NCBI RefSeq assembly: GCF_030908405.1
Contig: NZ_CP133089.1
Location: 1,364,001-1,428,000 of the forward strand
Reading direction: 5' to 3'
DNA: 64,000 bases
DNA from: Aminobacterium sp. MB27-C1
GTDB taxonomy: Bacteria > Synergistota > Synergistia > Synergistales > Aminobacteriaceae
The position numbers and the translations under genes were made by a program. Shown in pieces: positions 1-64,000 of the stretch. Below the pieces are notes generated by a model. That model was given only the letters and a program-made list of their open reading frames with translations, ran no database searches and was not told the origin of the DNA. Each line of letters opens with the position of its first letter. The stretch's first letter is position 1.

Positions 1-186
1 GCAGTAGCCAGGCAATGAAGCTTGAATAATATCCTTTTCACTGATAAATCCAACAAGAGCGCCTAACTCATCAACAACAGGTAATCCCGTCAAATTATGC
101 TGAGAAAGAATCTCTATGGCCTCTTTCAATGTGGTATTTTCTGTTATTGAGGTCAAATCCTTATCCATAAGATCTCCAATTCGCAT
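1..186 (-). CDS. CBS-domain protein, N-terminal part (runs off left edge)
   Basis: The 62 residues visible begin at an ATG preceded by a GGAGG-like site and continue in frame to base 1, so the gene is cut by the window edge. The sequence is the first half of a CBS domain, with a typical GLPVVDELGALVGFISEKD core. CBS pairs bind adenosyl ligands such as AMP, ATP or SAM and regulate partner domains or proteins. It lies just downstream of the PfkB-like gene on the same strand (15-base gap), so the two are probably co-transcribed. Whether this is a CBS-only protein or carries another domain cannot be seen. Confidence 0.8.
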   Translation of the reverse strand, partial: MRIGDLMDKDLTSITENTTLKEAIEILSQHNLTGLPVVDELGALVGFISEKDIIQASLPGYC

Positions 187-201
187 AATTAGATGCCTCC
201 T

Positions 202-1134
202 TTAATCAAAACGCTCTAGCTGTACGCGAGGCATAAGAGCTTCAATGGCATCTCGGCTTGAAAAACCTTTTTCTACGTGCATTGCGTCTTCCCATGCACA
301 TGCCATTGCAAAACGAATTCGATCTTCTACATCCATTCCTTCTTCCGCACCGACAATGAGCCCTGTTATAAGAGCATCGGCCGTTGCAAATAAAGAAACG
401 ACTGAACGTCGATCAGCAAGAGCAAGATAGATTCCCTTAGGAGTGAAAAACACATCACCGTATACATGATAGGAAGTGATAGCCCATTCAACCCCTTGAT
501 CGTGCAACTTTGAAACGACCTTAATAATATTATCGAGAGAAGTTAACGATATACCGGAAACACGCGACATAAAACGATGGTCAATTTTAGCGATTGTAGG
601 CCCAGCTTCCAACGCAGATTGAAGAGGTAGCCCCGCAGCGTCAACAATTGTAGGGATATTATGCTCTTTTGCCATTCGGATCAATTCCCCATAAATATCC
701 TGAGGCACTCCAGGAGGTAGAGATCCACCTAAGACGAGTAATCGTGTACGTTGCAACATTCTTTGATAGTTACGAAGAAAGCGGTCGTAAGCCTCTTCAG
801 AAACATACGGGCCAGGTTCTGAAAGCCCTGTCTCAACATGACCTGTTTCGTCTATTATATAGACATTAGTGCGTGTCTCACCTTTGACATGAACGAAATT
901 TGTAGTAATTCTCTCTCTGCGCAGAACGTCACGAATATAAGCTCCATTAAAACCAGCGAGAAATCCCATAGCGGCCGACTCATATCCCAATTGAGACAGC
1001 ATCATAGAGACGTTAATGCCCTTCCCGCCGGGGGTTCGGATGGCATTTCTGGAACGGAACCAGCCACCCGGCCGAAATTCCGGAACGACAAACTCCTCAT
1101 CGACAGCGGGATTTAATGTAACCGTGACAATCAT
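202..1134 (-). CDS. PfkB-family (1-phosphofructokinase-like) carbohydrate kinase, diverged active site
   Basis: Family members of the FruK/LacC group phosphorylate sugar phosphates with ATP. The ATG at 1134 is chosen because a GGGGGGAG site sits upstream and the family start MIVTVTLNPAVD follows. The N-terminal hallmark PGGKGINVS (residues 35-43) and LGGSLPPGVP (135-144) are intact. The second signature is not: the usual GAGD anion-hole/catalytic motif reads ATAD (250-253), the nucleotide-side S-x-G-x-x-G segment reads TSYHVYGD (220-227), and the KPN-type segment is altered. The catalytic-type Asp remains. At 310 residues it has normal family length. Either a divergent kinase or a sugar-phosphate-binding relative that lost catalysis; no PTS or fructose genes are adjacent. 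Confidence 0.75.
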   Translation of the reverse strand: MIVTVTLNPAVDEEFVVPEFRPGGWFRSRNAIRTPGGKGINVSMMLSQLGYESAAMGFLAGFNGAYIRDVLRRERITTNFVHVKGETRTNVYIIDETGHVETGLSEPGPYVSEEAYDRFLRNYQRMLQRTRLLVLGGSLPPGVPQDIYGELIRMAKEHNIPTIVDAAGLPLQSALEAGPTIAKIDHRFMSRVSGISLTSLDNIIKVVSKLHDQGVEWAITSYHVYGDVFFTPKGIYLALADRRSVVSLFATADALITGLIVGAEEGMDVEDRIRFAMACAWEDAMHVEKGFSSRDAIEALMPRVQLERFD

Positions 1135-1203
1135 CAAGCTCCCCCCTATGAGATAAAAGGAAAGGTGGGATACCCCACCTTCCCTCAATTAAGTTTTATT
1201 TTA

Positions 1204-2391
1204 CTATTTAAGAAACTCAGAAAGCTCTGATGCAGAAGATATAGTCTTCTTAGAAACAATTTCACCTTTTTTAAGCTCTACAACGACAGGCATCTCACCC
1301 AATTTAAGCTTTTCAACCATGCGAGCGTTACGATAACCATCAATAATGGCAACCTTCTGCCCCGTCTCTTTGCTCATTTCTTCAACAGCGTTAGAAAGCT
1401 GAACCTGAGATTCAACGATGCTGGAATAGAAGAAAGCCACAACTCGCTCTGGATCTAAGAGTGTAGAACGAAGATGTACCTGCTCGTTAATATAGGCAGA
1501 TGCAGACATTGCTGCAACAGCACCATCACCAGCAGCAGTTACAACCTGACGAAGATGTTTGTCGCGTACGTCTCCTGCGGCAAAAATGCCTTCCACGGAT
1601 GTTTCCATATCCTCATTAGTGAGGATCCATCCGCCTTTCTTAGCATCTACAAGGCCACGGATACATTCATCATGTGGGGCCTGTCCAACAAAAATGAACA
1701 CACCTGCTACAGGAAGGTTGGAAATTTCGCCCGTTTTTACATTTTTCAATACAAGGTTCTCAACCATCCCGTCGCCTTCGATTTTTTCTACTACGCTATT
1801 CCAAATAGGAACGATTTTAGGGTTGGAAAGAGTTCTTTCCGTAGCAGCTCTATCAGCTCTGAAAGCATCTCTACGGTGAATGATAGATACTTTAGAAGCA
1901 AAGTTGGTAAGATAGCATGCTTCTTCTACGGCTGTGTTTCCACCACCGACAACTGCTATCTCCTGATCTTCAAAAAAGGCTCCGTCACAAACAGCACAAT
2001 AGCTCACGCCACCACCAATGTGCTCGGCTTCACCTTCACAACCAAGTCTTCTAAAGTAAGCTCCTGTCGCAAGAATAATCGCCTCTGCTTCGATTTCGCC
2101 TTTGTCTGTGACGACTATTTTGCTACCATCACGAACCTCGATTTTCTGAACATCTGCATCACGAAATTCAGTATTGAATTTCTCTGCATGCTCTCTAAAC
2201 ATTACTCCTAATTCCTGACCGGAAGCATGTGCTACACCAGGCCAGTTTTCAATTTCGGCAGTAATATTAATCTGACCACCGGCTACTCCTTTTTCAATAA
2301 GAAGTACGTCAAGTCCAGCCCTACGACCATAAATAGCCGAGGTTAGACCAGCGGGCCCAGCTCCGATGATCACGAGCTCTCTCTTTTCCAT
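1204..2391 (-). CDS. trxB: Thioredoxin reductase with C-terminal thioredoxin-like domain lacking CxxC
   Basis: Residues 1-305 form a standard flavin-dependent, low-molecular-weight thioredoxin reductase: GAGPAG dinucleotide fold at 10-15, redox-active CAVC at 132-135, NADPH-site GGGNTA at 149-154 and FAD-site AAGDVRDK at 271-278. It would pass electrons from NADPH to thioredoxin in the cytoplasm. The protein is 395 residues rather than about 310. Residues 312-395 look like a thioredoxin fold (VVAFFYSS strand, later EMPVVVELKKGE with a cis-proline position), but the place where WCGPC should be reads YSSIVES, without cysteines. No separate trxA lies next to it. A GAGGAGG Shine-Dalgarno precedes the ATG. 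The reductase call is firm; the thioredoxin-like reading of the tail is inference from pattern. Confidence 0.93.
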   Translation of the reverse strand: MEKRELVIIGAGPAGLTSAIYGRRAGLDVLLIEKGVAGGQINITAEIENWPGVAHASGQELGVMFREHAEKFNTEFRDADVQKIEVRDGSKIVVTDKGEIEAEAIILATGAYFRRLGCEGEAEHIGGGVSYCAVCDGAFFEDQEIAVVGGGNTAVEEACYLTNFASKVSIIHRRDAFRADRAATERTLSNPKIVPIWNSVVEKIEGDGMVENLVLKNVKTGEISNLPVAGVFIFVGQAPHDECIRGLVDAKKGGWILTNEDMETSVEGIFAAGDVRDKHLRQVVTAAGDGAVAAMSASAYINEQVHLRSTLLDPERVVAFFYSSIVESQVQLSNAVEEMSKETGQKVAIIDGYRNARMVEKLKLGEMPVVVELKKGEIVSKKTISSASELSEFLK

Positions 2392-2473
2392 TCCAACATC
2401 TCCTCCTCGTTCGTTGTAACTCTATCCAAAAACGGAATAATATATATTTGATCTTAATAGATCACTTGCGTCA

Positions 2474-3316
2474 TTATACACGACACCAAACGCCTATGCG
2501 ATAAAATCCTTGCAAATCTTTAACCAGCCGTACAAAACGCAACGCTATCGTTTCGTATGCAGCCAAATAACGTGCTTGGTCGTCATCTCCCATTTCCATA
2601 ACTAAATGTCCACCAGAAGAAAGCCATAGAGGACTTTTTTCCATGAGCTTCTTATAAAAAAACAATCCATCATGCCCTCCATCAAGAGCTATTTGAGGTT
2701 CATATAAAGCAACTTCGTCCATAAGCCCCTTAATTGCAGATGTAGGAATATACGGAGGATTGCTAATTACAAGTCCTAAGCTCTTTTCTGGCACAGGAAC
2801 ATCCTCTATATCACGGGAATGCCACAAAAGACAACGTTGCAATAAACCATATTTTTTTAAATTCTTCCACGCCCATTTTAAGGCTTTAGGAGAGGCATCT
2901 ACAGCAATACCATTCGCCAAAGGCCTTTCTAATAGAAGAGTGGATGCAATACAACCACTGCCAGTTCCCCAATCCAGAAAGGTACCTCCACTAAAATATC
3001 GAAGAGCTTCTTCCACTAGAAGCTCTGTCTCTGGACGAGGGACAAGACAACCTTGACCAACGGAAAAATCCCTTCCCCAAAAGCTCTCGTACCCTATTAT
3101 ATACTGCAAAGGTTCTCTTTTTATACGTCTTTCCACCATTTTTTCCAGACAGAATATTTCTTCTTCAGAGAGAGATGTCCTCCAAAGATTAAGCCAAAGC
3201 TGAGAACGAGCTATGCCTTTCAGAGAACATAACAACCATTCGGCTTCGTTTTCTGCTCCTTCTATGCCTGCATCTCTTAAGCGCGTTGCCACATTCTGTC
3301 TAGTCTGGTAAAGCAA
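2474..3316 (-). CDS. prmC: Peptide chain release factor N5-glutamine methyltransferase
   Basis: PrmC methylates the glutamine of the GGQ loop in RF1/RF2 using SAM, raising termination efficiency. Seen: VPRPETELL (92-100), SAM motif I FLDWGTGSGCIA (113-124) and the diagnostic NPPYI (186-190); 280 residues is normal. The gene follows prfA, its substrate, by 18 bases, which supports the call. The start codon is TTG with only a weak ribosome site, so translation is probably coupled to prfA. Confidence 0.93.
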   Translation of the reverse strand: MLYQTRQNVATRLRDAGIEGAENEAEWLLCSLKGIARSQLWLNLWRTSLSEEEIFCLEKMVERRIKREPLQYIIGYESFWGRDFSVGQGCLVPRPETELLVEEALRYFSGGTFLDWGTGSGCIASTLLLERPLANGIAVDASPKALKWAWKNLKKYGLLQRCLLWHSRDIEDVPVPEKSLGLVISNPPYIPTSAIKGLMDEVALYEPQIALDGGHDGLFFYKKLMEKSPLWLSSGGHLVMEMGDDDQARYLAAYETIALRFVRLVKDLQGFYRIGVWCRV

Positions 3317-3334
3317 TTCTTGATTATGTATTGT

Positions 3335-4411
3335 CTATACCCTCTCTAATTTTTGTAATCTTTCAGTCTGGTCTGCCATTGTTATGGCATCGATCATCTC
3401 GTATAAATCACCATCAAGATATTGATCAAGTTTGTAAAGGGTTACCCCTATCCGATGATCTGTAATTCTGTTTTGCGGGTAATTATATGTCCTAATGCGT
3501 TCTGAGCGGTCACCAGAGCCAATTTGCCCTCGGCGTTCTTCCGCCAGTTCTTCTGCTTTCTTTCCACTCTCAAGATCATAGAGCTTCGCTCGAAGATACA
3601 TCATGGCTTTAGCTCTATTCTTTATCTGCGATCTCTCATCTTGGCATGTTACAACAATACCTGTGGGAAGGTGTGTAATTCGAACAGCAGAATCTGTCAT
3701 ATTAACATGCTGCCCCCCGGCTCCGCTTGAACGATATGTATCTATTTTCAAGTCTTCAGAGCGAATCTCCACATCAACAGCTTCTACCTCTGGCAAAACT
3801 GCCACTGTCGCTGTTGAAGTATGGATACGACCACCAGCTTCTGTTACGGGAACTCGCTGAACACGATGGACTCCACTTTCAAATTTCAATTTACTGAAAG
3901 CACCATTCCCATCGATTTTAAAGACAATTTCTTTCAAACCGCCAATCCCCGTTTCGTTTGATTGAATGACTTCTATTTTCCATCCCTCTCGTTCACAAAA
4001 ACGACTGTACATACGATACAGGTCAGCACCAAAGAGAGCAGCTTCTTCTCCTCCCGCTCCGCCACGTATCTCCATAATGACACTTTTTTCATCATTCGGA
4101 TCAACAGGCAATAACAGAACATGAAGTTCTTTACGAATCTCCTCCAAGAGAGGCTCTTTCTCTTTAACCTCTTCTCGTGCAAGTTCCTGCATCTCTTCAT
4201 CCCCAGAATGGAAAAGGGATTTTGCTTCATCAATATCGTTCTTTATTTTTTTATATTCTCTATATTTTGCTACTGTAGCCTCTATTCGTGAGTGCCTTTT
4301 TGCAAGTTTCTGCATTTCCTTAGGATTACTGGCAATAGCCAAGTCAGACATTTTCTTTTCTAAATCGACAAACGACTGTTCTATTTCGTCAAGTTTACTC
4401 TCTAGATTCAT
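3335..4411 (-). CDS. prfA: Peptide chain release factor 1
   Basis: RF1 reads UAA and UAG stop codons and triggers peptide release. The GGQ motif is at 232-234 within [10 protein letters not shown]. The PxT tripeptide PVT (188-190) that reads stop codons marks RF1 rather than RF2 (which has SPF). Length 358 residues, typical. Its start overlaps the end of the DUF1385 gene by 17 bases and prmC follows, the arrangement known from many Firmicutes and their relatives. Confidence 0.97.
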
Positions 4412-5306
4412 TCAATTCTTCACCTCCGGAATAATCAGACAAAGGCCTACCTAACGCTTCTTCAAGAGCAGCTATTGCAACTTCTATCTGCTCTACACTA
4501 GGTTCTCTTGTCGTTAGATATTGAAAAGATAAAGCAGGCCAAAGTATAATTGTTCCCAACTTTTTTATAGACGATGCTGCCCGTATGACTTCATACGATA
4601 ACCCTATAACCAATGGGAGCAGCAATACTCTCATCATTATTTTCCACAATAAACCACCGTGCCCTGCAACAGAAAAAACTATAATGCTCACTATGACAAC
4701 AATCAAGAGGAAAGATGTACCACAACGAGGATGGATTCGAGAGTAGGTTAAAACCTGCTCTGGGGTCATGTCTGCTCCAGCTTCAAAAGCATTAATAGTC
4801 TTATGCTCTGCTCCATGATACCGAAAAACTTGCCTTATGTCTTTCCACAAGCCAATTCCTGCAACGTAGACAACAAAGAAAGCTCCTCGCAGCAATCCCT
4901 CTAATATATTCTTAGAAAAAGCAGAAAGATTCCAAAAATCCCCTCCCTGTTGTGCAAGCCAAACAGGGAGAGCCACAAAAACGCCTACGACAGCAATAAG
5001 AGCGACGGCTACAGACCCAGCAAACTCTAATGGCGTAATTGCTTCTTCCTCGCCCAAGGCCAATTGGGCAGAACGATTCAAAGCCCGTATTCCAATTTTC
5101 AACATTTCAAACATGGTGATAAGACCGCGGATTATCGGACATTTCCACCAAAAGGAGGCAGATCGTAAGACAGCATCCCAATGTTCCTTGTATATTTCGC
5201 CATCCTGTTGGCGTACGGCAAGCCCCCATCTTTGAGGACCACGCATTAAAACACCCTCTATAACGGCTTGTCCTCCCACAGGCATACGTTTATTTTCAGA
5301 ACTCAA
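4395..5306 (-). CDS. DUF1385 family multi-pass membrane protein
   Basis: This is the uncharacterised membrane protein that commonly sits between rpmE and prfA. The TTG at 5306 is chosen because AAGGAGGAG lies 5-8 bases upstream and this placement clears the thyX stop; a downstream ATG at 5285 is the alternative. Seen: the conserved N-terminal [14 protein letters not shown], several hydrophobic helices (roughly residues 75-110, 125-155, 200-245), and the family motif [15 protein letters not shown] in a loop. Function unknown. About 303 residues. Confidence 0.85.
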
Positions 5307-5308
5307 AA

Positions 5309-6004
5309 TTACTCCTCCTTGAGAAGTTCCTCCATGGAGTGAAAGGGATGTCCGCAAGGACGGGCTTCGTTACATTTACCATTCACAACACAGGAAGGAC
5401 CTGCAAGATTAAAAATAACAGGGGCTACTTTTTGAACTTCCCGGAGCATTCCACGAGCAACATCCTGTATTTCCCATTGGGCCCGTCGACAAAGCCTTAA
5501 AGCAAAGAAATGATGAAGTTCTCTCGCGTTCATAGTCATTACAAGACTCGTTGTCCATCCATGAGGCAAAATATATCGAGCGTCTTCCTTGGGAATTCCC
5601 CGTTTAACGAGATCAAGGTAGGTACAGTGGGAGGCCCTTACCTGATCAAGAAACATTTGTTCAGCCTCTTTGTCAGCAGCTATCGTTGGCGGCACAACTA
5701 CATCTGGTTGTGTCATGGATACATAACGTTGGCTTCTCTGACTATAACTCGCAATTCGATGACGCACGAGCTGATGACTAGTAACCCTGCTCATTCCATC
5801 AAGAGAAAATGTGAAAGACGCATGTTCAAAAGGAGAGTTATGTCCACTTTTTCGCAGGTGTAAAAGTAACGATTCTACAGAAGAGGAATCTTGCTCTTTC
5901 ATTATCGATCCCGCTGGAATATCACTATAACAAAGACGGGCTGCAGCAGCCACAATTCTGTCAGGATCTGGAGTATACCCCAACAACGTTACATGACATT
6001 TCAC
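5309..6004 (-). CDS. thyX: FAD-dependent thymidylate synthase
   Basis: ThyX makes dTMP from dUMP using methylene-tetrahydrofolate with flavin hydride transfer, replacing ThyA. The signature RHRxxSxxxxSxR is present as RHRIASYSQRSQR (81-93). Length 231 residues, normal. It stands between rpmE and the DUF1385 gene on the same strand; the dUTPase gene near 25 kb supplies dUMP to the same pathway. No thyA is visible in the window. Confidence 0.96.
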   Translation of the reverse strand: MKCHVTLLGYTPDPDRIVAAAARLCYSDIPAGSIMKEQDSSSVESLLLHLRKSGHNSPFEHASFTFSLDGMSRVTSHQLVRHRIASYSQRSQRYVSMTQPDVVVPPTIAADKEAEQMFLDQVRASHCTYLDLVKRGIPKEDARYILPHGWTTSLVMTMNARELHHFFALRLCRRAQWEIQDVARGMLREVQKVAPVIFNLAGPSCVVNGKCNEARPCGHPFHSMEELLKEE

Positions 6005-6041
6005 GAACGCATCAGCTCCTATCCATAACTAAAGAACATGT

Positions 6042-6064
6042 AAAAAAGGGGAGCCTCGCTCCCC
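6042..6064 (-). terminator. Rho-independent terminator after rpmE
   Basis: On the minus strand a 7-bp GGGGAGC / GCTCCCC stem with a 3-base loop is followed directly by six T. It lies just past the rpmE stop and separates rpmE from thyX, so thyX is transcribed either by readthrough or from its own promoter. Confidence 0.85.
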
Positions 6065-6067
6065 TTC

Positions 6068-6307
6068 TTACTCTTCGCCTTCTGTGTCGCGCTGTCCGTA
6101 ATTGATTCCTTCGTACTTTTTACGGAATTTCTCAAGGCGACCAGCTTCACTTGCCACCCTACTTCCCTTCTTACCTGTGTAAAAAGGGTGGCACTCAGAA
6201 CAAACACCCACGCGGATTTCAGAAGAAGTAGAACGGGTAGTAAACGTATTGCCACACGCACACGTTACAACACATTCTTTATAATCGGGATGTATCCCTT
6301 TTTTCAT
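6068..6307 (-). CDS. rpmE: 50S ribosomal protein L31 (zinc-type)
   Basis: Begins MKKGIHPDY, the family start, with a GGAGGTG site upstream. Four zinc-ligand positions of the C+ form are present (CACG near 16-19 and CSEC near 37-40), so this is the zinc-containing paralogue. 79 residues, with a short acidic tail beyond the usual end. It has its own promoter and terminator. Confidence 0.97.
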
Positions 6308-6352
6308 CTATGTTGCACCTCCAAAAGACATTTCTTTACTGAACAAATATGC

Positions 6353-6381
6353 ACTTTACCATATGAAATAAAGACATGCAA
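6353..6381 (-). promoter_or_regulatory. Promoter of rpmE
   Basis: TTGCAT (6376-6381), a 17-base spacer and TAAAGT (6353-6358) on the minus strand, about 45 bases upstream of the rpmE start and just after the hutP-like stop codon. Confidence 0.6.
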
Positions 6382-6389
6382 GCAAATAT

Positions 6390-6899
6390 TTAGATATGCA
6401 TAACGCCAAGACCGCACCTCTCGTGATGCGCCACTGCATGATAAGCAGTATCCCCCATAACTGCAACGGCAATCCAACGTTCATTGCGAACTATTGCTAT
6501 TTTAGCACCTACACTTGCTTCAAGCATCCCTACAGTCAAAAAACCTTCAAGAGCCTCTACTGCAGCATGCATTAGAGCATGCATTTCATTTCTTGTTTTA
6601 TCAACTACACCAGCATTCAAAGACGCACCGACAAGAGCACGGGTTACCTTTTGAGGAAGATCTCCGGCAAGCCCCCCGACTTCTGTTGCTACAGATCTCC
6701 AACCATATTGTGCTAACTCGCGTTTAAGTGCATTTTCTGCATCTGATGTAGTTGTAGACGCCAAAAGCAAGGCTGCACGACCCACTTGATTCTCGTCATT
6801 CAAATGAACCTGAATGGTGAGCTCAAGATCAATACCTCCGCGTAAAGTTTCAATGTCATCATCCACTTTTTCTTCTTCCTCCGCGACCCCCTCCGCCAT
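6390..6899 (-). CDS. HutP-family RNA-binding antiterminator homologue
   Basis: In Bacillus, HutP binds L-histidine and Mg2+ and then the hut mRNA, preventing termination. The C-terminal 110 residues match HutP closely in order and spacing: HALMHAAVEAL (His107 and His111, the positions that bind metal in HutP), a HHE triplet (158-160) and the family ending GLGVMHI. An acidic stretch (about residues 2-16) precedes the domain. The ATG at 6899 is chosen for its AGGAGG site 8 bases upstream; an ATG at 6941 would add 14 residues. Upstream, TATAGT at 6975-6980 with a TG extended element is a possible -10. No hut genes are nearby, so the target RNA is unknown. Membership is recognised by pattern and is fairly sure; the function here is not. 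Confidence 0.8.
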   Translation of the reverse strand: MAEGVAEEEEKVDDDIETLRGGIDLELTIQVHLNDENQVGRAALLLASTTTSDAENALKRELAQYGWRSVATEVGGLAGDLPQKVTRALVGASLNAGVVDKTRNEMHALMHAAVEALEGFLTVGMLEASVGAKIAIVRNERWIAVAVMGDTAYHAVAHHERCGLGVMHI

Positions 6900-7059
6900 A
6901 AGAAGTTCCTCCTGGTTGTTAAATATTTTTTTCCACAGCATCTTAGGACATCTCCCCTCTCAGATACTCATTTTACTATAGCATATTTAATGAAAAACCA
7001 GACTTCTGTTTAAGTCGTCTTAATAATTCTCGAAAAAATCTTGAAAAACCTTACTATTC

Positions 7060-7088
7060 TTGATACTCTTCCAAAAGAGCTTTATACT
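7060..7088 (+). promoter_or_regulatory. Strong sigma-70-type promoter for the TAXI receptor gene
   Basis: TTGATA (7060-7065), exactly 17 bases, then TATACT (7083-7088). It leaves a leader of about 105 bases ahead of the ATG at 7201. The leader contains a GGGG/CCCC mini-hairpin near 7110-7122 and a purine-rich ribosome site; I recognise no riboswitch in it. Confidence 0.75.
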
Positions 7089-7200
7089 AATATGAAATAT
7101 AATCTGGAAAGGGGGTGCCCCGTAAGAATTTTTCCTTATTTCTAAAGAGAATATCGTTTCAAAAAGGAGCCAAAAAACTTTTTGAGGGGGAATGGGAAAT

Positions 7201-8166
7201 ATGATGAAGAAAACAATGGTTTTCGCAACTGTGTTGTGTCTTTTGTTCGCTGTCTTTGCCGGAGCCGCCTCTGCAAAGACATTCGTTTCTATCGCTACTG
7301 GTGGTACTGGTGGTACCTACTATCCTCTAGGCGGCGGTATTGCTGACATTTTGACTCGGCATCTTGAAGATGTACAGGTAACATCAGAAACGGGAAATGC
7401 CTCTGTCGCAAATATCAACCTTCTCGGAACCCACCAGATTGAAATGGTTTTCGCGCAAAACGATATCACTTATTGGGCCGCAAAAGGAATGGGCCCTTTC
7501 AAAAAAGGCGCCTATGACAACATTCGAGTAATGGCTTCTCTTTACCCAGAACACGTCCATTGTATTACCCTTAAAGGGCACGGAGTAAACGACATTATGG
7601 ATATTAAAGGTAAGAGAGTTTCTGTTGGTGCACCAGGTTCCGGAGTACAGGGCGATGTTTCCGCAATACTTAACGCAGCTAATATTAAGTACAGCGATAT
7701 GAAAACAGACTTCCTCGACTTCAACAATACGACTCAGCGTTTTAAAGACGGCCAGCTTGATGTCGGTTTTGTCGTAGCGGGATATCCAACTTCTTCCATT
7801 ATGGATCTCGCAACAATGCATGATGTCGACCTCGTTGAGTTCAATGACGATTTCCTTAATAAACTTGTTACAGAGTACCCATATTTTGTAAAGAGTGTTA
7901 TTCCCGCAGGGACATATCAGGGAGTAGACCGTGACGTTAAGACCCCTGCCGTAATGGCCCTTCTTGTCTGCGATGCAGATCTTCCAGAAGATCTCGTTTA
8001 TCGCATGACAAAAGCTCTTTGGGATAACATTGAAGAACTTCGCCCAATCCATGCTAAAGCTCAACTTATTACTCTTGAAACAGCTCTTGATGGTGTCTCT
8101 GTACCTCTTCATAACGGTGCAGCACGATTTTATAAAGAAAAGGGAATGACTATCCCTAAGTTCTAA
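7201..8166 (+). CDS. TAXI-family TRAP transporter solute receptor
   Basis: Periplasmic receptor of the TRAP-associated extracytoplasmic immunogenic family, which delivers organic acids or amino acids (often glutamate-like ligands) to a fused TRAP permease. Seen: a signal peptide (MKK, hydrophobic run, cleavage near GAASA-KTF), the family opening FVSIATGGTGGTYYPLGGGIA, and the C-terminal helix region. 321 residues. The ATG at 7201 lies 7-10 bases after GAGGGGG; an ATG at 7192 is too close to that site. It has its own promoter and terminator and no TRAP permease beside it, so its membrane partner must be encoded elsewhere. Confidence 0.92.
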   Translation: MMKKTMVFATVLCLLFAVFAGAASAKTFVSIATGGTGGTYYPLGGGIADILTRHLEDVQVTSETGNASVANINLLGTHQIEMVFAQNDITYWAAKGMGPFKKGAYDNIRVMASLYPEHVHCITLKGHGVNDIMDIKGKRVSVGAPGSGVQGDVSAILNAANIKYSDMKTDFLDFNNTTQRFKDGQLDVGFVVAGYPTSSIMDLATMHDVDLVEFNDDFLNKLVTEYPYFVKSVIPAGTYQGVDRDVKTPAVMALLVCDADLPEDLVYRMTKALWDNIEELRPIHAKAQLITLETALDGVSVPLHNGAARFYKEKGMTIPKF

Positions 8167-8182
8167 GAAAAGAATAGACAAT

Positions 8183-8220
8183 AAAAAACTGGAGCTTTAT
8201 GAAAAGCTCCAGTTTTTTTA
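8183..8220. terminator. Bidirectional rho-independent terminator
   Basis: A perfect 16-bp stem (AAAAAACTGGAGCTTT with its complement) around a 4-base ATGA loop. T-runs on both strands let it end both the plus-strand TAXI gene and the convergent minus-strand alaX-like gene. Confidence 0.92.
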
Positions 8221-8229
8221 TTTTATATT

Positions 8230-9402
8230 TCAAGCTTCGAAATAAAGCTGAAGCTCCTTTACCCATAAATCCAGATTATCTTTTTGGGTTCTGCCACTTA
8301 CCCAATCTTTCCTTCCTCCACCTCTAATCCCAAGAATCTTATTATTTCTCACAAAAGCTGCAACATCAAGAGAAACACTCTCCCCAGCACCAAGGAAAAA
8401 TTGAGAACCTCCATCTGCAGATGTAATAAAAAGACAAAGGGATGCGTCCATTTCTTTAATTTTACGACTTACCGATGCAGAAGCCACTTCCACTGGAATG
8501 TTAGCACCGTGATAAAAGAATAAGGGAAATTCTTTTACAGCTGCCTCTTCCCATGGGAAAGCAACGAACTCACGTAAAGAGTCTATACCTTTTAACAGAG
8601 TTTTGTTTTCTTGTTGTAGCCGTTTAAAAACAGATTCTAACTTTTCTATGGGGCATCCTATCTCTCGTAACAGTTTTCTAATTGCATAACTCTCTTCTTT
8701 TAATTTCTGATTTCTATGTACAGTAAATCGAAATTCCCATTCAGGATATCTTCCCTTAAATCCCTCAACATGAACTCCACCTATTTCCGAAGTTCGGTAT
8801 ACGTGGGTTCCTGAACAGGCAATGATATCAAAATCTGGAATACTGACGATTCTAACAGCGTCATTTTCTCCTATTCGATCCCAATTCGCCTTTAACCCCT
8901 TAATTTCACGCGCTTCTTCATAGGACTTTACGCAAACAGACACGGGAAGGTCAGCCTCTATAACCTTATTCCCTTCTTCTTCTGCATGAAAAAGAATCTC
9001 CCATGTTAATTCGTTCGGATAATGTAGATATACAGTTGTCGAATCTGTTTCTACGGCCACTTTATAAATATGAAGACCAGGATGAGAGTTCTCCAATATT
9101 TTTGAAAGGACGTGCTCTCCCGAATGCATTCTAGATAAAAGCCACTGTCGCTCTAAGTTGACTTCTGCCTCGACAACTAACTCTTCAACGAGTTCCCCCT
9201 TATTAACTTTTATATAGAGGAAATTTTTGCCATTCTCTGTTTGGCAATCTGTAACATCCGCATAAAAATCAGCTGACTTGAGGATCCCCGTATCTCCAGG
9301 TTGCCCTCCTCCTGCCGGGTGAAACGGATTAGGATCTGTTACAATAACGGCTTTTTTCCCTGAAATTTTAACTATTTCCTTAATAACTATTTTATTTTCC
9401 AC
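8230..9402 (-). CDS. AlaX-type alanyl-tRNA editing protein
   Basis: Free-standing relatives of the AlaRS editing domain that hydrolyse Ser-tRNA(Ala) or Gly-tRNA(Ala). The zinc-site HSGEH (93-97) and CSGTH (196-200) are intact, and the N-terminal HPAGGGQPGDTG glycine-rich motif is present. Residues about 215-390 include a coiled segment and a DHHA1-like tail (FFLGAGES and the glycine-rich GGGRKDW), so this is the long AlaX form. It follows the symporter gene by 6 bases and is probably co-transcribed with it. A CBS/PHP-type alternative is excluded by the zinc motifs. Confidence 0.88.
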   Translation of the reverse strand: MENKIVIKEIVKISGKKAVIVTDPNPFHPAGGGQPGDTGILKSADFYADVTDCQTENGKNFLYIKVNKGELVEELVVEAEVNLERQWLLSRMHSGEHVLSKILENSHPGLHIYKVAVETDSTTVYLHYPNELTWEILFHAEEEGNKVIEADLPVSVCVKSYEEAREIKGLKANWDRIGENDAVRIVSIPDFDIIACSGTHVYRTSEIGGVHVEGFKGRYPEWEFRFTVHRNQKLKEESYAIRKLLREIGCPIEKLESVFKRLQQENKTLLKGIDSLREFVAFPWEEAAVKEFPLFFYHGANIPVEVASASVSRKIKEMDASLCLFITSADGGSQFFLGAGESVSLDVAAFVRNNKILGIRGGGRKDWVSGRTQKDNLDLWVKELQLYFEA

Positions 9403-9408
9403 AAAAAC

Positions 9409-10776
9409 TCACCTCCTATACAAAAGTCCGAAAAGAGTAAATCCTGCTGAAAAGATAAGACCAACAAAAAGAGGCTGAACAGATGAAATAATGGCAGGTG
9501 CAAGAAGAACAGCGGCAAGACCAGCAACAGCTGCTCCTAGAGCCCAAAAAGGAGAAAGCCTGGATGGAAATAGTAGAGCAACAATAAGGGGGAAAAATGT
9601 TCCCGCGCCTCTTAAACTCATACTCAAATAGCTCCACTGCAAAATCATATCTCCACTGAAAAGAACCCCTATATACGCAGCACTCACAACTATAACAAGA
9701 ACAGCTACTCTGCTTGCCAGGAGCGTTCTTCTCTCGTCCATTTTAGTAGAAAAAAACGGTAAAAATTTAAACAAATCTTGCACAATATTGGTAGCAATTC
9801 CAAAGGATAATCCAGCTGCTGCGCCTATAACTGTAATAAGAATTCCTGCCCAAAAAAATCCCCCAACCAAAGGGGGAAAATATAATCGGATGAACATCGG
9901 AAGAGCTTGCGAAGGAGATATAGCTATTCCCGTAGTTCGCATAAATAATCCCACATAAACTCCCATTAATCCGAGAGGTGGAATAAGAATTCCCGCCAAT
10001 AAAGCACCTTTCCGAGCCGTAGCTGGACTAGATGCTGCAAAAATACCTTGTATATATATTTGAGTGCAAAAAACTCCTACAATCATAGAAAAAAAGGCCC
10101 CAAACCCTTTTGCTACACCTGTTCCGAATAGATCAAAAAAAGGCGTCACAGAAAGAGTATGGTATAAAGCCAGTGGAGTCATGCCCTTTCCAAGTCCAAG
10201 TAGCACAGAAGCTCCTAATGCCAGAAAAAGCATCGCTATTTTGGCTTTCCCGATAACACTATAACTTTTTAAACCTCCGAGATATAAAAAACCAAGGACA
10301 AGACATGCGATACCCATCGAAGCCTGAATGGAGGAAAGGGGGAAAATTGTCTGAAGTAATGCAACGCCAGAAAGAAATTGTGCAACTACCGATATATATG
10401 TTCCCAGAGAAGAAGCGATCATGGAAACCATACTCACACCGCTGCCATAATTTCTCTTTAAAAACTCTGGAATTGTCACCACTCCCGAATTTCGTAAAGT
10501 AGCTGCAAAACCAATACCTAAGATTAGGCAACCAATGCCTCCTCCAAGGGTAAACCACCAAGCCGATAACCCATATTGATATGCCATCTGAGCTGTACCT
10601 ACGGTTGATGCCCCTCCAACAAGGGCACCCATAATAACTCCCGTGACACCTGTTATACCGGCTTTACGTCCAGCAACAGCATAATCACTGGTGCCTTTTA
10701 TTTTACGAGCAACAAATGTGCCAAGAGCTAAAAAAAGAACAAGTACGGAAAGTGCGGAGAAGGCAAAAAGTTTCAT
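9409..10776 (-). CDS. Sodium:solute symporter (SSS) family transporter
   Basis: About 13 hydrophobic helices across 455 residues, with SSS features such as ARKIKGTSDYAVAGRK after helix 1 and the GALVGGASTVGTAQMAYQYG helix 2 region, which in the family contributes to the Na+ site. Substrate cannot be told from the sequence; amino acids or organic acids are usual. The ATG at 10776 is chosen because MKLFAFSALS starts the first helix and an AAAGGA site precedes it. Lies directly upstream of the alaX-like gene; the tRNA-Arg terminator is just ahead of it. Confidence 0.85.
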   Translation of the reverse strand: MKLFAFSALSVLVLFLALGTFVARKIKGTSDYAVAGRKAGITGVTGVIMGALVGGASTVGTAQMAYQYGLSAWWFTLGGGIGCLILGIGFAATLRNSGVVTIPEFLKRNYGSGVSMVSMIASSLGTYISVVAQFLSGVALLQTIFPLSSIQASMGIACLVLGFLYLGGLKSYSVIGKAKIAMLFLALGASVLLGLGKGMTPLALYHTLSVTPFFDLFGTGVAKGFGAFFSMIVGVFCTQIYIQGIFAASSPATARKGALLAGILIPPLGLMGVYVGLFMRTTGIAISPSQALPMFIRLYFPPLVGGFFWAGILITVIGAAAGLSFGIATNIVQDLFKFLPFFSTKMDERRTLLASRVAVLVIVVSAAYIGVLFSGDMILQWSYLSMSLRGAGTFFPLIVALLFPSRLSPFWALGAAVAGLAAVLLAPAIISSVQPLFVGLIFSAGFTLFGLLYRR

Positions 10777-10810
10777 ATTAATCAAGTCCTTTGCTAAAGA
10801 TAATTTACAC

Positions 10811-10845
10811 AAAAAATGCCGGGCTGCTTATTCACGCAACCCGGC
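10811..10845 (-). terminator. Rho-independent terminator of tRNA-Arg
   Basis: Minus-strand stem GCCGGGTTGC / GCAGCCCGGC (10 bp with one G-U) and an 8-base loop, followed by A and six T. It begins 15 bases past the CCA end of the tRNA and lies upstream of the symporter start. Confidence 0.88.
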
Positions 10846-10859
10846 TTATATTTTCTAAA

Positions 10860-10935
<76 letters not shown>

Positions 10936-10976
10936 TTCTCAAACGTCGAAAATATTACCACGTACCGGGGTTTACT

Positions 10977-10995
10977 GCAACTAGAAACTAGTTGC
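10977..10995. repeat. Perfect inverted repeat in the tRNA-Arg 5' leader
   Basis: GCAACTAG - AAA - CTAGTTGC, an 8-bp perfect hairpin with a 3-base loop, about 40 bases upstream of the tRNA on its transcript. It could be a processing or protein-binding element; no function is assignable. Confidence 0.5.
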
Positions 10996-11045
10996 GATGT
11001 GGGTTAACGCCCTCCTGTCTTGGACGTTTCAACACGGACTATTCT

Positions 11046-11074
11046 ATTATAAAGAATAAATAAAAACTACTCAA
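11046..11074 (-). promoter_or_regulatory. Promoter of tRNA-Arg
   Basis: TTGAGT (11069-11074), a 17-base spacer and a consensus TATAAT (11046-11051) on the minus strand. This predicts a transcript starting near 11038, with an unusually long leader of about 100 bases before the mature tRNA 5' end. Confidence 0.7.
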
Positions 11075-11115
11075 AATATCCCCTAGGAAAACAGTACATC
11101 CTCTTATAGAGGATG

Positions 11116-11703
11116 TTAAGCTCTTAGAGAAAATTGGATCATGTAATTATATCCTAGATCTTTATAACTAATCTTTTTGAAACCAAAGGGCGCTACTAGT
11201 GTTTCTATTTCTTCTGAAGATTTACGCATAACTACAGGCGGCCCCCAAAGGGTGTTTTCCTTTTTACATTCAATAATAGCTAAATGACCATTCTGTTTCA
11301 AAACACGGGAAATTTCATTAAAGATATTTTCTCCGACTGATTCCAAGTTCAACGAATGGAGGACAGTGGCAATAAAAACTACATCTATACTATCATCAGA
11401 AATTGGTAAAGAACGGCAAATGTCAGAAACTATAGCCGAAATATTCGTTATTTTTTGAATGGAAGCTTCTCTTACTAGATCTTTAATCAACCTTTCTTGA
11501 ATATCGAGTGCATATACAGTGCCTGACAATCCAACTTTATTAGCCGCCCAAAGGGTGTAATCACCAGTTCCACAACCTAAATCAAGAAAAGAATCTCCCT
11601 CTTTTAAGTCAAGTTCTTCAAAAATAAGATACGGGTCATGCATAAAAAAACTACTAGGTTTCCTTTCATAATGTTCACTCCTATGCTTTTTCTCTTTCTC
11701 CAC
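11116..11703 (-). CDS. Class I SAM-dependent methyltransferase, substrate unknown
   Basis: A Rossmann-type methyltransferase with motif I FLDLGCGTGDYTL (39-51), an acidic strand-2 end (YALDIQERL), a post-I SDICRSLPISDDSIDVVF segment and a VLKQNGHLAIIECKK strand, the Methyltransf_11/UbiE-like layout. 195 residues; GTG start with an AAGGGG site. Divergent from the Crp/Fnr-type regulator, and both are richer in A+T than neighbouring genes, which suggests a co-acquired pair. Not enough to name a substrate. Confidence 0.8.
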   Translation of the reverse strand: MEKEKKHRSEHYERKPSSFFMHDPYLIFEELDLKEGDSFLDLGCGTGDYTLWAANKVGLSGTVYALDIQERLIKDLVREASIQKITNISAIVSDICRSLPISDDSIDVVFIATVLHSLNLESVGENIFNEISRVLKQNGHLAIIECKKENTLWGPPVVMRKSSEEIETLVAPFGFKKISYKDLGYNYMIQFSLRA

Positions 11704-11828
11704 TATAAACGCCCCTTTCTATTTAAAAGTCTATTGAGTTTATTTCTATTTACGTTTTTACAAAATTGTACTAAAGTGTTTTTTATGTTTCATTATCTGC
11801 AGATACTTTTCTGGAGTGAATATTTTCT

Positions 11829-12521
11829 ATGAATAAACTTCTACCATTACTTCAAAAATGCGCTTTATTTAAGAATAAGAAAAAAAGTGAAATAGAGTTA
11901 TTCCTGTCAAAGGTCAACCACAAAATTGACTCCTTTGAGAAGGGGGAGACTATTATTTCTCCTATACAATTTACAGATAAGTTAGGAATTGTTTTACTGG
12001 GAACGGTAGATGTTCAAAAAATTTTCCCCAATGGGAAAATGATTGTTATTCAAAAAAAAAGAAGTTCCGATTTAATTGGAGAGTACGCTATCTTTTCAAA
12101 ATTAGAACTCTATCCGCACACTGTTATTGCAAATTCTCTGTGTAAAGTTCTCTTTTTACCTAAATGTGAACTTTCAGTCTGTTTCTCTTCTGAGAAAATT
12201 CTTATGTTGAATTTTCTAGAAATATTATCTAATTCCAATTTAATTTTAGAACATAAAATTGGTACCCTTTCTCTTATTTCCATTCAAAAAAAAATCGCAG
12301 AATTTTTAATACATTACAAGAAACATCTTTGTAAGAATGCTCACTCCGACATAGTCATCCTTCCTTTTTCCAAAAAAGACTGGGCAGAATATATGAATGT
12401 TTCTAGGACATCTCTTTCGAGAGAATTAAAAAATATGGAAATGGAAGGCATTTTATCTTTCGAGAAGCGTATTATTATAGTAAAGAATTGGGGGCAGTTA
12501 GAGAAAATTTTATCGTTGTAA
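11829..12521 (+). CDS. Crp/Fnr-family transcriptional regulator
   Basis: N-terminal cyclic-nucleotide-binding-like beta barrel (about residues 10-120, including DKLGIVLLGTVDVQKIFPNGK), a dimer helix, and a C-terminal winged helix with recognition segment WAEYMNVSRTSLSRELKNME (about 190-209). No cysteine cluster like that of Fnr is seen, so an Fe-S oxygen sensor is unlikely; the effector is unknown. The TGGAGTG ribosome site is 10 bases upstream. 230 residues. Likely controls itself and the divergent methyltransferase gene. Confidence 0.85.
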   Translation: MNKLLPLLQKCALFKNKKKSEIELFLSKVNHKIDSFEKGETIISPIQFTDKLGIVLLGTVDVQKIFPNGKMIVIQKKRSSDLIGEYAIFSKLELYPHTVIANSLCKVLFLPKCELSVCFSSEKILMLNFLEILSNSNLILEHKIGTLSLISIQKKIAEFLIHYKKHLCKNAHSDIVILPFSKKDWAEYMNVSRTSLSRELKNMEMEGILSFEKRIIIVKNWGQLEKILSL

Positions 12522-12586
12522 ACGAGTGCAATTCATAAATCTATACTTAAATTTAAATCAAAAATCATTCTGTAAAGAAGAATCAA

Positions 12587-12622
12587 AAAGGAAGCCCCAA
12601 TCTCACACCCAAGGGCTCCTTT
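12587..12622. terminator. Terminator between crp/fnr-like gene and mutS2 (convergent)
   Basis: Stem AAAGGAAGCCC / GGGCTCCTTT with one bulged A, a loop of about 15 bases, and T-rich flanks on both strands. It can serve the plus-strand regulator and the minus-strand mutS2 operon. Confidence 0.75.
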
Positions 12623-12628
12623 CTTTTT

Positions 12629-14980
12629 CTACTTTTTAAAAGTTACAATCGTAACTCCATAACCACCTTCGCCAGGGCCACCAAGGCGGTAACTTTCTAC
12701 ATAGCTTAAATTGTCACAAAGCTGATGGACCTCTCTACGAAGAATACCCTCTCCACGCCCATGTATAATTTCAACACTCTGATAACCTGCACGCATAGCT
12801 CTATCAAGATATCTTTCGACCAAAGGCATTGCTTCATCTATTGTCATTCCTCTAATCATCATCGATAAAGGAACATTTTCTGGCCTTTTTGATGAAATTA
12901 TGGGAGTATCAGGTACAGCGTCACGAACCTTTTTAGAAGAGAGAGAGAGGGAGGCAAGTGGAACATCCATTCGAAGAGCTCCTGCCTGTACTTCAGCCTT
13001 ATTCCCTTTTATAGATAAAACTATACCTGTTATAGATGTTCCTTGAATAGAAACTGTATCTCCTACACTTAAATTTCGTTTTGCTGTTGTAGCTTTCCCC
13101 ATAGAACGTTTCTCTTCTTTCTCTTCAAGTTCTTTTCTTTTTTCACGTAATTTTTCTCTTTTATGATGTAAATCTCGTTGAACCACTGATCGTGACAAAT
13201 CATCAAGTTCTCGAAGCATTTTTCGAGATTCTTCTTCTGCAGAAGAAAGTATAGAAGCAGCTTTCTGTTCTGCACTCGTCAAGGTTTTCTCTACCCGTTC
13301 TTCTAATTTTCTTTCTCTTTCAGAGTAGTCCTTTTTGAAGGCCTCTATTTCTTGGCGTTGCATCTCCAAGTTCTTTCGTTCAAGATCAAGCTGAGCGTTT
13401 CTTTCCTGAAGATCCGCAATAACCTCTTCTACCGAAACTTCCTGCTCTTCTAACGTCCTTCTAGCCTTTCTCAAAATTTCATCAGGCATTCCATAACGCT
13501 CTGCTATAAAAAGGGCATTGCTCCGCCCAGGAATCCCCATGAGAAGGCGATATGTTGGAGCAAGAGTCTCTGCATCAAACTCCATACTTGCTGTTTCTAC
13601 ATTTGGGGTTGTTAGTGCATAGCTTTTAATAGGATTATGATGCGTAGTAGCCAAAGTGATACATTTCTTCTCTCGTAAACTATCCAGTAACGCTACTCCT
13701 AATGCGGCACCTTCCTGTGGATCTGTGCCAGCTCCTAGCTCATCGAGAAGAACGAGAGAGGATGATGTCGCTTCTGAAAGAATATGAATAATATTTTTTA
13801 AATGAGCGCTGAATGTTGATAAATTTTGCTCAATACTCTGTTCATCACCAATATCAGCAAAAACGTTATCTAATACCCCAACAACAGATCCTTCATGGGC
13901 CGGAACTGGAAATCCGCACCAAGCAAGAATCACACCTACACCGACAGTTTTAAGGGCAACTGTTTTGCCCCCAGTGTTAGGCCCCGTTATTACAAGAACT
14001 CTAAAACTTTGCCCACAATTTAATGTCAACGGAACACCTTTTTCACCAAGAAGAGGGTGTACTAAATCGCAAAAGGCGAAAAGAGGCTTGCCACTTATTT
14101 CAGGCAAAACCCACTTTTGTTGATCCACAATATCTTTTAAGGCGTAAAACAAGTCAATTTGGCCAATAACCCACTCAACATCTGATATGGCTCTTTCGCG
14201 CGTTAGTATTTTTTGTGTTATTTCAGAAAGAATTCTTCGCTTTTCTTCTTCTTCATCTTGGAGTAAGAGCAACAGTCTACTGTTGAGTTCAGCAAGACTT
14301 CGTGGCTCCATATAAACTGAATTACCAGAACCAGATCTATCGACAACTGTCCCTGGAAATCGGGACGCAGAGTCTTGTCGTACAAGTACTGTAAATCTAT
14401 TCTGACGATAGGAAAGTAACCGTTCCTGCAACATTGAACTAAGTCTTGCATTTGAAAAAAGACCCTGCGCTCTGAATCGAATTGATTGGCGCACAGCATC
14501 TTCGCTCTTTCTAATTCGAAATAAAATGGGAGAGGCAGAATCATATAAATTGCCGTCTTCGTCGAGAACAGAAAGGAACTCTATTTCTTCAGAAAAATCC
14601 CTTATTTTTTTTAATAAAAGCAAAAAGGGAGCGTATTCTTCTCTTGCTTTATTCAAGCTATCTTTTATTTTATTACCCAAAATAATAAGGGTTCGCAAAG
14701 CGACCAGCTCTCGCCCGGAGAGAAGAGCTGTTTTACGGGCTGACTGAATTTGCACTGCAACACTTACTACATTTTGATTCCAAGGGAAATCTCCATACCT
14801 ATCAACGTAATCACAATATGCCAGAAATAAGCCCTGTCGGTTACGAAGAGATTCTAATGTATCACATGGACTAACCTCTTCCAATGCCGTTAAGCCTAAA
14901 TCACTTCGTATACGTTTCGCAAAAAGAGAAAGGACTTTATCAATCTCTAAAAGGTTCCAAACTTCTTTACGTACTCTCAT
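12629..14980 (-). CDS. mutS2: Endonuclease MutS2
   Basis: MutS2 binds branched DNA or collided ribosomes and is an ATPase with a nuclease-like Smr tail. Seen: core and lever regions, Walker A TGPNTGGKT (332-340), Walker B with LLDELGAGTDPQEGAALG, a long coiled coil (about 510-620) and a C-terminal Smr domain with HGRGEG. There is no mismatch-reading MutS domain I. 783 residues, normal. Its start overlaps cvpA, making it the last gene of the long infC-to-mutS2 run. Confidence 0.96.
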   Translation of the reverse strand: MRVRKEVWNLLEIDKVLSLFAKRIRSDLGLTALEEVSPCDTLESLRNRQGLFLAYCDYVDRYGDFPWNQNVVSVAVQIQSARKTALLSGRELVALRTLIILGNKIKDSLNKAREEYAPFLLLLKKIRDFSEEIEFLSVLDEDGNLYDSASPILFRIRKSEDAVRQSIRFRAQGLFSNARLSSMLQERLLSYRQNRFTVLVRQDSASRFPGTVVDRSGSGNSVYMEPRSLAELNSRLLLLLQDEEEEKRRILSEITQKILTRERAISDVEWVIGQIDLFYALKDIVDQQKWVLPEISGKPLFAFCDLVHPLLGEKGVPLTLNCGQSFRVLVITGPNTGGKTVALKTVGVGVILAWCGFPVPAHEGSVVGVLDNVFADIGDEQSIEQNLSTFSAHLKNIIHILSEATSSSLVLLDELGAGTDPQEGAALGVALLDSLREKKCITLATTHHNPIKSYALTTPNVETASMEFDAETLAPTYRLLMGIPGRSNALFIAERYGMPDEILRKARRTLEEQEVSVEEVIADLQERNAQLDLERKNLEMQRQEIEAFKKDYSERERKLEERVEKTLTSAEQKAASILSSAEEESRKMLRELDDLSRSVVQRDLHHKREKLREKRKELEEKEEKRSMGKATTAKRNLSVGDTVSIQGTSITGIVLSIKGNKAEVQAGALRMDVPLASLSLSSKKVRDAVPDTPIISSKRPENVPLSMMIRGMTIDEAMPLVERYLDRAMRAGYQSVEIIHGRGEGILRREVHQLCDNLSYVESYRLGGPGEGGYGVTIVTFKK

Positions 14981-15485
14981 TGATCAAATTGACTCCTTCA
15001 ACGGTATGGAAAATTGAATTGACATAGGGCCATGCCAATGAGGCCGTTTTCATAGCTATGCTCTCTTGCATCCATTGCGGGGATGGAGATGCAAAAGACG
15101 AAAATGCTGATAGCAAAGCATAAAGGAAAAGTACAAGAACAGCCCCCTTCAGAATGCCAGCGGCCCCACCAAGAACTCTATCTATAAAAGAAAGAGATGT
15201 CCAACGCAAAAAAGCTTGAACAATACGACAAACAACAGATGCTATTACTACGACCAGAACAAAAAGAAGGACCATAGAAATGATAAGAATTACAGATGCA
15301 GATCCAGACCATCTCGATAAATACCAACTCGTCAAAGTAGGTCCGAAACGCCAAGCTAGATACGCTCCTCCTACAATGCCGCCTAAAGAAAATACTTCTC
15401 CCGAGAGACCTCTAAAAAGACCACGCAAAAAAAGGAATGCAAGGACCAAGGCAATTGTTACATCTACTCCTAAAGCAAGTGTCAT
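14967..15485 (-). CDS. CvpA family membrane protein
   Basis: 172 residues with four predicted transmembrane helices, the family N-terminus (LFLRGLFRGLSGEVFSLGG) and a conserved WTSLSFIDRVLGGAAGILKG loop. CvpA relatives are linked to colicin V production and envelope stress. It overlaps both zapA (4 bases) and mutS2 (14 bases); the zapA-cvpA-mutS2 order is common in Firmicutes. Confidence 0.82.
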   Translation of the reverse strand: MTLALGVDVTIALVLAFLFLRGLFRGLSGEVFSLGGIVGGAYLAWRFGPTLTSWYLSRWSGSASVILIISMVLLFVLVVVIASVVCRIVQAFLRWTSLSFIDRVLGGAAGILKGAVLVLFLYALLSAFSSFASPSPQWMQESIAMKTASLAWPYVNSIFHTVEGVNLINEST

Positions 15486-15742
15486 GAGTCTTCACGTTCT
15501 CCCTGATTGTTATACTCTTTCAAAATATGTTCTAACGACTTCCCCGCGTGGTCAAGACAGTACGCTAGATGAAGACTGACCAGGAGCAATAAATGCTCCT
15601 GGGCTATCTCCTGACCAACTGTATTCGCAGCTTCTTTCAAAAGAGAAAGAACGCGTTCATACGTTTCCTCATCTAAGGCTGTCTTTAAGTTATATTCCTT
15701 TTTCCCAAGCTTGAGCGTTACATCTCTCAATGGGATAGACAA
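15482..15742 (-). CDS. zapA: Cell division protein ZapA-like
   Basis: 86 residues. The N-terminal strand-turn (VTLKLGKKEYNLKTALDEETYERV) and the following long helix ending LLLLVSLHLAYCLDH match ZapA, a small dimer/tetramer that bundles FtsZ filaments. The position between pheT and cvpA-mutS2 is the standard place for zapA in Firmicute-like genomes and supports the call. Confidence 0.7.
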   Translation of the reverse strand: MSIPLRDVTLKLGKKEYNLKTALDEETYERVLSLLKEAANTVGQEIAQEHLLLLVSLHLAYCLDHAGKSLEHILKEYNNQGEREDS

Positions 15743-15759
15743 AACAGCCAGCTCCTTTA

Positions 15760-16059
15760 TTAGGAATTACGTCCACTTTCTGCCTCTTCAGGCAGAAGGG
15801 CGTTAAGTTTATCGTAAACGTTCTTGATCTGACTGTCCAGTTGTGTCTTATCTTTCTGCAATGTCATCTTTTCGCGCTCTAATCGCTCAACTGTCCGCTG
15901 TAATTCTTTGATCTCTCTGATGTGTTCCAAATCTTTCTCGGAGACTTTATTTCGAAGAGATTGGTTATCTCTTTTAAGTTGGTCGTTCTCGTTCTTCAAC
16001 CGTGTCAACAATTCGGCCAACCTATTTGCCAACTGCTCAATAGAATTAAGAGTCACCAT
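15760..16059 (-). CDS. Small coiled-coil protein, possible ZapB-like division factor
   Basis: 99 residues, almost wholly a heptad-patterned coiled coil (about residues 5-85) rich in Leu, Lys, Glu and Gln, with no membrane segment or enzyme motif. ZapB and similar division scaffolds look like this, and zapA is immediately downstream (17 bases). Identity rests on composition and context only. Confidence 0.5.
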   Translation of the reverse strand: MVTLNSIEQLANRLAELLTRLKNENDQLKRDNQSLRNKVSEKDLEHIREIKELQRTVERLEREKMTLQKDKTQLDSQIKNVYDKLNALLPEEAESGRNS

Positions 16060-16091
16060 AGCATCGCCTCCATCTCAGTATTTACCAGAAT

Positions 16092-18500
16092 TTAGCGAAG
16101 GACATATCCTTTCGCAGCCATTTCTTCCCGTACTTTATTGTGGACTGTATCAACCTCTTCATCACTAAGTGTTCGATGAGCATCCCTATATGTAAGTGAA
16201 AACGCAAGACTACGGGATCCCTCGGGAACACCCTTTCCGGTGTAAACATCAAAAAGGCGAATATTCCATAGCAAAGAACCCGCTGCGCTGCGTAGTTCTT
16301 CCTCAACAATCTCTGCATTTTTGTTAATAGCAACTAACAAAGAAATATCTCTATTTACACCTGGATACGGCGAATTCTCCTTGAACGAAGGCATATTTTC
16401 TTTGATGAGAGGTTCCAGAGATAACTCAAAAGCGAACAAAGGAGCCCCCATATCAAGTTCTTTTTCAAGAGAGGGTTTAAGGCGTACAAAATACCCTATT
16501 TTTTTATCTTCCATGTATATATCCGCGCTCTGGCCAGAATGAGCAAAAGGTTCTGTGCTAGTCATAAAGGTACAGTGCGCTCCTCTACTCTGGAGAATTG
16601 CTTCTAAATCGCTTTTTACAGACATAAAATCTTCAATGAGACTTTCTTTGTATATATTTCGAGTATCGCGACCTGGATAGACAAGACCTGCCATTTTTTC
16701 AATCTCGCGCACTCCACTTTCAGACTCTGAATCTCGTATAAATACTCTTCCCAACTCAAAGATACGAATAGCATCTCTCCATCCTGAACGTAAAGAAGAC
16801 GCAAGAGCATTCAACAAACCAGGCAACATCAATGTTCGCATTGCCGAAAGGTCTACGCTCAAGGGGTTTGAAAGTACAAAAGGATGAGCCCGCTCATCGT
16901 CTTCAGAGAGCCGTAAAAGATTGACAAAGGAAGGAGGAAGGAAAGAGTAAGTTATAACCTCAACATACCCTCTTGCTAAAGCAAGCTGGCGTAGGTCAGC
17001 CTGTAGTTCAGTCCATTCTCCAACAGTTCCGGCGTGGCTCATTTTTTGAGGAAGGCGACTCGGCATGTCATTATATCCCCGTATTCGCGCAACTTCTTCC
17101 ACAATGTCTTCTTCAATATCGATATCTGGTCTATAGGAAGGGATCTTAAACCATCGGGTTGAAGATTCTTTCTTTTGTGTTAATTCATATATTCCAAGAC
17201 GTCCCAAGATGTTTGAAGCTTCGTCCAGATCATCCCATAACAATATTCTTTGAAGCTTTTCCTTTGTCAAACGCACTTCTTTTTGGGCAAGAGTTCCAGA
17301 TGTTGCCTCTAAAACATTCCAATCTACTGTTGCAACTCCCCATTCTTGCAGTAAACCAAGAACAAAAGCCATTGCAGGATAGACTAATTCAGGATCTACT
17401 CCCCGTGCGTATCTAAAAGAAGCTTCACTGTTTAAACCTAAACGACGCGATGTTCTGCTAACACGAACAGCATCAAAATTAGCACTCTCTATAACAACAT
17501 TCTTTGTGGTCTCGCATATTTCGGTATTTTCTCCACCCATTACACCAGCCAGTGCGATAGGAGTCCCCTTACTTGTAATAAGTATATCCAAAGGATCAAG
17601 AAGCCTTTCCTTGCTGTCAAGCGTCACCATTTTTTCCCCTTGTTTTGCGGAACGAACAGTAATTTCACGATCAGGTAGTCTATCAAGGTCAAAGGCATGG
17701 AGAGGCTGCCCCATCAAAAGCATGGTCAAGTTAGTTGCATCAACTATATTTGAAATCGGACGCATCCCCATAAGAGACAATAAAATACGCACAGGCAAAG
17801 GCGAAGGCTGAATTTTTACATCAGTTGCAAGCCCTAATAAATAACGCTGGCACCCTTCATCTTCCAAAGAAATATTTCTGAAATCTACGGGCCAAACATT
17901 TCCTTCTTCTGGGCGATTCTTTAAATTTTTTCTGCCGACAGCATCTGGGAAAAGAGCATATATCTCGCGAGCTATACCAAGTGCACTCAACAAATCGCCT
18001 CTGTTCGGCGTAATAGAAATGTCAAGAACAGCATCATCTAAACGTAAGTATTTCTTTACATCCTGCCCAACAGGAGCATCTGCAGGAAGACGTAAAATTC
18101 CATACTCATCAGCGATGTCAGGAAGACCTATTTCATCAGCAGAAAGCATCATCCCTTCGCTCATAATTCCTTCAAAATCCTTTTTACCAAGGACTGTTCC
18201 ATCAAAAAGAATTGCTTCAGGTGGAGCATAGGGGACAATATCTCCCGCTTTCAAATTGGTTGCAGCTGTAACGCATATAGCCTTCTCTTTGCCATAATTA
18301 AGAGATGCAACCCAAAGAGAATCTTTATGAGGATGCTGTTCTAGTGAATCGATTCGCGCGACATAAACACCAGACAACTTTTCACATGGACGCGTTATTC
18401 CCTCTACTTCACACCCTGTAAGAGTCAGCTTTTCTGCTACTTCTTCAAGAGATGCCGGAATAGAGACGAGACTATTTAACCAATTCCACGACATTAACAT
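16092..18500 (-). CDS. pheT: Phenylalanyl-tRNA synthetase beta subunit
   Basis: Large subunit of the alpha2-beta2 enzyme. Domains in order: N-terminal tRNA-binding OB domain (about 40-150), B3/4 editing domain (about 200-390), B5 (about 405-480), the catalytic-like core, and a C-terminal FDX-ACB anticodon domain (about 705-800, including YPGVNRDISLLV). 802 residues. The ATG at 18500 has GGGGAG 9 bases upstream and overlaps the pheS stop. Confidence 0.97.
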   Translation of the reverse strand: MLMSWNWLNSLVSIPASLEEVAEKLTLTGCEVEGITRPCEKLSGVYVARIDSLEQHPHKDSLWVASLNYGKEKAICVTAATNLKAGDIVPYAPPEAILFDGTVLGKKDFEGIMSEGMMLSADEIGLPDIADEYGILRLPADAPVGQDVKKYLRLDDAVLDISITPNRGDLLSALGIAREIYALFPDAVGRKNLKNRPEEGNVWPVDFRNISLEDEGCQRYLLGLATDVKIQPSPLPVRILLSLMGMRPISNIVDATNLTMLLMGQPLHAFDLDRLPDREITVRSAKQGEKMVTLDSKERLLDPLDILITSKGTPIALAGVMGGENTEICETTKNVVIESANFDAVRVSRTSRRLGLNSEASFRYARGVDPELVYPAMAFVLGLLQEWGVATVDWNVLEATSGTLAQKEVRLTKEKLQRILLWDDLDEASNILGRLGIYELTQKKESSTRWFKIPSYRPDIDIEEDIVEEVARIRGYNDMPSRLPQKMSHAGTVGEWTELQADLRQLALARGYVEVITYSFLPPSFVNLLRLSEDDERAHPFVLSNPLSVDLSAMRTLMLPGLLNALASSLRSGWRDAIRIFELGRVFIRDSESESGVREIEKMAGLVYPGRDTRNIYKESLIEDFMSVKSDLEAILQSRGAHCTFMTSTEPFAHSGQSADIYMEDKKIGYFVRLKPSLEKELDMGAPLFAFELSLEPLIKENMPSFKENSPYPGVNRDISLLVAINKNAEIVEEELRSAAGSLLWNIRLFDVYTGKGVPEGSRSLAFSLTYRDAHRTLSDEEVDTVHNKVREEMAAKGYVLR

Positions 18501-19540
18501 GATTTGCCACTCCCCGAAAGAAGATAGGGAACATTCCCTTCAAAAAGAACACGAAGGTCAGTCAGCTTATATTTCAATAGAGCAAGTCGATCTAACCCCA
18601 TTCCCCACGCAAAACCATTGTAAACATGGGGATCTATGCCTCCAGCCTTCAGTACGTTGGGATGAATCATCCCCAACCCGCCTATTTCTAACCAGCCAGT
18701 CCCTTTACATATACGACAATGGGGATTTTTGCCTGAACACTCAACACATTCGACATCAAGCTCCAAAGAAGGTTCAGTAAAGGGGAAATAACTCGCACGA
18801 TAACGTGTTTTCAAAGGACGGCCAAAGATACTATTAACTAATACTTCAAGGCATCCCTTCAAATCAGCGACAGCAATATCCTTGTCAACCAACAAGCCCT
18901 CCAATTGATGGAACATGGGGGAATGAGTAGGATCACTGTCACGTCTATAGACCTTTCCTGGGCATACAATTCTCAATGGTGCTCCATATTTGAGCATAGA
19001 GCGAACCTGAACTGGAGATGTATGCGTTCTAAGCAAATGTTTTTCGTCAAAATAGAACGTATCCTGCATATCTCGTGCTGGGTGGAAAGACGGAATATTA
19101 AGAGCTTCAAAATTATGGAAATCGTCTTCTATTTCAGGACCTAAAGCAACAGAAAACCCTAAGCCTGTTAAAATTTTTATAACATCCATCGTAACCTGAG
19201 TTACAGGATGAAAGGCTCCCCAATTTCTGCCACGAGACGGAAGAGTAACGTCGATCATTTCTTTCTGCTCTTCAGCTATCCACTCTTGCTCTTCAAAAAA
19301 TCTTTTACGGGACAAAAGCTGATTTTCTATATCATCCCGCAGCTGGTTAACCAACTGCCCTATTTCAGGCCTTTTCTCAGAAGGGAGTGAACCCAACATC
19401 TTCAGAAGAGACGTTACTTTACCTTTTTTGCCAAGGAACTGTACTTTCAGTTCCTGTATTTCGTCTACAGAACAAATGTTATCAAGCTTAGCTAAAAATT
19501 CTGTACGACAACTTTCTATGTTATTGTGAACTTCACTCAC
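18494..19540 (-). CDS. pheS: Phenylalanyl-tRNA synthetase alpha subunit
   Basis: Catalytic subunit of class II PheRS: N-terminal coiled coil (about 1-85), then the aminoacylation core with HPVTQVTMDV, the motif-2 region RIVCPGKVYRRDSDPTHSP and motif 3 GMGLDRLALLKY. A four-cysteine cluster (CVEC near 267-270, CRIC near 277-280) resembles the zinc-binding insertion of some bacterial PheS. 348 residues. Overlaps trkA upstream (ATGA) and pheT downstream. Confidence 0.97.
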   Translation of the reverse strand: MSEVHNNIESCRTEFLAKLDNICSVDEIQELKVQFLGKKGKVTSLLKMLGSLPSEKRPEIGQLVNQLRDDIENQLLSRKRFFEEQEWIAEEQKEMIDVTLPSRGRNWGAFHPVTQVTMDVIKILTGLGFSVALGPEIEDDFHNFEALNIPSFHPARDMQDTFYFDEKHLLRTHTSPVQVRSMLKYGAPLRIVCPGKVYRRDSDPTHSPMFHQLEGLLVDKDIAVADLKGCLEVLVNSIFGRPLKTRYRASYFPFTEPSLELDVECVECSGKNPHCRICKGTGWLEIGGLGMIHPNVLKAGGIDPHVYNGFAWGMGLDRLALLKYKLTDLRVLFEGNVPYLLSGSGKSC

Positions 19541-20232
19541 GCTCCATTACCCTCCCTTTCGCGCTCTTCATCTATAGCTTCTAAAAGAGTGTCTAAATCG
19601 TTCTTTTTACCAGCAATAAGAAGGCGATCATCTTTATTGATAACTGTATCTGCCGATGGTAAAAATCTTGAACCTTTTCTATCGAAAAGCAAGACCATAG
19701 CATTATATTTTTTTCGAAAATCAAGTTCTACAAGGGTTTTCCCTACCATCTCTGATAAAGGCGAAATTTCACCTACGAGATAATCTCCCCCAGGGAGCTG
19801 CGAAAAACTTGAAAGCCATGGATGAACAAATTGCTCTGCAACTCTCTGCCCCATGTCTCTTTCAGGGAAGATAACCCGATGTGCACCAACGCGAGATAAA
19901 ACCCTTGCATGAAGGGCCGTTTGTGCCCTCGCGACGACTAAAGGGATGTTAAACCCCTTTATTATAGTCGTTGCTAAGATACTTGCTTCAATATTTTCAC
20001 CAATAGTAACAACTGCTATGTCTGCCTCTTTCGCTCCGACTTTTATAAGAGCATCTTCATCTGTGGCATCAAGCTGGGCTGCCAAGTCTATAATTTCAGC
20101 TACCTCTTCAACTTTTGTAGCATCTGCATCAACGCCTACAACATACTGATTCATCGCTGCTAGTTTTTCGCATAATGAAAGTCCGAAACGTCCTAAACCA
20201 ACTATAAGAATCATCTTTCGTTTCTCAGCCAT
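19537..20232 (-). CDS. trkA: Trk/Ktr potassium uptake regulatory protein (RCK type)
   Basis: Cytoplasmic ring-forming gating subunit of a K+ channel-like transporter. The N-terminal RCK_N Rossmann domain (about 8-135) has GLGRFG and the acidic ribose-binding end VVGVDAD; the C-terminal RCK_C domain (about 145-225) follows. 231 residues means a single RCK pair as in KtrA, half the length of E. coli TrkA. It follows the trkH-like gene by 12 bases, its membrane partner. Confidence 0.92.
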   Translation of the reverse strand: MAEKRKMILIVGLGRFGLSLCEKLAAMNQYVVGVDADATKVEEVAEIIDLAAQLDATDEDALIKVGAKEADIAVVTIGENIEASILATTIIKGFNIPLVVARAQTALHARVLSRVGAHRVIFPERDMGQRVAEQFVHPWLSSFSQLPGGDYLVGEISPLSEMVGKTLVELDFRKKYNAMVLLFDRKGSRFLPSADTVINKDDRLLIAGKKNDLDTLLEAIDEEREREGNGA

Positions 20233-20244
20233 TTAAAAAGCCCC

Positions 20245-21564
20245 CTAGCCTACGGGAATATTCGTCGTAGCATAATTCACATTATCCCGTGTTTCACGAC
20301 TAATCATTCCATACATGAATGTTAAAATACCAACACGCCCCCAAAACATCAACAAAATCATGATAATCTTACCTGCCGATGAAAGAGACGAAGTAATGCC
20401 CAAAGACAGCCCCACCGTACCCATTGCCGAAAAAGCCTCAAAAATTAAGGCTCGAAAAGGAAGCTCTTCTGTGAAAGATAATAACACTATACAAAAAAGA
20501 ACAGTACTTACATAAAGAAGCGTCATAGAAAGTGCACGACGCACATTATCAAAAGGAATATTTCTATTAGCAAAGACGATACGCCCCCTCCCCTTCATTT
20601 CAGAAAACGTAGAGAGAATCAACAGGGCAAAAGTTGTCGTTTTAATTCCACCACCTGTAGAACCAGGAGAAGCACCAATAATCATAAGCAAACATGTAAT
20701 AAAGATGCCTAACGCTGAAAACCGAGACGTCTGTATTGTATCGAAACCAGCTGTACGGGGCGTCACACTCTGGAAAAGGGCGTTCCATACCTTCAAAACA
20801 GGCGGAAGGTCTTTAAAGGCTCCATTCCAATCTGAAATAAGGAAAAGAAGTAAACCTCCCCCAATGAGACTGGCCGTTACCTTTATTACAAGTTTACAAT
20901 GAGGAGAAAGAGTATCTCGTCGAAGTACGTATCGGCCAATACCGGAAAGGACCAAGAAACCGGCTCCACCAGAAACGATAAGAGCCATAATAGTTGCAGG
21001 AACCCAAAAAGTAGAAGCATACCCCTCTAAACTTGTAGAAAAAGGGGAAAAACCAGCATTACAAAAAGCACTTATACTATGAAATAAAGCCAAATACAAC
21101 GCTTTTAAGGGGGGAAAGTCTCGAACAAAGGCAATAAACAAAGGCACCATCCCTATTCCCTCAATAATAACAGTCATTTTAAGAATACGCATAAGAAGAC
21201 GAACAGCTCCCGCAGGAGTATCGAGCCCCAGTCCTCCTGCGAAAAGAAGACGTTGACGTATTCCTATTTTTTGACGCAACAGCAGCAACAGCGTAGTTGT
21301 CGCCGTCATAACACCAAGCCCACCCAGCTGGATAAGAGCCAGAACTACCCCTTGGGACATCAAGCACAAATCTTTACCTGTATCAACAACAGAAAGTCCC
21401 GTTACGCAGAGCGCTGAAGTGGCAGTAAAGAAAGAATCGACCCATGAAAGAGGTTGACCTGCCGCAAAATTAAATGACCATATAAGGAAGGTTCCTACCA
21501 CTATAAGCGATAGGAACCCCCCTACGATGGTCCTCTCTACTTTGAGAGAACTATATGTTTTCAA
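20245..21564 (-). CDS. trkH: Trk/Ktr potassium uptake membrane subunit
   Basis: K+ translocating subunit with four M1-P-M2 repeats. All four pore-loop filters are visible: ALCVTGLS, SAFCNAGFS, TPRTAGFD and SAMGTVGLS. 439 residues is closer to KtrB than to TrkH. Start TTG at 21564 with an AGGA site, 2 bases after the rplT stop, so translation is probably coupled to L20. Together with trkA it forms a complete system inserted between ribosomal-protein and pheST genes. Confidence 0.92.
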   Translation of the reverse strand: MKTYSSLKVERTIVGGFLSLIVVGTFLIWSFNFAAGQPLSWVDSFFTATSALCVTGLSVVDTGKDLCLMSQGVVLALIQLGGLGVMTATTTLLLLLRQKIGIRQRLLFAGGLGLDTPAGAVRLLMRILKMTVIIEGIGMVPLFIAFVRDFPPLKALYLALFHSISAFCNAGFSPFSTSLEGYASTFWVPATIMALIVSGGAGFLVLSGIGRYVLRRDTLSPHCKLVIKVTASLIGGGLLLFLISDWNGAFKDLPPVLKVWNALFQSVTPRTAGFDTIQTSRFSALGIFITCLLMIIGASPGSTGGGIKTTTFALLILSTFSEMKGRGRIVFANRNIPFDNVRRALSMTLLYVSTVLFCIVLLSFTEELPFRALIFEAFSAMGTVGLSLGITSSLSSAGKIIMILLMFWGRVGILTFMYGMISRETRDNVNYATTNIPVG

Positions 21565-21566
21565 AA

Positions 21567-21926
21567 TTATTGTCCTAACGCATTACGGGCTTTTTCAACC
21601 AACTTGACAAAGGCCGGCATATCGTTAATGGCCAGTTCAGAAAGCATTTTTCTATTAATGCTTATTCCAGATTTCTTAAGCCCATCAATCAATGCACTGT
21701 AACTCATTCCCTGAGCCCGTGCTGCTGCATTTATACGGGTAATCCACAAACGCCGGAAATCTCTTTTCTTTAACTTGCGGTCATCGTAAGCACGGGAAAG
21801 AGATTTAAGAAAAGCCTCTCTAGCTCTTCTGTAAACATTCTTTTTTCTACCCCAATAACCTTTGGTAATAGAAAAAAGTTTCTTTCTTTTTTTATTACTA
21901 ATGCTACCACCCTTAACACGAGGCAT
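21567..21926 (-). CDS. rplT: 50S ribosomal protein L20
   Basis: 119 residues with the basic N-terminal extension (KKRKKLFSITKGYWGRKKN) and globular C-terminus of L20. Besides its assembly role, L20 represses its own operon (infC-rpmI-rplT) in bacteria with a mimic site in the mRNA. The operon context here is the canonical one. Confidence 0.98.
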   Translation of the reverse strand: MPRVKGGSISNKKRKKLFSITKGYWGRKKNVYRRAREAFLKSLSRAYDDRKLKKRDFRRLWITRINAAARAQGMSYSALIDGLKKSGISINRKMLSELAINDMPAFVKLVEKARNALGQ

Positions 21927-21981
21927 AGCATGTCACCTCTTTCAATATTAATTTTCTCAAGCTTATGAAGAAAACTTCACC

Positions 21982-22179
21982 CTAAGCATAGGGAAGTAGC
22001 TTTTTCAAATCTTCAGATCTAGCTTTTGATACACATCCAGACTTTTTAAGACGACGAAGACGACTCTGACTTTTTCCTGTCAAAAGATGTCCCCTTCCAT
22101 TTTTTCTGTAACTAAACTTCCCTGTACCTGTGGAAGAGAACCTTTTTTTGGCTCCAGAATGAGATTTCAATTTAGGCAT
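21982..22179 (-). CDS. rpmI: 50S ribosomal protein L35
   Basis: 65 residues starting MPKLKSHSGAKKRF, the family start. The ATG at 22179 has a GGGAGGG site, so the longer frame upstream is not used. Middle gene of infC-rpmI-rplT. Confidence 0.97.
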   Translation of the reverse strand: MPKLKSHSGAKKRFSSTGTGKFSYRKNGRGHLLTGKSQSRLRRLKKSGCVSKARSEDLKKLLPYA

Positions 22180-22243
22180 TGCAATACCCTCCCTTCCTGC
22201 AAATATATTCATACTTCAACAAAAGGGATGTGCAGTAAGAATG

Positions 22244-22816
22244 CTACTTTGACTGTTCAACATCCTTTTGATTCTGTTTACCTGTTGTTTTTGTGGGACT
22301 AAGAGGTGTGAGCATAATTCGCATATAACGGCCTTCCATGCGAGGTTCTCCCTCACTTTTGCCTACGGCTTCGACATCACGAACAACTCTCCCAATAACT
22401 TCTCGTCCTTTATCAAGGAAAGCCATCTCGCGGCCTCTAAAAAACACTGACACCTTTACACGATGTCCAGCCTTCAGGAAATTTATAATTGCCTTTACCT
22501 TGAAGTTATAATCATGCTCATCAATTTTAGGACGCATCTTCATTTCTTTTAATGTCTGACCCTTTTGTTTCTTTCGTGCATCCTTTTCTTTCTTTTGCAA
22601 CTGATAACGATATTTACCGTAATCCATAATACGGCAAACAGGCACTCTTGCCTGAGGAGCTACCTCAACAAGATCAAGAGCTCGCTCTTCAGCTGATTTC
22701 AAAGCTTCCTCTATTTTGGTTATACCAACTTTGACTCCGTTTTCGTCAATTAGCAATACTTCACTTACAGTAATTTCCTCATTGACGCGGGGTTCCCCTT
22801 CTTCTCTTTTGGCTAT
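22244..22816 (-). CDS. infC: Translation initiation factor IF-3, AUA start codon
   Basis: IF-3 proofreads start codons and prevents subunit joining. The family N-terminus (PRVNEEITVSEVLLIDENG) extends upstream of the first ordinary start (TTG at 22756). Reading back in frame, the only codon correctly spaced after GGAGGTGAAG (22821-22830) is ATA at 22814-22816, giving 190 residues. A rare non-AUG start is typical of infC (AUU in E. coli and others) and lets IF-3 repress its own translation. An ATG at 22830-22832 is out of frame. Seen: both IF-3 domains and the linker with KMRPKIDEHDYNFK. A transcription terminator lies inside its leader. Confidence 0.93.
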   Translation of the reverse strand: MAKREEGEPRVNEEITVSEVLLIDENGVKVGITKIEEALKSAEERALDLVEVAPQARVPVCRIMDYGKYRYQLQKKEKDARKKQKGQTLKEMKMRPKIDEHDYNFKVKAIINFLKAGHRVKVSVFFRGREMAFLDKGREVIGRVVRDVEAVGKSEGEPRMEGRYMRIMLTPLSPTKTTGKQNQKDVEQSK

Positions 22817-22968
22817 AACCCTTCACCTCCATGTTTAAATATAAAAAAGGGCCGATGAATATCACCGGCCCTCATACAGACAAACAAAAACTCTCTTCGA
22901 GTTTTTCTACATCAACCAGACAACAACTTTATGCGTCGTCAGGTGAGAGGGCGGTCCTCTACTTGAAC
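22817..22968 (-). promoter_or_regulatory. Structured leader of the infC operon, candidate L20-type attenuator
   Basis: From the predicted start near 22968 the leader can form: an imperfect GACGAC/GTTGTC helix (around 22918-22940); a perfect AAAAACTC-GAAGA-GAGTTTTT hairpin (22886-22906); and a true terminator hairpin (22849-22871) with U-run, before the infC ribosome site. This layout fits transcription attenuation of infC-rpmI-rplT, which L20 does in Bacillus. I cannot match it to the known L20 leader consensus by eye. Confidence 0.6.
22843..22871 (-). terminator. Terminator hairpin inside the infC leader
   Basis: Minus-strand stem GGGCCGGTGA / TCATCGGCCC (10 bp, one G-U, 3-base loop) followed by six T, then infC's Shine-Dalgarno 12 bases later. 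Being downstream of the infC promoter, it is an attenuator rather than the end of thrS transcription alone. Confidence 0.85.
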
Positions 22969-22974
22969 TTAGAA

Positions 22975-23003
22975 ACTATATCACAGCTATAAAAATATGG
23001 CAA
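22975..23003 (-). promoter_or_regulatory. Promoter of the infC operon
   Basis: TTGCCA (22998-23003), 17 bases, TATAGT (22975-22980) on the minus strand, in the gap just after the thrS stop codon. Confidence 0.75.
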
Positions 23004-23006
23004 TTA

Positions 23007-24908
23007 CTACTTGCATATAAGCGGATTAAACTCTTCTTCCAAAACTTTTACAAAATCATTTATTGACATGGCGCCAAGGTCTCCCTTGCTACGATCTCGA
23101 GGAGCAACCTGCTTGCTAGAAGCTTCCTTTTCTCCTAATACAACCATATAAGGAATCTTCTGAATCTGAGCATCCCGAATTTTCTTGCCCAGTTTTTCAT
23201 CTCGGCAATCAATTTCCACTCTAACTCCGTGGGTGGCCAACTCGGTTTTTACTTCGTTGGCATACTCAAAGAAGTCTTCTGAAATAGGAAGCAAACGGAC
23301 TTGAATTGGTGCTAGCCAGTATGGGAATGCTCCTGCAAATTGCTCTATAAGAATGCCAAAGAAACGCTCCAAACTTCCTAAAATTGTTCTATGAAGCATA
23401 ACCGGCCTATGTTCTTTCCCATCTGCACCTACGTATGAAAGGTCAAATTTCTCAGGCATCTGGAAATCCAATTGTATGGTGCCACACTGCCATGTTCGGC
23501 CTATGCAATCCTCAAGGTGAAAATCAATTTTAGGTCCGTAAAATGCACCGTCACCAGGATTAACGCGATATTCCATATTGGTTTCTTCCAAGGCTTCTTT
23601 CAACGCCCTTTCAGCTATATTCCATTGCTCTTCCGAGCCCATAGAATCTTCAGGACGTGTTGAAAGTTCCATTGTATATTTAAAACCAAAAACATCTCTA
23701 TAAATATACTGGCAAAGACGCATAATCCCCTTGATTTCATCTTTCACCTGTTCAGGAGTGCAATAAAGATGGGCATCGTCCTGGGTAAAGCACCGGACTC
23801 TCATTAAGCCATGAAGTACTCCAGAACGTTCATGTCTATGAACAGTTCCCAACTCAGCCATACGAAGAGGTAAATCTCTATAGCTTCGAATCTGACTCTT
23901 ATACACAAGTATACCGCCAGGACAATTCATGGGTTTAATGGCAAAAGGCATTTCATCTATCTCTGTAAAGTACATATTATCGCGATAGTGATCCCAATGT
24001 CCGGAACGAATCCACAAACTACGGTCAAGAATAAGAGGCGTACGTATTTCACAATAGCCATTTTTCTCGTGCACTTGTCGCCAGAATTCGGTCAGTTTGT
24101 TCAATATGACCATCCCTTTAGGATGGAAAAATGGGAAGCCAGGGCCTTCCGGCTGTAGACTAAAAAGATCAAGTTCTTTTCCTATTTTACGGTGATCTCT
24201 ATTCTTAGCCTCTTCAAGCATCGTTATATATTGCTTGAGCGATTCTTCATCTGCAAAGGCTGTTCCGTAGACACGGGTTAACATAATATTTTTCTCGCTG
24301 CCTCTCCAATAGGCTCCCGCTACGGAAAGAAGTTTGAAGTATTTTATCCATGATGTATTAGGGACATGGGGCCCTCGGCAAAGATCTACATAATCTCCCT
24401 GTTTATATAAGCTTACAGTAGAGTCTTCAATTTCTTTGATAAGCTCAACTTTATACTTTTCTCCTCGTTCCTCGAAAAAACGTATTGCATCTTCTTTACT
24501 TAAAACTTCACGTTCTATAGGGAAAGCTCGTTTAGTTAACCGTTTCATTTCTTTCTCTATTTTGGGCAATACATCTTCAGATATGGGTTCAGGAAGTTCC
24601 ATATCGTAATAGAAACCATTCTTGATTGCCGGGCCTATGCCAAAATGCGTCTCAGGAAAAATAGACTGGAAAGCTTGAGCCATTAAATGAGCTGTTGAAT
24701 GGCGTATGATCTCCAAACCTTCCTCACTCGCTCCATCCACTGATTCCAAGAGTCCACTTTCGGCAATATCAGCTGAAAGGTCTACAAGACGTCCATTGAT
24801 CTTCGCAGCAACCGCGCCTTTGTTCATGTCCCAGCGTTTTAAGATGTCCAGCACTTTACCGTCTTCAACTTCTACTACACTTCCACTGGTACTTTTGAGT
24901 TCGAACAT
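23007..24908 (-). CDS. thrS: Threonyl-tRNA synthetase
   Basis: Class II synthetase with the full bacterial layout: TGS domain (1-60), editing domain with HSTAHLMAQAF (zinc/catalytic His) and a second CRGPH motif, the catalytic core with MNCPGG and FTQDDAHLYC, and the anticodon-binding domain (about 530-630). 633 residues. The ATG at 24908 is chosen for GAGGGAGGGG upstream and because the TGS domain starts there; the longer frame runs into the T-box terminator. Confidence 0.98.
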   Translation of the reverse strand: MFELKSTSGSVVEVEDGKVLDILKRWDMNKGAVAAKINGRLVDLSADIAESGLLESVDGASEEGLEIIRHSTAHLMAQAFQSIFPETHFGIGPAIKNGFYYDMELPEPISEDVLPKIEKEMKRLTKRAFPIEREVLSKEDAIRFFEERGEKYKVELIKEIEDSTVSLYKQGDYVDLCRGPHVPNTSWIKYFKLLSVAGAYWRGSEKNIMLTRVYGTAFADEESLKQYITMLEEAKNRDHRKIGKELDLFSLQPEGPGFPFFHPKGMVILNKLTEFWRQVHEKNGYCEIRTPLILDRSLWIRSGHWDHYRDNMYFTEIDEMPFAIKPMNCPGGILVYKSQIRSYRDLPLRMAELGTVHRHERSGVLHGLMRVRCFTQDDAHLYCTPEQVKDEIKGIMRLCQYIYRDVFGFKYTMELSTRPEDSMGSEEQWNIAERALKEALEETNMEYRVNPGDGAFYGPKIDFHLEDCIGRTWQCGTIQLDFQMPEKFDLSYVGADGKEHRPVMLHRTILGSLERFFGILIEQFAGAFPYWLAPIQVRLLPISEDFFEYANEVKTELATHGVRVEIDCRDEKLGKKIRDAQIQKIPYMVVLGEKEASSKQVAPRDRSKGDLGAMSINDFVKVLEEEFNPLICK

Positions 24909-25168
24909 ACGTACCCCTCCCTCAAAAAAATAATGCCCACACTTCTCCTTCTGGAGACGATGTGGGCTTAATCGCGGTTCCACTCCAGTTCCAGCTATAC
25001 AACAAGCTGGCCCTCTGTGCGCAATAAGGTGCGCTCCCTGCCATCGGCTCAGGGGTGGTCTTCACTCTACTCTGCTGTAAAAGGTTTTCAGCCAATGACC
25101 TTTATTCTCTGTCCAGCAACGATAAAGCTACTCTTCCCTTCATAGCCTTATATTCAACTTCCTGTATT
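24909..25168 (-). promoter_or_regulatory. T-box riboswitch leader of thrS
   Basis: T-boxes sense uncharged tRNA by pairing with its anticodon and its CCA end. Seen in order on the transcript: a long stem I region from about 25165 with AGTA and GAAAACC elements; candidate threonine specifier ACC (25057-25059, or the adjacent ACC at 25054-25056) after GTGAAG; the conserved T-box core GTGGAACCGCG (24973-24983), whose UGGN pairs with the tRNA end; then a terminator hairpin. It fills the whole gene-free stretch between dut and thrS. The synthetase downstream and an ACC triplet agree on threonine. Confidence 0.92.
24924..24967 (-). terminator. T-box-controlled terminator ahead of thrS
   Basis: Stem GCCCACA / TGTGGGC extended by TCTCC / GGAGA with an AGAA loop, followed by ATTATTTTTTT. 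Its 5' arm would be in competition with the T-box antiterminator just upstream. Confidence 0.9.
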
Positions 25169-25174
25169 GGCGAT

Positions 25175-25203
25175 TTTATACTACCTATCAGAAAGAATGT
25201 CAA
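25175..25203 (-). promoter_or_regulatory. Promoter of thrS
   Basis: Consensus TTGACA (25198-25203), 17 bases, TATAAA (25175-25180) on the minus strand, directly after the dut stop codon. Confidence 0.85.
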
Positions 25204-25209
25204 CTCTTT

Positions 25210-25650
25210 CTAGTTCACACCAGTACTACCGAAACCACCTTCACCACGCTGTGAATCAGAAAGAGAAGAGCTTTCTTCCCATTTAAGCTGAACAACAGGC
25301 GCTATGACCATTTGTGCAATTCGATCTCCTGGCTTTATTTCAAAAGGTTCTTGTCCCAAATTTATAACAATGATTCGTATTTCTCCGCGATAGTCAGAAT
25401 CTATGGTACCCGGCGTGTTCAGTAACGTTATACCCGAACGGAGAGCAAGGCCGCTACGAGGCCGTATCTGGGCCTCAAAACCTTCAGGCAGTTCTATAGA
25501 TAAGCCTGTGCCCACACTTCCTCTCTCTCCAGGCTCCAGAATAAGGGATTCCGCAGCACGAAGATCTACTCCTGATGAAGCGGGAGTAGCGTATTCAGGC
25601 AATGTAACATTACTATTCTTACGTACTACCTTAACGGGAACAGATTTCAT
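25210..25650 (-). CDS. dut: dUTP diphosphatase
   Basis: Trimeric dUTPase, hydrolysing dUTP to dUMP (substrate for ThyX). All family motifs are visible: [42 protein letters not shown] and the C-terminal P-loop-like [10 protein letters not shown]. 146 residues. Overlaps the pnp stop by ATGA, so translated from the rpsO-pnp-dut message. Confidence 0.96.
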
Positions 25651-27908
25651 CTGCGCCCGCCTCCCTGACGTCTATCTCTATCTCCACCTCTATCGCTTCT
25701 TTCATGAGGACCTCTACGCGGTCCTGCAGATGGACGAGGTGCAGTTGCTGCTTTGGCTTCTATGAGAATTTCTCTTTTTTTCTCATCTTCGAGAGCAGAT
25801 GCAAACCCCTCTTCTATGGCTCGTTCTTCTTGATCATAAATTTTCTTACGAGTCAAATTAGTTCTCCCCATATCGTCTATTTCTTTAACCATAACGAGTA
25901 CAGAATCACCAACAGAGAAAACATCCTCTACCTTGCCTACCCGATGAGGACTGATTTCACTTACATGTAATAGCCCTTCTTTTCCAGGCAAGCACTCGAC
26001 AAAGGCACCAAAATTCATAATCCGCGTTACCTTTCCGAGATAAATTTCGCCCGGCTCCAACTCTTTAGTTAAACCTTTAATAATAGCCAAGGCTTTGTTT
26101 ACACCTTCGCTTGAGGTTCCAGCAATGTACACTTCGCCACTATCTTCTACATTAATTTTAACGCCTGTTTCCTGAGTGATTCCCCGTATGACTTTGCCAC
26201 CAGGACCGATAATATCTCGAATTTTTTCAGGATCAACATGAGTAACATGAATGCGGGGAGCGTAAGGAGAGAGTTCAGAAGGAGCTGCTATTGCTGCCTC
26301 CATTTTATCGAGAATGTTAAAGCGACCTTCCTTAGCCTGTTCAAGAGCTTTTTTCAAAATATCTCTCGTAATTCCTCCCGCTTTATTGTCCATCTGAAGA
26401 GCTGTTACACCTTCTCTAGTACCAGCAACTTTAAAGTCCATATCTCCGTAGTGGTCTTCAAGTCCCTGAATATCTGTGAGAATCTCTACCTTGTCATCTT
26501 CCTTAATAAGTCCCATTGCAATTCCGGCTACATGTTTCTTTATAGGAACGCCAGAACTCATAAGGGCAAGGCTTCCTCCACAAATGGACGCCTGAGAACT
26601 GGAACCATTAGATTCCAAAATATCAGAAACCAAACGAACAACGTAAGGAAAATCAACTTCTTCGGGAATGATAGGACGCAACGCTCTTTCTGCCAAAGCT
26701 CCATGCCCAATTTCACGACGACCAGGTCCTCTCATGGGGCGAACTTCTCCAACAGAATACGGAGGAAAGTTATAGTGAAGAATAAACCGTTTATTAGGCT
26801 CGTCCTGTTTTAACCCATCAAGAATCTGATCGTCAACTCCCATCATACCAAGAGTTCCTACGACAAGAGCCTGCGTTTCTCCTCGAGTAAAAAGAGCAGA
26901 TCCATGAACTCGCGGCAATACATCAACGTCGCATGTAATGGGACGAATCTCATTCATGGCACGACCATCGACCCTGCGCCGATCATTCAGGATGAGAGCT
27001 CGCATTGTCTTCTTGACCATTTCATCCACTGCAGCACTAATATACAATTCAGAGTCAGGGTATGTTTCAGAAAAATGCTCTGTTGCCGTGGTTTTAACGA
27101 ATCGGACCTTTTCAGCCCGAGGTTTCTTCGCGTGAATATTAACGGCCTCCGAAATATGAGGCTGCATCTCACTCTGCAACCATGCATCTATCTCTTCAAA
27201 TACTTCAGGAGCCGGGATTTCAATCTTTGTCTTTCCTATCTCCCTCTGCATCTCCTCTTGCATGGCAACAATTTTCTTTATTTCTGAATGAGCAAGATCA
27301 AGAGCATCAACAAGCAGATCTTCTGAAACTTCATTGGCCCCTGCCTCAACCATAGTAATTCCATCTTTATGTCCAGAAACAAGCAAATCTAGCTTGGAAT
27401 TTACCATATCCTCCTCAAGAGGATTAATAACTAACTGATCATTAATGTAGCCGATACGAACAGCACCAATAGGTCCATCCCATGGAATTTCAGAGAGCAT
27501 CAAGGCTGCAGAAGCTGCATTAATTGCAAGAACACTGGGGGGGTTAACCTGATCCACAGAAAGGACAGTAGCAACAACATGTACGTCATAACGTAAGTCA
27601 TCGTCGAAAAGAGAACGAATAGAACGATCCACCATACGGGCACTCAATATAGCATTTTCGGTAGGGCGCCCTTCTCTTTTGATAAAACCTCCAGGAATTT
27701 TTCCTGCAGAATAATATCTTTCTTCAAAATCTACCAATAAAGGGAAAAAATCAATCCCTGTACGGGGAGTGTCGGAAATACATGCTGTTGTCAAAACAAC
27801 AGTGTCGCCACATCTGGCTACGATAGAGCCATTGGCTTGCTTAGCCACATTCCCCGTCTCGAAGGTAATCTCTCGACCTCCGATCTCAATTGAAAACATT
27901 TTTTTCAT
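25647..27908 (-). CDS. pnp: Polyribonucleotide nucleotidyltransferase (PNPase)
   Basis: 3'-5' phosphorolytic exoribonuclease. Two RNase PH-like domains (about 10-230 and 310-545), with the second catalytic site [10 protein letters not shown], then a KH domain ([15 protein letters not shown]) and an S1 domain ([18 protein letters not shown]), ending in an Arg/Gly-rich tail that may bind RNA. 753 residues. Follows rpsO across an internal terminator, as in many bacteria. Confidence 0.98.
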
Positions 27909-27973
27909 ACAATGTTCCTCCTCTAATTTTCAACCTCTTCTTTAGTGTACTGGATAAGAATAACACATCACAC

Positions 27974-28008
27974 AAAAAAAGTGCGAGAGCGAATAGCCGC
28001 CCCCGCAC
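27974..28008 (-). terminator. Terminator between rpsO and pnp
   Basis: Minus-strand stem GTGCGGGGGCG / CGCTCTCGCAC with two G-U pairs and a 6-base loop, then seven T. It would end most rpsO transcripts, with readthrough feeding pnp. Confidence 0.85.
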
Positions 28009-28040
28009 ATAAATTCAAGAAAAAACTTGTCTGCTTAAAA

Positions 28041-28307
28041 TTAGTGACGAAGTCCAAGACGTTCAATCAAGTTTTTATATCTATTGAAGTCTTTCTCTCT
28101 TAAGTAACGAAGAAGCTTACGTCTTCTTCCAACCATTTTAAGAAGTCCTCTTCTGGAGTGGAAGTCTTTTGTGTGCTCTTTCATATGCTCCGTCAATTCT
28201 CGAATTCTCACCGTAAGCATTGCTATCTGAACCTCGGGAGATCCTGTATCTGCAGCATGGGTACGATATTCCTCAATAATCTGATGTTTTGTCTCTTTCT
28301 CGAGCAT
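28041..28307 (-). CDS. rpsO: 30S ribosomal protein S15
   Basis: 88 residues, full length for S15, with the 16S rRNA-binding [10 protein letters not shown]-like segment ([11 protein letters not shown]) and FHSRRGLL. The ATG at 28307 is chosen because GAGGTG lies 7 bases upstream; a GTG at 28316 forms part of that site. Confidence 0.98.
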
Positions 28308-28438
28308 TCTGTTCACCTCATATGCGTAAAATCCCGAAAACCAAGAAATACATCTTAGTGTATATCCTAGTAATGGGTCATGAACATAGTACCATGGAGT
28401 CGTTTATATGACAATTTTTTCTTCAATTTTTACCGTAA

Positions 28439-28458
28439 GTAAAATTACACAATTTTAC
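28439..28458. repeat. Inverted repeat upstream of the two-component genes
   Basis: GTAAAATT - ACAC - AATTTTAC, an 8-bp perfect dyad in the 250-base AT-rich gap between rpsO and the response regulator. It could be an operator, for example for autoregulation; a weak TCGACA - 17 - TTAAAT promoter-like pair lies downstream at about 28478-28506. Nothing else is recognised in this gap. Confidence 0.35.
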
Positions 28459-28558
28459 GAAATATCTAATTCTGCACTCGACATGGGTTCAAGTATATGG
28501 TTAAATAATAAAGAATTAACAATAGTACCTAAACATTTTGGTGCGGGAGGGGATAGGT

Positions 28559-29239
28559 ATGTCTTTACTTATTGTTGAAGACAACAAGGATCTTGTCCAA
28601 GTTCTCGCCGAGGGCTTTGCAGAGAATGGATATTCAGTAGAACGCGCTTATACAGGAGAAGAAGGTCTAGAAAAAGCGAAAAATCCAGAATGCGAGTGTA
28701 TTATTTTAGATCTTATGCTTCCTGGAATAAGTGGACTCGAAGTTTTGGAAAAACTTCGAGCAAGTGGTGCGACTCTTCCTATTATCATTCTCACGGCGAA
28801 AGATAGCGTGGACGACAAGGTAGAAGGCCTCAATAAAGGGGCTGATGATTTTCTGGTAAAACCGTTTGACTTCAGAGAACTTCTTGCAAGGGTTCGTACG
28901 TTGTTAAGAAGAACTTCTGATCAGCAGCACAATCTTCTTCACTGCGGTGATATGATTTTAGACCCAGTTGCAAGGGAATGCCGAGTCGATAACGTAGTTC
29001 TGCCTTTACGAAGACGTGAATTTGACATTCTTGAATTGCTTATGAGACATGAAAATCAGGTTTTCACTCGGGAGAAGATTATTTCTCAAGTATGGCAAAA
29101 AGAATATGACGGTACAAGTAATGTGGTTGACGTCCATATTAAATATTTGAGAGATAAGCTGAGAGAGCACGGACTAGACACCATTGTTGTGACAGTGCGA
29201 GGAGTCGGGTACAAAGTAAGTTGCCCAGACTGTGCCTAG
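28559..29239 (+). CDS. OmpR/PhoB-family response regulator
   Basis: Receiver domain with phospho-acceptor Asp51 (LDLMLPG), acidic pocket VEDN and conserved LVKPF lysine, followed by an OmpR-type winged helix (about 130-225). The ATG at 28559 is chosen for GGGAGGGG upstream. 226 residues. The histidine kinase follows after 33 bases. Signal and targets cannot be read from the sequence. Confidence 0.95.
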   Translation: MSLLIVEDNKDLVQVLAEGFAENGYSVERAYTGEEGLEKAKNPECECIILDLMLPGISGLEVLEKLRASGATLPIIILTAKDSVDDKVEGLNKGADDFLVKPFDFRELLARVRTLLRRTSDQQHNLLHCGDMILDPVARECRVDNVVLPLRRREFDILELLMRHENQVFTREKIISQVWQKEYDGTSNVVDVHIKYLRDKLREHGLDTIVVTVRGVGYKVSCPDCA

Positions 29240-29272
29240 AAAAGTGATGCCTAGAGGTGTCAGTGACGAACA

Positions 29273-30370
29273 TTGCGATTTAACAAACTTTTAAAATCCT
29301 TCAAATTACGTTTAACAAATGTTTCGACTCAACAAAGGGGCAATCTGAAACTGCTCAGATTGTCCCTTTTTGCCGTTTTACTTTTTACCCTTCTTTCTAT
29401 TGCTACACTAAGTTGTTCATTTTCTTTATCTTCTTTTTTTATTTACCTCTGCGGAATCATAGCGGGTTGCGCTCTCTCATTTTTTGTGGCTTTATGGTTT
29501 CTTGAACTTCGCATGTACACCCCTTTACGAAAAATCAGTCAGACTTTGCAAAAAAGGAAAAGAAAAAATGATCATATAGTGATCCCCTATCTTGGAGATC
29601 ACCCTCAATTTATAGAACTTAGAAACTCTTTAAATAGTCTTTTAGCTCGTTTCGAAGAATCCCTTACGCAGCTCAAGCAACTTTCAGCAGATACAAGTCA
29701 CGAGTTGCGTACACCTCTTGCGGTAATTAAGGGGAAAATCGAAATCATGCTTATGTCACCTCGCGAACCCGCATATTATAAAGAGAGACTTGAACAAATT
29801 ATGATTCAGATAGATAACATGCAACAAATAGTGGAATCTATTCTCGAACTCTCTCGTTTTTCTAAGTTTTCGGGGCCCGAATGGATGGAACCGGTTGATT
29901 TACTCATGGTAGCAGATGAAACGTGTGAAAATATGTTTGCGTTAATAGAAAAGACACGACATCAGCATCTCGAAAAAAAATTTTCTTTTGCTCCTGTCTT
30001 CGGCAGCTTTGAATTACTGACTCGAGTTGCATCTAATTTACTGGATAACGCGAGTAAATATACGCCAGAAGGCGGAACAATAGGTATAGAAACATGGAGT
30101 GACATAAAAAAGCAAAAGGCCTTTTTAAGAGTATGGGATACTGGGCAGGGAATGGACGAATATGCCATACAAAAATGCCGCGATCTTTTCTGGCGAGCAG
30201 ATACTGCGCGTAGTGGAGGCGGTTATGGGTTGGGGCTCTCTCTCGTTCAACGTATATCCGAACTTCATGAAGCTGAAATGGATATTCAATCGACATTGGG
30301 AAAAGGAACTTCTTTTACTTTAGTTTTTAATCTTGATGCGAATGCACTTTCTGAATACGATACCTTTTAA
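29273..30370 (+). CDS. Membrane sensor histidine kinase
   Basis: Two hydrophobic helices (about 28-50 and 53-77) with almost no periplasmic loop, a short linker, the dimerisation/H-box SADTSHELRTPL with His143, N-box LLDNASKYTPEGG, G1 WDTGQGMD and G2 GGGYGLGLSL. The small extracytoplasmic part suggests sensing within the membrane or cytoplasm. Start TTG at 29273 is the first possible codon after an in-frame stop. 365 residues. Partner of the regulator just upstream. Confidence 0.93.
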   Translation: MRFNKLLKSFKLRLTNVSTQQRGNLKLLRLSLFAVLLFTLLSIATLSCSFSLSSFFIYLCGIIAGCALSFFVALWFLELRMYTPLRKISQTLQKRKRKNDHIVIPYLGDHPQFIELRNSLNSLLARFEESLTQLKQLSADTSHELRTPLAVIKGKIEIMLMSPREPAYYKERLEQIMIQIDNMQQIVESILELSRFSKFSGPEWMEPVDLLMVADETCENMFALIEKTRHQHLEKKFSFAPVFGSFELLTRVASNLLDNASKYTPEGGTIGIETWSDIKKQKAFLRVWDTGQGMDEYAIQKCRDLFWRADTARSGGGYGLGLSLVQRISELHEAEMDIQSTLGKGTSFTLVFNLDANALSEYDTF

Positions 30371-30388
30371 CATGTTTACAGAATATAA

Positions 30389-30424
30389 AAAGAATAGCCG
30401 CCCTTTTTGGGGCGGCTATTCTTT
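30389..30424. terminator. Bidirectional terminator between the histidine kinase and htrA
   Basis: A 15-bp perfect stem (AAAGAATAGCCGCCC and complement) with a 6-base loop. Both flanks are T-rich on the outgoing strand, so it can end the plus-strand kinase and the minus-strand htrA. Confidence 0.88.
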
Positions 30425-30429
30425 AATTT

Positions 30430-31824
30430 TTAGAAACTCATAGAAACAAAGAAAGTTCTAGAACCCCGAGCCAGAAGAAGAACAAGGGAATCATCTTTTT
30501 TGCCTAAAACTTTTTCGAGGTGATTCACGCTATCAACTTTAGTTCCATTAACTTCAAGAATCAAATCTCCTTCTCGAATTCCTGCTCGAGCAGAAAAAGA
30601 ACCTGGCTCAACTGATGTAACGACTACGCCATCATTTTTTTGCAAATTGTAACGCGAACGTAATTGAGTAGTTACATTACTAACTTCAAGTCCGGCCTTC
30701 CGTAGCATTTCACTGTTTTTCGATGATTGTCCTTCAATATCTTCTTCCATCGCAGAAGATACCTCAGTTAATTTTACAGAGAAATCTTCTTTTTTCCCTT
30801 TACGAATAACGTTCAACGTTACTGCATCCCCTGCCATAGATTGTCGAATTCTGAAGACAAGATCCTGATGATTTTCTATTTTATTTCCGTTAACGGAAAC
30901 AATAACATCGCCACGCTGTAAACCAGCTTTAGCAGCAGGAGAATCAGGAACAACATCACTAATTACTGCTCCTTTTTCTTCCTTTATGCCATATGCCGAA
31001 GCAAACTCTTTTGTCAGTGGCTGCACATACACACCAAGCCATCCTCGTTTTACTTTTCCATATTTTACAAGATCGTTCATTACCTGTTTAGCCATATTAA
31101 TGGGGATTGCAAAGCCAATTCCCTGAGCGTACGGAACAATGGCGCTGTTAATACCCACAACTTCACCGGAAAGATTAATTAAAGGTCCACCACTGTTTCC
31201 TGGATTAATAGCGGCATCTGTCTGCAAGAAACCATCGAAGTTAACATCTCCAGCATGAATACTCCTGTTTTTTGCAGATATAACACCAACTGTTACTGTA
31301 TGCTCCAAACCAAAGGGGTTACCAATGGCTACAACCCACTCACCAACATCCAAACGATCCGAATCACCAAGCTTTAAGACAGGCAAATGATTTGCGTCTA
31401 TTTTTATAACAGCTAAATCAAAAGTAGGGTCTGTTCCAAGAACTTTTGCAGAAAAAGTTCGACCATCAGAAAGTGTTACTGTAATTTTATCAGCACCTTC
31501 GACAACATGATTATTGGTTAGGATCTGCCCCTCTTCTGAAACGATGAAACCAGAACCTCTCCCCTTCATAGGAATCGTTCGAGAGAAACGCTGAAATTCC
31601 TCTCCAAAGAAATGTCTGAAAATGGGGTCATCGGGAAATGGAGAAACTGAACGAGTAACCATTGTCTCTACATCAATATTAACAACAGCTGGGGAAGCGT
31701 CTTTAGCTATTGCAGCTACAGGATTTCCACTAAAAACATCTTGAGCAAAAGAAGGCGCTCCCAGCATTCCTAAAACAAATGCAACAAGAGCGAGAAAAGC
31801 AATTGTGTTTCGTATATTTTTCAT
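30430..31824 (-). CDS. HtrA/DegP-family periplasmic serine protease
   Basis: Envelope protein quality-control protease/chaperone. Signal peptide (1-27, cleavage near SFA-QD), trypsin-like domain with His106 (TNNHVVEG), Asp136 (TFDLAVIKI) and Ser211 (NPGNSGGPL), then two PDZ domains (about 250-340 and 365-460). 464 residues. The ATG at 31824 has GGAGGTG upstream. Lies after lgt on the same strand. Confidence 0.95.
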   Translation of the reverse strand: MKNIRNTIAFLALVAFVLGMLGAPSFAQDVFSGNPVAAIAKDASPAVVNIDVETMVTRSVSPFPDDPIFRHFFGEEFQRFSRTIPMKGRGSGFIVSEEGQILTNNHVVEGADKITVTLSDGRTFSAKVLGTDPTFDLAVIKIDANHLPVLKLGDSDRLDVGEWVVAIGNPFGLEHTVTVGVISAKNRSIHAGDVNFDGFLQTDAAINPGNSGGPLINLSGEVVGINSAIVPYAQGIGFAIPINMAKQVMNDLVKYGKVKRGWLGVYVQPLTKEFASAYGIKEEKGAVISDVVPDSPAAKAGLQRGDVIVSVNGNKIENHQDLVFRIRQSMAGDAVTLNVIRKGKKEDFSVKLTEVSSAMEEDIEGQSSKNSEMLRKAGLEVSNVTTQLRSRYNLQKNDGVVVTSVEPGSFSARAGIREGDLILEVNGTKVDSVNHLEKVLGKKDDSLVLLLARGSRTFFVSMSF

Positions 31825-31901
31825 ATAGTTCACCTCCGTTTACAGTACTCCTTTATTTTATTCAGTTTCGGTTAATGGACATCGTTTGTTTTACTGAAAT
31901 C

Positions 31902-32675
31902 TTAATCAGAAAGTCTTCGGAAGTTTATATATGAGATTACCAACCATATACTACCAACTAAAATCATAATCAAACTTCCTCTATGGGAGGCTTCCTCCCC
32001 TAGAAGCAGCCAATCTATACGTAAAGGATCAACAAGAATGCGTAATAGACCAAAAAGAATTAAAAACAACGGCCAAAGAAGAGCAACTCGTAATTTTCTT
32101 TCGCCTCTACCTATTCTTTTTTCCACTTCTTGCAACATAATTAAAATAAGAAGAGCCCCAAAAGAATAATAAAGTTGGGTTGGGTGACGAGTCAGTTGCT
32201 GCGGATCTATGGGAAAACGAGTACCCCATGGAAGAGTGGTCTCTATTCCAGCGCAACATCCGTTCATAAAACAGCCCCATCGGCCTATGGCAATCAATGC
32301 TGCTGAAGGGAGAGATGCAGACTCAGCAACACGCCATAATGATAATTTAAAAAAGAATATATACGCGAGAGCAAAAAAACTGCCGCCAAAAAAGCTATAA
32401 AAAGACGACATACCCCCCTCCCAAAATCGAAAAACACGAAGAGAATCGTTACGAATAACTGTTGGGCCTACATGAACGATCATACCGACACATGCTCCTA
32501 TAACGATACCTATAGCAACAACAAACAATAGAACATGCATCTTAGATGATTCTACACCATATTGATTGACAGCTCTTTTCTGCGTCCAAAGAAAAGCTGT
32601 AACTAACGCAACGGTCCACAGTACATAATAACTGTGGACCGTTATTTTATATATAGAAAAAAGAATTGGATACAT
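31902..32675 (-). CDS. lgt: Prolipoprotein diacylglyceryl transferase
   Basis: Membrane enzyme that attaches diacylglycerol to the lipobox cysteine of lipoproteins. Seven hydrophobic helices. The signature region reads GRWGCFMNGCCAG, the Cys-rich form found in some lineages in place of GRxGNFxN. 257 residues from the ATG at 32675, 5 bases after the jag stop. A weak ribosome site suggests coupled translation. Confidence 0.85.
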   Translation of the reverse strand: MYPILFSIYKITVHSYYVLWTVALVTAFLWTQKRAVNQYGVESSKMHVLLFVVAIGIVIGACVGMIVHVGPTVIRNDSLRVFRFWEGGMSSFYSFFGGSFFALAYIFFFKLSLWRVAESASLPSAALIAIGRWGCFMNGCCAGIETTLPWGTRFPIDPQQLTRHPTQLYYSFGALLILIMLQEVEKRIGRGERKLRVALLWPLFLILFGLLRILVDPLRIDWLLLGEEASHRGSLIMILVGSIWLVISYINFRRLSD

Positions 32676-32680
32676 ACTAC

Positions 32681-33316
32681 TTAATGCCGTCTGTTCCTCG
32701 ACGATGCAACAGGACAAACAACTACTTTACGGGAGGGTTCTTCTCCCACTGAACGAGTTGTTACGTTGTTATAATCCTTTAATGTTAAATGAATGATACG
32801 ACGCTCCCAACTCGACATTGGCTCAAGATATGCAGGCCGTCCCCTTTTTTCTACCTTTCTGGCAGCTGCAAGAGCAAGTCGCTGAAGGCTTGCTTCTCGT
32901 CTTTGACGATAGCCATCACTATCAAGTTTAACGCGACCCTCTCGACTCTCTTCTCGCAACATAAGATTAATAAGATACTCCATGGCCTTTAAGGTTTCTC
33001 CATATTTCCCGATAACGATACCAGCATCATCGCCAGAAAGATTCAGAAAATCATCGTCACCACTTTGGACTGTTACAGAAAGTCCCATATGCTGAATCAG
33101 ATTTCTGGCCAACTCCTGCCCTTTCAACACTAACAAAGGAAATTCCGGCCATACTTCAACACGCAATTTTTTTCCAAGAAGACCAAAAAAACTTTTCTCT
33201 TCTTCAATAATTTTTACAAGAAAATCCTCTGGATGTAGCCCTAATTTAGCTGCTGCCAGCCTTTTTGCTTCATCTACAGAGCCGACTTCCAAAATCATTT
33301 TGTCTTGCTCAGTCAT
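32681..33316 (-). CDS. jag: Jag/KhpB RNA-binding protein
   Basis: Three domains: Jag_N (about 5-55), KH (about 75-150, with GIVIGKYGETLKAM) and R3H (about 150-208). The family binds RNA and influences cell division, and almost always follows yidC. 211 residues. Confidence 0.93.
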   Translation of the reverse strand: MTEQDKMILEVGSVDEAKRLAAAKLGLHPEDFLVKIIEEEKSFFGLLGKKLRVEVWPEFPLLVLKGQELARNLIQHMGLSVTVQSGDDDFLNLSGDDAGIVIGKYGETLKAMEYLINLMLREESREGRVKLDSDGYRQRREASLQRLALAAARKVEKRGRPAYLEPMSSWERRIIHLTLKDYNNVTTRSVGEEPSRKVVVCPVASSRNRRH

Positions 33317-33365
33317 ATATAATCCCCCTTCGACACACTGCCTGTCTGGGATGCCCTTGAATTTT

Positions 33366-34163
33366 CTATTCTTTCCCTGTAGGTTTAGTTTTGTGCAACA
33401 CTGGCTTTTCTTGCATTTCCTCGCTGGTTTTTTTCGTAATCCACCACTGCTGAGCTACACCTAGGAAAGACGAAACTCCCCAATATAACAAAACTCCGCC
33501 GGGCAAGCTAAGACATATAAACGTAAGGAAAAGGGGCATAAACCAACTCATCATTGCCATTTGAGGGTTCCCCGAAGAACTCATCTGCTGCTGTGCCCAT
33601 GTAAGGAAACCGACAACAATGAGAAGTAAAAAGTTACCACCGTAAACTGTAAAATGAACTAACCCGGAAGGATTGGCAAGAACTCCAGACAAGACAGACA
33701 TTACGCCAATCTTTGCCGTTTCCGGAAGGGCAACGGCTTGGGCCAACGTAGAAAGCACTGACCCCTCGAGACTAATAAATCCAAGAAAAGGAATGCTGCC
33801 AAAATTATAATTCATTAGCAGTCTAAACAAAAGAATAAGGATAGGTAACTGTACAAGAAGAGGTAAACATCCTGCGGCAGGGTTTACTTTATTCTCTTTA
33901 TACAAATTCATTATTTCTCTATTCAATGATTCTTTATCATCTTTATACTTCTCTTGCAACATCTTCATTCGGGGCTGGAGTTTTTGCATTTTCTGCATAC
34001 TCACCATTTGTTTGTGTGTTAGAGGATGCAATAGTATCCTGACCGCCAAAGTCAATAATATAATTGCAATACCCCATGATCCCGTTAAATTATGAAGAGT
34101 TTCAAGGATAAGAAGCATAAAATCCCCTGCTGCTTTCCAGAGAGTTCCCACACTATTCACCAT
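33366..34163 (-). CDS. yidC: Membrane protein insertase YidC/Oxa1
   Basis: Short Gram-positive-style form, about 265 residues with five hydrophobic helices and no large periplasmic domain. Family segments include ILLHPLTHKQMVSMQKMQKL (cytoplasmic coiled-coil entry) and the conserved positively charged groove. The exact start is unclear: TTG 34169, ATG 34163 and GTG 34151 are all possible, the first overlapping the yidD stop. Confidence 0.93.
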   Translation of the reverse strand: MVNSVGTLWKAAGDFMLLILETLHNLTGSWGIAIILLTLAVRILLHPLTHKQMVSMQKMQKLQPRMKMLQEKYKDDKESLNREIMNLYKENKVNPAAGCLPLLVQLPILILLFRLLMNYNFGSIPFLGFISLEGSVLSTLAQAVALPETAKIGVMSVLSGVLANPSGLVHFTVYGGNFLLLIVVGFLTWAQQQMSSSGNPQMAMMSWFMPLFLTFICLSLPGGVLLYWGVSSFLGVAQQWWITKKTSEEMQEKPVLHKTKPTGKE

Positions 34164-34165
34164 CC

Positions 34166-34402
34166 TCAATCAGAATTATACTTTTTTGGAACCGGATCGT
34201 ATCCTCCAGGATGCCACGGCCCACACTTCAAAATACGAATTACTCCAAGTCGAATCCCCGTTAATGCCCCATATTCTTCTATAGCTTCAAGGGTATATTG
34301 AGAACATGTGGGATAAAAACGGCAATTCTTCCCCAACATTGGAGAAATCCATTTCTGATAAAACTTAATAGCACACACTGCAATCTGTGCTGATATTTTC
34401 AT
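34166..34402 (-). CDS. yidD: Membrane protein insertion efficiency factor YidD
   Basis: 78 residues with the family cysteines and motif [20 protein letters not shown] and the [10 protein letters not shown] ending. Assists YidC insertion at the membrane. Sits between rnpA and yidC as usual. Confidence 0.95.
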
Positions 34403-34426
34403 CAACTCGTCACTTCTATTCTTCTA

Positions 34427-34801
34427 CTACTTCCAAGGGTTATCTGGCCATGACTCATCCAGCAAACCTACATGACCTAATATTTTCACCATATCATCAT
34501 ACACTTCATGCGCATTTGCCTCCAGTCCAGACGTACGGAGAGAAAAGACACACCACCATGATCCTTTTATCCACGGTAGCAGACGGCGAATGCTTTCTTT
34601 CAAAACACGGCGACCTCTATTGCGGACTGAAGCAGGGCCCTGACGTTTTCCCACAGCAAGACCTATTCTTGTTTTTCCGTCAGGAGCGTTTACAAACAGC
34701 AACCGCACCAGCTCGCCTTTGAAGCGACTGCCGGTGCGGAAAACATGATCATATTCCCAACCCTTCTTGAGCCGCACAGAGCGCGAATAACTAAGCTTCA
34801 A
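34427..34801 (-). CDS. rnpA: Ribonuclease P protein component
   Basis: Protein cofactor of RNase P, which matures tRNA 5' ends. Seen: an N-terminal aromatic/basic strand (RLKKGWEYDHVFRTGSRF) and the RNR-like motif (GPASVRNRGRRVLKESIRR). 124 residues. Start TTG at 34801, only 2 bases after the rpmH stop and without a clear ribosome site, so coupled to L34 translation. Confidence 0.93.
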   Translation of the reverse strand: MKLSYSRSVRLKKGWEYDHVFRTGSRFKGELVRLLFVNAPDGKTRIGLAVGKRQGPASVRNRGRRVLKESIRRLLPWIKGSWWCVFSLRTSGLEANAHEVYDDMVKILGHVGLLDESWPDNPWK

Positions 34802-34803
34802 GG

Positions 34804-34941
34804 CTATACAGTCAAACGCTTACGACCCTTGCGTCTCCGGTTGCGAAGAATTCTCAATCCACTAGGAGAACTGGAACGGGAGAGATATCCCATTTTTCTC
34901 TTTCGCGGTCTATTATGGGGCTGAAAAGTACCTTTATCCAC
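34804..34941 (-). CDS. rpmH: 50S ribosomal protein L34
   Basis: A 45-residue gene. It encodes the L34 pattern TFQPHNRPRKRKMGYLSRS followed by GLRILRNRRRKGRKRLTV. GTG start at 34939-34941 with GGGAGGTG 5 bases upstream. First gene of rpmH-rnpA-yidD-yidC-jag. Confidence 0.97.
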   Translation of the reverse strand: MDKGTFQPHNRPRKRKMGYLSRSSSPSGLRILRNRRRKGRKRLTV

Positions 34942-35007
34942 GACTACACCTCCCAGAAACAAAGTAACATATTCATAGTTAGAGACCGGAAACCGATCAG
35001 CCTTGAT

Positions 35008-35036
35008 ACTATATCACACCGTTTTCTCATGAGCAA
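35008..35036 (-). promoter_or_regulatory. Promoter of the rpmH operon
   Basis: TTGCTC (35031-35036), 17 bases, TATAGT (35008-35013) on the minus strand, overlapping the last codons of the dinG-like gene and giving a leader of about 60 bases. Confidence 0.6.
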
Positions 35037-36981
35037 CAGAATTGATCTTGACTGTCAAACGTTGAATAGAAACAGGAGGTAAGTCCCGATGAATTTTCCA
35101 ATCCTGCCTGTCTATAATTCTTCCATCGAGAATTATGGCCCGACCACGATCACTGCTCGTTCTGATAAGGCGTCCAACCGCTTGACGTAAATACATTCTC
35201 GCTTGTGGCAATGTCACTTTTATAAAAGCTTTTCTTCCCTCTAATTCATTTCTTGCTTGAATAATAGGGTCTTTAGGATGTGGGAATGGTATACGATCAA
35301 TAATAACCTGAGTAAGCCCTTCTCCAGGAATATCTACACCTTCACGGAATGAAACGCTTCCAACAAGAACGCTTGATATATCAGATCGAAACCGTTCAAG
35401 AAGTTCTGTACGGGGCAAATCATTCTGAACGTACACCTCATAATCATGCTTTTTCTGTTTTAGCCAATGGCCTACCTTCCGAACAAGGCGCATTGAACTT
35501 AACAGGATAAGAGATCTGCCCCCATTTTCATCACAAAGTTTCTCCACGACCTTACAAACCCTATCATCGTAACCCTCTTCTATAACCTTAAGGCCAAGAT
35601 CAATAACAAGAATATTCATCTGACGAGCAAGATCAAAAGGAGATTCCAAAATGCAGGTTTCAGTAGGTAGAATTCCTGTTTCTCTCACCCAAAAATCAAA
35701 GGATTTTCCTACTGTCATTGTAGCAGAAACAGCAAAAACCTTTTCGGGCTCTTGCGAAAAAAGACTCTCAGATACGCTATCGGAACATAATGTCGGCTCA
35801 CTTACCAAGGTGTTTCCATCACGCCAATATGCCCATTCTGGAAAATATTCTACCGACAAACACCACTGAAGAGAAAGGGAATAAAGACGAAGTTCCTCTA
35901 TCCAAGCAAGGGCTAAAGCCAAACGGCTTTCCTCAATTCCATAGGGTGTTTCCTCTTTAAGCTCTTCAGTCTCTTCTAAAAGTTTTAAAGCCTTTTCTAT
36001 ATGAGAAGAGACAAGCATTCCTTGACGAAACAACTCTTCATTTCTCTTTTTAATCAGAGTACCGTCTGGAGTTGAAGTTTGTAGAAACTCAAAAAGTATA
36101 CTCCCCTCTTTTTGTGCTCCTGATAGTTCATCTCTCAATGTTCCTGCTTCTTCGTCTCTCGATAATAAAAAAGATTCAGCGTTAGCTGCCCCCTTACTTC
36201 TGAGAAGGCGTGTAAGATCCTCCCATGACACCCTGACTGAGGCTATAGACCGTGCAGCATCTACCATTCGATGAGCTTCATCACAAATCATAACGTCAAA
36301 GGGAACAGGGAAAGTTTTTTTACCATTCATTACATAAGCAAAGTACATATGATAATTTGAAACAATAATATCCCAGTCTTGAGCCTTCTTTAACGCCTTT
36401 TGAATAAAGCACCTCTCTCTGTACGGGCATCGATGTCCCAAACAACCATGGATCTGAGCTGCGACTCGAGGAAAGATTGGGAAATCGGCAGGAAGCTTCA
36501 ATTCTGAAAGATCTCCCGTCTGCGTCGTTTTCAACCAATCTGAAAGGTACATTGAAGCTGCGCCACCATCACCAAAAGACAAAAAGCCATCTTGCTCAAG
36601 CTCCACAGCTCTTCTCAAACAAACATAATTGCTTCTTCCCTTAAGTAATCCAAAAGATGCGTTATACCCCAGAATATCATTGAGACGTGGTAAGTCTTTC
36701 CGTATCAATTGTTCTTGAAGAGTAATTCCTGCTGTAAGAAAAAGAATTTTTTTATCTTGTGCGAGGGCCCATTTCATGGCAGGAGCTAGAAGAGCAAAGG
36801 TTTTTCCTACCCCGGTAGGAGCTTCCGCTACAAAAACAGTTCGTTCTTCTCTCTCTAAGGAATCCCACACCTTTTGTGCTAAAAGAAGTTGAGGCTCTCT
36901 ATATTCATACGTATCAAAAGTTTTTTCCAGAATTCCATTTGGAGCAAATATTCGATTCATTGGATGTTCGTTTACATTCAT
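35014..36981 (-). CDS. DinG/XPD-family ATP-dependent DNA helicase
   Basis: Superfamily 2, 5'-3' helicase of the Fe-S type. Walker A APTGVGKT (about 54-61), DEAH box ICDEAHRM, and four cysteines between helicase motifs (one in NYVCLRR and three in GCLGHRCPYRERC) that fit the [4Fe-4S] cluster of DinG. The C-terminal helicase domain has SFREGVDIPGEGL and AVGRLIRTSSDRG. 655 residues, no N-terminal exonuclease. Probably recombination or R-loop/replication repair. Confidence 0.88.
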   Translation of the reverse strand: MNVNEHPMNRIFAPNGILEKTFDTYEYREPQLLLAQKVWDSLEREERTVFVAEAPTGVGKTFALLAPAMKWALAQDKKILFLTAGITLQEQLIRKDLPRLNDILGYNASFGLLKGRSNYVCLRRAVELEQDGFLSFGDGGAASMYLSDWLKTTQTGDLSELKLPADFPIFPRVAAQIHGCLGHRCPYRERCFIQKALKKAQDWDIIVSNYHMYFAYVMNGKKTFPVPFDVMICDEAHRMVDAARSIASVRVSWEDLTRLLRSKGAANAESFLLSRDEEAGTLRDELSGAQKEGSILFEFLQTSTPDGTLIKKRNEELFRQGMLVSSHIEKALKLLEETEELKEETPYGIEESRLALALAWIEELRLYSLSLQWCLSVEYFPEWAYWRDGNTLVSEPTLCSDSVSESLFSQEPEKVFAVSATMTVGKSFDFWVRETGILPTETCILESPFDLARQMNILVIDLGLKVIEEGYDDRVCKVVEKLCDENGGRSLILLSSMRLVRKVGHWLKQKKHDYEVYVQNDLPRTELLERFRSDISSVLVGSVSFREGVDIPGEGLTQVIIDRIPFPHPKDPIIQARNELEGRKAFIKVTLPQARMYLRQAVGRLIRTSSDRGRAIILDGRIIDRQDWKIHRDLPPVSIQRLTVKINSVAHEKTV

Positions 36982-37018
36982 TTGACAACCTCTTCTCTAT
37001 GGCAAAAGCATAACTCTA

Positions 37019-37047
37019 TTGCTAATATATCAAAGAGCATGTTAAAA
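37019..37047 (+). promoter_or_regulatory. Probable promoter of rpsT
   Basis: TTGCTA (37019-37024), 17 bases, TTAAAA (37042-37047), about 35 bases upstream of the rpsT start. Confidence 0.5.
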
Positions 37048-37080
37048 TGTGGTGCGTTTTATGGGGAGGAGGTGAAGGAA

Positions 37081-37371
37081 ATGCCTAATAAGAAGTCTGC
37101 TGAAAGAAGAATGAGAACCAGCGAAAAGAATCGTCTCTACAACCGTTACTGGACAAGCCGCTGCAAAACGGCTGTTAAGAGAGTTCTCGAAGCTGTCAAC
37201 AGTCAGGATACTGAGCTGGCTGAAAAACGACTTCAGGTTGCTCAGAGTGTTATTGATAAAGCCATTGTCAAGGGTGTTATGCATCGCAATACTGGAGCCC
37301 GCCGTAAGTCGCTTCTGACAAATAAGGTGAAAACCCTAACGGGAGCTGTTGTTGAAAGCAGCGAAGAATAG
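37081..37371 (+). CDS. rpsT: 30S ribosomal protein S20
   Basis: 96 residues starting MPNKKSAERRMRTSEKNR, the family start, with GGGGAGGAGGTGAAGG upstream. The frame is open further 5' but that part is antisense to dinG and not translated. Basic helical bundle protein. Isolated on the plus strand, convergent to holA. Confidence 0.97.
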   Translation: MPNKKSAERRMRTSEKNRLYNRYWTSRCKTAVKRVLEAVNSQDTELAEKRLQVAQSVIDKAIVKGVMHRNTGARRKSLLTNKVKTLTGAVVESSEE

Positions 37372-37403
37372 AGGCTTCCACCCATAAAAAATCAAGAATT
37401 TTT

Positions 37404-37444
37404 AGCTGAGCCAGGATAGAAATCCGAAACTCAGCTTTTTTTAT
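37404..37444 (+). terminator. Terminator of rpsT
   Basis: Stem AGCTGAG / CTCAGCT (37404-37410 with 37430-37436), holding an inner GGAT/ATCC helix, followed by eight T-rich bases that overlap the holA stop. Confidence 0.8.
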
Positions 37445-38373
37445 TGTCTTTTATCGCTATCTAAAAGTCGGAAGATCATTGCCTCAAACCCAACCCAGCC
37501 TGTTCCCATTCCTGTCTTCTCTCCATAAGAAAGTCCTGCCAACTCTATAATAAAAGAGCAAAGATGATGACGATCATAATGTTTAATTGCCTCTGCTGCC
37601 ATTTTCCCGGCATAACTTCTTACTTTTAACATCGTTAAAATTTCTCTTTCTGAAAGCGTCGGGAAAAAATACTTGTATAAAACTGGTTTTAAGCGATTAT
37701 ATACAGCTGTAACTAATTGCAAAAAAGGGACATCTTGCTGCAAATGAGGAAGGAGAGTAATAATTTCCTTTCTGTCTGCCTGACAAAGGCCATCAAGAAA
37801 ACGTAACATAGAATTACGTCCTTCGTCAAAGGAAAGAGCTTTCACTACATCAGTAGTTATTCTTTTATTTCTGGAAAAAACAGCTATTTTTTCCACTTCG
37901 CTTCTCAATTCTTCCCCATCTTCAATCCAATCGACGAGTAATGCCGCAGCTTCTCTATCTATATCAATTTTTTTATCTCGACAAAAATCAAGCAGCCAAC
38001 GCAATCGAGCAGAAGTCCAAAAGGGAATTTCTTCAGCTTTATAAATATCAAGATGTCGAAGAATTTCTTTAGGAATATATTTGGAAGGAGACCCATCATA
38101 AACAAGCATTACAAGAAAATTTTCTTCCTCTGTGTCGATTAAAGAAAGCATATTTTCTGGCAATACTCCCAGATCTTCAGCATTTTCCACAAGAAGCATT
38201 TGTTTATCATCGAAAAGACCACGGTTCTGGCCTAAAGCTAAAACTTCCTGCCAAGAACTACCTTCTTTTCGTCCTGAAAGCACATATCCTAAGTGTTCGT
38301 ATTTTCGTAGCGTATCTGAAAGAAGGCGCCTCTGAGAGACCTCAGAGGCGCTTATAATCACAATTCGGGGCAC
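37441..38373 (-). CDS. holA: DNA polymerase III delta subunit (HolA-like)
   Basis: Clamp-loader subunit that opens the sliding clamp. 310 residues with the delta layout: a diverged RecA-like N-terminus (ISASEVSQRRLL..., QMLLVENAEDLG), a lid domain, and a helical C-terminal collar ending GMGTGWVGFEAMIFRLL. GTG start overlaps the leuS stop (TAGTG). Position beside leuS and rpsT is where holA is found in other genomes. Sequence conservation in this family is weak, so the call leans on layout and context. Confidence 0.75.
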   Translation of the reverse strand: MPRIVIISASEVSQRRLLSDTLRKYEHLGYVLSGRKEGSSWQEVLALGQNRGLFDDKQMLLVENAEDLGVLPENMLSLIDTEEENFLVMLVYDGSPSKYIPKEILRHLDIYKAEEIPFWTSARLRWLLDFCRDKKIDIDREAAALLVDWIEDGEELRSEVEKIAVFSRNKRITTDVVKALSFDEGRNSMLRFLDGLCQADRKEIITLLPHLQQDVPFLQLVTAVYNRLKPVLYKYFFPTLSEREILTMLKVRSYAGKMAAEAIKHYDRHHLCSFIIELAGLSYGEKTGMGTGWVGFEAMIFRLLDSDKRQ

Positions 38374-40859
38374 TAGCCCTTCACCACCACATTAACAAGT
38401 CTATCTGGAACAACTATAACTTTAACAATCTCTTTTCCTTCAATCCACTTTTGAACAGCAGCCTCACTTAAAGCTTTCTCTTTTAATTCATCTTTTGGAA
38501 GCCCAGCCGGCAAGTCTATTTTATGGCGGACTTTTCCATTAACCTGAACAACTATAGTCACTGAATCAAGAACAAGAGCACTCTCGTCAGCAACAGGCCA
38601 GGAACTCCATGCTAGCTGTGTTTTATTCCCCAGCATCTGCCAAAGCTCTTCAGTCATGTGGGGACAGAAAGGATTGAGGCAAATAAGCATCGTCTCCACA
38701 CTTTCGCGAAGAAGAGCCCAATCCTTCTCATCCTCTGGAGAGCAGGAATAAGTAGTATTTAAAAGCTCCATCAAACGGGCAACTGCCGTGTTGAACTGCT
38801 TTTCTTCGTGGATATCCCTCGTTACATCAACAATTGTCGTATGAATTTTTCGTTTAAAATCACGTCGATCTTGCTGAGTCAGACTATCCATAGCTACACG
38901 TTCAGTAGGGGCCCCTTTAAGGGATTCAATATTCTCTTCAACATAACGCCAGACTCTGTTCAAGAAACGATGAACACCTTCAACTCCTTGTTCTGACCAC
39001 TCCAAATCATTTCCAGGAGGTGCAGCAAAAAGAATGAAGAGCCTCGCAGTATCGGCACCATATTTCTGTATTATTTCGTCAGGATCCACCACATTACCCA
39101 ACGATTTAGACATCTTAGCTCCATCTTTTATAACCATACCTTGTGTTAAAAGGTTGGCAAAAGGTTCTCTTGCTTTACACAGTCCAAGATCCGAAAGAAC
39201 TTTTGTAAAGAAACGAGAATAGATAAGATGCATACAGGCATGTTCAATGCCACCAATGTATTGATCAACTGGCATCCAGTAATTCGCCAATTCTGGCTCG
39301 AAAGCCTTCTCTTCGTTATGGGAATCTGTATAACGGAACTGATACCACGAAGAACAAATGAAGGTATCCATAGTGTCAACTTCACGTCGAGCGTGTCCCC
39401 CACAAATAGGACATGTTGTATTAATCCATTCCTCATCATCAACGAGTGGCGACTGTCCTCCTTTTTTAACGGCAAGATCAGTCGGCAAGATAACGGGAAG
39501 ATCTTTTTCAGGAACTGGAACGATTCCGCAATGATCACAATAGACGACGGGGATAGGAGCCCCCCAATAGCGTTGACGAGAAATAAGCCAGTCACGAAGA
39601 CGATAATTAATTTCTCGTTTGCAAAATCCCTTTTCTTCTCCCCAATCAAGCATTTTTACAATGGCTTCTTCTGTTGAAAGGCCATCAAACTGCCCTGAGT
39701 TACAAGAAACACCGTTATCGACAAAAGCAACCTTCATTGTTTTGCCATCAAGTTTCTCGCCTTCTGAAGGCTGAATAACAACATCAACAGGGATGTCATA
39801 TTTTCTCGCAAACTCAAAGTCCCGCTCATCGTGGGCAGGAACGCCCATGATTGCACCTGTACCGTAATCCATAAGGATATAGTTTGCTATCCATATAGGC
39901 ACATCACGGCCATTTACCGGATTCGTTGCGTAGAATCCGGTAAAAATACCGTTCTTTGCACCACCAACTGCCGTACGGTCTATTTCACTCTGGCTGATAC
40001 ATTCTTTTACAAAAGTATCTAATTCCTCTTTATTTGAAGCTTTTTCCAAAATAACGTCTACGAGAGGATGCTCAGGCGCCAGTGCTAAGAAAGTAACGCC
40101 AAAAATAGTATCGAAACGAGTTGTAAAGGTTTCAATTTCTTCTCCAAGTTCTTTTGCGTTAAAAGTTAAGCGAGCTCCTTCAGAACGTCCTATCCAGTTT
40201 TTCTGCATTATACGTACTCGCTCTGGCCATCCAGGAAGCTGCTCTAGATCATCAAGAAGCTCTTGAGCATAATCTGTAATACGGAAGAACCACTGTTCAA
40301 GTTTCTTTTTCACTACAGGGGAATTACACCGCCAGCATCGGCCCTCACTATTTACCTGCTCGTTTGCCAGAACCGTATTGCAACTCTCACACCAGTTTAC
40401 AGGTGCCTTCTTACGATAGGCTAATCCTTTTTTAAAAAACTGCAAGAAGATCCATTGGGTCCAGCGATAATAATCAGGGTCACACGTTGCAACCCGTCTA
40501 TCCCAATCATAACTGCACCCCATTCTCTTCAACTGATCTGTCATATGCTCTATATTCTTATGGGTCCACTCACTTGGCTGAACTCCATATTTCAGAGCCG
40601 CATTTTCTGCAGGGAGGCCAAAGGCGTCAAACCCCATCGGATGAAGAACGTTATAGCCATTCATCCATAGGAACCGTGCCATCATATCGCCAATGGAATA
40701 GTTTCGGAGATGCCCCATATGAAGAGCCCCACTGGGGTACGGGAACATCTCAAGGCAGTAAAACTTCTTTTTCGAAGAATCTGCCTTTACTTTGAAAGTG
40801 CTTTCTTCCTCCCACACTTTCTGCCATTTTTGTTCAATAGAATGAAAATCGTAAGCCAT
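38373..40859 (-). CDS. leuS: Leucyl-tRNA synthetase
   Basis: Class I synthetase: HIGH-type motif HMGH (in [14 protein letters not shown]), zinc cysteines (CESC, CWRC), CP1 editing domain (about 220-400), KMSKS in [12 protein letters not shown], and anticodon and C-terminal domains. 828 residues from the ATG at 40859, which has GAGGAGG upstream. Confidence 0.98.
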
Positions 40860-40904
40860 GCATCTGCCTCCTCGCACCAAATACCTCTAAAATCATATCA
40901 AGGA

Positions 40905-40933
40905 ATTATATCCCTCATATCTTAAATGTGCAA
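40905..40933 (-). promoter_or_regulatory. Promoter of leuS-holA
   Basis: TTGCAC (40928-40933), 17 bases, consensus TATAAT (40905-40910) on the minus strand, 45 bases upstream of leuS. There is no room for a T-box here, in contrast to thrS. Confidence 0.8.
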
Positions 40934-40939
40934 AGTATT

Positions 40940-41731
40940 CTAACGGTTTTCCCCTTTCTCAAAACGTCTTATAAACGGTTTAATAAGATCCATTGGTAGA
41001 GGGAAAAAGGTCGTAGAATTCTTTTCACTTGCTATCTCTTTTAATGTCTGCAAATATCGAAGCTGAAGAGTAATTGGTGAAACTTCCATTTGCTTTGCAG
41101 CTTCGCTCAGAGTCTGAGCAGCCTGAAGTTCTCCTTCTGCGTTTATGATTTTAGCTCGCCGCTCTCTCTCAGCTTCTGCCTGTTTGGCCATTGCTCGCTT
41201 CATACCCTCGGGCAATTCAAGTTCTTTAACTTCAACGGCACTTACTTTTATACCCCATGAATCTGTTCTTTCGTCAATAATTTTTTGAAGCTCACTATTG
41301 ATCTTTTCTCTGGAAGAAAGGACTTCATCTAATTCTGCCGCTCCTATAACTGAACGTAAAGTCGTTTGCGAAAGCTGACTTGTAGCCAACATATAATTTT
41401 CAACTTCAACAATAGAATGCGTCGGATCCATAACTCTGAAATAAACCACAGCGTTCACTTTAATGGGAACATTATCTCGAGTAATAACTTCCTGAACAGG
41501 AACATCGAGGGTTACTATTCGTAAATCCACCCGGATAATACGATCAATAACGGGAATAACGATGACAAGCCCCGGCCCTTTAGCTCCCGCGAGACGCCCA
41601 AGACGAAAGACAACAACGCGCTGATATTCAGGAACAATTTTGATCGCTGACATCAGGATCAAAATCAGAATCAGTAAAAATCCAAAGGAACTTCCCAAGT
41701 TAAATAAGAAATACAGAAGACCATCAAACAT
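40940..41731 (-). CDS. SPFH/Band 7 protein (slipin/stomatin type)
   Basis: Membrane scaffold protein: one N-terminal hydrophobic helix (about 12-32), SPFH domain (about 35-190, with [20 protein letters not shown]), then a charged coiled coil rich in Ala, Glu and Arg. 263 residues. Slipins form membrane microdomains and are typically encoded beside NfeD proteins, as here (2-base gap). Confidence 0.93.
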
Positions 41732-41733
41732 AA

Positions 41734-43071
41734 CTAACTCCTCCCTCCTTCTTCAACCCCTACTTCTCCGTTCTCCTTTTCTACGACAAGAACCAGCCCT
41801 TCCACACGAACAACTCGTACAGACGTACCTGGCAGCAATGTCTCTCCCGTTACAGATTGTGCTTTCCATAATTCGCCGTGGCACTTGACAAGCCCTTCAG
41901 GCTGGAGAGATTCTAGTACTTGTGCCTTATAACCTACTAAGCCCTCCTGTCCAGAATGGACTTGTTTTTTCATAGATTTCCATATAAAAATAACAGCAAT
42001 AATGAAAAAGAGAGAAAAAGCAACGGTCATACCGATAATAACACTTTTCGAGACGTTCAAGAGCTCACCCCCCGGGGCACGGAAAAGAATCAACCCTCCT
42101 GTAATGAGAGCAGCCATGCCAAAGAAGCTTAGTATTCCCAATCCTCCAATAAGCAAATCGACAATTATGACAACAATGCCTGCCAATAAAAGGATGAGAC
42201 CAGCCCAATTGAAAGGTAACATTCTAAGTCCATAAGCTCCCATAAGAACCATTACAGCCCCTGATGTTCCAAGAACGAAGCCTCCTGGGGACAAAACTTC
42301 AAGAACTATAGCAAATATCCCTGCTGTGAGCAAAAGATACGCAACATTGGGATCAGATAAAAACTGAAGCATCTTTTCCCGAGGCTCCATTTCGACATTA
42401 ACAACTCTATATGCCTTGAGAGAAAGGGTTTTCTCCTTCCCCTGAATCATAACTTTTTTGCCATCTAACTGTTCGGTTATTTCACCAATATTAGTCGCTA
42501 ATAAATCTATCACGTTCTCTTTAAGAGCTTCTTGAGCAGTAAGAGAAAGGCTTTCTGTCACCATCTTTTCAACAATAACAGCATTTCGCCCCCGTACTTG
42601 AGCTAAAGAGCGCATGTGGGCCGCTAAATCGTTGGTAATTTTACGTTTCATTTCTTCGTCTGGAACATCTTTTCCAGACGCAACAACGGGGTGAGCCGCA
42701 CCTACATTTGTTCCAGGCGCCATCACCGCAACATGTGCTGCTTGGAGTATAAACGCTCCCGCCGACGCCGCTCTTGCCCCCTCTGGCGCGACCCAAATAA
42801 CAACAGGAACAGGAGCATCAAGCAAAGATGACGTCATGGCTCGCATAGACGAAACAAGACCACCAGGCGTATCTAAGGTAAAAACAACAAGTTCTGCTTT
42901 TTCTTGTGAAGCTTCCTCTATAATGCGCCCCATGTACTCTTCCATAGTGATTCCGACGCTTCCTTCCAGAGGGGAAACGATAACATTTGATGCCGCTGTG
43001 GCCTGTTGCCAAGGACAAAAAGTCAACAGACCGATCAAGAACAGCGCCATCACAGCTTTTCTTATATTCAT
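41734..43071 (-). CDS. NfeD family membrane serine protease (NfeD1b/ClpP-like)
   Basis: 445 residues: signal peptide (1-26), ClpP-class protease domain (about 30-220) with catalytic serine in [10 protein letters not shown] and the oxyanion segment TLDTPGGLV, four to five membrane helices (about 240-360), and a C-terminal NfeD OB-fold (about 380-440). In archaeal and bacterial relatives the protease cleaves the C-terminus of the partner stomatin, which is the next gene. Its start overlaps the radA stop. Confidence 0.93.
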
Positions 43072-44405
43072 GGCATCACCTCCCGAAGAGCTTCATGTAA
43101 ACTGCTTACTCGGCAAATTTCTACCTCCTTTGGGAATTCACCCTTCTGCTGAGCACTAATAACAGCTTTTTTGAAACCTAACCGCCCTGCCTCTCGAAGT
43201 CTCGCCCCAACACGACCAACCGGACGGATTTCCCCAGCAAGACCGACCTCACCTAGAAAGCAACAGTCAGAAGGCAAAGAAAAATCCCGAACAGAAGAAG
43301 CAAGAGCAATAGCAATGGCCAAATCAGCACCTGGGTCTTTTATAACCAATCCACCCGTAACATTCATATAAATATCAAACATGGCACATGCAACTTTTCC
43401 TCTTTTTTCTAGAACAGCAGAAAGAAGATGTACCTTATTGACATCAATGCCTCTGGACGTCCGTTTGGGGTATGGAAAGGTTGTAACGTTAGCAAGGCCC
43501 TGTATTTCAGCCATTAGAGAAACAGAACCTTCTGTAATTACTGTAACGGCAACTCCAGGAACAGAAGCATCTGCTTTATTCCAATAGAGTCCGCTCGGAT
43601 CATCAACAGCAATGAGCCCCTTTTCAGTCATCTCGAATATGCCTAATTCATCGGTATTGCCATAACGATTCTTCGTTCCGCGAATCATTCTGTATGCTGA
43701 CACATCTTCCCCCGAAAAAAGTAACACTGCATCGACCATATGCTCTAAAAGCATGGGACCGGCAATACGACCTTCTTTAGTAATGTGCCCCACTAAGACA
43801 AAGGGAATACCTGTTTTTTTAGCGCTGTCTATACATCTTTGGGCAACGGCACGCACCTGTGAAGGTGTTCCCGGCCAGCCATCCTCGTCTGAAGACTTCA
43901 TTGCCTGAACACTATCAAGAACTACAAAGTCATGCCCATCTACGTGGTGCAATGCGGCATCAAGATCGGTATCACAAAAGAGATCAATATTATTTTTCAA
44001 AGCATTGAGGCGCTTTGCACGCAGCGCAACCTGAGATGCCGATTCTTCTCCTGATATATAAAGGATACGTTTTCCTTTTGACGACATCGCCCCACATACC
44101 TGCAAAAGCAACGTAGATTTTCCAATGCCAGGTTGCCCTCCCAAAAGGACAACTCCGCCAGTAACCCAACCTCCACCCAGCACCCGATCCAGCTCTGTTA
44201 TGCCAGAAGTTAAACGTTGGGGTGGATTTACGTCTATAATATTAACTGCTACCACATCAGAATTTTCTTTTTTTTGCCCTAAATCATCTATTTCTTCTTT
44301 TTCGTACGTTCCCCACATATTACACGCAGAACAACGGCCATTCCAAGTCAGGCTAACATTTCCACAATTAGAACAAACATAACGAACCATCTCTTTTTTA
44401 GCCAT
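43068..44405 (-). CDS. radA: DNA repair protein RadA/Sms
   Basis: RecA-like branch-migration ATPase. N-terminal zinc finger (CSNCG...CSACNMWG), Walker A GGQPGIGKSTLL, the RadA-specific KNRYGN motif and a C-terminal Lon-protease-like domain (about 280-440) without protease activity. 445 residues. Confidence 0.97.
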   Translation of the reverse strand: MAKKEMVRYVCSNCGNVSLTWNGRCSACNMWGTYEKEEIDDLGQKKENSDVVAVNIIDVNPPQRLTSGITELDRVLGGGWVTGGVVLLGGQPGIGKSTLLLQVCGAMSSKGKRILYISGEESASQVALRAKRLNALKNNIDLFCDTDLDAALHHVDGHDFVVLDSVQAMKSSDEDGWPGTPSQVRAVAQRCIDSAKKTGIPFVLVGHITKEGRIAGPMLLEHMVDAVLLFSGEDVSAYRMIRGTKNRYGNTDELGIFEMTEKGLIAVDDPSGLYWNKADASVPGVAVTVITEGSVSLMAEIQGLANVTTFPYPKRTSRGIDVNKVHLLSAVLEKRGKVACAMFDIYMNVTGGLVIKDPGADLAIAIALASSVRDFSLPSDCCFLGEVGLAGEIRPVGRVGARLREAGRLGFKKAVISAQQKGEFPKEVEICRVSSLHEALREVMP

Positions 44406-44466
44406 ATCTCATATTCCTTTCATAAAGTGACTAAATTGTATCCCTATTTTATTTCCATGTCGAGAC

Positions 44467-44495
44467 TTTACACTTTCAAAATATCATGATATCAT
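44467..44495 (+). promoter_or_regulatory. Promoter of the his operon with overlapping palindromes
   Basis: TTTACA (44467-44472), 17 bases, TATCAT (44490-44495). The spacer and -10 contain ATATCATGATAT (44481-44492) and the shifted CATGATATCATG (44485-44496), both perfect palindromes, positioned where a repressor would block RNA polymerase. The leader to hisD is about 50 bases with no His-rich leader peptide, T-box or terminator. Confidence 0.6.
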
Positions 44496-44549
44496 GCCAT
44501 CTAAATTTACTATCGCTCTAATAATTTACCATGATAAAGGATGAGGGGT

Positions 44550-45806
44550 ATGAAATTTATAAAAGAAGCAAGTTCTTTCTACAAAGAAAGCTCGGTGGAA
44601 GTTCAGAATACGGTTTCCCAAATTATTAAAGACATTCGTCAGGAAGGTTGGGAAGCAGTAAAAAAATATGCTCTTTCACTTGATAAGTTTAGCGGCTCTT
44701 TTCAAATTTCCAATGAAGAGCTCTATGAAGCAGAAAAAAGACTTACATCTTCAACTCGAAAAGCTCTTGAACGATCCATACGAAATGTTAGAACATTTCA
44801 CAGCTATCAGAAGAAACTCTTTCAGCCTTTTGCATGTCCTATAGAAAACGGCGTTACAGCCGCACTTCGTTTTATTCCTGTTGAACGAGCGGCAGTTTAT
44901 GTACCTGCTGGACGATACCCATTGCCAAGCACAGCAGTAATGGGAGTCGTTCCTGCTCAAGAAGCGGGAGTTTCAGAAATTGTTCTTCTCTCTCCTCCAA
45001 CAAAAGAAGGAAGTATCTCTCCTATCATTGCCGCAACGGCTTCTCTTCTTGGCGTTTCTGAAGTATGGGCCCTTGGGGGTGCACACGGAATAGCGGCCAT
45101 GGCCCTTGGAGCAGGCCCTGTAAAGAAAGTTGACATGATTGTCGGACCAGGGAATGCCTACGTAACAGAAGCAAAACGGCTACTCTCAGGCGAAGTTGGT
45201 ATCGATGGGCTTGCCGGACCTAGTGAAGTGCTCATTATAGCTGATGAAACTGCTAATCCTTTGTGGTTGGCAGCCGATATTGCCGCTCAGTCAGAACATG
45301 ACCCTATGGCTGCAAGCACTCTTCTCTGTACAGATGAAGAAACAGCTCTGAAGACGCTTTGGGAATTAGAAGCTCTCTTTAAAACTCTTGACACTGCTGA
45401 AACAATCAAGCAAGCCTGGAAAAATAACGGAACACTAGCTATCTGCTCTCTTGACGAAGCTATACAGGAAAGCAACAGACGAGCGCCAGAACATCTTCAA
45501 CTTTGCCTTCGAAGCGGAGAAAATATTTTGAATCTATGCACAGCCTATGGAGCCGCTTTTGTAGGGAATATGTCACCCGTTCCATTCGGTGACTATATAG
45601 GAGGAACAAACCACACTCTTCCCACTCAGGGGCGAGCACGGTTTAGTGGAGGACTCTGGACAGGAACTTTTCTACGTCCCCTTACGTCCCTCACTCTTAA
45701 TAGTATAGGAGCCAGTTCCCTTTCTGAAGACGGAATCACTCTAGCTGAAACGGAAGGGCTCAAAGCACACAGTCTTTCCATGGCTTTACGGAGGAATAAA
45801 TTATGA
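44550..45806 (+). CDS. hisD: Histidinol dehydrogenase
   Basis: Last enzyme of the pathway: NAD-dependent four-electron oxidation of histidinol to histidine. Signature segments include VGPGNAYVTEAKR, DGLAGPSEVLIIAD, the zinc-site SEHDPMA, and RAPEHLQL. 418 residues. The ATG at 44550 has GGATGAGGGG upstream. First gene of the operon; its stop overlaps the hisZ start (ATGA). Confidence 0.97.
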   Translation: MKFIKEASSFYKESSVEVQNTVSQIIKDIRQEGWEAVKKYALSLDKFSGSFQISNEELYEAEKRLTSSTRKALERSIRNVRTFHSYQKKLFQPFACPIENGVTAALRFIPVERAAVYVPAGRYPLPSTAVMGVVPAQEAGVSEIVLLSPPTKEGSISPIIAATASLLGVSEVWALGGAHGIAAMALGAGPVKKVDMIVGPGNAYVTEAKRLLSGEVGIDGLAGPSEVLIIADETANPLWLAADIAAQSEHDPMAASTLLCTDEETALKTLWELEALFKTLDTAETIKQAWKNNGTLAICSLDEAIQESNRRAPEHLQLCLRSGENILNLCTAYGAAFVGNMSPVPFGDYIGGTNHTLPTQGRARFSGGLWTGTFLRPLTSLTLNSIGASSLSEDGITLAETEGLKAHSLSMALRRNKL

Positions 45807-47017
45807 ATATAAATCGCTTACCACGAGGATGTACAAACGTAGGTGGCCCTCTGGCTGCCTCTATGGATAAATGTCGTACCAATTTCATGGAACTTTTTTC
45901 TTCCTTTGGATACCGACCTTTTTGGCCTTCCGCGCTACAACTTCTTGAATCTGCCTGGCCTCACCTTCCTGAAGGGTATAGACAACGGCTTATTGCACTT
46001 ACCACACCATACGGAGAGCCTTCCTGTTTGAGAGCAGATATAACGCTGGCAGCTGTAGCTTTCCTTGCTTCTCATTACGCTCCAGAACAGCAGCCATTGA
46101 GACTCTGTTATGCAGATAGGATATTCAAACGTGCTGAAAAACACGAAAATCGCATTGAAAACTTTCAGATAGGTGCAGAACTTCTAGGCTGGGAGGGAGA
46201 AGGTGCTGACATTGAAATCCTATGGCTTCTTTTACGCTGGTTAGACGAAATAGGCCTTGATAAAAGTATTTTAGTCATAGGCGATGTAACTTTTCTGAAT
46301 TACGCCCTGGCCCACGTAGGGACAGCTATAGCTGAACGTTTGTCTCGATCTTTGCTCGAAGGGAATCTTTCCGAATATAGAAATGTGCTCTCAACGTCTG
46401 ATATTCCAGAGTACAGTCGGAATATTTTAGAGCACCTCCCTGACCTGAAGGGGACAAAAAATGTACTTGAGCAAGCCTCTGCTCTTTTGGGATCTTCTCA
46501 ATATCTCATGCCATTAAGAAATATTGTGAAAGCCCTTTCTGACTTGGGATATGAAAAACGCATTTTCGTAGATTTGAGTTTGGCACGAGAGCTAAGTTAC
46601 TACAGCGGCCCTGTATTTCGTATTTATGCCTCTGGTACATCTGGACAGGAAATTGGCGGTGGAGGGCGATATGACGGCCTTCTCAATAGTTATGGATTAG
46701 ATGGACAAGCTATAGGTTTTGCTATAGATCTCGAGGAAGCCGCGACTCTTGCACTTCCTCCTTCTGGGTCCCATCGCGTTATGATGTGGTGTTCTACTCT
46801 GCCCCCAGAGCAAGCGCTTAGACGCGCTGGGACCATTCTTTCTCTCGGATTAAACGGAGAAATGAGTTGGAACAAGAACAGAAACCAATCGTACGAATCT
46901 GCCTCATCTCGAAACTGCGAATGGTGGATAGATTTAGGACGTGAAACCGTTACGCAAATTGAATGCGGGAAAGTCATGCCGCTTTCTCAATGGATGAGGG
47001 AGGAATATACATGTTAA
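45803..47017 (+). CDS. hisZ: ATP phosphoribosyltransferase regulatory subunit
   Basis: HisRS-like paralogue without aminoacylation that completes short HisG into an active, histidine-inhibited complex. Class II core segments are visible (LRADITLAAVAFLASHY, RIFKRAEKHENRIENFQIGAELLG, EIGGGGRYDGLL). 404 residues. It lies immediately upstream of short hisG, its obligatory partner. Confidence 0.93.
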   Translation: MNINRLPRGCTNVGGPLAASMDKCRTNFMELFSSFGYRPFWPSALQLLESAWPHLPEGYRQRLIALTTPYGEPSCLRADITLAAVAFLASHYAPEQQPLRLCYADRIFKRAEKHENRIENFQIGAELLGWEGEGADIEILWLLLRWLDEIGLDKSILVIGDVTFLNYALAHVGTAIAERLSRSLLEGNLSEYRNVLSTSDIPEYSRNILEHLPDLKGTKNVLEQASALLGSSQYLMPLRNIVKALSDLGYEKRIFVDLSLARELSYYSGPVFRIYASGTSGQEIGGGGRYDGLLNSYGLDGQAIGFAIDLEEAATLALPPSGSHRVMMWCSTLPPEQALRRAGTILSLGLNGEMSWNKNRNQSYESASSRNCEWWIDLGRETVTQIECGKVMPLSQWMREEYTC

Positions 47018-47625
47018 CTCTTGCACTTCCAACAGGTCGTGTAATGAAAGAAGCCATCGATCTGTTCGAAAATATAGGGCTTCCAACAAAAGAATTACGT
47101 AATGCCGGTCGAAAACTTGTTGTACAAGAAAATAACTATCGCTATATTCTGGCCAAACCTTCAGACGTACCACTTTATGTCAGCCATGGAGTAGCTGATT
47201 TAGCTCTCATAGGGAGTGACGTTCTTCAAGAAAGCGCCATAGATCTTGTAGAGCTCGCGGATACAGGACGTGGAAAATGTCGCATTGTGGTTGCCGGGCC
47301 AGAACGTATGGTTCTTGCTTTTGCAGGACACCCCTCGGAATTGATGTGGACAAAAGTAGCGACAAAATACCCTAGAATTGCAGACGATCACTTTTCCTCA
47401 CTGGGAGTTCAGGTAGAGATTATTCATCTTCATGGATCAATAGAACTTGCTCCAGCATTGGGTATGGCAGACTGCATTCTAGATATCGTACAGACGGGAA
47501 ATACTTTACAGGCCAATAAGCTTGTTATTCTTCAAGAAGTCAGAGATGTCTCTCTGAGGCTAGTCGCCAGCAAGCAAAGCGCCTCTTTAAAATGGCCACA
47601 AATAGCAGCGCTTCTCAAAAAATAG
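47011..47625 (+). CDS. hisG: ATP phosphoribosyltransferase, short form
   Basis: First committed enzyme: ATP + PRPP to phosphoribosyl-ATP. Seen: LALPTGRVMKEAIDLF, the substrate segment VSHGVADLALIGSDVL, and the PRPP loop LDIVQTGNTLQAN. 204 residues means the C-terminal regulatory domain is missing, as expected when HisZ is present. The ATG at 47011 has GAGGGAGG upstream and overlaps the end of hisZ. Confidence 0.96.
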   Translation: MLTLALPTGRVMKEAIDLFENIGLPTKELRNAGRKLVVQENNYRYILAKPSDVPLYVSHGVADLALIGSDVLQESAIDLVELADTGRGKCRIVVAGPERMVLAFAGHPSELMWTKVATKYPRIADDHFSSLGVQVEIIHLHGSIELAPALGMADCILDIVQTGNTLQANKLVILQEVRDVSLRLVASKQSASLKWPQIAALLKK

Positions 47626-47649
47626 AAAATTTGAAAGGTGTGGTAGGCA

Positions 47650-48219
47650 ATGCCAACTGAACTTCAAAGGGAAAGTTCCGAAACATCGATTACACTCAGA
47701 CTTTCCATCCCGGGGAAAGAACGTTTTCTCGATATCCCATGTGGTTTTCTTCGGCATATGCTTGACCTCTTCTTCTTTCACAGTGGCATATCAGCAACAA
47801 TAAAAGCTACTGGGGATACTGATGTAGATGCTCATCACCTTACAGAAGACATAGGAATACTTCTTGGAAAAGCTTTTTTAAAGGAACTCGAAAACAAGCC
47901 CTTTGCGCGTTATGGCTGGTGTGCTATGCCTATGGATGGCTCTCTTGCCCTTGTTGCAGTCGATATAAGCGGTCGTGGACAATTTGTGTGGGATGGAACA
48001 TTCCCATCGCCATCATGCGGAACCTTCGATCTTGAATTGGTTCCAGAATTCTGGAGAGCTTTCTGTAGAGAAAGTCGCATAACTATTCATGGACGTCTTC
48101 TCGCCGTAGATAACAGCCACCACGCAGCAGAAGCTCTATTTAAAGGGATAGGACGTGCTATGAAACAAGCAACTTCCATAGAAAATGAAGTGCAGTCAAC
48201 AAAGGGGATGCTTATATGA
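47650..48219 (+). CDS. hisB: Imidazoleglycerol-phosphate dehydratase
   Basis: Mn-dependent dehydration of imidazoleglycerol phosphate. Both metal-ligand motifs are intact: DAHHLTED and NSHHAAEALFKG. 189 residues, so monofunctional, with no HAD phosphatase domain. The conserved FLDHML segment reads FLRHML, an Asp-to-Arg change next to a metal-binding region. Stop overlaps the hisH start. Confidence 0.95.
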   Translation: MPTELQRESSETSITLRLSIPGKERFLDIPCGFLRHMLDLFFFHSGISATIKATGDTDVDAHHLTEDIGILLGKAFLKELENKPFARYGWCAMPMDGSLALVAVDISGRGQFVWDGTFPSPSCGTFDLELVPEFWRAFCRESRITIHGRLLAVDNSHHAAEALFKGIGRAMKQATSIENEVQSTKGMLI

Positions 48220-48833
48220 TCGGAATCATCGATTATGGAGCAGGAAACGTAGGTAATGTAAAGAGGGCCCTTCTCGCCCTTGAGGAATCATGCACCGTAC
48301 TTCGAAGCCCAGAGTTGGTAAAAAAAGATATTGATTTTTTAATCCTTCCTGGCGTAGGAGCCTTTGCTCCTGCCATGATAGCGTTACGGCAACAAGGCTG
48401 GGACATATTTCTTCAACAATGGGCAAAAGAGAATAAGCCTATTTTAGGTATATGCCTCGGTTTGCACCTTCTTTGCGAAAGCAGTGAAGAAGATGGATAT
48501 CATGAAGGACTAGGTCTTTTAGAAGGTCATGTTTGTCACCTGCAAACGCGTAAATGCCCCCACATGGGGTGGAATTCTCTGGAATGGATAAAACCTATAA
48601 AAGGGGTAACACCCTCTTCAGAAAAAACTAACTTTTATTATTTCGTCCATAGTTACGGCCTTCCCCAAACAGAAGACACTGTAGCTATAACACGAATCGA
48701 AGAGAGATCTGTTACTGCTATTTGCCTCCGCAAAAGGGTGGCTGCTTTCCAATTCCATCCGGAACGAAGTGGTAATGCTGGACTTTCCATACTGGGAAAA
48801 ACTATAAAAATGTTGAGAGGTGTTTCATTATGA
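48216..48833 (+). CDS. hisH: Imidazole glycerol phosphate synthase, glutaminase subunit
   Basis: Class I glutamine amidotransferase supplying ammonia to HisF. Nucleophile Cys in GICLGLHLL and the His/Glu pair in FQFHPERSG. 205 residues. Overlaps hisB and hisA by 4 bases each. Confidence 0.96.
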   Translation: MIGIIDYGAGNVGNVKRALLALEESCTVLRSPELVKKDIDFLILPGVGAFAPAMIALRQQGWDIFLQQWAKENKPILGICLGLHLLCESSEEDGYHEGLGLLEGHVCHLQTRKCPHMGWNSLEWIKPIKGVTPSSEKTNFYYFVHSYGLPQTEDTVAITRIEERSVTAICLRKRVAAFQFHPERSGNAGLSILGKTIKMLRGVSL

Positions 48834-49549
48834 TACTTTATCCTGCCATAGACCTCTATCAAGGGAAAGTTGTTCGCCTGAAACAGGGAGACTTTAACAT
48901 TAAGACAGAATATGACATTACACCGTTAGAAGCAGCTCATAAATTCGCCGAAGCAGGGTGCACGTGGGTACACATTATAGATCTCGAAGGGGCGCAGGTT
49001 GGACATCCCGCCCATACATACATATTACAATCTCTACACCACCTTGGCCTCATGGTTCAGTATGGAGGCGGTCTTCGATCTCTTTATGATATAGAAGAAA
49101 CTTTCAAAGCAGGTGCAACTCGTCTTTACGTAGGGAGCCTTCTTGTTGAAAATGAAAAAATGGCCAGCCAACTTTTCTCCACGTGGGGAAATGGAATTAT
49201 TCCAGCAGTGGACATAAAAGAAGGAAAGGTTGCAACTCGTGGATGGACCTCAACGTCATTTTTGCCTCCATCTGAGTATATTTCCTTTTTGAAATCGGCA
49301 GGCTATACCACACTGCTTGTCACGGCTGTTCAAAGAGATGGCACTGGCGTTGGTCCCGATATGATGCTCTATTCACAGCTTTTAAAAGAATTCCCTGACA
49401 TATCTATCATAGCAGCAGGCGGGATATCATCCCTAAAAGATTTGGAAGCTCTTCAATCGATAAACATCGCCGGGGCCGTTCTTGGAAGAGTCTTGTATGA
49501 AAAGGATTTCGACTTGAAAGAGGCATTAAGGAGGGTCTCGTTATGTTAA
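48830..49549 (+). CDS. hisA: ProFAR isomerase (HisA)
   Basis: Half-barrel-duplicated (beta/alpha)8 isomerase. AIDLYQGKVVRLKQGD start with catalytic Asp, QYGGGLRS in the first half, AVDIKEGKVATRGW and IIAAGGISS in the second half. 239 residues. Overlaps hisF by 7 bases. Confidence 0.96.
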   Translation: MILYPAIDLYQGKVVRLKQGDFNIKTEYDITPLEAAHKFAEAGCTWVHIIDLEGAQVGHPAHTYILQSLHHLGLMVQYGGGLRSLYDIEETFKAGATRLYVGSLLVENEKMASQLFSTWGNGIIPAVDIKEGKVATRGWTSTSFLPPSEYISFLKSAGYTTLLVTAVQRDGTGVGPDMMLYSQLLKEFPDISIIAAGGISSLKDLEALQSINIAGAVLGRVLYEKDFDLKEALRRVSLC

Positions 49550-50307
49550 CGAAACGAATCATTCCATGCCTTGACGTTAAAAATGGACGAGTAGTCAAAG
49601 GCATCCAATTCAAAAATCTCATTGATGCCGGCAATCCAGCAGAAATGGGTAAACGATATATGAATGAACAAGCAGATGAACTCGTTTTTCTTGATATATC
49701 AGCTTCCTCAGAGCGGCGAAGTACAATGAAAAGCTGGGTTAAAGATGTAGCTGACCATATTTTTATTCCCTTTACTGTCGGCGGCGGTATTTCGTCTGCC
49801 GAACAGGCACGAGAAATAATAGCTCTCGGCGCTGATAAAATTTCACTCAACACGGCAGCTGTAAAAAAACCTGGTTTGATTCGTGAATGCGCTACCCTTT
49901 TAGGGCGTCAGGCCGTTGTTCTTGCCGTAGACGTTAAAGAAGAAATTCCCGGTCACTGGGAAGTTTATATTGAGGGAGGGAAAACGTCGACAGGGAAAGA
50001 TGCCTTCCAATGGATACAGGAAGGGGTTGAGCTAGGCTGCGGTGAAATTTTATTGACGTCAATGAATCGTGATGGAACCCAAAAAGGATATGATATCCCC
50101 CTTCTCTCAAAAATTGTCAATATGGTTCCAGTGCCTATTATTGCATCTGGGGGTGCTGGTAGTAAGGAAGATATACTTCATGCGTTCCAAGCAGGTTGTG
50201 ATGGTGCTTTAGCCGCTTCTATCTTCCATTTTGGAACGGTACCTATTCCTTATTTAAAGAGATGGCTTAAGGATCAGAATATCCCTATTCGACTTGTGGA
50301 GGCATAA
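49543..50307 (+). CDS. hisF: Imidazole glycerol phosphate synthase, cyclase subunit
   Basis: (beta/alpha)8 cyclase forming IGP and AICAR with His[17 protein letters not shown] start, FTVGGGISS and the catalytic Asp region [14 protein letters not shown]. 254 residues. Confidence 0.97.
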
Positions 50308-50308
50308 A

Positions 50309-50932
50309 ATGATTGATTACGAACAAATACACTTCGATGAAAAGGGGCTCATTCCCGTTATTGTTCAAGATTGGGAAAGTGGAGAAATTTTAATGCTCGC
50401 CTATGCTAATCGCCAGTCTCTTGAAAAAACTGAAGAGATCAACGAAATGGTCTTCTGGAGCCGCTCGCGTCAGGAACTTTGGCACAAGGGAGCAACCAGC
50501 GGGAATAGACTAAAGCTGAAGGAACTTCGCCTAGACTGCGACGGAGACACCCTTTTAGCTTTTGTAGAACCTACAGGACCTGCATGTCATACAGGAGCAA
50601 GATCATGCTTTTTTAACATGCTCACTAACGAACAGGCAGGAAAGGCTATCTTCCCTGGCCAATTATGGAAATATCTAAAAAAACGACAACTCGATAATCC
50701 AGAAGAAAGCTACACTGCTCGCTTAATAGCGTCTGGAGTAAAGAGAACGGCTCAAAAGATTGGTGAGGAAGGTGTGGAAACGGCACTTGCCATTGCCGCC
50801 GGAGATAAAAATGAAGTGATATATGAAGCGGCAGATCTTCTTTATCATCTCATGGTGGGGCTACTTTCAGCAAACGTATCTTTGCACGAGATTATAGCGG
50901 AACTTGAGAGAAGACACGCTAAGGCACATTAA
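50309..50932 (+). CDS. hisIE: Bifunctional phosphoribosyl-AMP cyclohydrolase / phosphoribosyl-ATP pyrophosphatase
   Basis: HisI domain (1-110) with [30 protein letters not shown] and the zinc-site [10 protein letters not shown]; HisE domain (about 120-207) with [19 protein letters not shown] and [11 protein letters not shown]. 207 residues. The ATG at 50309 has GGAGG upstream. Last gene of the operon; its end overlaps the convergent PHP gene by 4 bases. Confidence 0.97.
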
Positions 50933-51717
50933 TTCGGCCAAGGTGCGAGCACTTTGCGCCCATCTTCCTTCCGAATAGCTTTCGCCAACTCATCGAAAGA
51001 AGGCTCCGCGAGAAGAAAGGTGGAGCTATTTTCAATACAGAGGCTTTTCAGCCAATGAGAATCGGAAGAACGTATAAACGTCCATTCTGGATATCTTGCC
51101 TGAAGGGCCTCTACTTCTTCGGGGAAACACCTCCATGAGACTTCAAGAGCATCGGCAGGGAAGTTTGAAGGGATTGGCCCCAATACTGCAGGATAGGAAA
51201 AGGAAGGGCGGTCTATATGGGCTAGAATAACAAGACCTCCTCTTCTTTTAGCTTCAATTGCCACTTCATCAACAGAATAGCCAACACCTTGAATAAGAAG
51301 AATCTCCTCTTCACAAAGAATATCGTTCTTATCAGAGATAACCAATTGGTCTCCAAAGACCTCTGGACGATTCTGTACTCCAGGCATTCGTTGCCACAAC
51401 CATAATTGAAAATCAGAAATCGTATTGTAATCTTTAAAAAGAGTAACAACATGAATATCTTCAGCCGTTTGAACTTCAATGCCTGGGATGACAACAGGAT
51501 TACCAGCAGCCGCTTTAAACACAGCTGGGAAATTTAATGCCGAGTTATGATCTGTAATAGCTATAATATTAAGACCTTCCTGACGTGCTTTTAAGACAAT
51601 GTCTGGTGCTCCCATCTCAAGCTCTCCGCAGGGAGAGAGCACCGTGTGGATATGGATATCAGCACAATAGGGGGTCAGACTGCTTTCTTCTTTATCGAGT
51701 ACGCAGTCCCATTTCAT
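50929..51717 (-). CDS. PHP-domain metal-dependent phosphoesterase-like protein
   Basis: PHP fold with the first metal motif [13 protein letters not shown] (His-x-His), ITDHNS (Asp-His), a central GIEV segment and LAHIDRPSF, matching the order of PHP metal ligands. 262 residues from the ATG at 51717. Relatives include TrpH-type 3'-5' phosphoesterases, histidinol phosphatases and DNA polymerase-associated PHPs; none can be chosen with certainty. It ends the hydrogenase-like gene set and is convergent with the his operon. Confidence 0.82.
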
Positions 51718-52030
51718 AAAGCCGCCCACAAATTTCGAATACGGGTAAAGGAGAACAGGCTAGTGTCAATTTTTCCTCTTCACATCTCTCTATTAAATCC
51801 CCTGCTGGTCGACGTCCTCCTCCGATTATAATGAAGGGAACATCCTTTAAAACAGCAACTGCCGCAATATTGAGATGAGTCTGTATAGTAATCCATACCC
51901 ATCCTTCTTTTGCAGCAGCCATTATAAAACTCAACAAATCCCCAGTAAGCGCTCCCTTAATTTCAGCATCAGTTTCTCCTTGGGATACAACTTCAAGTTC
52001 AAATTCATCAATGATAGATTGAATATTCAA
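51692..52030 (-). CDS. Small DRTGG-like domain protein
   Basis: 112 residues, one compact alpha/beta domain. GALTGDLLSFIMAAAKEGWV and the VPFIIIGGGRRPAGDLI segment resemble DRTGG domains, which are often found beside [FeFe]-hydrogenase-related genes and in HPr-kinase and CBS contexts. Start TTG at 52030 with AGGAGGGG 7 bases upstream. Overlaps the PHP gene by 26 bases. Function unknown. Confidence 0.65.
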   Translation of the reverse strand: MNIQSIIDEFELEVVSQGETDAEIKGALTGDLLSFIMAAAKEGWVWITIQTHLNIAAVAVLKDVPFIIIGGGRRPAGDLIERCEEEKLTLACSPLPVFEICGRLYEMGLRTR

Positions 52031-52042
52031 ATTTTCCCCTCC

Positions 52043-53341
52043 TTATGAGCCAAAGGCATGAGGCACTTTCCCCGAAAGTTGTGAAATTTCCTTACTTAAA
52101 TCATGAATACGCTCTCGAAGCTTAAAGATGCAATCTGTCATTTCACCTTTTCCACGCACTATATCTTCAGCCATGGCCCGACACGACGGACGTCCGCACG
52201 AACCACAATCAATATGAGGCAAATCCGCGTAAATAGCATTCATTTCTTTAAGCTTTGCCATTGCTTCTCCTAAATCGTTTGAAAGAGGTAAACGTTGCTT
52301 AGGCTGAATAGTCTGATCAAGCTTCCAAATACCCTTTTTATACCACTTTTCTATGTTTTCTTTCTCATCGTCAGTTACGCTCCAATCTACTTTCATAGCA
52401 TCAATACGCAAACGAGAGAGAAAACGAGATTCGTGAGTTCCTACCCCACCAATACATCCTAAGTCACAGGCACGACACTCAACGTAATCCACACCACCCA
52501 AACGTCCCAACTCTAGCTCTGCTAAGAGATCAATCGTGTTTCTCATGCCTGAAACAGCAACAGTTCGTAAAGGACGACGGCTAAAAGAAGAAATATGACG
52601 AGACTCACCACCAGTAATCGACCATTTGAGCCATCGATCATTCATTTTGTGGGTTCCCTCTCCAGATATTTTTGGACTTCCGGCCAAAATATCATGTACG
52701 ACTCGTCGAACCGAAACAGTATATGCAATGGAGCTGAGCTCACGTCCCACAGGATTTCGTACAAGAGTTGTCTTGGCAGGGCATGGAGAAATAAGGGTAA
52801 GATCATCTTTTCTTCCTGTAACCTCACGCCAAAGAACGACACTAGACTCAAGCGGTGATTCTATAGGAATAAGTCTGCTTATAAGTTCTGGAAAATTTAT
52901 TTGAATAAGGCGAATAACAGCAGGGCAATATGTTGAAATAAAGGGAAGACGCTCAGATTTTTCTGCCTCTATATGGCGCGCAATGGCATATGCAGCCACG
53001 TCAAAAGCCAATGCTTCACAATCAAGAATATCTTCCATTTGTGTAGCATGTAAAGCTTCTTTCATGAGAAAAGGTGAACCGTATGAACCAATTTGAACGT
53101 AAAAACAAGGGTCAGCAATGAGAACCACTTTTTCTTGAGATCGTAATAGTTCCCATTCATCCTCATTGAGAATTATTGCCTTCTCTTTACACTTTCTGAT
53201 ACACTCCCCACAATCAATACAAAGATCAGGAATAATGTGAACGCATCCAGTTAAAACACGCATTGCTTCAGTAGGGCATGACTTTATGCAATTTGCACAA
53301 CCTCGACATCGTACTTCCTGAACTCTGACACCCCCAGCCAT
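52043..53341 (-). CDS. [FeFe]-hydrogenase-like iron-sulfur protein with extra Fe-S domain
   Basis: 432 residues in three parts. Residues 1-60: 2x[4Fe-4S] ferredoxin (Cys12/15/18/22 and Cys41/44/47/51). Residues about 65-310: the C-terminal (H-cluster) domain of [FeFe] hydrogenases, with equivalents of its three signatures: STYCP (136-140), SPCPAK (185-190) and ACDLGCIGGVG (291-301). The four H-cluster cysteines are kept (139, 187, 292, 296), but the proton-relay Cys of TSCCP is Tyr138. Residues about 375-405: a four-cysteine Fe-S module (Cys379/382/387/404), then a coiled coil. No small-subunit or diaphorase genes are beside it. More like a sensory or regulatory hydrogenase than a catabolic one. 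Confidence 0.85.
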   Translation of the reverse strand: MAGGVRVQEVRCRGCANCIKSCPTEAMRVLTGCVHIIPDLCIDCGECIRKCKEKAIILNEDEWELLRSQEKVVLIADPCFYVQIGSYGSPFLMKEALHATQMEDILDCEALAFDVAAYAIARHIEAEKSERLPFISTYCPAVIRLIQINFPELISRLIPIESPLESSVVLWREVTGRKDDLTLISPCPAKTTLVRNPVGRELSSIAYTVSVRRVVHDILAGSPKISGEGTHKMNDRWLKWSITGGESRHISSFSRRPLRTVAVSGMRNTIDLLAELELGRLGGVDYVECRACDLGCIGGVGTHESRFLSRLRIDAMKVDWSVTDDEKENIEKWYKKGIWKLDQTIQPKQRLPLSNDLGEAMAKLKEMNAIYADLPHIDCGSCGRPSCRAMAEDIVRGKGEMTDCIFKLRERIHDLSKEISQLSGKVPHAFGS

Positions 53342-53353
53342 AAGCTTTCCCCC

Positions 53354-53785
53354 CTACTCTTTCTTAAAAAAAATAGTGGCGCTTAATACTGTTCCTTTCC
53401 CAACTTCAGAATCAAGGTGCATATCATCAGAATGACGTTTTATATTAGGTAGCCCCATACCCGCTCCAAATCCAAGCTCTCGAATTTCATCGGTAGCTGT
53501 TGAGTATCCTTCTTGCATTGCCAGTTCAATATCTGCAATTCCCGGGCCCCTATCAATAGCCCATACTTCAAGTTTATCTGTATAAACGATAAGACGTATA
53601 GTTCCTCCACCTGCATGAAGGACTAAATTCATTTCCGACTCATAGGCCACAATTGACGCACGGCGAGTAATGTCAGACGGAATTCCCAACATTTTCATAG
53701 TAGCTTTGAACTGAGTGGAGGCTTCGCCTATAGCACTAAAATCGCGGCCAGCTACAGTGTATTCTTCTACATAAGGTTCGCTCAC
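53354..53785 (-). CDS. RsbW-like GHKL ATPase / anti-sigma-type kinase
   Basis: 143 residues, a stand-alone histidine-kinase-like ATPase. N-box ESEMNLVLHAGGG, G1 DRGPGI and G2 GFGAGMGLPNIKR are all visible, with no dimerisation or H-box. RsbW/RsbT/SpoIIAB relatives phosphorylate serine on small regulatory proteins and bind sigma factors. No sigma factor or STAS antagonist is adjacent; the neighbouring DRTGG proteins are possible partners. Confidence 0.88.
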   Translation of the reverse strand: MSEPYVEEYTVAGRDFSAIGEASTQFKATMKMLGIPSDITRRASIVAYESEMNLVLHAGGGTIRLIVYTDKLEVWAIDRGPGIADIELAMQEGYSTATDEIRELGFGAGMGLPNIKRHSDDMHLDSEVGKGTVLSATIFFKKE

Positions 53786-53788
53786 AAC

Positions 53789-54154
53789 CTACACCTCTCT
53801 CGCAGGGATATTACAGGGCAACACTCCTTCTCTATAAAGAATGCCACACGTTTCAAACATACTGCTATGGCTCAGGATCACCGGCATTCCTAATTGAGAT
53901 GCAAGTTTAATTGCCGCTTCCTGAGGGCGCTTCCCCCGCACGAAAACGACAGCAGGAATATCTAGCATTTGAGCAGTACGTATAATTTGGACATTGGTAA
54001 GTCCCGTAAGCAATAGAGAACCCGGCCTGGCAAAGGCAAGAACGTCACTCATTAAATCAGCACCGTAGGCATATTCGATTTCTGTGGAATCAAGTAGTTC
54101 TTCGCCATACAAAATATCGCCTTTAATATGTTCCACTACTTCGCGAAGCTTCAT
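53789..54154 (-). CDS. DRTGG-domain protein
   Basis: 121 residues. Core YGADLMSDVLAFARPGSLLLTG followed by VQIIRTAQMLDIPAVVFVRGK fits the DRTGG family. The ATG at 54154 has GGAGG 8 bases upstream. It is 3 bases from the RsbW-like gene. Possible sensor or phosphorylation target; unknown. Confidence 0.72.
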   Translation of the reverse strand: MKLREVVEHIKGDILYGEELLDSTEIEYAYGADLMSDVLAFARPGSLLLTGLTNVQIIRTAQMLDIPAVVFVRGKRPQEAAIKLASQLGMPVILSHSSMFETCGILYREGVLPCNIPAREV

Positions 54155-54174
54155 CTTCACGACCTCCTACCTGC

Positions 54175-55374
54175 TTATTCTTCTCCGCCACGAACATTCA
54201 CTGTAGCGATAGGTTCAAATCTGCCTTTTTTAACCTGGAGAATGCTGACCTCTCGTTCTTCAGGTCGATGCGTCTGGTCGCTGAATTTCAAAACTTTTTT
54301 GCCTAAAGACACACCTTCTATCGCTGGCATTAATGCAGCTACAATATCTGGGTCCGGAGTTTTAGCCCTGTGCAGCCCTTGAAGAAGCCACGAAGCGGCA
54401 CTCCAAGCTCTACCGGCTAGAGCCCTATCTGGAACATTTTTACGAGTTATCGTCCATATCTTTCTTTCAAAAGCAGCTAAAGACAGATCCGATTCCAGAG
54501 AATATTCCTGACTTACTGCAATTATCCCCTCACAATTACGGAGGGCTGGATTAGGCTCTCCTCCATACCATAGAGAAAGAGACAATCCATCTTCGCGTTG
54601 ACTTTGATAAATATTGGTCATCGCAAGGGAATCAAGCCAAAGAATAAAACAATTGGCACCAGATTGAATGCCCTCTTGATAGATAGTCTTAAAACTGTTG
54701 TCTCCAGCACCGCTCTTCCAAAAATTATAAACAGGCCATCCATGTTTTGCCGCTAATGTGGAAAATCGGTCTGATCGAGCTGACAGACCATCATCAAGAC
54801 GGTCTGTTATCTGAGCTACCCCATTATCTGTTTTGAATATATGAGAGCCATAAGCTGCTAACGCTTCCGCCCGATATGTTTCAGGTAAATCCAAAGCAAA
54901 GACATAAGGAAGAATGCTTCCTTTCTCATTACGAAGAGAAAGATTTTCGCCATATGCAGAGAGAAGAACAGGCCCCTTTTCCCCTAAAAGAGAAACAAGA
55001 TTGTTATTTAATGAACCTCTGACAAAACTTAGAACAGCAACGTTATTTTTCTGCCAAGCCTTTTGGCGAACCTCAAGCTCCTCTTCAGAAGGAATATCTT
55101 CTAATTCGAAAAATACGTCGTATCCGGCTATTCCTGCTGCACTTTCATTAATCTCTTGTTCAAGAACAGACAAGGCTAAAGAGATGGATTGTCCCTCTTC
55201 ACTTTGCCAGCCTTCTTCAGGAGGCAGCACAGCAATAGTCCAAATCCATCCTTCCTCTAATCCTTTTTTCACTTCGTGATGCATTTCAGCGTTACATTGA
55301 GCATTTCCATATAGCAACCCCAAGAAAAAGGAGGCTCCTATGCATAATATATATAAAAAACGTTTATAAAACAT
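54175..55374 (-). CDS. Periplasmic-binding-protein-like (Peripla_BP_6 type) secreted protein
   Basis: 399 residues. N-terminal hydrophobic segment (8-25) serving as signal peptide or anchor; no canonical lipobox at the Cys near 27. The rest follows the branched-chain-amino-acid receptor fold (IAVLPPEEGW, then GQSISLALSVLEQEINESA, later EALAAYGSHIF). No ABC transporter genes accompany it, so it may act as a ligand sensor or as an orphan receptor. It is 20 bases upstream of the DRTGG gene, on the same strand. Confidence 0.75.
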   Translation of the reverse strand: MFYKRFLYILCIGASFFLGLLYGNAQCNAEMHHEVKKGLEEGWIWTIAVLPPEEGWQSEEGQSISLALSVLEQEINESAAGIAGYDVFFELEDIPSEEELEVRQKAWQKNNVAVLSFVRGSLNNNLVSLLGEKGPVLLSAYGENLSLRNEKGSILPYVFALDLPETYRAEALAAYGSHIFKTDNGVAQITDRLDDGLSARSDRFSTLAAKHGWPVYNFWKSGAGDNSFKTIYQEGIQSGANCFILWLDSLAMTNIYQSQREDGLSLSLWYGGEPNPALRNCEGIIAVSQEYSLESDLSLAAFERKIWTITRKNVPDRALAGRAWSAASWLLQGLHRAKTPDPDIVAALMPAIEGVSLGKKVLKFSDQTHRPEEREVSILQVKKGRFEPIATVNVRGGEE

Positions 55375-55395
55375 AATAAAGAGACCAATTACACG

Positions 55396-55893
55396 CTATC
55401 GTTTATATCCGATAATGTCACGAAGCAATTTTTTGCGCGCTTGTATATGGTCATTTCCTTCCACGCCAACAGGCATAAAGCCATCAATAACACCAGCAAT
55501 TCCTCGGCCTTGTTCTGACTCACATACGATAGTTTGGATTGGATTTGCAGTTGCCGCAAAGACTCTACAAACCTCCTGGCAATTTTTAATGCGATCTAAA
55601 ACATTTATCGGATAGCCATTTCTCAGCAAGATAACAAAAGTATGACCAGCACTCAACTTCTGAACATTTTTGATAGCAAGATTTTTCAGATCATCAGCAT
55701 TTCCATCATAACGAATAAGACAGTCGCCAGAAGCTTCGCAGAAAGCTATTCCAAACTCTAGGGAAGGAGAAGAAGTAATAAGTGCCTCGTAAAGATCTTC
55801 AACTGTTTTTATAAAATGACTCTGTCCGATAATGATATTACAATCCTCAGGAAACTCCATTTGTACTAGTTCCCATTTTTTAATTTCAGTCAT
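55396..55893 (-). CDS. Adenosine-specific kinase family protein (PF04008 type)
   Basis: 165 residues. The pattern HFIKTVEDLYEALITSSP, EASGDCLIRYDGND-like (EASGDCLIRYDGN), GHTFVILLRNGYPINVL and RVFAATANP matches a small family, common in archaea, whose structure bound adenosine. Physiological role unclear. 21 bases upstream of the periplasmic-binding-like gene. GGAGGAT precedes the start. Confidence 0.8.
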   Translation of the reverse strand: MTEIKKWELVQMEFPEDCNIIIGQSHFIKTVEDLYEALITSSPSLEFGIAFCEASGDCLIRYDGNADDLKNLAIKNVQKLSAGHTFVILLRNGYPINVLDRIKNCQEVCRVFAATANPIQTIVCESEQGRGIAGVIDGFMPVGVEGNDHIQARKKLLRDIIGYKR

Positions 55894-55944
55894 GATATAT
55901 CCTCCTTGTGGATAACGAATAAAATGTTAATTGTTGTTCTATTT

Positions 55945-56775
55945 TTATAATACTACACGTTTAAGCCCCTTATTATCAACCCATGAACCTGAAATAAGAT
56001 AATTTACAAGATAGACAAAGCCTTTTTCACGAACAGGCGGCATTATTACGTGGGCGCGTTCTAAAATCTCTGGAACAGCATCAGACGGTGCTATTCGAAG
56101 ATGAGCTTCATCAAAAAGTGCAAGATCGTTGCAATGATCCCCCGCCGCGACTATGATCTCAGGTTCTATACCTAACTGCTCTATATAGTGAGAAAGAGCT
56201 GCTCCTTTAGAAACTCCTACAGGAACAACGTCTAAAAAGTCATCTCCAGAACGCATTACATCAACGAAATCTCCTAATGTCTCTTCAATAAATTCTTCAA
56301 GACGTAATATCTCATGTTCATTGCCATAAAATATAATTCGAAAGACTCGATCTTTTACTCGAGGTTCCTGCAAATTATCAAATACGGGAACATCTGCCCG
56401 AGTTAAAAAAAGTCGTGTCTCTCTATCATTTTTTCGGCATATTGCCGCCTCATCAGTAAAAATTTGTAATTCTAAAGGAAAATTCCATCCAGCTTCAAGC
56501 ACTTTATTTACAATTTCAGGAGGAAGACCTGCCTCCCATAAAGAACGCCCCGTCATGGGATCCATGAGGCGTGCTCCATCATAGACAATAGCGGGAGCCC
56601 ACGCTCCAATAGCTTTTATATGTTCTATAGCTGTCGCAAGAATACGCCCCGTGGCAACCATAATCTGCCAGTTGTTGTCTCTAAGACGCGCACATGCAGA
56701 AACTACTTCTGGATGAACAATCTCTCCAGAAGAAAGAGTCCCGTCAATATCTGTCACGAGTATTTTTTTATTCAT
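55945..56775 (-). CDS. Cof-type HAD-superfamily phosphatase
   Basis: Motif I DIDGTLS (Asp nucleophile), a large type-II cap domain (about 85-185), a lysine in motif III and motif IV AAGDHCNDLALFDEA. 276 residues. Family members dephosphorylate sugar phosphates or cofactors; substrate not assignable. Upstream is the ompH terminator. Confidence 0.9.
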   Translation of the reverse strand: MNKKILVTDIDGTLSSGEIVHPEVVSACARLRDNNWQIMVATGRILATAIEHIKAIGAWAPAIVYDGARLMDPMTGRSLWEAGLPPEIVNKVLEAGWNFPLELQIFTDEAAICRKNDRETRLFLTRADVPVFDNLQEPRVKDRVFRIIFYGNEHEILRLEEFIEETLGDFVDVMRSGDDFLDVVPVGVSKGAALSHYIEQLGIEPEIIVAAGDHCNDLALFDEAHLRIAPSDAVPEILERAHVIMPPVREKGFVYLVNYLISGSWVDNKGLKRVVL

Positions 56776-56789
56776 ATGACTCCTCCCTA

Positions 56790-56825
56790 CAAAAATAGGG
56801 TTGTGCCATCAAGACACAACCCTAT
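56790..56825 (-). terminator. Terminator of the ompH-like gene
   Basis: Perfect 11-bp stem ATAGGGTTGTG / CACAACCCTAT, 9-base loop, then five T on the minus strand. Confidence 0.9.
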
Positions 56826-56850
56826 ACTTTCACTATTCTTCCAACGGAAA

Positions 56851-57294
56851 CTATTTCGACGCAGCCGCTTTCTTCAGCTCTTGAACTACATCGTCTGTAA
56901 TATCGATACCGCCAAAATAGACGGCGCTTTTCTCTATTACGACAGTAATCCCTTTCACTTTAGCTACAGTACGAACGGCCATCTGAGCTTCTTTAAAGAG
57001 AGGCTCCATCAAACGCTGCTCTTCCATAGCAAGCTCTCTGCGTTTTGTTTGATAGATTTCCATTTTTTTGTTCTGATCTGCTTCTTTTTCTACAGCGGTT
57101 TTCATTTCATTCTCTTTTGTTTGGCTGATTACTTTCAGTTGCTGGGTTACGCTTTCAAATTTAGGATGCTGAAAAACGATTTTTTGAGAGTCAATGACAC
57201 CAATCTTCTCTTCGGCCATCGCTATACCAGAAACCATTAAAACAACCAAAATAGCAAGAGATGCAATAAAGACCCCTTTTCTTGTACCTATCAT
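56851..57294 (-). CDS. OmpH/Skp-family periplasmic chaperone
   Basis: 147 residues: signal peptide (1-27, cleavage near AMA-EEK), then KIGVIDSQKIVFQHPKFESV, the family N-terminal strand, and two long helices forming the tentacle coiled coil (about 40-115), ending in a short strand. Skp carries outer-membrane proteins across the periplasm, so its presence indicates a diderm envelope. The ATG at 57294 has GGAGGAGG upstream. Confidence 0.9.
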   Translation of the reverse strand: MIGTRKGVFIASLAILVVLMVSGIAMAEEKIGVIDSQKIVFQHPKFESVTQQLKVISQTKENEMKTAVEKEADQNKKMEIYQTKRRELAMEEQRLMEPLFKEAQMAVRTVAKVKGITVVIEKSAVYFGGIDITDDVVQELKKAAASK

Positions 57295-57422
57295 CAAAAG
57301 ACCTCCTCCAAAGCAGAAAAAGTTACTCACTCCTGGGCATTGTAGCGTCGAAACTATTATACGTCTAGGTGGGAAATACGGATTCTATACCTTCTTGTGC
57401 ATATTTTATCAGATAATGAAAG

Positions 57423-58118
57423 TTAATCATCTGTTTTTCCCAGCTGCGAAAATAAAAATTCAGCATATGCGAGATCAAATTCGTTATCAATATCTATACT
57501 TGAAGTCTCTCCCATAATATAAGGGTAAAAAGGGAAATTAACAAATTTACATGTTTTTAAAAACAACGCTACATTAACATAGTATATAGCGCCGTTAATC
57601 CTCCATGTTTTGGGAAGTTTTTGCCGGGGCATTTCAAAATATTCCTGCCCCATTAATGGAAGTAATTTTCCCTTTTCTTCTACCAAAGTTTTATATGGTG
57701 TATGGTCGGTTTCTGTAAGACTGACAGCACACTCCATTCTACGCGCTCTCGTTTCACTGATACATTCATCAATCTGGCGAAACGTTCGTAAAGGGGATGT
57801 AGGCTGAAGTAGAACTATTTCATAATTTCCCTGATAGTCTGTCCCCAGAGACTCTATAACATGTGAAACTACAGGTGCTGTTGGAGTAGTGTCCTCAGCA
57901 AGGTACGATGGCCTCACCACTATATCTATTCCCCAAGAACGCCCATATTCCGCTATTTCATCGTCATCTGTAGATAATACGCAGTGAGTAATATATTTCG
58001 ATTTTAAAGCTGCATCAATGGTCCACCCCACAAGTGGCCGACCATTAAGCATCCTCATATTTTTTCTGTGTACTCCCTTACTACCACCCCTCGCTGGAAT
58101 GACAGCAACGCAATTCAT
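57423..58118 (-). CDS. neuA: CMP-sialic acid (acylneuraminate) cytidylyltransferase
   Basis: Activates a nonulosonic acid with CTP. N-terminal nucleotide loop IPARGGSKGVHRKNMRML, then LLQPTSPLRT, both family motifs. 231 residues. 1 base after neuC; last gene of the neuB-neuC-neuA run. Could equally activate legionaminic acid; with NeuC beside it, a sialic-acid-like sugar derived from ManNAc is favoured. Confidence 0.9.
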   Translation of the reverse strand: MNCVAVIPARGGSKGVHRKNMRMLNGRPLVGWTIDAALKSKYITHCVLSTDDDEIAEYGRSWGIDIVVRPSYLAEDTTPTAPVVSHVIESLGTDYQGNYEIVLLQPTSPLRTFRQIDECISETRARRMECAVSLTETDHTPYKTLVEEKGKLLPLMGQEYFEMPRQKLPKTWRINGAIYYVNVALFLKTCKFVNFPFYPYIMGETSSIDIDNEFDLAYAEFLFSQLGKTDD

Positions 58119-58119
58119 T

Positions 58120-59280
58120 TTATACCCCTGCTTTCCACGAAAGTAGATCCTGAAACTGTTTTTGACGTGACGTTTCCCAAATACTTTTTCCTGATAAAGC
58201 TGCTACAAAACGTTTTGTACTCTGTCCATCTCCAAATTGCATAGAAGACGCGATTCTATTGTTCTTCATTTCTGTTGCCTTATCTATAGCTTGCACAACA
58301 GCACTGCTCTCTGCCGGAACGTTTATAATCGAAGGGAGAGAGATTCTTCCGTTCTGACGTGAGCCAATATTTATTGTGGGGATGCCATAAACTGGTGCTT
58401 CGTGAATGCCAGAACTGGAATTCCCCAATATAAAATCTGCATTCTTGAGAAATGTAAGAAAAAATTCGAAACGCAAAGAGGGGAAAAATCTGAAATGTGA
58501 CGATTTTTGCAAGTCTTTGTATGAATCAAGAATAATGTCACACCCAGGATCATTATTTGGGTAGACAACGATGAAATTCTTTCCGCTTTTTTCAGCTCCC
58601 TGACAGACACCATCAATCTGATTTTTCAAAGAGTCAATTTCTGTGGTAACGGGATGAAACATGAATATGCCATATCGGTCATATTCGATCTCATAACGTT
58701 GGCGAGCATCTTCTAAAGAAGGTAAAGACTCCGAAAGCATTATGTCAATATCAGGTGATCCTATAACGTAAATAGATTTCTTGCATTCCCCCATCTGAAC
58801 CAATCTTTGAGCAGACTGCTCATTAGCAACAAAATGAAGATGAGCAAGTTTAGTTATGGAATGACGTATAGTTTCGTCTATAGTCCCAGAAATCTCGCCA
58901 CCTTCAATGTGTGCTACTAAGATATTATTTAATGAGCCCACTATGGCACCTGACAGGGCTTCTACTCTATCCCCATGAACAACGATCATATCTGGCGTAA
59001 CTTCGTGAACGTACCTAGATAATCCGGCAACCGTATTAGACAAAACCAAATCCATAGGCTCCCCGTATATTTGGTTCATAAATACGTGAATATTCTCAGA
59101 TAAGCCGTCTTTTTCAAATTCATTAACGGTGTAACCATATCTAGCTAACGTATGCATTCCTGTAACGAAAACCTTACATTCAAGCGAGGGTGCTTGCTTC
59201 ACTCCACGAATCAAAGGTTTTAACTTGCCATAATCTGCTCGTGTTCCAGAGATAAACAGAATCGTTTTTTTCTCTTTCAC
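58120..59280 (-). CDS. neuC: UDP-N-acetylglucosamine 2-epimerase (hydrolysing)
   Basis: Makes ManNAc from UDP-GlcNAc. ISGTRADYGKLKPLI at the start, PDMIVVHGDRVEALSGAI, HIEGGEISGTIDETIRHSI and GNSSSGIHEAP are the family motifs. 386 residues from the GTG at 59280, which overlaps the neuB stop (TAGTG) and has GGGAGG upstream; an ATG at 59298 is the alternative. Confidence 0.93.
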   Translation of the reverse strand: MKEKKTILFISGTRADYGKLKPLIRGVKQAPSLECKVFVTGMHTLARYGYTVNEFEKDGLSENIHVFMNQIYGEPMDLVLSNTVAGLSRYVHEVTPDMIVVHGDRVEALSGAIVGSLNNILVAHIEGGEISGTIDETIRHSITKLAHLHFVANEQSAQRLVQMGECKKSIYVIGSPDIDIMLSESLPSLEDARQRYEIEYDRYGIFMFHPVTTEIDSLKNQIDGVCQGAEKSGKNFIVVYPNNDPGCDIILDSYKDLQKSSHFRFFPSLRFEFFLTFLKNADFILGNSSSGIHEAPVYGIPTINIGSRQNGRISLPSIINVPAESSAVVQAIDKATEMKNNRIASSMQFGDGQSTKRFVAALSGKSIWETSRQKQFQDLLSWKAGV

Positions 59281-60317
59281 TATAGAAGATCCTCCCATCG
59301 GAGCTGACTCCCTGCACGGATGGCTATTTTAGTTTTTCTCCCTAAAATAGCCTTATATTCACTTGCTGAAATTTCTCCTGTTCCTGGTCGCTTTACCCAA
59401 ATGTTCGCTTCAGTAAGCACTTCACCTTGTGCTATATCCTTTTCTGCAACGACACAAGCATACGCAAAATCTATTGTAGGTTGTTCCTCCGGGAGTATAC
59501 CTTTCTCTCCGCCTGATGCCTCATAAATAGCACGACTAGCAATAATGAGCTCTTTCAACTCCTGAGGTTCCATGGATATGGGAATATCGGGACCAGGCCA
59601 AGATTTATCGGAAGTAAAGTGTCGCTCTAAAATAGAAGCGCCGAGAGCCACTGCTCCTAAACAAGGATATATGGTTTCGCAATGGTCAGACAACCCTATA
59701 ACAGCATCAGGAAAGGCTTCTCTCAGCTGTTTTAGTGCACCTAAACGCACCTTAGCGTATGGAGTGGGATACATGCTGGTGCAATGTAAAAGAGCAAAGG
59801 GAACATCATACTTTCTTAAAATATCTACAGACACACCTATCGAATCGATAGAATTCATCCCTGTACTTAAAATAACAGGCTTTTTAAAAGAAGCAACCAG
59901 TTCTACCAAGGGGTAATTGTTGCACTCCCCTGAGCCGATTTTATAAGCTTTAGCCCCTAAACGTTCAAGTCGTAAAGCTGCAGCTCGGGAAAAGGGTGTA
60001 CTTAAAAAGAAAAGCCCCTTCTTCTCTACATACTGTTTCAATTGGGCTTCTTCTGCTTCAGAAAAAGAACATCTTTTCATAATATCCCAGATAGACTCTT
60101 CTGCATTTGAAGGAACAATGTTTTTTGCACTGGGAGCCATTTCATCTTCTATTACATGGGATTGAAACTTTACACATTCACAGCCAGCAAGACGTGCATC
60201 ATCAATCATACGAAAAGCCTTATTTATGTCACCTTCGTGATTAATGCCTATTTCTGCAATAACCAAAGGGCGGTAGCCGTCACCAACGCAACGTTCTCCT
60301 AATCTAAAAAAGGGCAT
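59280..60317 (-). CDS. neuB: N-acetylneuraminate (nonulosonate) synthase
   Basis: Condenses ManNAc (or a relative) with phosphoenolpyruvate. NeuB TIM barrel (about 15-270, with AEIGINHEGD and LSTGMNS) and a C-terminal SAF domain (about 285-345). 345 residues; the ATG at 60317 has AGAGGTG upstream. First gene of the sialic-acid-type run. Confidence 0.95.
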   Translation of the reverse strand: MPFFRLGERCVGDGYRPLVIAEIGINHEGDINKAFRMIDDARLAGCECVKFQSHVIEDEMAPSAKNIVPSNAEESIWDIMKRCSFSEAEEAQLKQYVEKKGLFFLSTPFSRAAALRLERLGAKAYKIGSGECNNYPLVELVASFKKPVILSTGMNSIDSIGVSVDILRKYDVPFALLHCTSMYPTPYAKVRLGALKQLREAFPDAVIGLSDHCETIYPCLGAVALGASILERHFTSDKSWPGPDIPISMEPQELKELIIASRAIYEASGGEKGILPEEQPTIDFAYACVVAEKDIAQGEVLTEANIWVKRPGTGEISASEYKAILGRKTKIAIRAGSQLRWEDLL

Positions 60318-60382
60318 TCTTTTCACCTCTAATCACAATGTACCGTCTATATTATCGGTAGCACCATATAAAAAACTAACCG

Positions 60383-61555
60383 TTAAATGATGTCATTTTT
60401 CATGCACCATTTTTTTACTTCGTCATAAAAAGCTTTTCCCTTAATCAAAAGATTCGCGTTCACAATGCCATATCTTTTTTTCACATCTTCTATATTTTTT
60501 AATGTAAACTCTATTTGGTTTTGAAGTTTATTATCAAATCCTCTTTTATTTACCTCTACAACTCTATCTGACAACTGTAATTCATCATATAAATCTACTA
60601 TTTTTTTATAGCTGCTCAACGCAATCGTTGGTATTTGTTGAGCTATAGAACATACATTGCTGTGAAAACGCATCCCTAATATAACTTCACATTGTTTATA
60701 CAAACCAAAAATATATTCATCAGCACCTTCACCAGTTAAGTAGGGTGCCACAACAACTCTTTTTCGCCTAAATCTATCGTCTATTCTCTCTAATAATTTA
60801 TATATAGCCTCTAAATCGCTATAAATATGAGGAAAAAGTATAATCTGATATCCTTCGTATGCATAGAAAAAATTATTGATAACTCTCGCAAAACTCTCAA
60901 TAAACTCTTCATACTCAATTCCTTCTATCTGTTGCTTACTAAATCTCACCTTTTTCATATCTGATACGATATTTATTCCTAACGATTTATATTTTGGGTT
61001 CAATTCAGGATAATAAAAAGGTTTCGTCTTGAAAAAGAAACCACCATCAGGAACTCTATAAATACTCTCATTATATTTATTCCCATACAGATCGTTTAAA
61101 GTTTTGTAAGAACCATCATTTCTGATACTTACCATATATTTATCCGAACTTGTAATAACATCTAAGAAAGACTCAAACTTAGAAATCGCACTTTGGGAAG
61201 CACCTTTAGCAACATCACATCCCAAAGCATTAAAAAATATGGGAACTTTTATTTGATTTAAGGTGTCAGTACTTATATTTATAGTCGTACCCGTACATGA
61301 ATAGTCCCACTTTAACTCGAAGAAATTTCCACCACCAATAACCACAAAATCGAAATTATTGCACAAACTCACAAAATCCCTGCTGTTGAAATCTCTGATA
61401 TTCCACGACTGATAGAATTCTCTGATCTCAAGTTCCTTATATTGGATGGGGGATCCCAACGAACATTCCAACTTACTTCTGAAGCCATTATGATTGGCGT
61501 TATCTCCGATATTTCCATTAAAACTCGCTATATGTAAAGCTCTCAGACTTTTCAT
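60383..61555 (-). CDS. Polysaccharide pyruvyl transferase family protein
   Basis: 390 residues of the PS_pyruv_trans type: ASFNGNIGDNANH near the start, a VVIGGGNFFE strand, and the late motif GMRFHSNVCSIAQQIPTIAL. Members transfer pyruvate ketals onto glycans. More AT-rich than its neighbours, which may indicate a variable surface-glycan gene. The ATG at 61555 has GAGGTG 10 bases upstream. Lies between flaG and neuB. Confidence 0.85.
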   Translation of the reverse strand: MKSLRALHIASFNGNIGDNANHNGFRSKLECSLGSPIQYKELEIREFYQSWNIRDFNSRDFVSLCNNFDFVVIGGGNFFELKWDYSCTGTTINISTDTLNQIKVPIFFNALGCDVAKGASQSAISKFESFLDVITSSDKYMVSIRNDGSYKTLNDLYGNKYNESIYRVPDGGFFFKTKPFYYPELNPKYKSLGINIVSDMKKVRFSKQQIEGIEYEEFIESFARVINNFFYAYEGYQIILFPHIYSDLEAIYKLLERIDDRFRRKRVVVAPYLTGEGADEYIFGLYKQCEVILGMRFHSNVCSIAQQIPTIALSSYKKIVDLYDELQLSDRVVEVNKRGFDNKLQNQIEFTLKNIEDVKKRYGIVNANLLIKGKAFYDEVKKWCMKNDII

Positions 61556-61631
61556 AATTAGTAGGCACCTCAATTACTTATTATTAGAAGAAGGGAGTGA
61601 CCGGTAAATCGAAAATTTGAGAGAAACCAAC

Positions 61632-61680
61632 AGGAGTGCAAAAAGTCGTACAGCTACAACAATTTGCACTCCTTCTTTTT
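61632..61680. terminator. Hairpin after flaG (terminator-like)
   Basis: AGGAGTGCAAA (61632-61642) pairs with TTTGCACTCCT (61663-61673), an 11-bp perfect stem around a 20-base loop that itself contains a near-palindrome. The T-run is better on the plus strand than on the minus strand, where flaG ends, so its action on flaG is uncertain. Confidence 0.5.
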
Positions 61681-62038
61681 ATCCTTTTACATCAAAGAGC
61701 ATCCCTAGCAGATCTTCAACATGTTTTACTAAGTTCACAACTTCGTCAGGTGGGATCTTTCGAACAACTTCATCTTTAACCGTATCTATAACTTCTACCT
61801 GGAAAAGATCCGCTTCCTTAACATACTTGAACTTTAAGTTTCTATCAAAAATTTGAACTATTTCTTCTGCTTGGGTAAGGACATTCTTTAGTTCCTTTTC
61901 GTTTTTGGAAAAAGGAACTCCATTATGAAAAGTATTGCTTCTGTTTGAACTACCCCCGGCCTGCTGGTGGATAGACAAAGGAGAGAGTGTCGCGTCAACA
62001 GGACTGGAGCGAAATCCCGCTTTTGAGGAAATGTTCAT
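61679..62038 (-). CDS. flaG: FlaG family protein
   Basis: 119 residues: a variable low-complexity N-terminus and the FlaG core (about 60-115) LKFKYVKEADLFQVEVIDT...VVRKIPPDEVVNL. FlaG proteins affect flagellar filament length and are usually encoded next to flagellin, as here. Confidence 0.88.
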   Translation of the reverse strand: MNISSKAGFRSSPVDATLSPLSIHQQAGGSSNRSNTFHNGVPFSKNEKELKNVLTQAEEIVQIFDRNLKFKYVKEADLFQVEVIDTVKDEVVRKIPPDEVVNLVKHVEDLLGMLFDVKG

Positions 62039-62062
62039 AAATCCGCCACCATCCTCTGCTAG

Positions 62063-62088
62063 AAAAGAGAGGGGCTAAAGCCCCTCTC
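62063..62088 (-). terminator. Terminator of flagellin
   Basis: Stem GAGAGGGGC / GCCCCTCTC (9 bp, 4-base TTTA loop) and TTTTC on the minus strand, between flagellin and flaG. Confidence 0.8.
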
Positions 62089-62115
62089 AAAATGTTTTTT
62101 ATTCTCTCGTTTGTC

Positions 62116-64000
62116 TTACCGAAGCAGCTGCATAACAGCGTTGGGCAGCTGGTTCGCCTGGGCCAACATGGAGTTACCGGCCTGCATAAGGATGTTGAGC
62201 TTCGTGAAGTTCATCATCTCTTTTGCCATATCAAGGTCACGAATACGGCTTTCAGCAGCGGTCAGGTTTGTGCTGGCTGTGGTCAGGTTATTGATGGTGT
62301 GCTCTAAGCGATTCTGATAGGCACCAAGGTTGCCTCTCTGGCTAGAAACTCTGTCGATAGCACTATCAATGACAGTGATAGAGCGGCTGGCAGAATCTCT
62401 GTCAGTTACGAGTACTTTGTTCAAACCAAGGGAACGTGTACTCATATCGCCAACATAGACTCCCATATCTTCTTTTTCATTGGCACCGATCTGGAAAACA
62501 GTTGTGTTATCTGCAAGGTGAACAGTTGTATCATATGTACCAGAAGAAGAAACGGTCCATTTCTTAGCAGCATCATCCCAAGCTGCGTTTAAGCCAGCCA
62601 TAGCGTCGATTTCGACATCTACGTTAGGATGTACTACGCCAACAAGCTGATTGCCTGTTACTTCAACCTGGTTTACATTTGTTCCAGTGTGAGCATTAGT
62701 TACCTTAACGTTAAAGGTGTTTTCAGAAGCTTTCTGAACTTCGTTCAAGCTGAGAGCTTTAACGACATCTTCGTCACCAATAAAGTTGATATTTCCAGCT
62801 TTACCTGCTACAGCACTGGAAATGACCAATGTTCCACGTACAGAATAAGGGGTATTATCGGCATCATCTTCAACGAATTTAACAAAGTTTCCTTTGTTCT
62901 CATCGCGATTGGCAGCATCCAAAACTTTAATCTGATCCAATCCGGAAGAAATCGCGTTATTCAGCTTTAATGCCAAATCGCCAAGTGTATCCTGGCTGTA
63001 CAGAGTGATGCTTGCATCTTTACCGTCACCCTGAACAAGTTTAATTGTCTGAGGATCATCCATAAGGAATCGTCCAGAAGAAGCATCCCAGAACTTATCA
63101 AGATCTCTCAAGCTGACATCTTCATAAGCCTCGTCACCAGCATCTAACTGACGGAAGGTAGCCTCGCCAGCAGCTAATGTGCCCATATCAAATTTATATG
63201 TGGAGAGCTGAGCTGTTCCATCTTCGTCGAATGCCCAGAACTTAAGCTCTTTCTGTGTATCGTTCAAAGCATCATCGTCGAAATAGAACTGCATCTCCTG
63301 AGTATTGGATACGCCATCAGCTGTAACACTGAACTTCAAGCCATCTTCAGCAGCTGCTGTTGCCTGACGGCTAACGTTCACTACGAACTGCTCCCCAACC
63401 TTCAAATTAGCATTCATGGAGGTAGCAACATGAGCACCTGTTAATGCATTAAAAGAAAGACCTGCTGCTGTAAGTGCGTCAAGAGCAGAAGCTCCATTTG
63501 CAGCCGCGAAATCGATTGTAATATCTTTTTCAGCGCTCTGCATAACAGCTCCGGCTGTAGATCCCACGGTCTGGACCTTTACGTTAAAGGTTATCTTCTC
63601 GCCGTTAACAGCTTTTACTTCCCACAATGTGGAACCATTAACGACATTTCCAGTAAACAATGTCTCTGTTGTGTTGCTGAGGAAATTCAGGAAGCCTGTA
63701 GGTACGCCGTCCTGAACTCCAAAGCTATGACTAATAGCAACACTTGTTGTTCTTGCACCAGTCAAGGTAGCATTTAATTTTACGGAAGTTGCGTTAGCGC
63801 TTGCATGGACAAGACCCTCTCCAGAAAGAGTTTTGATACCAAGAGCTTCTTTACCAGAAACATCAGCAATGACATCATCATGTTTCACCTTGAAAATGTC
63901 ACTCTTCTGTACCTGTGTCTGACCAGCTTTAGCCTCAACAGAAAGTTTATAGTTGCCCTCAGCTACGATCTTCTGGCCATACTGGTCAATAGTACGAAGT
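62116..64000 (-). CDS. Flagellin, C-terminal part (runs off right edge)
   Basis: The frame is open to base 64000, so at least 627 residues are present and the conserved N-terminal D0/D1 domain lies beyond the window. The last 90 residues are the canonical C-terminal D1/D0 (LEHTINNLTTASTNLTAAES, DMAKEMMNFTKLNIL, ending LPNAVMQLLR). The middle (>500 residues) is rich in Ala, Thr, Val and Asp and would form a large surface-exposed D2/D3 region, more than twice the size in short flagellins. Next to sialic-acid-type genes, it is a candidate for glycosylation. Confidence 0.93.
   Translation of the reverse strand, partial: LRTIDQYGQKIVAEGNYKLSVEAKAGQTQVQKSDIFKVKHDDVIADVSGKEALGIKTLSGEGLVHASANATSVKLNATLTGARTTSVAISHSFGVQDGVPTGFLNFLSNTTETLFTGNVVNGSTLWEVKAVNGEKITFNVKVQTVGSTAGAVMQSAEKDITIDFAAANGASALDALTAAGLSFNALTGAHVATSMNANLKVGEQFVVNVSRQATAAAEDGLKFSVTADGVSNTQEMQFYFDDDALNDTQKELKFWAFDEDGTAQLSTYKFDMGTLAAGEATFRQLDAGDEAYEDVSLRDLDKFWDASSGRFLMDDPQTIKLVQGDGKDASITLYSQDTLGDLALKLNNAISSGLDQIKVLDAANRDENKGNFVKFVEDDADNTPYSVRGTLVISSAVAGKAGNINFIGDEDVVKALSLNEVQKASENTFNVKVTNAHTGTNVNQVEVTGNQLVGVVHPNVDVEIDAMAGLNAAWDDAAKKWTVSSSGTYDTTVHLADNTTVFQIGANEKEDMGVYVGDMSTRSLGLNKVLVTDRDSASRSITVIDSAIDRVSSQRGNLGAYQNRLEHTINNLTTASTNLTAAESRIRDLDMAKEMMNFTKLNILMQAGNSMLAQANQLPNAVMQLLR

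Follow-up and report, generated by a model that had tools for sequence, protein, structure and literature searches.

The gene at positions 52043-53341 of the window (the whole 64,000-nucleotide stretch of Aminobacterium sp. MB27-C1 DNA that was analyzed) encodes a group-D-derived, [FeFe]-hydrogenase-like protein, which is probably a [2Fe]-free Fe-S redox sensor in a HATPase-linked signaling cassette and ought not to be classified as an [FeFe] hydrogenase. The gene and the parts of its product are as follows:

52043..53341, minus strand: group-D-derived [FeFe]-hydrogenase-like Fe-S protein, 432 aa (Pfam, motifs, alignment and fold)
C12, 15, 18, 22, 41, 44, 47 and 51 (eight cysteines): N-terminal 2x[4Fe-4S] domain of this protein
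C139, 187, 292 and 296, with Y138, K190, E246, E288 and R290: its H-domain
C379, 382, 387 and 404: its C-terminal Cx2Cx4Cx16C module

The open reading frame runs on the minus strand from an ATG start at 53341 to 52043; a reading-frame check finds stops throughout the plus strand of the interval, which rules out a reading in that direction. Pfam recognizes a Fer4 dicluster at residues 6-56, Fe_hyd_lg_C at 71-299 (60.1 bits, cut-off 22.1) and the FeS domain PF04060 at 374-406 (47.5 bits). The H-domain motifs are STY138C139PA, ISPC187PAK190 and VEC-R290-A-C292-DLG-C296, and their alignment with the enzyme CpI places Arg290 at the M497 position and Lys190 at the position of K358, a ligand-contacting lysine of CpI. 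The initial annotation had listed four H-cluster cysteines (139, 187, 292 and 296), a relay cysteine changed to Tyr138 and an added four-Cys Fe-S module at the C-terminus, and all of these are present in the minus-strand product, the module as C379-x2-C382-x4-C387-x16-C404. Its further point, that the MPC motif has become SPC, is correct for the window protein, but Ser185 is variable across the family. The N-terminal domain with its eight cysteines, Arg290 and the kept Lys190 are additional to that list.

In architecture the window protein corresponds to the 'putative sensory' [FeFe] hydrogenases of Group D (M2e). In the tree, a quick one with long branches and built without any characterized Group D sequence, the window family falls outside Groups A, B and C and groups with two cassette proteins from beyond the Synergistota (99*); a scan of genome contigs yielded Synergistota MAGs only, and the outside Group D sequences come solely from 'plasmid' records that are probably mislabeled. 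Assignment to Group A is ruled out by STYCPA, SPC and CRACDLGC in place of TSCCP, MPC and MACPGGC, and assignment to Group B or C by the motifs, the tree and the absence of PAS; Pfam detects no PAS domain in the protein, which ends about 28 aa past the FeS module. Loss of the relay cysteine and an extra C-terminal cluster are not new, as these traits define Groups C and D, in which the C299 position is mostly Ala (A137 in TamHydS).

The window protein resembles TamHydS of Thermoanaerobacter mathranii (PMC8163306, PMC10407848, PMC13104023) in its domain order, its lack of PAS and the Cx2Cx4Cx16C motif reported for the Group D C-terminus (PMC8163306), and residues C379, C404, D378, E392, D393 and D403 are shared with identical numbering (PMC13104023). 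Both also have Ser at the M353 position (Ser185 in the window protein, a residue that varies within its family), the proton-path glutamates and an adjoining HATPase gene; in TamHydS the alternative proton path is formed by E252/E289 (PMC10407848), to which E246/E288 appear to correspond by motif context. The two differ in that the window protein has Tyr138 where TamHydS has Ala137 and Arg290 where it has Leu at the M497 position. They differ further in that TamHydS incorporates [2Fe] and is active in H2 turnover, whereas the window genome has neither maturases nor a Group A hydrogenase. The Group C (M2f) protein TmHydS of Thermotoga maritima (PMC10055695) is likewise similar in having non-catalytic residues at C299, M353 and M497 and a C-terminal [4Fe-4S] cluster, but it contains a PAS domain, which the window protein lacks, and lies on a separate branch of the tree.

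An AlphaFold2 model built from an alignment of 74 relatives (pLDDT 92.2, pTM 0.89) has a hydrogenase fold. VIA-align ranks [FeFe] hydrogenases at the top, with Z 31.1 and rmsd 3.7 over 356 aligned residues for DdHydAB variants, and Z 29.1 and rmsd 3.3 over 340 aligned residues for CpI (4XDC; model residues 1-348); Foldseek concurs, and the structural matches barely reach the C-terminal domain (349-432). Among the nearest solved structures by sequence are HydA2 from the H2-dependent CO2 reductase and hydrogenases of Desulfovibrio (E 3e-13 to 1e-9). Given the fold match and the motif alignment, Cys139, 187, 292 and 296 very likely converge in space. The fallback of the initial annotation, that the product could be only a ferredoxin-like protein, is not supported, with the whole H-domain fold present and the H-domain cysteines invariant; a ferredoxin-only reading is ruled out by Pfam together with these matches to DdHydAB and CpI (Z about 29 for the latter).

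The window genome, a single 2.43-Mb contig from the Synergistota that is 99.95% complete, encodes none of the maturases HydE, HydF and HydG. A profile search finds no HydG in it at a permissive threshold and no HydE at E 0.001, and the HydF profile yields only sub-cut-off matches to GTPase domains. The HydF dimer domain PF18128 is also absent from this genome; as a control, it is detected in Thermotoga maritima and in the maturase-bearing Synergistota genomes G022, G108 and G173. All three maturases are missing from both of two congeners as well. The window's own protein is the single PF02906 member in its genome, and there is no other [FeFe] hydrogenase. The initial annotation had left open whether the protein carries an H-cluster or a plain Fe-S cluster, and the lack of HydE, HydF and HydG in a complete genome favors a plain Fe-S cluster.

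Of 188 Synergistota genomes, 82 have a HydG match above cut-off, 97 a HydF match and 104 a HydE match, and members of the family occur both with and without these maturases: 37 of 81 come from genomes without any of the three and 44 from genomes with at least one. Although the maturase-less genomes include incomplete MAGs, many of them reach 97-99% completeness, in some cases on 1-2 contigs. Lys190 is replaced by Arg, Met or Val in 17 of the 37 members from maturase-less genomes and is kept in 42 of the 44 others; the two exceptions are in G142, with two maturases in an assembly that is 65% complete, and in G099, with a HydF fragment. These losses represent three changes on the tree, and a comparison of independent pairs gives no significance, so that the tie between Lys190 loss and maturase absence is suggestive only. 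An independent pointer in the same direction may be seen in Group C-type proteins with a PAS-type C-terminal part, which in the maturase-less genomes G025, G026, G028 and G043 have Thr at the C299 position and Arg at the K358 position; this is a hint, and the sampled Group C proteins of G024, G123, G137, G168 and G169 keep the lysine.

These data bear on whether the window protein could instead be a genuine Group D sensor of H2 that carries the whole H-cluster, its maturation following an unrecognized route independent of HydEFG or depending on highly divergent maturases. The protein shows every Group D hallmark, and the retention of Lys190 and of the proton-path glutamates E246 and E288 is a counterpoint to the [2Fe]-free reading; TamHydS, moreover, stays active despite its missing relay cysteine (PMC8163306). 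Two further genomes, G114 (a single contig of 1.68 Mb, 99% complete) and G035, encode a canonical Group A HydA with TSCCP, MPC and MACPGGC, and four profiles detect no HydE, HydF or HydG in either. Either this HydA lacks [2Fe] or the maturases are missed by the profiles or the assemblies, which hints at something overlooked in the phylum; maturase absence may therefore not always mean [2Fe] absence, and our confidence that the one proves the other is lowered. Against a complete H-cluster are the absence of HydE, HydF and HydG at permissive thresholds, the loss of the K358-equivalent lysine in maturase-less Group D clades, the Arg at this position in the Group C proteins of four maturase-less genomes, and the Tyr and Arg at the C299 and M497 positions, given that even an M497L substitution hampers the integration of [2Fe] into a Group A enzyme (PMC10055695). 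On balance we regard a complete H-cluster as unlikely.

A subfamily profile finds the family in 93 of 188 Synergistota genomes, a few of the matches being fragments or Group C proteins, and 81 Synergistota proteins were aligned. Fifty-one positions are invariant in this alignment, and all 16 cluster cysteines, Y138, E246, E288 and R290 are the same in 81/81; the pattern of cysteines, Tyr and Arg is thus beyond chance, and the cysteine invariance, which spans about 10 families, strongly implies that the protein binds clusters. Position 185 is Ala in 44 of the proteins, Ser in 25, Thr in 7 and Val in 5. Tyr138 and Arg290 are equally invariant in maturase-bearing genomes, and they are ruled out as marks of maturase loss. 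The invariant Tyr together with Arg at the M497 position is the lineage's own signature, since Groups C and D usually have Ala where this Tyr stands. In the cassette proteins of Parabacteroides distasonis and Subdoligranulum, positions 138/290 are Phe/Arg and Ala/Asp, so the Tyr is specific to the Synergistota set examined. The gene tree tracks taxonomic families, consistent with vertical descent, and a search of viral contigs found no relatives of the protein.

Between the window gene and that of the congener G030, dN is 0.06 and dS is saturated, indicating strong purifying selection despite the missing maturases. The lack of maturases could be taken to mean that the protein is a functionless relic, but the selection, the invariance of the cysteines across about 10 families and the conserved cassette bring this reading close to refuted, and we consider it scarcely credible.

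The hydrogenase-like gene is the third of five closely packed minus-strand genes, which have short gaps between them and Shine-Dalgarno-like sequences and follow the order DRTGG-HATPase-hydrogenase-like-DRTGG-PHP. The other four genes, and two that lie upstream, are:

53789..54160, minus strand: DRTGG-domain protein 1, 123 aa, upstream of the HATPase gene (Pfam DRTGG, 35.5 bits)
53354..53785, minus strand: HATPase_c protein, SpoIIAB/RsbW-like, 143 aa (Pfam HATPase_c, 28.8 bits)
51692..52030, minus strand: DRTGG-like protein 2, 112 aa, TTG start, downstream of the hydrogenase-like gene
50929..51729, minus strand: PHP-domain phosphoesterase, 266 aa, the last gene of the cassette (Pfam PHP, 32.0 bits; HxH, DHN and DSH motifs)
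54175..55374, minus strand: Peripla_BP_6, periplasmic binding-protein-like (Pfam), often but not always upstream of the cassette
55396..55893, minus strand: adenosine-specific kinase, PF04008 (Pfam), sometimes upstream of the cassette

The HATPase gene ends 12 nt from the hydrogenase-like gene, and its product matches the NCBIfam model spIIAB with 39.4 bits, under the cut-off of 135 for that model. DRTGG-like protein 2 has no match of its own in Pfam, but an iterated HMM search converges with the family of DRTGG protein 1, and the Parabacteroides gene at the same position is annotated as DRTGG. Eighty loci were retrieved for study of the gene neighborhood. In 79 of them the HATPase gene directly precedes the hydrogenase-like gene; DRTGG lies upstream in 75 and PHP downstream in 73, and a second DRTGG is called downstream in 58. 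HMMs for the flanking genes match less often (Peripla_BP_6 in 42/80 loci, PF04008 in 31 of the 80 scanned), and the adenosine-specific kinase is probably outside the system. Scans for promoters and terminators inside the cassette give no more than in shuffles. The cassette is also present in records of Parabacteroides distasonis (Bacteroidota) and Subdoligranulum (Clostridia). It is held by the records NZ_OY725779.1 and OY725842.1, both labeled 'plasmid'; NZ_OY725779.1 also carries gyrA and is therefore probably chromosomal.

The initial annotation had proposed sensing or electron relay rather than fast H2 turnover. A hydrogenase-derived protein unsuited to fast H2 turnover agrees with our analysis, and of the two roles that of a sensor is the likelier, given the Group D architecture and the adjoining SpoIIAB-like HATPase.

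Several loci connect the cassette with bifurcating hydrogenases. In G165, where maturases are present, it is followed by HydC, a 2Fe-2S protein, HydB and a canonical Group A HydA. The cassette of families f3, f9 and f10, in which no maturases were detected, is followed by NuoE-HATPase-2Fe2S-NuoF-NuoG/HoxU-like-[NiFe] small-[NiFe] large-protease, the [NiFe] part being read in one genome per family (G011, G176 and G182). This gene set is that of HydABCSL, the bifurcating enzyme known from Acetomicrobium mobile (PMC8880783, PMC9304861). There is an apparent swap of the catalytic unit from [FeFe] to [NiFe] behind one regulatory cassette (G011, G182, G176). HydA of the A. mobile enzyme is also without an H-cluster, a parallel loss; HydABCSL is the enzyme that the cassette may regulate and is not, as a whole, homologous to the cassette protein. 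Its operon is described with hisK, hydD and hydP, and the hydrogenase-like protein is not mentioned there (PMC8880783, PMC9304861). The window genome has a HydABCSL-type [NiFe] operon at about 394-402 kb, without the extra HATPase and about 1 Mb from the cassette, so that the H2 chemistry of this organism is most plausibly [NiFe]-based. A second NuoD-like gene of the window genome lies beside Mrp/Nuo-like membrane genes.

The same loci raise the question of whether the hydrogenase-like protein instead serves a bifurcating hydrogenase or an NADH:ferredoxin enzyme, as an electron relay or accessory subunit with no part in signaling. Its gene adjoins HydABC in G165 and NuoE, NuoF and [NiFe] genes in f3, f9 and f10, and the predicted chain of [4Fe-4S] clusters would suit such a role. 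However, HydABCSL purified from A. mobile consists of five subunits (Anamo_1675-1678 and 1681; PMC8880783). Many loci have no hydrogenase genes in their 5-kb flanks, the HydABCSL operon of the window genome is distant, and the constant partners are the HATPase, DRTGG and PHP genes. A subunit role therefore seems improbable.

We propose that the ancestor of the sensor was a Group D (M2e) putative sensory [FeFe] hydrogenase and that the organometallic [2Fe] half of its H-cluster was dispensed with. The protein would then hold what are presumably four ordinary [4Fe-4S] clusters, two in the N-terminal domain, one cubane in the H-domain on C139/187/292/296 and one at the C-terminus, with Tyr138 and Arg290 in the places that border the di-iron site of CpI. 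The protein would form the redox-sensing part of the DRTGG, SpoIIAB-like HATPase, DRTGG and PHP cassette. Reduction of its clusters by ferredoxin or NADH-linked partners may alter its contact with the HATPase, and the resulting kinase or partner-switch output could tune the bifurcating hydrogenase system or redox metabolism; the DRTGG and PHP proteins would complete the switch, with the PHP enzyme acting on a putative target. We infer the absence of [2Fe] from the genome, and the signal and the output from the neighboring genes. In TamHydS the C-terminal cluster is not reduced by H2, and its redox change does not account for signaling in that protein (PMC13104023); for this reason, any redox signal in the window protein would more likely be carried by the clusters of the N-terminal domain or the H-domain.

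A hydrogenase-like fold that carries Fe-S clusters and no [2Fe] is known from Nar1/IOP1, a eukaryotic cytosolic Fe-S assembly factor (PMC12621388), and by description the window protein would be similar to it in cofactor. Nar1 has two [4Fe-4S] sites and needs no hydrogenase maturases (PMC12621388), and the window protein could by analogy be a bacterial scaffold or trafficking protein for Fe-S clusters. Its neighbors are nonetheless of signaling type and not Fe-S assembly genes, it is close to Group D, and Nar1 has no such C-terminal FeS domain and no HATPase/DRTGG/PHP cassette; we hold a scaffold role to be highly improbable.

The architecture and the family are already known, and what is new is a maturase-free lineage marked by the Tyr/Arg pair, with a [NiFe]-linked cassette. 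A limited search that left aside most subscription journals found no literature on maturase-less Group D proteins, and for DRTGG with hydrogenase it found only an unrelated AAA/DRTGG gene of D. vulgaris that is important for growth on L-lactate. The evidence is about evenly balanced for a broader proposal: that these proteins are a widespread and long-conserved bacterial class of [2Fe]-free, hydrogenase-fold Fe-S sensors (a counterpart of Nar1 as to cofactor), which persisted in several Synergistota lineages after [FeFe] maturation was lost there and was redeployed with the HATPase/DRTGG/PHP cassette for [NiFe] bifurcating hydrogenases.

Work on Groups C and D as sensors of H2 assumes that the H-cluster is the sensing element; the conservation of a large natural set of Group D relatives without maturases suggests that signaling in such lineages needs no [2Fe] site. 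Maturase-bearing and maturase-less members open the sensing mechanism to direct comparison in cofactor, partner binding and redox response. The change from [FeFe] to [NiFe] operons behind the same upstream cassette points to a general regulator of electron bifurcation, and the annotation '[Fe-Fe] hydrogenase' over-predicts H2 metabolism.

Around the cassette, a histidine biosynthesis run occupies 44541-50932 of the window on the plus strand and is convergent with it. At 57423-60326 on the minus strand are three adjoining genes resembling those for CMP-sugar synthase, UDP-sugar 2-epimerase and NeuB-type enzymes, as in a pathway of the sialic or legionaminic type.
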